Assembly: GCA_014523665.1 (NCBI GenBank)
Contig: JAATVR010000306.1
Location: forward strand, 1 to 10,284
Length of the DNA stretch: 10,284 nucleotides
Reading direction: 5' to 3'
Origin: Nitrososphaerales archaeon TH526
GTDB lineage: Archaea; Thermoproteota; Nitrososphaeria; Nitrososphaerales; Nitrososphaeraceae
The translations under genes were made by a program, and so were the position numbers. Numbering within the stretch: position 1 is the stretch's first letter; each line of letters starts with the position of its first letter. This document shows positions 1-10,284 of the stretch, piece by piece. The notes beneath the pieces were generated by a model, which searched no databases, was not told where the DNA came from, and worked only from the letters and a program-made list of their open reading frames with translations.

Positions 1-3
1 ATC

Positions 4-11
4 ATATATAA
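4..11 (+). promoter_or_regulatory. TATA-like box upstream of psmA
   Basis: The AT-rich octamer atatataa lies about 50 bases before the psmA start. Archaeal TATA boxes are centred about 25-27 bases before the transcription start, which would put the start near 33-35 and leave a short leader of roughly 27 bases. No clear BRE is visible, and little upstream sequence is available because the window begins here. The assignment is inferred from motif and position only. Confidence 0.45.
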
Positions 12-61
12 GTGACCCAAGGTAAATTTAAATTGAACTCATCTAAGTAGATTAGAATGAA

Positions 62-799
62 TTGTTACCAGCAGCAGCGGGATATGATAGAGCTATAACG
101 GTTTTCTCTCCTGATGGGAGGCTTTACCAAGTAGAATATGCAATAGAGACAGTCAGAAGAGGCACTCTAGCAGTTGGATTGAAGTACAAAGGGGGGGTTA
201 TCCTCGCAGTCGAAGAAAAGACAAGAAAATTGCAAATTTCAAATGTTACCCAGAAAATATTTCAGGTTGATGATCACATAGGTGTTGCTGCAGCTGGCTA
301 TATTCCAGATGCGAGATCACAAGTTGACCATGCGAGATTTTTTGCACAGAGTAATAGGTTGATATATGATGAACCGGTTGATGTGGAGGGTGTTGCTAAG
401 AATATTGCAGATATGGCGCAACAATTTACACAGTACGCCGGTGTAAGACCTTTTGGGGTGGCCCTCATTCTAGCGGGGGTAGACGAAACTGGTGCGTCAT
501 TATATTTGACTGATCCAAGTGGAACATACATTGGATATGATGCGGTTGCAATTGGCGCAGGAAGCGATCAGGTTACCGAATATCTGGAAAAGAGCTATAA
601 AATGGACATCAGTCTAGAGGAGTGTGGATCTCTAGCGATCGAGTCAATTTATTTGGTCAGCGAGGACAAGAATAGCACCAGGAATATCAAAATGGCTGTT
701 ATCGACACAAACACCAAGACTATGAGGAAAGTGCTGGATGAGGAACTAGAAAGTTATGCCAAGTTAGCCAAGCAACGAGAAAGCGCAAAGGGCCAGTGA
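62..799 (+). CDS. psmA: 20S proteasome subunit alpha
   Basis: This is the outer-ring (alpha) subunit of the archaeal 20S proteasome, which forms the gated heptameric rings on either side of the proteolytic beta rings and docks the unfoldase ATPases. The alpha-type signature YDRAITVFSPDGRLYQVEYA lies at residues 8-27. Lys65 aligns with Thermoplasma Lys66, the pocket lysine that receives the HbYX tail of the ATPase. The motif QYAGVRPFGVALI is typical of the core fold. At 245 residues the length is normal. There is no N-terminal threonine active site, as expected for an alpha subunit. The TTG start is forced: an in-frame stop lies at 53-55 and there is no other start between. An ATG at 57 is in another frame and ends after 13 codons. 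No Shine-Dalgarno motif is visible. The C-terminus is lysine/glutamate-rich. Confidence 0.97.
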   Translation: MLPAAAGYDRAITVFSPDGRLYQVEYAIETVRRGTLAVGLKYKGGVILAVEEKTRKLQISNVTQKIFQVDDHIGVAAAGYIPDARSQVDHARFFAQSNRLIYDEPVDVEGVAKNIADMAQQFTQYAGVRPFGVALILAGVDETGASLYLTDPSGTYIGYDAVAIGAGSDQVTEYLEKSYKMDISLEECGSLAIESIYLVSEDKNSTRNIKMAVIDTNTKTMRKVLDEELESYAKLAKQRESAKGQ

Positions 800-828
800 A
801 TTTAGGTAATTAAACCATTTTTACGATC

Positions 829-1491
829 TTGGATTCGCTTATTAAGAAAAAGGCTCCGAATTTAAAGATTGGCGAGTGGGTTCAAGGAGTACCAACTAAT
901 ATCGATAAAGAACAAGGCAAGGTCATTGTAGTTGAAGTCTTTCAGGTCAACTGTCCCGGTTGTTTCTTGTATGGAATACCCGAAGCAATTGGTGTTTACA
1001 ACAACACTGACAAAAGTGAGGTAAAGGTGTTGGGGATTGCTACCGCCTTTGAGGATTATGATAAAAATAATTTGGATAACTTGAAACTGCTTGTAACAAA
1101 GGGGGAGGTAATCGGCGAAACTTTACGCGCTCTTCGAATGTATGGCAGAGTAGAGAACGGAAACAAACTCCCATATTCCATCCCTCACCCGGTTGCTATG
1201 GATTCCTTAATCAAAAGGTCAGGCGATATCCAAGAAAGCCAGGTATTAGAATTTCTTGAAGAAAACGTCACTGGCTATCAGGCCTACAATGAACAGGACA
1301 AATTGATGCTTTTTGAGCGTGCAAAGCACTATCTGGGATCCAAGGAATTTTCAGCCCTTACATTCGAGGAATACAAACTCAAAGGAACCCCATCTACCAT
1401 TCTTATAGATCGAAAAGGCTTGGTACGTGATATTGCCTTTGGTGCAGATGGAGGACTAAAATCAAAAGTCGATTTGTTACTTAAGGAATAG
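829..1491 (+). CDS. Thioredoxin-fold (TlpA/redoxin-like) protein
   Basis: This is a predicted cytoplasmic thiol-disulfide protein of 220 residues. After a strand typical of the fold (VIVVEVFQ) comes the redox motif CPGC, Cys42 and Cys45. The cis-proline motif TPST is at 187-190, followed by ILIDRKGLV as in TlpA/ResA-like redoxins. About 110 residues separate the central strand from the cis-Pro, longer than in minimal thioredoxins. No signal peptide or membrane segment is seen. The peroxiredoxin PxxxTxxC motif is absent, so a true peroxidase is unlikely. The TTG start is the only candidate after the in-frame stop at 811-813, and its Shine-Dalgarno is poor. It lies 29 bases after psmA and abuts the following methyltransferase gene, so co-transcription is likely. 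The partner and substrate are unknown. Confidence 0.8.
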   Translation: MDSLIKKKAPNLKIGEWVQGVPTNIDKEQGKVIVVEVFQVNCPGCFLYGIPEAIGVYNNTDKSEVKVLGIATAFEDYDKNNLDNLKLLVTKGEVIGETLRALRMYGRVENGNKLPYSIPHPVAMDSLIKRSGDIQESQVLEFLEENVTGYQAYNEQDKLMLFERAKHYLGSKEFSALTFEEYKLKGTPSTILIDRKGLVRDIAFGADGGLKSKVDLLLKE

Positions 1492-2340
1492 ATGACAGCT
1501 CCGTTCTCTTCGCTGTCTGTAGCGATCCCTGATACATCGCTAATCGATTCGAAATCTCTCTTGGAAAAGACTTTACGAGTAGCTCAATTCGCCCGCGCAT
1601 TCTCAATTTTTCGAGTCGAAAAAGTCTATATGTATCATGACATATCCTCAAACGTTCGACAAGATGACTTTAAATTAATTGCTTTATTGCTTGAGTATTT
1701 AGACACCCCTCAATATTTGAGGAGATTGTTATATCCTAAAATGAGATTGCTACAATATGCCGGGATGCTACCCCCTATACAATCACCTCATCACAAGAAG
1801 TTCTTAAGGACATCAGAGATCCAAAATGGAGAAGCTCGGACGGGGATTTTACTGAGGGATAGGAATTCTTGGGTCGTAAATGTCGGTCTGGACAGGACCA
1901 TTCCTTTTGTGGGCAGCAACGAATTTCCCAGAAAAGCAAATTTTCGGCTGTCAGTTCAAAAAGGAAGACTGGTTGCCGAGGAAATCCATGGAAGAGTGAG
2001 CAACGCTGAGTACTGGGGCTATCAACTGATTCGTATTGCCACTCTCTCAGAAATAATAAGGAGGCCCCCCGATGTAAAATTCTTAATAACTTCGAGAATG
2101 GGAAAGCCGGTTTCTCTCAGCTATCAATCTCTTACCAAGATTTTCGAACATGCTTCTGAGGTCGTATTGGTATTTGGTTCGCCACGAAAGGACGTTTGGG
2201 AAATCGTAAATAAGAGTGATGAAAGCCTCGTTAAATCATCGCTAGCTATCAATATGTTTCCGCTCCAAGGCACCAATAGTGTCCGATTGGAGGAGGCATT
2301 GTTGGGCTCGCTTGCCATAGTTAATAGCATTCGTATGTGA
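1492..2340 (+). CDS. SPOUT-class RNA methyltransferase (COG2106/MTH1 family)
   Basis: The protein resembles the archaeal/eukaryotic COG2106 family (Methanothermobacter MTH1; human SPOUT1/C9orf114), AdoMet-dependent SPOUT RNA methyltransferases with an inserted OB-like domain. The human member has been linked to N3-methyluridine in large-subunit rRNA. The N-terminal part (SVAIPDTSLIDSKSLLEKT, then AQFARAFSIFRVEKVYMYHD, residues 9-50) and the middle domain (about 95-190) fit the family. The SPOUT knot is seen as VVLVFGSPRKDVWEI (224-238) and INMFPLQGTNSVRLEEALL (253-271). At 282 residues the length is normal. The ATG follows the preceding stop with no gap, and AAGGA at 1483-1487 may be its ribosome binding site. 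In many archaea this family sits directly upstream of rpl3, as here, which fits an rRNA-modifying role. The exact target base in this organism is inferred. Confidence 0.88.
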   Translation: MTAPFSSLSVAIPDTSLIDSKSLLEKTLRVAQFARAFSIFRVEKVYMYHDISSNVRQDDFKLIALLLEYLDTPQYLRRLLYPKMRLLQYAGMLPPIQSPHHKKFLRTSEIQNGEARTGILLRDRNSWVVNVGLDRTIPFVGSNEFPRKANFRLSVQKGRLVAEEIHGRVSNAEYWGYQLIRIATLSEIIRRPPDVKFLITSRMGKPVSLSYQSLTKIFEHASEVVLVFGSPRKDVWEIVNKSDESLVKSSLAINMFPLQGTNSVRLEEALLGSLAIVNSIRM

Positions 2341-2382
2341 TTTGACAGTCAGTGGGGACATAATAACACAATTTTAACTCAG

Positions 2383-2392
2383 TTTATATAAA
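2383..2392 (+). promoter_or_regulatory. TATA box of the ribosomal protein operon
   Basis: The sequence tttatataaa lies in the 87-base spacer between the methyltransferase gene and rpl3. Its spacing places transcription start near 2412-2416, giving a leader of about 12-16 bases before the L3 ATG. The spacer is the longest in the window and is where the archaeal S10-type cluster normally begins. The purine-rich stretch aggggcagggagaggg (2401-2416) overlaps the predicted start. No transcript data are available, so this is inference from motif and position. Confidence 0.65.
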
Positions 2393-2427
2393 TTTATTAA
2401 AGGGGCAGGGAGAGGGATGGTCTATCC

Positions 2428-3423
2428 ATGGGCCATAGAAAATATAGCGCTCCACGAAGGGGCAGTGTGGCATTCAGACCTAGAGCTAGAGCAAAAAGTC
2501 TAGAAGCAAGAGTTCGGAATTGGGCCCAAAGTACCGAGACAAAGCCGTTTCTTGGCGCGTTTGCTGGGTTTAAGGTAGGGATGTTGAACGTCATGACTGT
2601 TGATGATCGAGACAGAACACCCAACTTCGGTAAGCAACTAGCAAACCCTTCCACATTACTGGCAACTCCACCATTGACTATTGTAGGTATACGAGGGTAT
2701 CGGGTCGATTATAACGGTAGACATGCATTATTTGACATAGTTTCTAGAGACACAATTAGGGATCAGAAAAAAAAGACTCAACAAGGCTCCTTGGAAGAGG
2801 CGATGCGTAAAGCGGAAGGTTATCTCAATGATGTTAGTTCTGTAGCCGTATTGGTTTCCGTTTCTCCTAAAGATGCTGGATTGTCCCAAAAGAAACCCTA
2901 TACTTTTGAGGTCCGGCTTACTGGCGGTGATTCAAAGCAAAACTTTGAATATGCAAAATCGATCGTGGGCAAGAAGTTAAAAGTGGGCGATATATTTCGA
3001 ACGGGTCAATCCATAGACGTTGCCGGGATTACAAGGGGGAAAGGGGTAGAAGGACCTATTACTCGGTTTGGAGTCAAGAAAAAGCAGCACAAATCAAGAA
3101 AAAGTGTTCGTGCTGTGGGGACACTAGGGCCTATATCACCAGCAGTCGTAATGTTTACCGTCCCAAGACAAGGTCAAAGGGGCTTTCACCAAAGGATCGA
3201 ATATAATAAGCGAATATTGTTAATTGGAAACACCTCTGAAGAAGGACTTGACATCAACCGAAAAGGAGGGTTCAAGCACTTCGGAACATTAAATGGTGAC
3301 TTTATTGTCGTTAGAGGTTCGATCCCAGGAGTTCCAAAAAGACTAGTAAAGCTGAGAATGCCAATTAGGCAAAAGAGTACGAAAATTCTCGAGCCTAAAA
3401 TCGTAGAGGTAGTGGTCAAGTAG
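2428..3423 (+). CDS. rpl3: 50S ribosomal protein L3 (uL3)
   Basis: uL3 is an early-assembling 23S rRNA binder of the large subunit whose internal loop reaches toward the peptidyl transferase centre. The archaeal/eukaryotic start MGHRKYSAPRRGSVAFRPRA fixes the ATG. The L3 signature region is at 200-255 (GITRGKGVEGPITRFG, then RAVGTLGP, then PRQGQRGFHQR) with EYNKR after it. At 331 residues the protein is typical of archaea. It is the first gene of the operon, 36 bases downstream of a TATA box. An out-of-frame ATG at 2417 opens a 28-codon frame that ends within rpl3 at 2503 and is probably not the start. The next gene follows after one base. Confidence 0.98.
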   Translation: MGHRKYSAPRRGSVAFRPRARAKSLEARVRNWAQSTETKPFLGAFAGFKVGMLNVMTVDDRDRTPNFGKQLANPSTLLATPPLTIVGIRGYRVDYNGRHALFDIVSRDTIRDQKKKTQQGSLEEAMRKAEGYLNDVSSVAVLVSVSPKDAGLSQKKPYTFEVRLTGGDSKQNFEYAKSIVGKKLKVGDIFRTGQSIDVAGITRGKGVEGPITRFGVKKKQHKSRKSVRAVGTLGPISPAVVMFTVPRQGQRGFHQRIEYNKRILLIGNTSEEGLDINRKGGFKHFGTLNGDFIVVRGSIPGVPKRLVKLRMPIRQKSTKILEPKIVEVVVK

Positions 3424-3424
3424 C

Positions 3425-4228
3425 TTGAAAGCAAGAGTATTAGACCTAGATCGTAGTAATGTAGGATCGATAGATTTACCACAAGTTTTTTTAACACCAT
3501 ATCGCCCTGCTGTTATACACAAAACATACGTAAGCTTACTCTCGCATTCGTTTCAAGCACAAGGTAGATATCCCCTTGCAGGAGAGGTCGTTAGCGCCGA
3601 GTCTCGCAATACTGGTTTAGGGATTGCCAGGCTCGCAAGGGCTAAGGGACAAGGGTTTCCCAGAGCTGGTCAAGCTGCTGGAGTCGCTGGGACAAGGCAT
3701 GGAAGGGTTGCTCACCCTCCAGTTTCATTTAAGAGAATCTACAAGAAGATAAACAAGAAAGAGAAAAATCTAGCACTTTGTTCTGCAATTGCTGCAACTT
3801 CAAGGCGTGATCTCGTCAAGCGACGCGGGCATGAGCTTGACGATAAGATGGAACTCCCTCTAATTGTTTCAAATAAGATTGAGTCGATGGATAAGGCAAA
3901 TGATCTTAATAATGCCTTGATAAAATTGGGTTTGGAAGCGGACCTGGAGCGTGCTAGGTCAAAGAGGCGAAACGTAAGGGGAACTTCAAGAAGACATGGT
4001 AGATCTTCTGGGGTGAGTGTTCTTCTAGTAGTATCTAGAAACAGCAACATTATGAAACTCTCAAGGTCGTTAGCAGGAGTTGATGTGAAAGCTGTGGACA
4101 GTTTAAATGTAATGGATCTATTACCTGGATCTAAGCCAATAAGACTGACTATATATTCACAAAAGGCCATTGATGCATTAGGAAAGTTCAGTGGATCCTG
4201 TCTAACAATGGAGGGTAAAACTGAATGA
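3425..4228 (+). CDS. rpl4: 50S ribosomal protein L4 (uL4, archaeal L4e type)
   Basis: uL4 binds domain I of 23S rRNA and sends a long loop into the peptide exit tunnel. That loop is visible at about residues 58-100, glycine- and arginine-rich (RLARAKGQGFPRAGQAAGV, then GTRHGRVAHPP). The globular part follows with RRGHELDDKMELPLIV and the C-terminal VLLVVSRNSNIMKLSRSL and VDVKAVDSLNVMDLLPG segments, as in archaeal and eukaryotic L4. The length of 267 residues is normal. The start is TTG, one base after the L3 stop, with GAGGT at 3406-3410 as a distant Shine-Dalgarno candidate. The stop overlaps the L23 start, indicating translational coupling. Confidence 0.97.
   Translation: MKARVLDLDRSNVGSIDLPQVFLTPYRPAVIHKTYVSLLSHSFQAQGRYPLAGEVVSAESRNTGLGIARLARAKGQGFPRAGQAAGVAGTRHGRVAHPPVSFKRIYKKINKKEKNLALCSAIAATSRRDLVKRRGHELDDKMELPLIVSNKIESMDKANDLNNALIKLGLEADLERARSKRRNVRGTSRRHGRSSGVSVLLVVSRNSNIMKLSRSLAGVDVKAVDSLNVMDLLPGSKPIRLTIYSQKAIDALGKFSGSCLTMEGKTE
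4210..4216 (+). promoter_or_regulatory. Ribosome binding site for rpl23
   Basis: The motif ggagggt lies inside the end of rpl4, eight bases before the L23 ATG at 4225, and is a good match to the archaeal Shine-Dalgarno consensus. It supports initiation at the ATG that overlaps the L4 stop codon. Confidence 0.7.
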
Positions 4229-4521
4229 GCAAAGATGCACCTGCAAAAGATCAGCTGTCAATTGAGGATGCTAGGTCAGTTCTCATTCAACCATACATAA
4301 CTGAAAAAACATTCAATATGATTGAAAAGGAGAACAAGTTAGTCTTTATAGTTAGAGAAAGGAGCACAAAACAACTGATAAGAGAAGCTATGAGTGTTCT
4401 CTATGACGCAGAAGTCATTGATATCAACACATTAAGAACGATCAGAGGGAAGAAGGCAGCTGTGAAGTTCAGTGACCCAAATGGAGCAAGGGATTTAGCT
4501 ACAACGCTGGGCTTGGTGTAA
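4225..4521 (+). CDS. rpl23: 50S ribosomal protein L23 (uL23)
   Basis: uL23 sits at the exit-tunnel rim of the large subunit, where signal recognition particle and other nascent-chain factors dock. The family signature is the segment VLIQPYITEKTFNMIE (residues 19-34), followed by NKLVFIVRERSTKQLIREAM and the strand VIDINTLRT before the charged GKKAAVKF. At 98 residues with a short polar N-terminal extension (about 11 residues), it is slightly longer than the shortest archaeal members. The ATG overlaps the L4 stop as ATGA. In most archaea rpl2 follows this gene; here the next gene is rps19 after a 75-base spacer. Confidence 0.97.
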   Translation: MSKDAPAKDQLSIEDARSVLIQPYITEKTFNMIEKENKLVFIVRERSTKQLIREAMSVLYDAEVIDINTLRTIRGKKAAVKFSDPNGARDLATTLGLV

Positions 4522-4559
4522 ATCCTGTGTCTGATACGTTAGCTTCATTTCCCAGTACG

Positions 4560-4567
4560 TTTAAAAG
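4560..4567 (+). promoter_or_regulatory. Possible weak internal promoter before rps19
   Basis: The spacer 4522-4596 contains tttaaaag, a weak TATA-like element about 33 bases before the S19 GTG. If functional, transcripts would start only a few bases before rps19, or at it. This is the only spacer inside the ribosomal cluster with room for a promoter apart from the one before rpl3. The evidence is position and base composition only. Confidence 0.25.
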
Positions 4568-4586
4568 TGGAATAAAGCATGCAGAC

Positions 4587-4592
4587 GGTGAT
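4587..4592 (+). promoter_or_regulatory. Ribosome binding site for rps19
   Basis: The motif ggtgat matches part of the archaeal Shine-Dalgarno consensus and ends four bases before the GTG at 4597. It supports that non-ATG start; the first in-frame ATG lies deep inside the conserved protein. Confidence 0.55.
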
Positions 4593-4596
4593 ATAA

Positions 4597-5004
4597 GTGG
4601 TTAGAGAGTTTAAGTTTAGAGGTTATCTTCCTGAGCAGCTTCAGGCATTACCCATTGAATCACTTTTGCCGCTATTGAACTCGAGACAAAGAAGATCGCT
4701 AGATAAAAGAGTGGGCAAATTCATGACCGATGAAAAGAGAAAACTTCGCGAAGAGATTAAGCGAAATAGAGAAGGGAAGTCGGCTGACGAGATAAAAACT
4801 CACCTCAGAGATATGATTATTCTTCCAGACATGATCGGAGTAACTATAAAAGTCCACAACGGTAAGGAATTCGTTCCAGTAAGTATCCGACCAGAGATGG
4901 TTGGGCATTATGTAGGTGAGTACTCCATCACAAACAAACGGGTTCAGCACGGAGCTCCTGGAGTAGGTTCATCAAGATCCAGTCTATACGTCCCATTAAA
5001 GTGA
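4597..5004 (+). CDS. rps19: 30S ribosomal protein S19 (uS19)
   Basis: uS19 lies in the head of the small subunit, near the A-site tRNA and the bridge to the large subunit. The archaeal form begins REFKFRGYLPEQLQALP and has the SRQRR motif at 29-33. The universal signature is at about 87-120: HNGKEFVPVSIRPEMVGHY, then GEYSITNKRVQHG. The protein ends with the GVGSSRSS segment typical of archaea and eukaryotes. At 135 residues the length is usual. The start is GTG, with ggtgat four bases upstream. It is the first gene after the spacer that lacks rpl2 and is followed by rpl22 after seven bases. Confidence 0.97.
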   Translation: MVREFKFRGYLPEQLQALPIESLLPLLNSRQRRSLDKRVGKFMTDEKRKLREEIKRNREGKSADEIKTHLRDMIILPDMIGVTIKVHNGKEFVPVSIRPEMVGHYVGEYSITNKRVQHGAPGVGSSRSSLYVPLK

Positions 5005-5011
5005 ATGTATT

Positions 5012-5488
5012 ATGCCAGAGTACGGATATGCATTAGAGAATTTCGATAAGTCAAGGCATGTGAGAGCCTCCATAAGGGACAAATCAACCTCGCATAAGCA
5101 TGCTAGAGAGGTAGCAGTAGCTATCAAAGGAATGTCAATTGAAAAAGCGCGTTTATTTCTTGAAGACGTGGTTGCCAGAAAAATAGCTGTACCATACAGG
5201 AGATACAATAACGAGGTTGCTCATCGATCTAACATACGCGACGGCTTTTGCTCAGGTCGTTATCCTAAAAAAGCAGCCAGAGAGGTTTTAAAACTGTTGG
5301 ACAATCTAGAGGCAAATGCAGAATATAAGGGAATGGATTTAGATGCCTTGAAGATCACAAGTGCCGTCGTGCACAAGGGTACAAAAATCAAGAGATTTAC
5401 TCCTAGAGCTATGGGAAGATCTAGTCCCAAATATGATACCTTAATACATTTCGAGTTAGTTGCACAGGAAAAGAGGGTTCATGAATGA
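5012..5488 (+). CDS. rpl22: 50S ribosomal protein L22 (uL22)
   Basis: uL22 lines the exit tunnel of the large subunit; its extended hairpin forms part of the constriction with uL4. The archaeal start YGYALENFDKSRHVRAS and the helix HKHAREVAVAIKGMSIEKAR are present. GRYPKKAAREVLKLLDNLE at 82-100 leads into ANAEYKGMDLD, and the hairpin is at about 121-142 (HKGTKIKRFTPRAMGRSSP). At 158 residues the length is typical of archaea. An ATG at 5005 is in a different frame, so 5012 is the start. No strong Shine-Dalgarno is visible. The stop overlaps the S3 ATG as ATGA. Confidence 0.97.
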   Translation: MPEYGYALENFDKSRHVRASIRDKSTSHKHAREVAVAIKGMSIEKARLFLEDVVARKIAVPYRRYNNEVAHRSNIRDGFCSGRYPKKAAREVLKLLDNLEANAEYKGMDLDALKITSAVVHKGTKIKRFTPRAMGRSSPKYDTLIHFELVAQEKRVHE

Positions 5489-6198
5489 GTGCCATCAATA
5501 ATGTAATGAAGAACAATTTCAGAAATCTCGAGCTAGACGAATTTCTTTCTGAAACTTTGAGAGACGCAGGTTACGGTCGCGTGGATGTACAAAAGACACC
5601 GATAGGAACTAGAATTACCTTGAGTGTTACTCGTCCAGGGTTGGTGATTGGAAGGAAAGGCACTGGCATAAAAGATTTAACATCAAAGTTGGAACAAAAA
5701 TTTGGTTTGTCCAATCCGCAGATCTCTGTTATAGAACTCGAGGCCCCGGAGTTGAACCCGAAGATCATGTGTAATCGAATCGCGCAACTAATTGAAAGGG
5801 GGACCGCGTTCAGAAGGGCAGCGATATGGACGAATAACACGATAATGAATGCGGGCGCCTTAGGTGTCGAGATTACAGTAGCAGGTAAACTGAGAAGTGA
5901 AAGAGCCCATTTCGAAAAACATGCTGTAGGTCTCGTCCCAAAAAGCGGAGACGTAGCCAATAAGGTGGTGAGATATGGGGTCACACATGTGCTTACTAAG
6001 ATGGGATTGATGGGAATACAGCTGAAAATAGCGATCAAGAATGAAATGCCAAGAGAGTTCGAAATGATTGAATCCGAAACCAGTGACAAATCAACGGGGG
6101 ACAAGAAGATAGAAAACAACGTGCAAGGTGAAGTGGAAGACAACAAGACTTCTGAAAGAAATGAATCTGTAGAGGCTGAAGGAAAAAAGAATGGGTAG
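5485..6198 (+). CDS. rps3: 30S ribosomal protein S3 (uS3) with charged C-terminal tail
   Basis: uS3 belongs to the small-subunit head and forms part of the mRNA entry channel. A type-2 KH domain carries the GxxG-type loop VIGRKG at 54-59, followed by LTSKLEQKFGL. The C-terminal domain has ERGTAFRRA (104-112) and GALGVEITVAGKLRSERA (124-141), diagnostic for uS3. From about residue 197 a 40-residue tail rich in Glu, Asp, Ser, Asn and Lys has no visible fold; such variable tails are seen in other archaeal and eukaryotic S3 proteins. Total length is 237. The ATG overlaps the L22 stop, with gagggtt at 5473-5479 as ribosome binding site. The last eight bases overlap rpl29. Confidence 0.97.
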   Translation: MSAINNVMKNNFRNLELDEFLSETLRDAGYGRVDVQKTPIGTRITLSVTRPGLVIGRKGTGIKDLTSKLEQKFGLSNPQISVIELEAPELNPKIMCNRIAQLIERGTAFRRAAIWTNNTIMNAGALGVEITVAGKLRSERAHFEKHAVGLVPKSGDVANKVVRYGVTHVLTKMGLMGIQLKIAIKNEMPREFEMIESETSDKSTGDKKIENNVQGEVEDNKTSERNESVEAEGKKNG

Positions 6199-6397
6199 AA
6201 TTAAACTAAAGGTGTTGCGCGAAATGAATGATAGGGATCTTACAGAGAAACTCGATGAACTAACTTCTGAGCTGACGAAGTTGAAGTCTGAAGGTGCAAA
6301 AGGTACATTGAAGAAAGAAACAGCGAGTATCAGATGGACAAGAAGGGATATTGCGAGAATCAAGACGATACTAACAGAGAGGGTGGAAAACCATTGA
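6191..6397 (+). CDS. rpl29: 50S ribosomal protein L29 (uL29)
   Basis: uL29 is a small helical-hairpin protein near the exit-tunnel rim, next to uL23. The 68-residue product has the usual pattern: KLKVLREMNDRDLTEKLDEL, then a second helix with TASIRWTRRDIARIKTIL, matching the RRxIARxxT motif of the family. Its ATG overlaps the end of rps3 by eight bases in another frame, and the stop overlaps the TTG of the RNase P gene (TTGA). In many archaea a SUI1/eIF1 gene follows L29; it is not present here. Confidence 0.95.
   Translation: MGRIKLKVLREMNDRDLTEKLDELTSELTKLKSEGAKGTLKKETASIRWTRRDIARIKTILTERVENH
6381..6386 (+). promoter_or_regulatory. Ribosome binding site for rnp1
   Basis: The motif gggtgg (within agagggtgg) ends seven bases before the TTG at 6394. 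It favours that start over the in-frame ATG at 6334, which lies well inside rpl29. Confidence 0.5.
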
Positions 6398-6660
6398 GAA
6401 CGACCGAGAATTTGATTTTCCATGAAATAGTAGGACTATATGCTAGTACCTTTGATTCAGGCCCCTATTCTGGATTATCTGGACAAATCGTGAGGGAAAC
6501 TAGAAACATGATTATTCTCAGATCTGGTGAGGTACTGAAGAGTTTGCCGAAAAATTGCATTAACATTAAGTTAACTCTTCCAACTTGCGGTTGCTTTATA
6601 AGTGGAAGCAGTCTCATTGGGAGACCAGAGGACCGAATTGTAAGGAAGGGTTTGGGATGA
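6394..6660 (+). CDS. rnp1: Ribonuclease P protein component 1 (Rpp29/Pop4 family)
   Basis: Rnp1 is a protein subunit of archaeal RNase P, which with the catalytic RNA trims the 5' leader from precursor tRNA. The 88-residue product shows the family pattern: HEIVGLYASTF (10-20), GLSGQIVRETRNMIIL (27-42), KSLPKNCINIKLTLP (49-63) and the C-terminal SSLIGRPEDRI (72-82), forming the Sm-like barrel of Rpp29. The frame is open upstream to an ATG at 6334, but those residues fall inside rpl29 and do not resemble the family. The TTG at 6394 overlapping the L29 stop, with a ribosome binding site seven bases upstream, is the better start. Location between L29 and S17 is the usual archaeal place. Confidence 0.93.
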   Translation: MRTTENLIFHEIVGLYASTFDSGPYSGLSGQIVRETRNMIILRSGEVLKSLPKNCINIKLTLPTCGCFISGSSLIGRPEDRIVRKGLG

Positions 6661-6663
6661 ATT

Positions 6664-6987
6664 ATGGTTAGAAATATAGGCGTTTCTGTTTCTCCTCCGC
6701 GGAGGTCATGTGAAGATATTAATTGTCCTTTCCATGGTAAACTCTCTGTTAGAGGTCGAGTTTTTACTGGCACTTTGGTTAGTGCAAAAGCTCGCAAGAT
6801 GGTTGTGGTTGAACATCAATATTCTAGACCGGTAACGAAATACAAAAGGTTTGAAAGAAGCAAATCAAAAATGCATGCGTATGCTCCTGATTGTATGGAT
6901 GTAGTTGAAGGCAAACGAGTGCGCATTGCAGAATGTCGGCCTTTGACTAAGACTGTTGCTTTTGTGGTGATCGAGGTGGAACAATAA
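6664..6987 (+). CDS. rps17: 30S ribosomal protein S17 (uS17)
   Basis: uS17 is an OB-fold protein that binds 16S rRNA early in small-subunit assembly. The archaeal CEDINCPFHGKLSVRG segment is at 16-31, with GRVFTGTLVSAKARKMVVVE next. The family signature is at 83-105 (GKRVRIAECRPLTKTVAFVV). At 107 residues the length is typical. The ATG lies three bases after the rnp1 stop; an ATG at 6657 is in another frame. The TAA stop at 6985-6987 is followed immediately, in the same frame, by the uL14 coding sequence, so only this stop separates the two proteins. A Shine-Dalgarno-like motif for uL14 lies inside the last codons. Confidence 0.97.
   Translation: MVRNIGVSVSPPRRSCEDINCPFHGKLSVRGRVFTGTLVSAKARKMVVVEHQYSRPVTKYKRFERSKSKMHAYAPDCMDVVEGKRVRIAECRPLTKTVAFVVIEVEQ
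6973..6979 (+). promoter_or_regulatory. Ribosome binding site for rpl14
   Basis: The motif gaggtgg, a strong match to the archaeal consensus, lies at the end of rps17 and nine bases before the ACG codon at 6988. The first ATG in the uL14 frame, at 7063, has no such motif nearby. The element supports initiation directly after the S17 stop. Confidence 0.7.
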
Positions 6988-7422
6988 ACGTCCTCTAAGT
7001 CAAGAGCCGTTTCAGCAAAAGGTGTAGAAGAATTCAGGCCTTATGTAACAAGAGCACTGCCTATGGCCGCCAGCTTAGTATGTGCAGACAACACCGGTGC
7101 TAAGATTCTTCGCATTGCTCAAGTAAAAAGATTCAAGGGACGACATTCCCGGTTACCGTCAGCTGCTGTGGGGGATTTTGTAACCGTGACCGTCAAGAAA
7201 GGTCCAGCGGAGTTAAGAAAACAGATTTTCGGCGCAGTAATAATAAGACAGAAATATCCTGTTAGAAGGCTTAATGGAAATAGATTAGTCTTTGAAGATA
7301 ATGCTGCTGTATTGGTCACTCCTGAGGGTGAAATCAAGGGAACAGACATAAAAGGGCCAGTAGCAGCGGAGGCAGCTGAAAAATGGCCGAGAATTGCAAA
7401 TTTGGCTTCACTAATAGTATGA
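6988..7422 (+). CDS. rpl14: 50S ribosomal protein L14 (uL14), probable ACG start
   Basis: uL14 is a beta-barrel protein at the subunit interface of the large subunit. The core is unmistakable: LVCADNTGAKILRIAQVKRF, VGDFVTVTVKKGPAELRKQ, FGAVIIRQKYPVRR and EGEIKGTDIKGPVAAEAAEKW. The first ATG (7063) would give 119 residues, but conserved archaeal N-terminal sequence (SKSRAVSAKGVEEFRPYVTRALP) is encoded upstream in the same frame, back to the S17 stop. No ATG, GTG or TTG occurs in those 25 codons. The most plausible start is ACG at 6988, giving 144 residues and (M)SSKSRAV, with gaggtgg nine bases upstream. A sequencing error or mutation of ATG to ACG is an alternative. The gene identity is sure; the start codon is inferred. 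The CTG at codon 24 is too late to cover the conserved region. Confidence 0.9.
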   Translation, partial: TSSKSRAVSAKGVEEFRPYVTRALPMAASLVCADNTGAKILRIAQVKRFKGRHSRLPSAAVGDFVTVTVKKGPAELRKQIFGAVIIRQKYPVRRLNGNRLVFEDNAAVLVTPEGEIKGTDIKGPVAAEAAEKWPRIANLASLIV

Positions 7423-7447
7423 GTGATGGATGGAGTAGTGTAAATTA

Positions 7448-7888
7448 TTGACAAATAGATTAATAGGTATTGTTCCAAAGCATTTGACTGAACGCAGACT
7501 CAGATCTCCCCTGTCGCGTGCGCTACGAGAAAAATACGGAAGACGCAATGTAAGAGTGATCGCCGGAGATACGATCAAAGTAATTCGTGGTGAATATAGT
7601 GGGATTGAAGGTAAGGTTGAAAAAGTTAATATGAAGCGAGGAAGTCTCGCAATTGAAGGTATTCAAAGAGAAAAGGTGCGTGGAGGCAACGTTAAGGTTG
7701 AAATTAATTCTACTAATGTAATAGTTACCGATTTAGATTTGGATGATAAATATCGACAAGCTCTGATTCAAAGAATTAACGAACCAGAGAAAAAAAATTC
7801 GACTGAAAAGAAATCTAAAACCAAGAAACAAAGCAAACGACGTTCACCAAGTAAGACGAAGAGTAACGTCAAAGGAGGAGAACAATAG
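7448..7888 (+). CDS. rpl24: 50S ribosomal protein L24 (uL24) with basic tail
   Basis: uL24 binds domain I of 23S rRNA, initiates large-subunit assembly and sits near the tunnel exit. The archaeal N-terminus has HLTERRLRSPLSRALREKYGRR. It is followed by a KOW motif at about 36-62 (VIAGDTIKVIRGEYSGIEGK) and the segment SLAIEGIQREKVRGG. Residues from about 114 form a Lys/Ser/Thr-rich tail without visible fold. The total of 146 residues is somewhat longer than minimal archaeal forms. The TTG start is decided by the in-frame stop at 7436-7438; ggagtag at 7432-7438 is a possible ribosome binding site. A 25-base spacer separates it from rpl14. Confidence 0.96.
   Translation: MTNRLIGIVPKHLTERRLRSPLSRALREKYGRRNVRVIAGDTIKVIRGEYSGIEGKVEKVNMKRGSLAIEGIQREKVRGGNVKVEINSTNVIVTDLDLDDKYRQALIQRINEPEKKNSTEKKSKTKKQSKRRSPSKTKSNVKGGEQ
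7874..7880 (+). promoter_or_regulatory. Ribosome binding site for rps4e
   Basis: The motif ggaggag lies inside the end of rpl24, ten bases before the TTG at 7891. It is one of the strongest Shine-Dalgarno matches in the window and supports the TTG start. Confidence 0.7.
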
Positions 7889-7890
7889 AT

Positions 7891-8610
7891 TTGGCAAAGA
7901 AGGGAGGGGATACAACTGTCAAGAGGCAGCTTGCTCCTTCATTTTGGAAGGTTAGACGAAAGCATGGCCAATTTGTGGTACGTACAAGACCAGGACCTCA
8001 CCCAAAGGCTATTTCCTATCCTTTAGGAGTTTTGCTTAGAGATGTATTAAAAGTTGGTCAGAGGATGGATGAAGTAAAAAGAATGCTTAACGACGGAAAG
8101 GTAGCTGTAGATGGAGTGGTGAGGAGAAGCGTTGGTTGGCCGGTAGGATTAATGGACACTATAGAACTGATTCCTTTATCTCAATCCTTTCGTTTGGTAC
8201 CGAAAGATAGGAATCTCTTGATCCCAATTCCTCTCACTAAGCAGACTGAAAAGAACCTTAAACTGGTGAGGGTGACACTTAGGAAAACAATTAAAGGGAA
8301 AAAAACGCAGTATGGTTTCCATGATGGTAAGACGTTGATTGCGGATGAGCAATATTCAGTCGGAGATTCTTGTTTGATCGATATGTCAAATAAGGAAGTC
8401 AAGTCGCATATGAAGTTAGAGAAAGGTTCTTTTGTACTTGTTACAAAAGGCGAGAATGCTGGGGCTACTGGAAAGATAGAAGAAATTCGCGAGGGTCTAT
8501 TTTCATTGCCGAAACGTACGGTGGTCTCGTTTGGTGATAGGTCAGTCGAATTGCCGGTTCAAATGGTCATGTTGGTTGGTGCTGAAGAGCCGATAATTCA
8601 GGTGAGTTAA
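7891..8610 (+). CDS. rps4e: 30S ribosomal protein S4e (eS4)
   Basis: eS4 is a small-subunit protein shared by archaea and eukaryotes and absent from bacteria. The N-terminal segment RQLAPSFWKVRRKHGQFVVR leads to the PGPHPKAISYPLGVLLRD motif (35-51). An S4-type RNA-binding domain follows at about 43-92 (VKRMLNDGKVAVDGVVRR), then the central domain. A KOW motif lies near 178-200 (KGSFVLVTKGENAGATGKI). Its 239 residues are normal. The TTG start follows the L24 stop by two bases and has a strong upstream ribosome binding site. Position between uL24 and uL5 is the classic archaeal arrangement. Confidence 0.97.
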   Translation: MAKKGGDTTVKRQLAPSFWKVRRKHGQFVVRTRPGPHPKAISYPLGVLLRDVLKVGQRMDEVKRMLNDGKVAVDGVVRRSVGWPVGLMDTIELIPLSQSFRLVPKDRNLLIPIPLTKQTEKNLKLVRVTLRKTIKGKKTQYGFHDGKTLIADEQYSVGDSCLIDMSNKEVKSHMKLEKGSFVLVTKGENAGATGKIEEIREGLFSLPKRTVVSFGDRSVELPVQMVMLVGAEEPIIQVS

Positions 8611-8616
8611 CCGGTT

Positions 8617-9138
8617 ATGGCTACTTCGAATTCGGAAAATATTATGAGAAGGATTTCGGTTGGAAAGGTCGTTATCAACATTGGTGTTGGAAGATCTGGA
8701 GAACCTGTAGAAAGGGCCAAACATGGCTTAGAGGATTTGACTGGAAAAATTCCGACTGTGACAACGGCTAAGAAAAACTTTCGAGATTTTGGAATTCACC
8801 AAGGGGAACCGATTGGGGCGATGGTGACATTGAGAAGAAAGGATGCAACAGATTTCTTGAAAAGGTGTTTAGAAGCAAAAGGAAATAAAATAAATATCAA
8901 TTCCTTCGACGATTATGGTAACATCTCTCTTGGCATTCGTGAACATATCGACATTCCTGGCACGAAATATAATCCGGATATTGGTATCTTTGGCATGAAC
9001 GTTTGCGTTAGTTTGGTGCGGCCTGGTTATAGCATTTCTAAGAGAAGAGGTAAGACTAAGATCGGCAAAGGCCACAGAATTAGAAAAGATGGCGCAATTG
9101 AATTCTTTACAAGTGGATTCGGAGTTGAAGTATCATAA
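8617..9138 (+). CDS. rpl5: 50S ribosomal protein L5 (uL5)
   Basis: uL5 binds 5S rRNA and lies in the central protuberance, contacting the P-site tRNA and the small-subunit head. The signature stretch [20 protein letters not shown] (13-32) is followed by [20 protein letters not shown] (41-60). Then come [21 protein letters not shown] and [13 protein letters not shown]. The length of 173 residues is typical of archaea. The ATG at 8617 has ggtga at 8601-8605 upstream; a second in-frame ATG at 8644 (residue 10) is close to where many archaeal L5 proteins begin and cannot be excluded. The stop overlaps the S14 ATG by one base. Confidence 0.97.
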
Positions 9139-9317
9139 TGCCAAAACCTAGAGATTATGAGATTACCAAGAGGAGAAAAATTGCTCACGGGAAAGGTTCG
9201 AGATGGTGCAAGAGATGTGGTGCATACAATGGATTGATTCAACAGTACAAATTGTTCTTATGTAGACAATGCTTTAGAGAAGTAGCCCAACACTTGGGCT
9301 TTTACAAGTACGAATGA
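9138..9317 (+). CDS. rps14: 30S ribosomal protein S14 (uS14), zinc-binding type
   Basis: This 59-residue gene overlaps the L5 stop by one base (taATG). The product is the short, zinc-binding form of uS14, a small-subunit head protein near the mRNA and A-site tRNA. The four cysteines are visible as CKRC (Cys24, Cys27) and CRQC (Cys42, Cys45), spaced for one zinc ion. The motif [18 protein letters not shown] at the C-terminus is the family signature. The N-terminal part [20 protein letters not shown] is basic and matches the archaeal pattern in length. The gene order L5-S14-S8 is standard. Confidence 0.97.
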
Positions 9318-9320
9318 TTA

Positions 9321-9329
9321 GGAGGATGA
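9321..9329 (+). promoter_or_regulatory. Ribosome binding site for rps8
   Basis: The motif ggaggatga, near-consensus, lies in the short gap after rps14, ten bases before the ATG at 9340. It supports that start. A nested ATG at 9326 opens only an eight-codon frame. Confidence 0.75.
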
Positions 9330-9339
9330 TATTGGTTAA

Positions 9340-9732
9340 ATGCCAGCATTAAATGTATTAGCAAATTTGTTGAATACACTATACAATAACGAATCGAGAA
9401 GAAAGAAGGAATGTATTGTGGTGCCTGCATCTAGATTTACTAGTGAAGTCCTGCGTGTAATGCAGAAACACCACTTCGTGGGCGAATTCGAGCAAATTGA
9501 CGACGGAAGAGTGGGGAAGTTTCGTATACAACTTCTAGCCACCATAAACAAATGTGGGATTGTTACTCCAAAGTATAGCGTTAGAAAGAATGGGTATCTT
9601 GATTGGGAAAGACAATACTTGCCAGCATTTAGCATGGGAGTATTGATAGTCTCAACAAGTAAGGGTGTAATGTCACACCATGAAGCCCAACAACTTGGTT
9701 TAGGTGGAGTTCTGGTGGGATATGTGTACTGA
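9340..9732 (+). CDS. rps8: 30S ribosomal protein S8 (uS8)
   Basis: uS8 binds the central domain of 16S rRNA and is a primary assembly protein of the small-subunit platform. The N-terminus PALNVLANLLNTLYNNESRRKKE and the segment SEVLRVMQKHHFVGEFEQID are typical of archaeal and eukaryotic S8. The family signature is at 100-117 (GVLIVSTSKGVMSHHEAQ), followed by GLGGVLVGYVY at the end. At 130 residues the length is exactly as expected. It has a strong ribosome binding site, and its last 11 bases overlap the start of the uL6 gene. Confidence 0.98.
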   Translation: MPALNVLANLLNTLYNNESRRKKECIVVPASRFTSEVLRVMQKHHFVGEFEQIDDGRVGKFRIQLLATINKCGIVTPKYSVRKNGYLDWERQYLPAFSMGVLIVSTSKGVMSHHEAQQLGLGGVLVGYVY

Positions 9733-10284
9733 AAAGATTGCTGTAGAGAAATTGAGCGTTGATCTTATGATACCCTCAGAGGTAACTGTGTCCAAAGAAG
9801 AAAACCATATTCAGGTTAGTGGAAAGCTTGGGACCTTAAAAAGGGACTTGTCGAAGATTCCGATCAAAGTGGAGATTATCCAGGACAGCATTAAAATTTC
9901 TTCGTACGGCAAGAGGAAGAGGGACTTTGCGATCATCAATACTGCAAAGAGTATATTAAACAATATGATCCGTGGGGTAGAAAGAGGATACACTTATCGA
10001 TTAAAAATCGTTTTTGCTCATTTCCCCATTTCTGTGAAGGTGAAAGGGTCTGAGGTTCATGTGGAAAATATTTTTGGTGAGAGAGCTCCAAGAATTGCTA
10101 CTATCGTGGGCAGTGCCACAAAAGTGAAGACAAGCGGGGATGACGTGCTGGTAACTGGACCGAGTATTGAAGACGTCTCTCAGACTGCTGCTAATATTGA
10201 ATCATCAACAAAAATAAAGGGTAAGGACCAACGAGTATTTCTGGATGGTTTATACATCTATTCAAGAGAAGCTGGAATAGCGTA
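9722..10284 (+). CDS. rpl6: 50S ribosomal protein L6 (uL6), 3' end cut by the window
   Basis: uL6 lies at the base of the L7/L12 stalk near the factor-binding centre. The frame is open from ATG 9722 to the window end, about 187 codons, with no stop, so the last few residues lie outside. Visible features are IPSEVTVSKEENHIQVSGKLG (about 17-37), KRDLSKIPIKVEI, the segment NNMIRGVERGYTYRLKIVFAHFP (80-102) and VFLDGLYIYSREAGIA near the C-terminus, all in uL6 order. The ATG overlaps the end of rps8 by 11 bases. Alternative in-frame starts are TTG 9752 and ATG 9767, and the conserved part begins near the latter, so the exact start is uncertain. aggtggag at 9702-9709 is a possible ribosome binding site for the first ATG. 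Confidence 0.93.
   Translation, partial: MCTEKIAVEKLSVDLMIPSEVTVSKEENHIQVSGKLGTLKRDLSKIPIKVEIIQDSIKISSYGKRKRDFAIINTAKSILNNMIRGVERGYTYRLKIVFAHFPISVKVKGSEVHVENIFGERAPRIATIVGSATKVKTSGDDVLVTGPSIEDVSQTAANIESSTKIKGKDQRVFLDGLYIYSREAGIA

Follow-up and report, generated by a model that had tools for sequence, protein, structure and literature searches.

A uL14 gene that probably begins at an ACG codon in a lineage of Nitrososphaeraceae

Our analysis suggests that the gene for ribosomal protein uL14 in this Nitrososphaeraceae lineage is probably translated from an ACG codon at position 6988 of the stretch of DNA under study (the window, 10,284 nucleotides), by near-cognate initiation aided by a Shine-Dalgarno-like motif and by reinitiation beside the stop codon with which uS17, just upstream, ends. 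The window, which carries an archaeal ribosomal protein operon, is the whole of one contig (C156) of a 4.9 Mb genome in 833 contigs. Its uL14 frame translates as TSSKSRAVSAKGVEEFRPYVTRALPMAAS, with the stop codon at 7420-7422 (Table 1), and the first in-frame ATG, GTG or TTG is the ATG at 7063. The preliminary description of this DNA had counted 25 codons ahead of that ATG, as the window sequence confirms, and had stated that these 75 bases contain no ATG, GTG or TTG. This is correct for the reading frame in the window's genome, but out of frame there are an ATG at 7043 and a GTG at 7022, and the in-frame absence does not extend to two related genomes, G004 and G001, both of which have a GTG at codon 13, with a TTG at codon 24 of G001 as well.

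Table 1. Features of the uS17-uL14 region in the window, and position of the carB insert in its loci.
Feature	Position	Strand	Remarks
uS17 gene	6664..6987	+	upstream of uL14 and in the same frame; open reading frame and comparison with relatives
GAGGTGG, Shine-Dalgarno-like motif	6973..6979	+	within the 3' end of uS17; identical in 5/5 genus genomes
uS17 stop codon TAA	6985..6987	+	abuts the putative uL14 start, 0-nt gap
ACG, putative uL14 start codon	6988..6990	+	ACG in G000, G001 and G004; ATG in G002 and G003
uL14 codons 2-25, translated N-terminal part	6991..7062	+	differences between ACG genomes all silent
ATG, codon 26	7063..7065	+	first in-frame ATG of the uL14 frame of the window
uL14 gene, 144 codons and stop	6988..7422	+	single match in the genome
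carB insert	L276, 1476-1521 (G000); L272, 380-425 (G004)		also in L273, L274, L275 and L277-L282

The start codon of uL14 among relatives

The window's genome (G000) was compared with four others of the same genus, G001, G002 (TH5895), G003 and G004 (TH5896). At the uS17/uL14 junction, G000, G001 and G004, which represent three species, read TAA-ACG, whereas G002 and G003 have TAG-ATG there in a gap-free alignment. The nucleotide identity is 85.7% between G000 and G004 (3618 aligned columns), 83.8% between G000 and G001 (3652 columns) and 95.8% between G001 and G004 (454 columns); the uL14 sequence of G001 is cut by the end of its contig. The ACG is thus carried by three species, which fall into two lineages well apart from each other. 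The preliminary description had pointed to an alignment of uL14 from close relatives, and in that alignment the ATG of G002 and G003 falls exactly at 6988. Its proposal that uL14 starts at ACG gains support from this ATG in sister species and from the two further species with ACG, with initiation at ACG itself predicted from sequence comparison.

The same picture emerges from a wider survey. A uL14 match was found in 60 of the 61 genomes searched, one in each except for two in G043, and none was found in G036. Among the 80 named loci listed (482 confirmed), the nearest start is ATG in 65, GTG in 9 and TTG in 5, and in 79 of the 80 a standard start lies 2-5 codons before a conserved lysine, the exception being L031 of TH5896. 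The ACG thus occupies the position of the relatives' standard start and has no standard in-frame start close by, the next one being codon 26 in the window and codon 13 in G001 and G004. The closest named relatives among the matches listed, from which the window's own record may be absent, are the Nitrososphaerales archaea TH5896 and TH5895, with their uL14 at L031 (JAATVP010000108.1) and L032, respectively. Passages of PMC7603488 name TH5896 and describe HiSeq reads of 171 samples, from which the TH5896 bin was presumably derived. The archaea that carry the ACG, and whose uL14 has lost its usual start codon, form a small group from soil and sediment. In the tree, the order of the three lineages of the genus carries 58% support, and the history of the ACG may have been one origin followed by reversal in G002 and G003, one origin in a clade of ACG genomes, or two origins.

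Two further observations concern this junction. The stop codon of uS17 covaries with the start of uL14, being TAA in the three ACG genomes and TAG in the two ATG genomes. Metagenomic uL14 clusters near-identical to this genus begin with VSSKSRAV (P0001; 23 sequences from 19 contigs) and with MSSKSRAV (P0002), which suggests that GTG and ATG stand at the ACG position in near relatives, and a turnover between GTG, ATG and ACG; the clustering of proteins at 90% identity conceals truncated uL14 records, for the full-form and the 119-residue query alike.

Translation of the N-terminal codons and choice of start

The preliminary description had recognised conserved uL14 N-terminal sequence ahead of ATG 7063, and these residues do align with those of relatives. 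Over codons 2-25 (72 bases), G000 differs from G001 at 7 positions and from G004 at 7, and G001 differs from G004 at 6, all of these differences being silent. When 7 uniform random changes were placed on the window sequence, all were silent in 6 of 100,000 trials. Between G000 and G004, dS is 0.49 in codons 2-25, 0.56 in the rest of uL14 and 0.80 in uS17, and dN in codons 2-25 is 0. These silent-only differences indicate that the stretch is translated and that the N-terminal part is real protein, and the extent of silent divergence between G000 and G004 means that the ACG has outlasted it. The pattern speaks for translation of the stretch, not for which codon comes first.

On the latter question, the codon positions at which each of the three ACG genomes is a single base away from ATG are 1 (ACG), 17 (AGG) and 24 (CTG, TTG and CTG), and only codon 1 both aligns with the ATG of the sister species and precedes the conserved residues. 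Since the GTG at codon 13 is confined to G001 and G004, and the TTG at codon 24 to G001, the ATG at codon 26 is the only standard start common to the three. The GAGGTGG motif, which we take to be complementary to the 3' end of 16S rRNA, lies 8 nt before the ACG (the 9 nt given previously hold when counted after GAGGTG). Its conservation is not independent proof, because it doubles as coding sequence for the C-terminus of uS17. Splicing as the source of a uL14 ATG was considered and ruled out, the junction having the same length as in the ATG species.

Initiation machinery and other genes

The anticodon arm GGGCTCATAACCC, which we take to be that of the initiator tRNA, is ordinary and occurs in each of the five genomes of the genus. 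No initiator tRNA with a CGU anticodon was encountered in G000-G004, where the pattern GGGNTCNTNACCC gave only CAT and CTT triplets; the reversed control matches about equally often, so that only the exact arm is informative, and a tRNA with another arm escapes this pattern. ARAGORN called no tRNA at the six loci with an initiator-like arm (L117-L121 and L137), perhaps because introns interrupt the initiator-like tRNA gene at unusual sites. The main aIF1 (102 residues) shows 1-3 residue differences per pair among G000, G002, G003 and G004, in a pattern independent of the ACG; it was not found in G001, which is 78% complete.

In 17 frames of the window, the two open reading frames at 829-2340 not being among them, alignment with those relatives whose sequence spans the frame showed an ACG start only in uL14. 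The start of uL6, read by eye, is ATG 9722, and the start of the frame at 6334 is uncertain because its ATG reads CTG in G002 and G003. A larger sample, in which about 0.81 Mb of G004 was paired with 0.47 Mb of G003, gave 176 non-overlapping pairs of open reading frames, some of which may be shadow frames (earlier pairings were dominated by antisense shadow frames). Of the 168 pairs tested, 122 have a common standard start that lies no later than the conserved part. A nearby standard start is lacking from both genomes in 23 pairs, is seen in G003 only in 11 and in G004 only in 5, and is present in both genomes but unshared in 7. In the G003-only class, the sole one itemised, ACG stands against ATG only in uL14. 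The other ten rows align TTA (twice), AAT, GCT, AGA, ACA, AAA, CTG, AAG and ATA; at least two of them (L167 and uL5) have an ATG slightly downstream, and those with CTG (L196), AAG (L178, a carB fragment) and ATA (L158) are likewise one base from ATG, in short or weak pairs. An ab initio scan of 81 G004 pieces (810,736 bases) for further genes that lack a start found a 5-base motif match in 58 of 509 open reading frames with a closed 5' end, with weak codon bias; its threshold of 15 codons would miss the uL14 of G004 itself, with its GTG at codon 13. Taken together, the ordinary initiator arm, an aIF1 that does not track the ACG and the lack of a second ATG-to-ACG row among the 11 of the G003-only class make the case look gene-specific within this sample and not a change of the code.

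A side observation concerns carB. Of 13 genomes examined, 11 (all five of the genus and 6 of 8 others) have an insert of 20-32 nt in this gene, always at the site flanked by GEAGE and FDYSGSQ; it is absent from G039 and G037 (L283, L284). The insert causes a frameshift in nine genomes and introduces a stop codon in frame in two, G038 and G040. Folds of short fragments show a 5'-side bulge of 3 nt in 11/11. The adjoining stem measures 4 bp in 9/11, 3 bp in G005 and 5 bp in G006, and consists of GGCG/CGCC or GGCG/CGUC, or of GGUG/CACC in G040; the second bulge was identified by eye. An 85-nt piece from G004 has a different best fold, not stabler than shuffles (z -0.99), with the bulge-helix-bulge-like stem in the centroid only. 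In G004, G007 and G040, read by eye, cleavage of each bulge behind its second base would join the exons exactly, a layout that is that of the archaeal bulge-helix-bulge intron. The insert is thus probably, judging from its sequence and predicted folds, a tiny mRNA intron of this archaeal type; no carB intron was found by title among the papers listed.

Explanations of the ACG and comparison with known systems

The genomic base at 6989 is C, and the start differs from that of the sister species in its middle base only, C here and T there, as would be expected if the transcript were edited from C to U and the ribosome saw AUG, as in some plant chloroplast genes. We consider this reading unlikely. 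We know of no mRNA C-to-U editing of such a kind in archaea, which counts against it, and the 11 G003-only rows among the 168 pairs hold no second ATG-to-ACG case, so that an editing system would serve few sites. In its favour, the initiator arm and aIF1 look ordinary, and passages of PMC9845219 state that chloroplast rpl2, psbL and ndhD gain their AUG in this way. C-to-U editing of an archaeal mRNA that supplies an essential gene for a ribosomal protein with its AUG would be a second invention of the plant-organelle trick, which is distinctly unlikely. That uL14 begins at ATG 7063, the 25 upstream codons being untranslated, is decidedly improbable. This ATG is kept at codon 26 in all five genus genomes, and bacterial uL14, to our knowledge, lacks most of the N-terminal stretch; against this stand the purely silent upstream changes, the conservation of the stretch in relatives, and the lack of any visible Shine-Dalgarno-like motif before 7063, on which the preliminary description was accurate. 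In addition, two archaeal uL14 chains align upstream of this ATG, from query residue 4 in 4v6u and from near residue 13 in 1s72 (132 aa), and the 119-residue form would be shorter than all 60 chains listed of the 108 matched (127-146 aa).

A start at another codon near the 5' end, whether AAG 6997, AGG 7036, CTG 7057 or the GTG at codon 13 of G001 and G004, is highly unlikely. Every candidate is one base from ATG, and codons 17 and 24 are near-cognate in the three ACG genomes, but the AAG is missing in G004, the window has GTA in place of the GTG, the stretch with purely silent differences includes codons 13, 17 and 24, and no candidate aligns with the relatives' start. Readthrough of the uS17 TAA into a uS17-uL14 fusion, perhaps cut afterwards, would draw on the two genes sharing one frame with no gap, but the ATG species have the identical layout and the two proteins sit in different ribosomal subunits, which leaves this reading with a minimal probability. 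The preliminary description had held a single-base change from ATG to be an equal alternative. One base would indeed suffice, but a sequencing or assembly error does not retain that standing and is very unlikely, to the point of being nearly negligible: the same ACG occurs in three separate species genomes, with 84-86% identity between the two lineages and differences at adjoining bases.

Initiation at the ACG, the reading we prefer, would proceed as follows. The uS17 and uL14 genes, on the same strand and 0 nt apart, form a candidate termination-reinitiation pair. Ribosomes ending uS17 at its TAA would remain on site, held by GAGGTGG, and would reinitiate on the adjoining ACG with the ordinary CAU initiator tRNA, with one mismatch at the middle codon position. 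A ribosome parked in this way, with its motif paired, would need less codon-anticodon fit, so that the middle-base mismatch could be tolerated, and the protein would begin with Met at residue 1. The use of the ACG, the feeding of it by reinitiation and the insertion of Met are all three what we infer. Passages of two studies report that archaeal reinitiation falls steeply with the stop-start distance and that a Shine-Dalgarno motif is often present (PMC6728339, PMC10666635). Other findings there count against our reading: the effect of the motif on reinitiation varies, its removal having raised reinitiation for rpl30/rpl15 (PMC6728339, PMC10666635), and in E. coli a 2-nt gap lowers reinitiation by 5, 20 and 70% in three pairs (PMC10666635). 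Non-canonical starts are very weak in E. coli, ATT giving about 0.3% of ATG (quoted in PMC10666635), which is a poor match with a stoichiometric ribosomal protein and so also counts against the ACG. The parts of a review that deal with archaeal initiation name AUG, GUG and UUG as start codons, and its main text contains no instance of 'ACG' (PMC7531240). No archaeal ACG start was found by title or abstract among the papers returned from the open-licence PMC literature, to which this statement applies.

If the ACG is the true start, an essential, stoichiometric ribosomal protein of a natural archaeal lineage relies on a codon regarded as a very poor start, and this reliance has been kept across two lineages despite much silent divergence. 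The gene would then show how far an adjacent stop codon and Shine-Dalgarno pairing can replace codon-anticodon fit, and would offer a naturally occurring system for testing how faithfully archaea select their starts (aIF1, aIF2). It would also call for caution, in that gene callers restricted to ATG, GTG and TTG can misplace starts. The ATG sister species share the motif and its spacing and offer a ready comparison for the ACG species.

The AUU start of bacterial infC is likewise a conserved odd start codon in an essential translation gene; infC autoregulates through IF3, and uL14 is likened to it by its start codon alone. The ACG starts of eukaryotes and their viruses depend on eukaryotic initiation and usually give minor products, whereas in uL14 the codon would begin an essential and abundant protein, behind a Shine-Dalgarno-like motif; cases in which ACG serves as a start are the Sendai virus P/C mRNA and mammalian cells (reference list of PMC9845219). 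Like uL14, the chloroplast genes rpl2, psbL and ndhD are conserved genes whose genomic start needs a C-to-U change to give AUG, but there editing makes the AUG, while uL14 is known here from genomic DNA alone (passages of PMC9845219). In layout there is a likeness to the archaeal termination-reinitiation pairs, in which stop and start adjoin on the same strand and the motif lies inside the upstream gene, as in uS17-uL14; the commonest known pairs have a 4- or 1-nt overlap and standard starts, whereas uS17-uL14 has a 0-nt gap and ACG (PMC6728339, PMC10666635).
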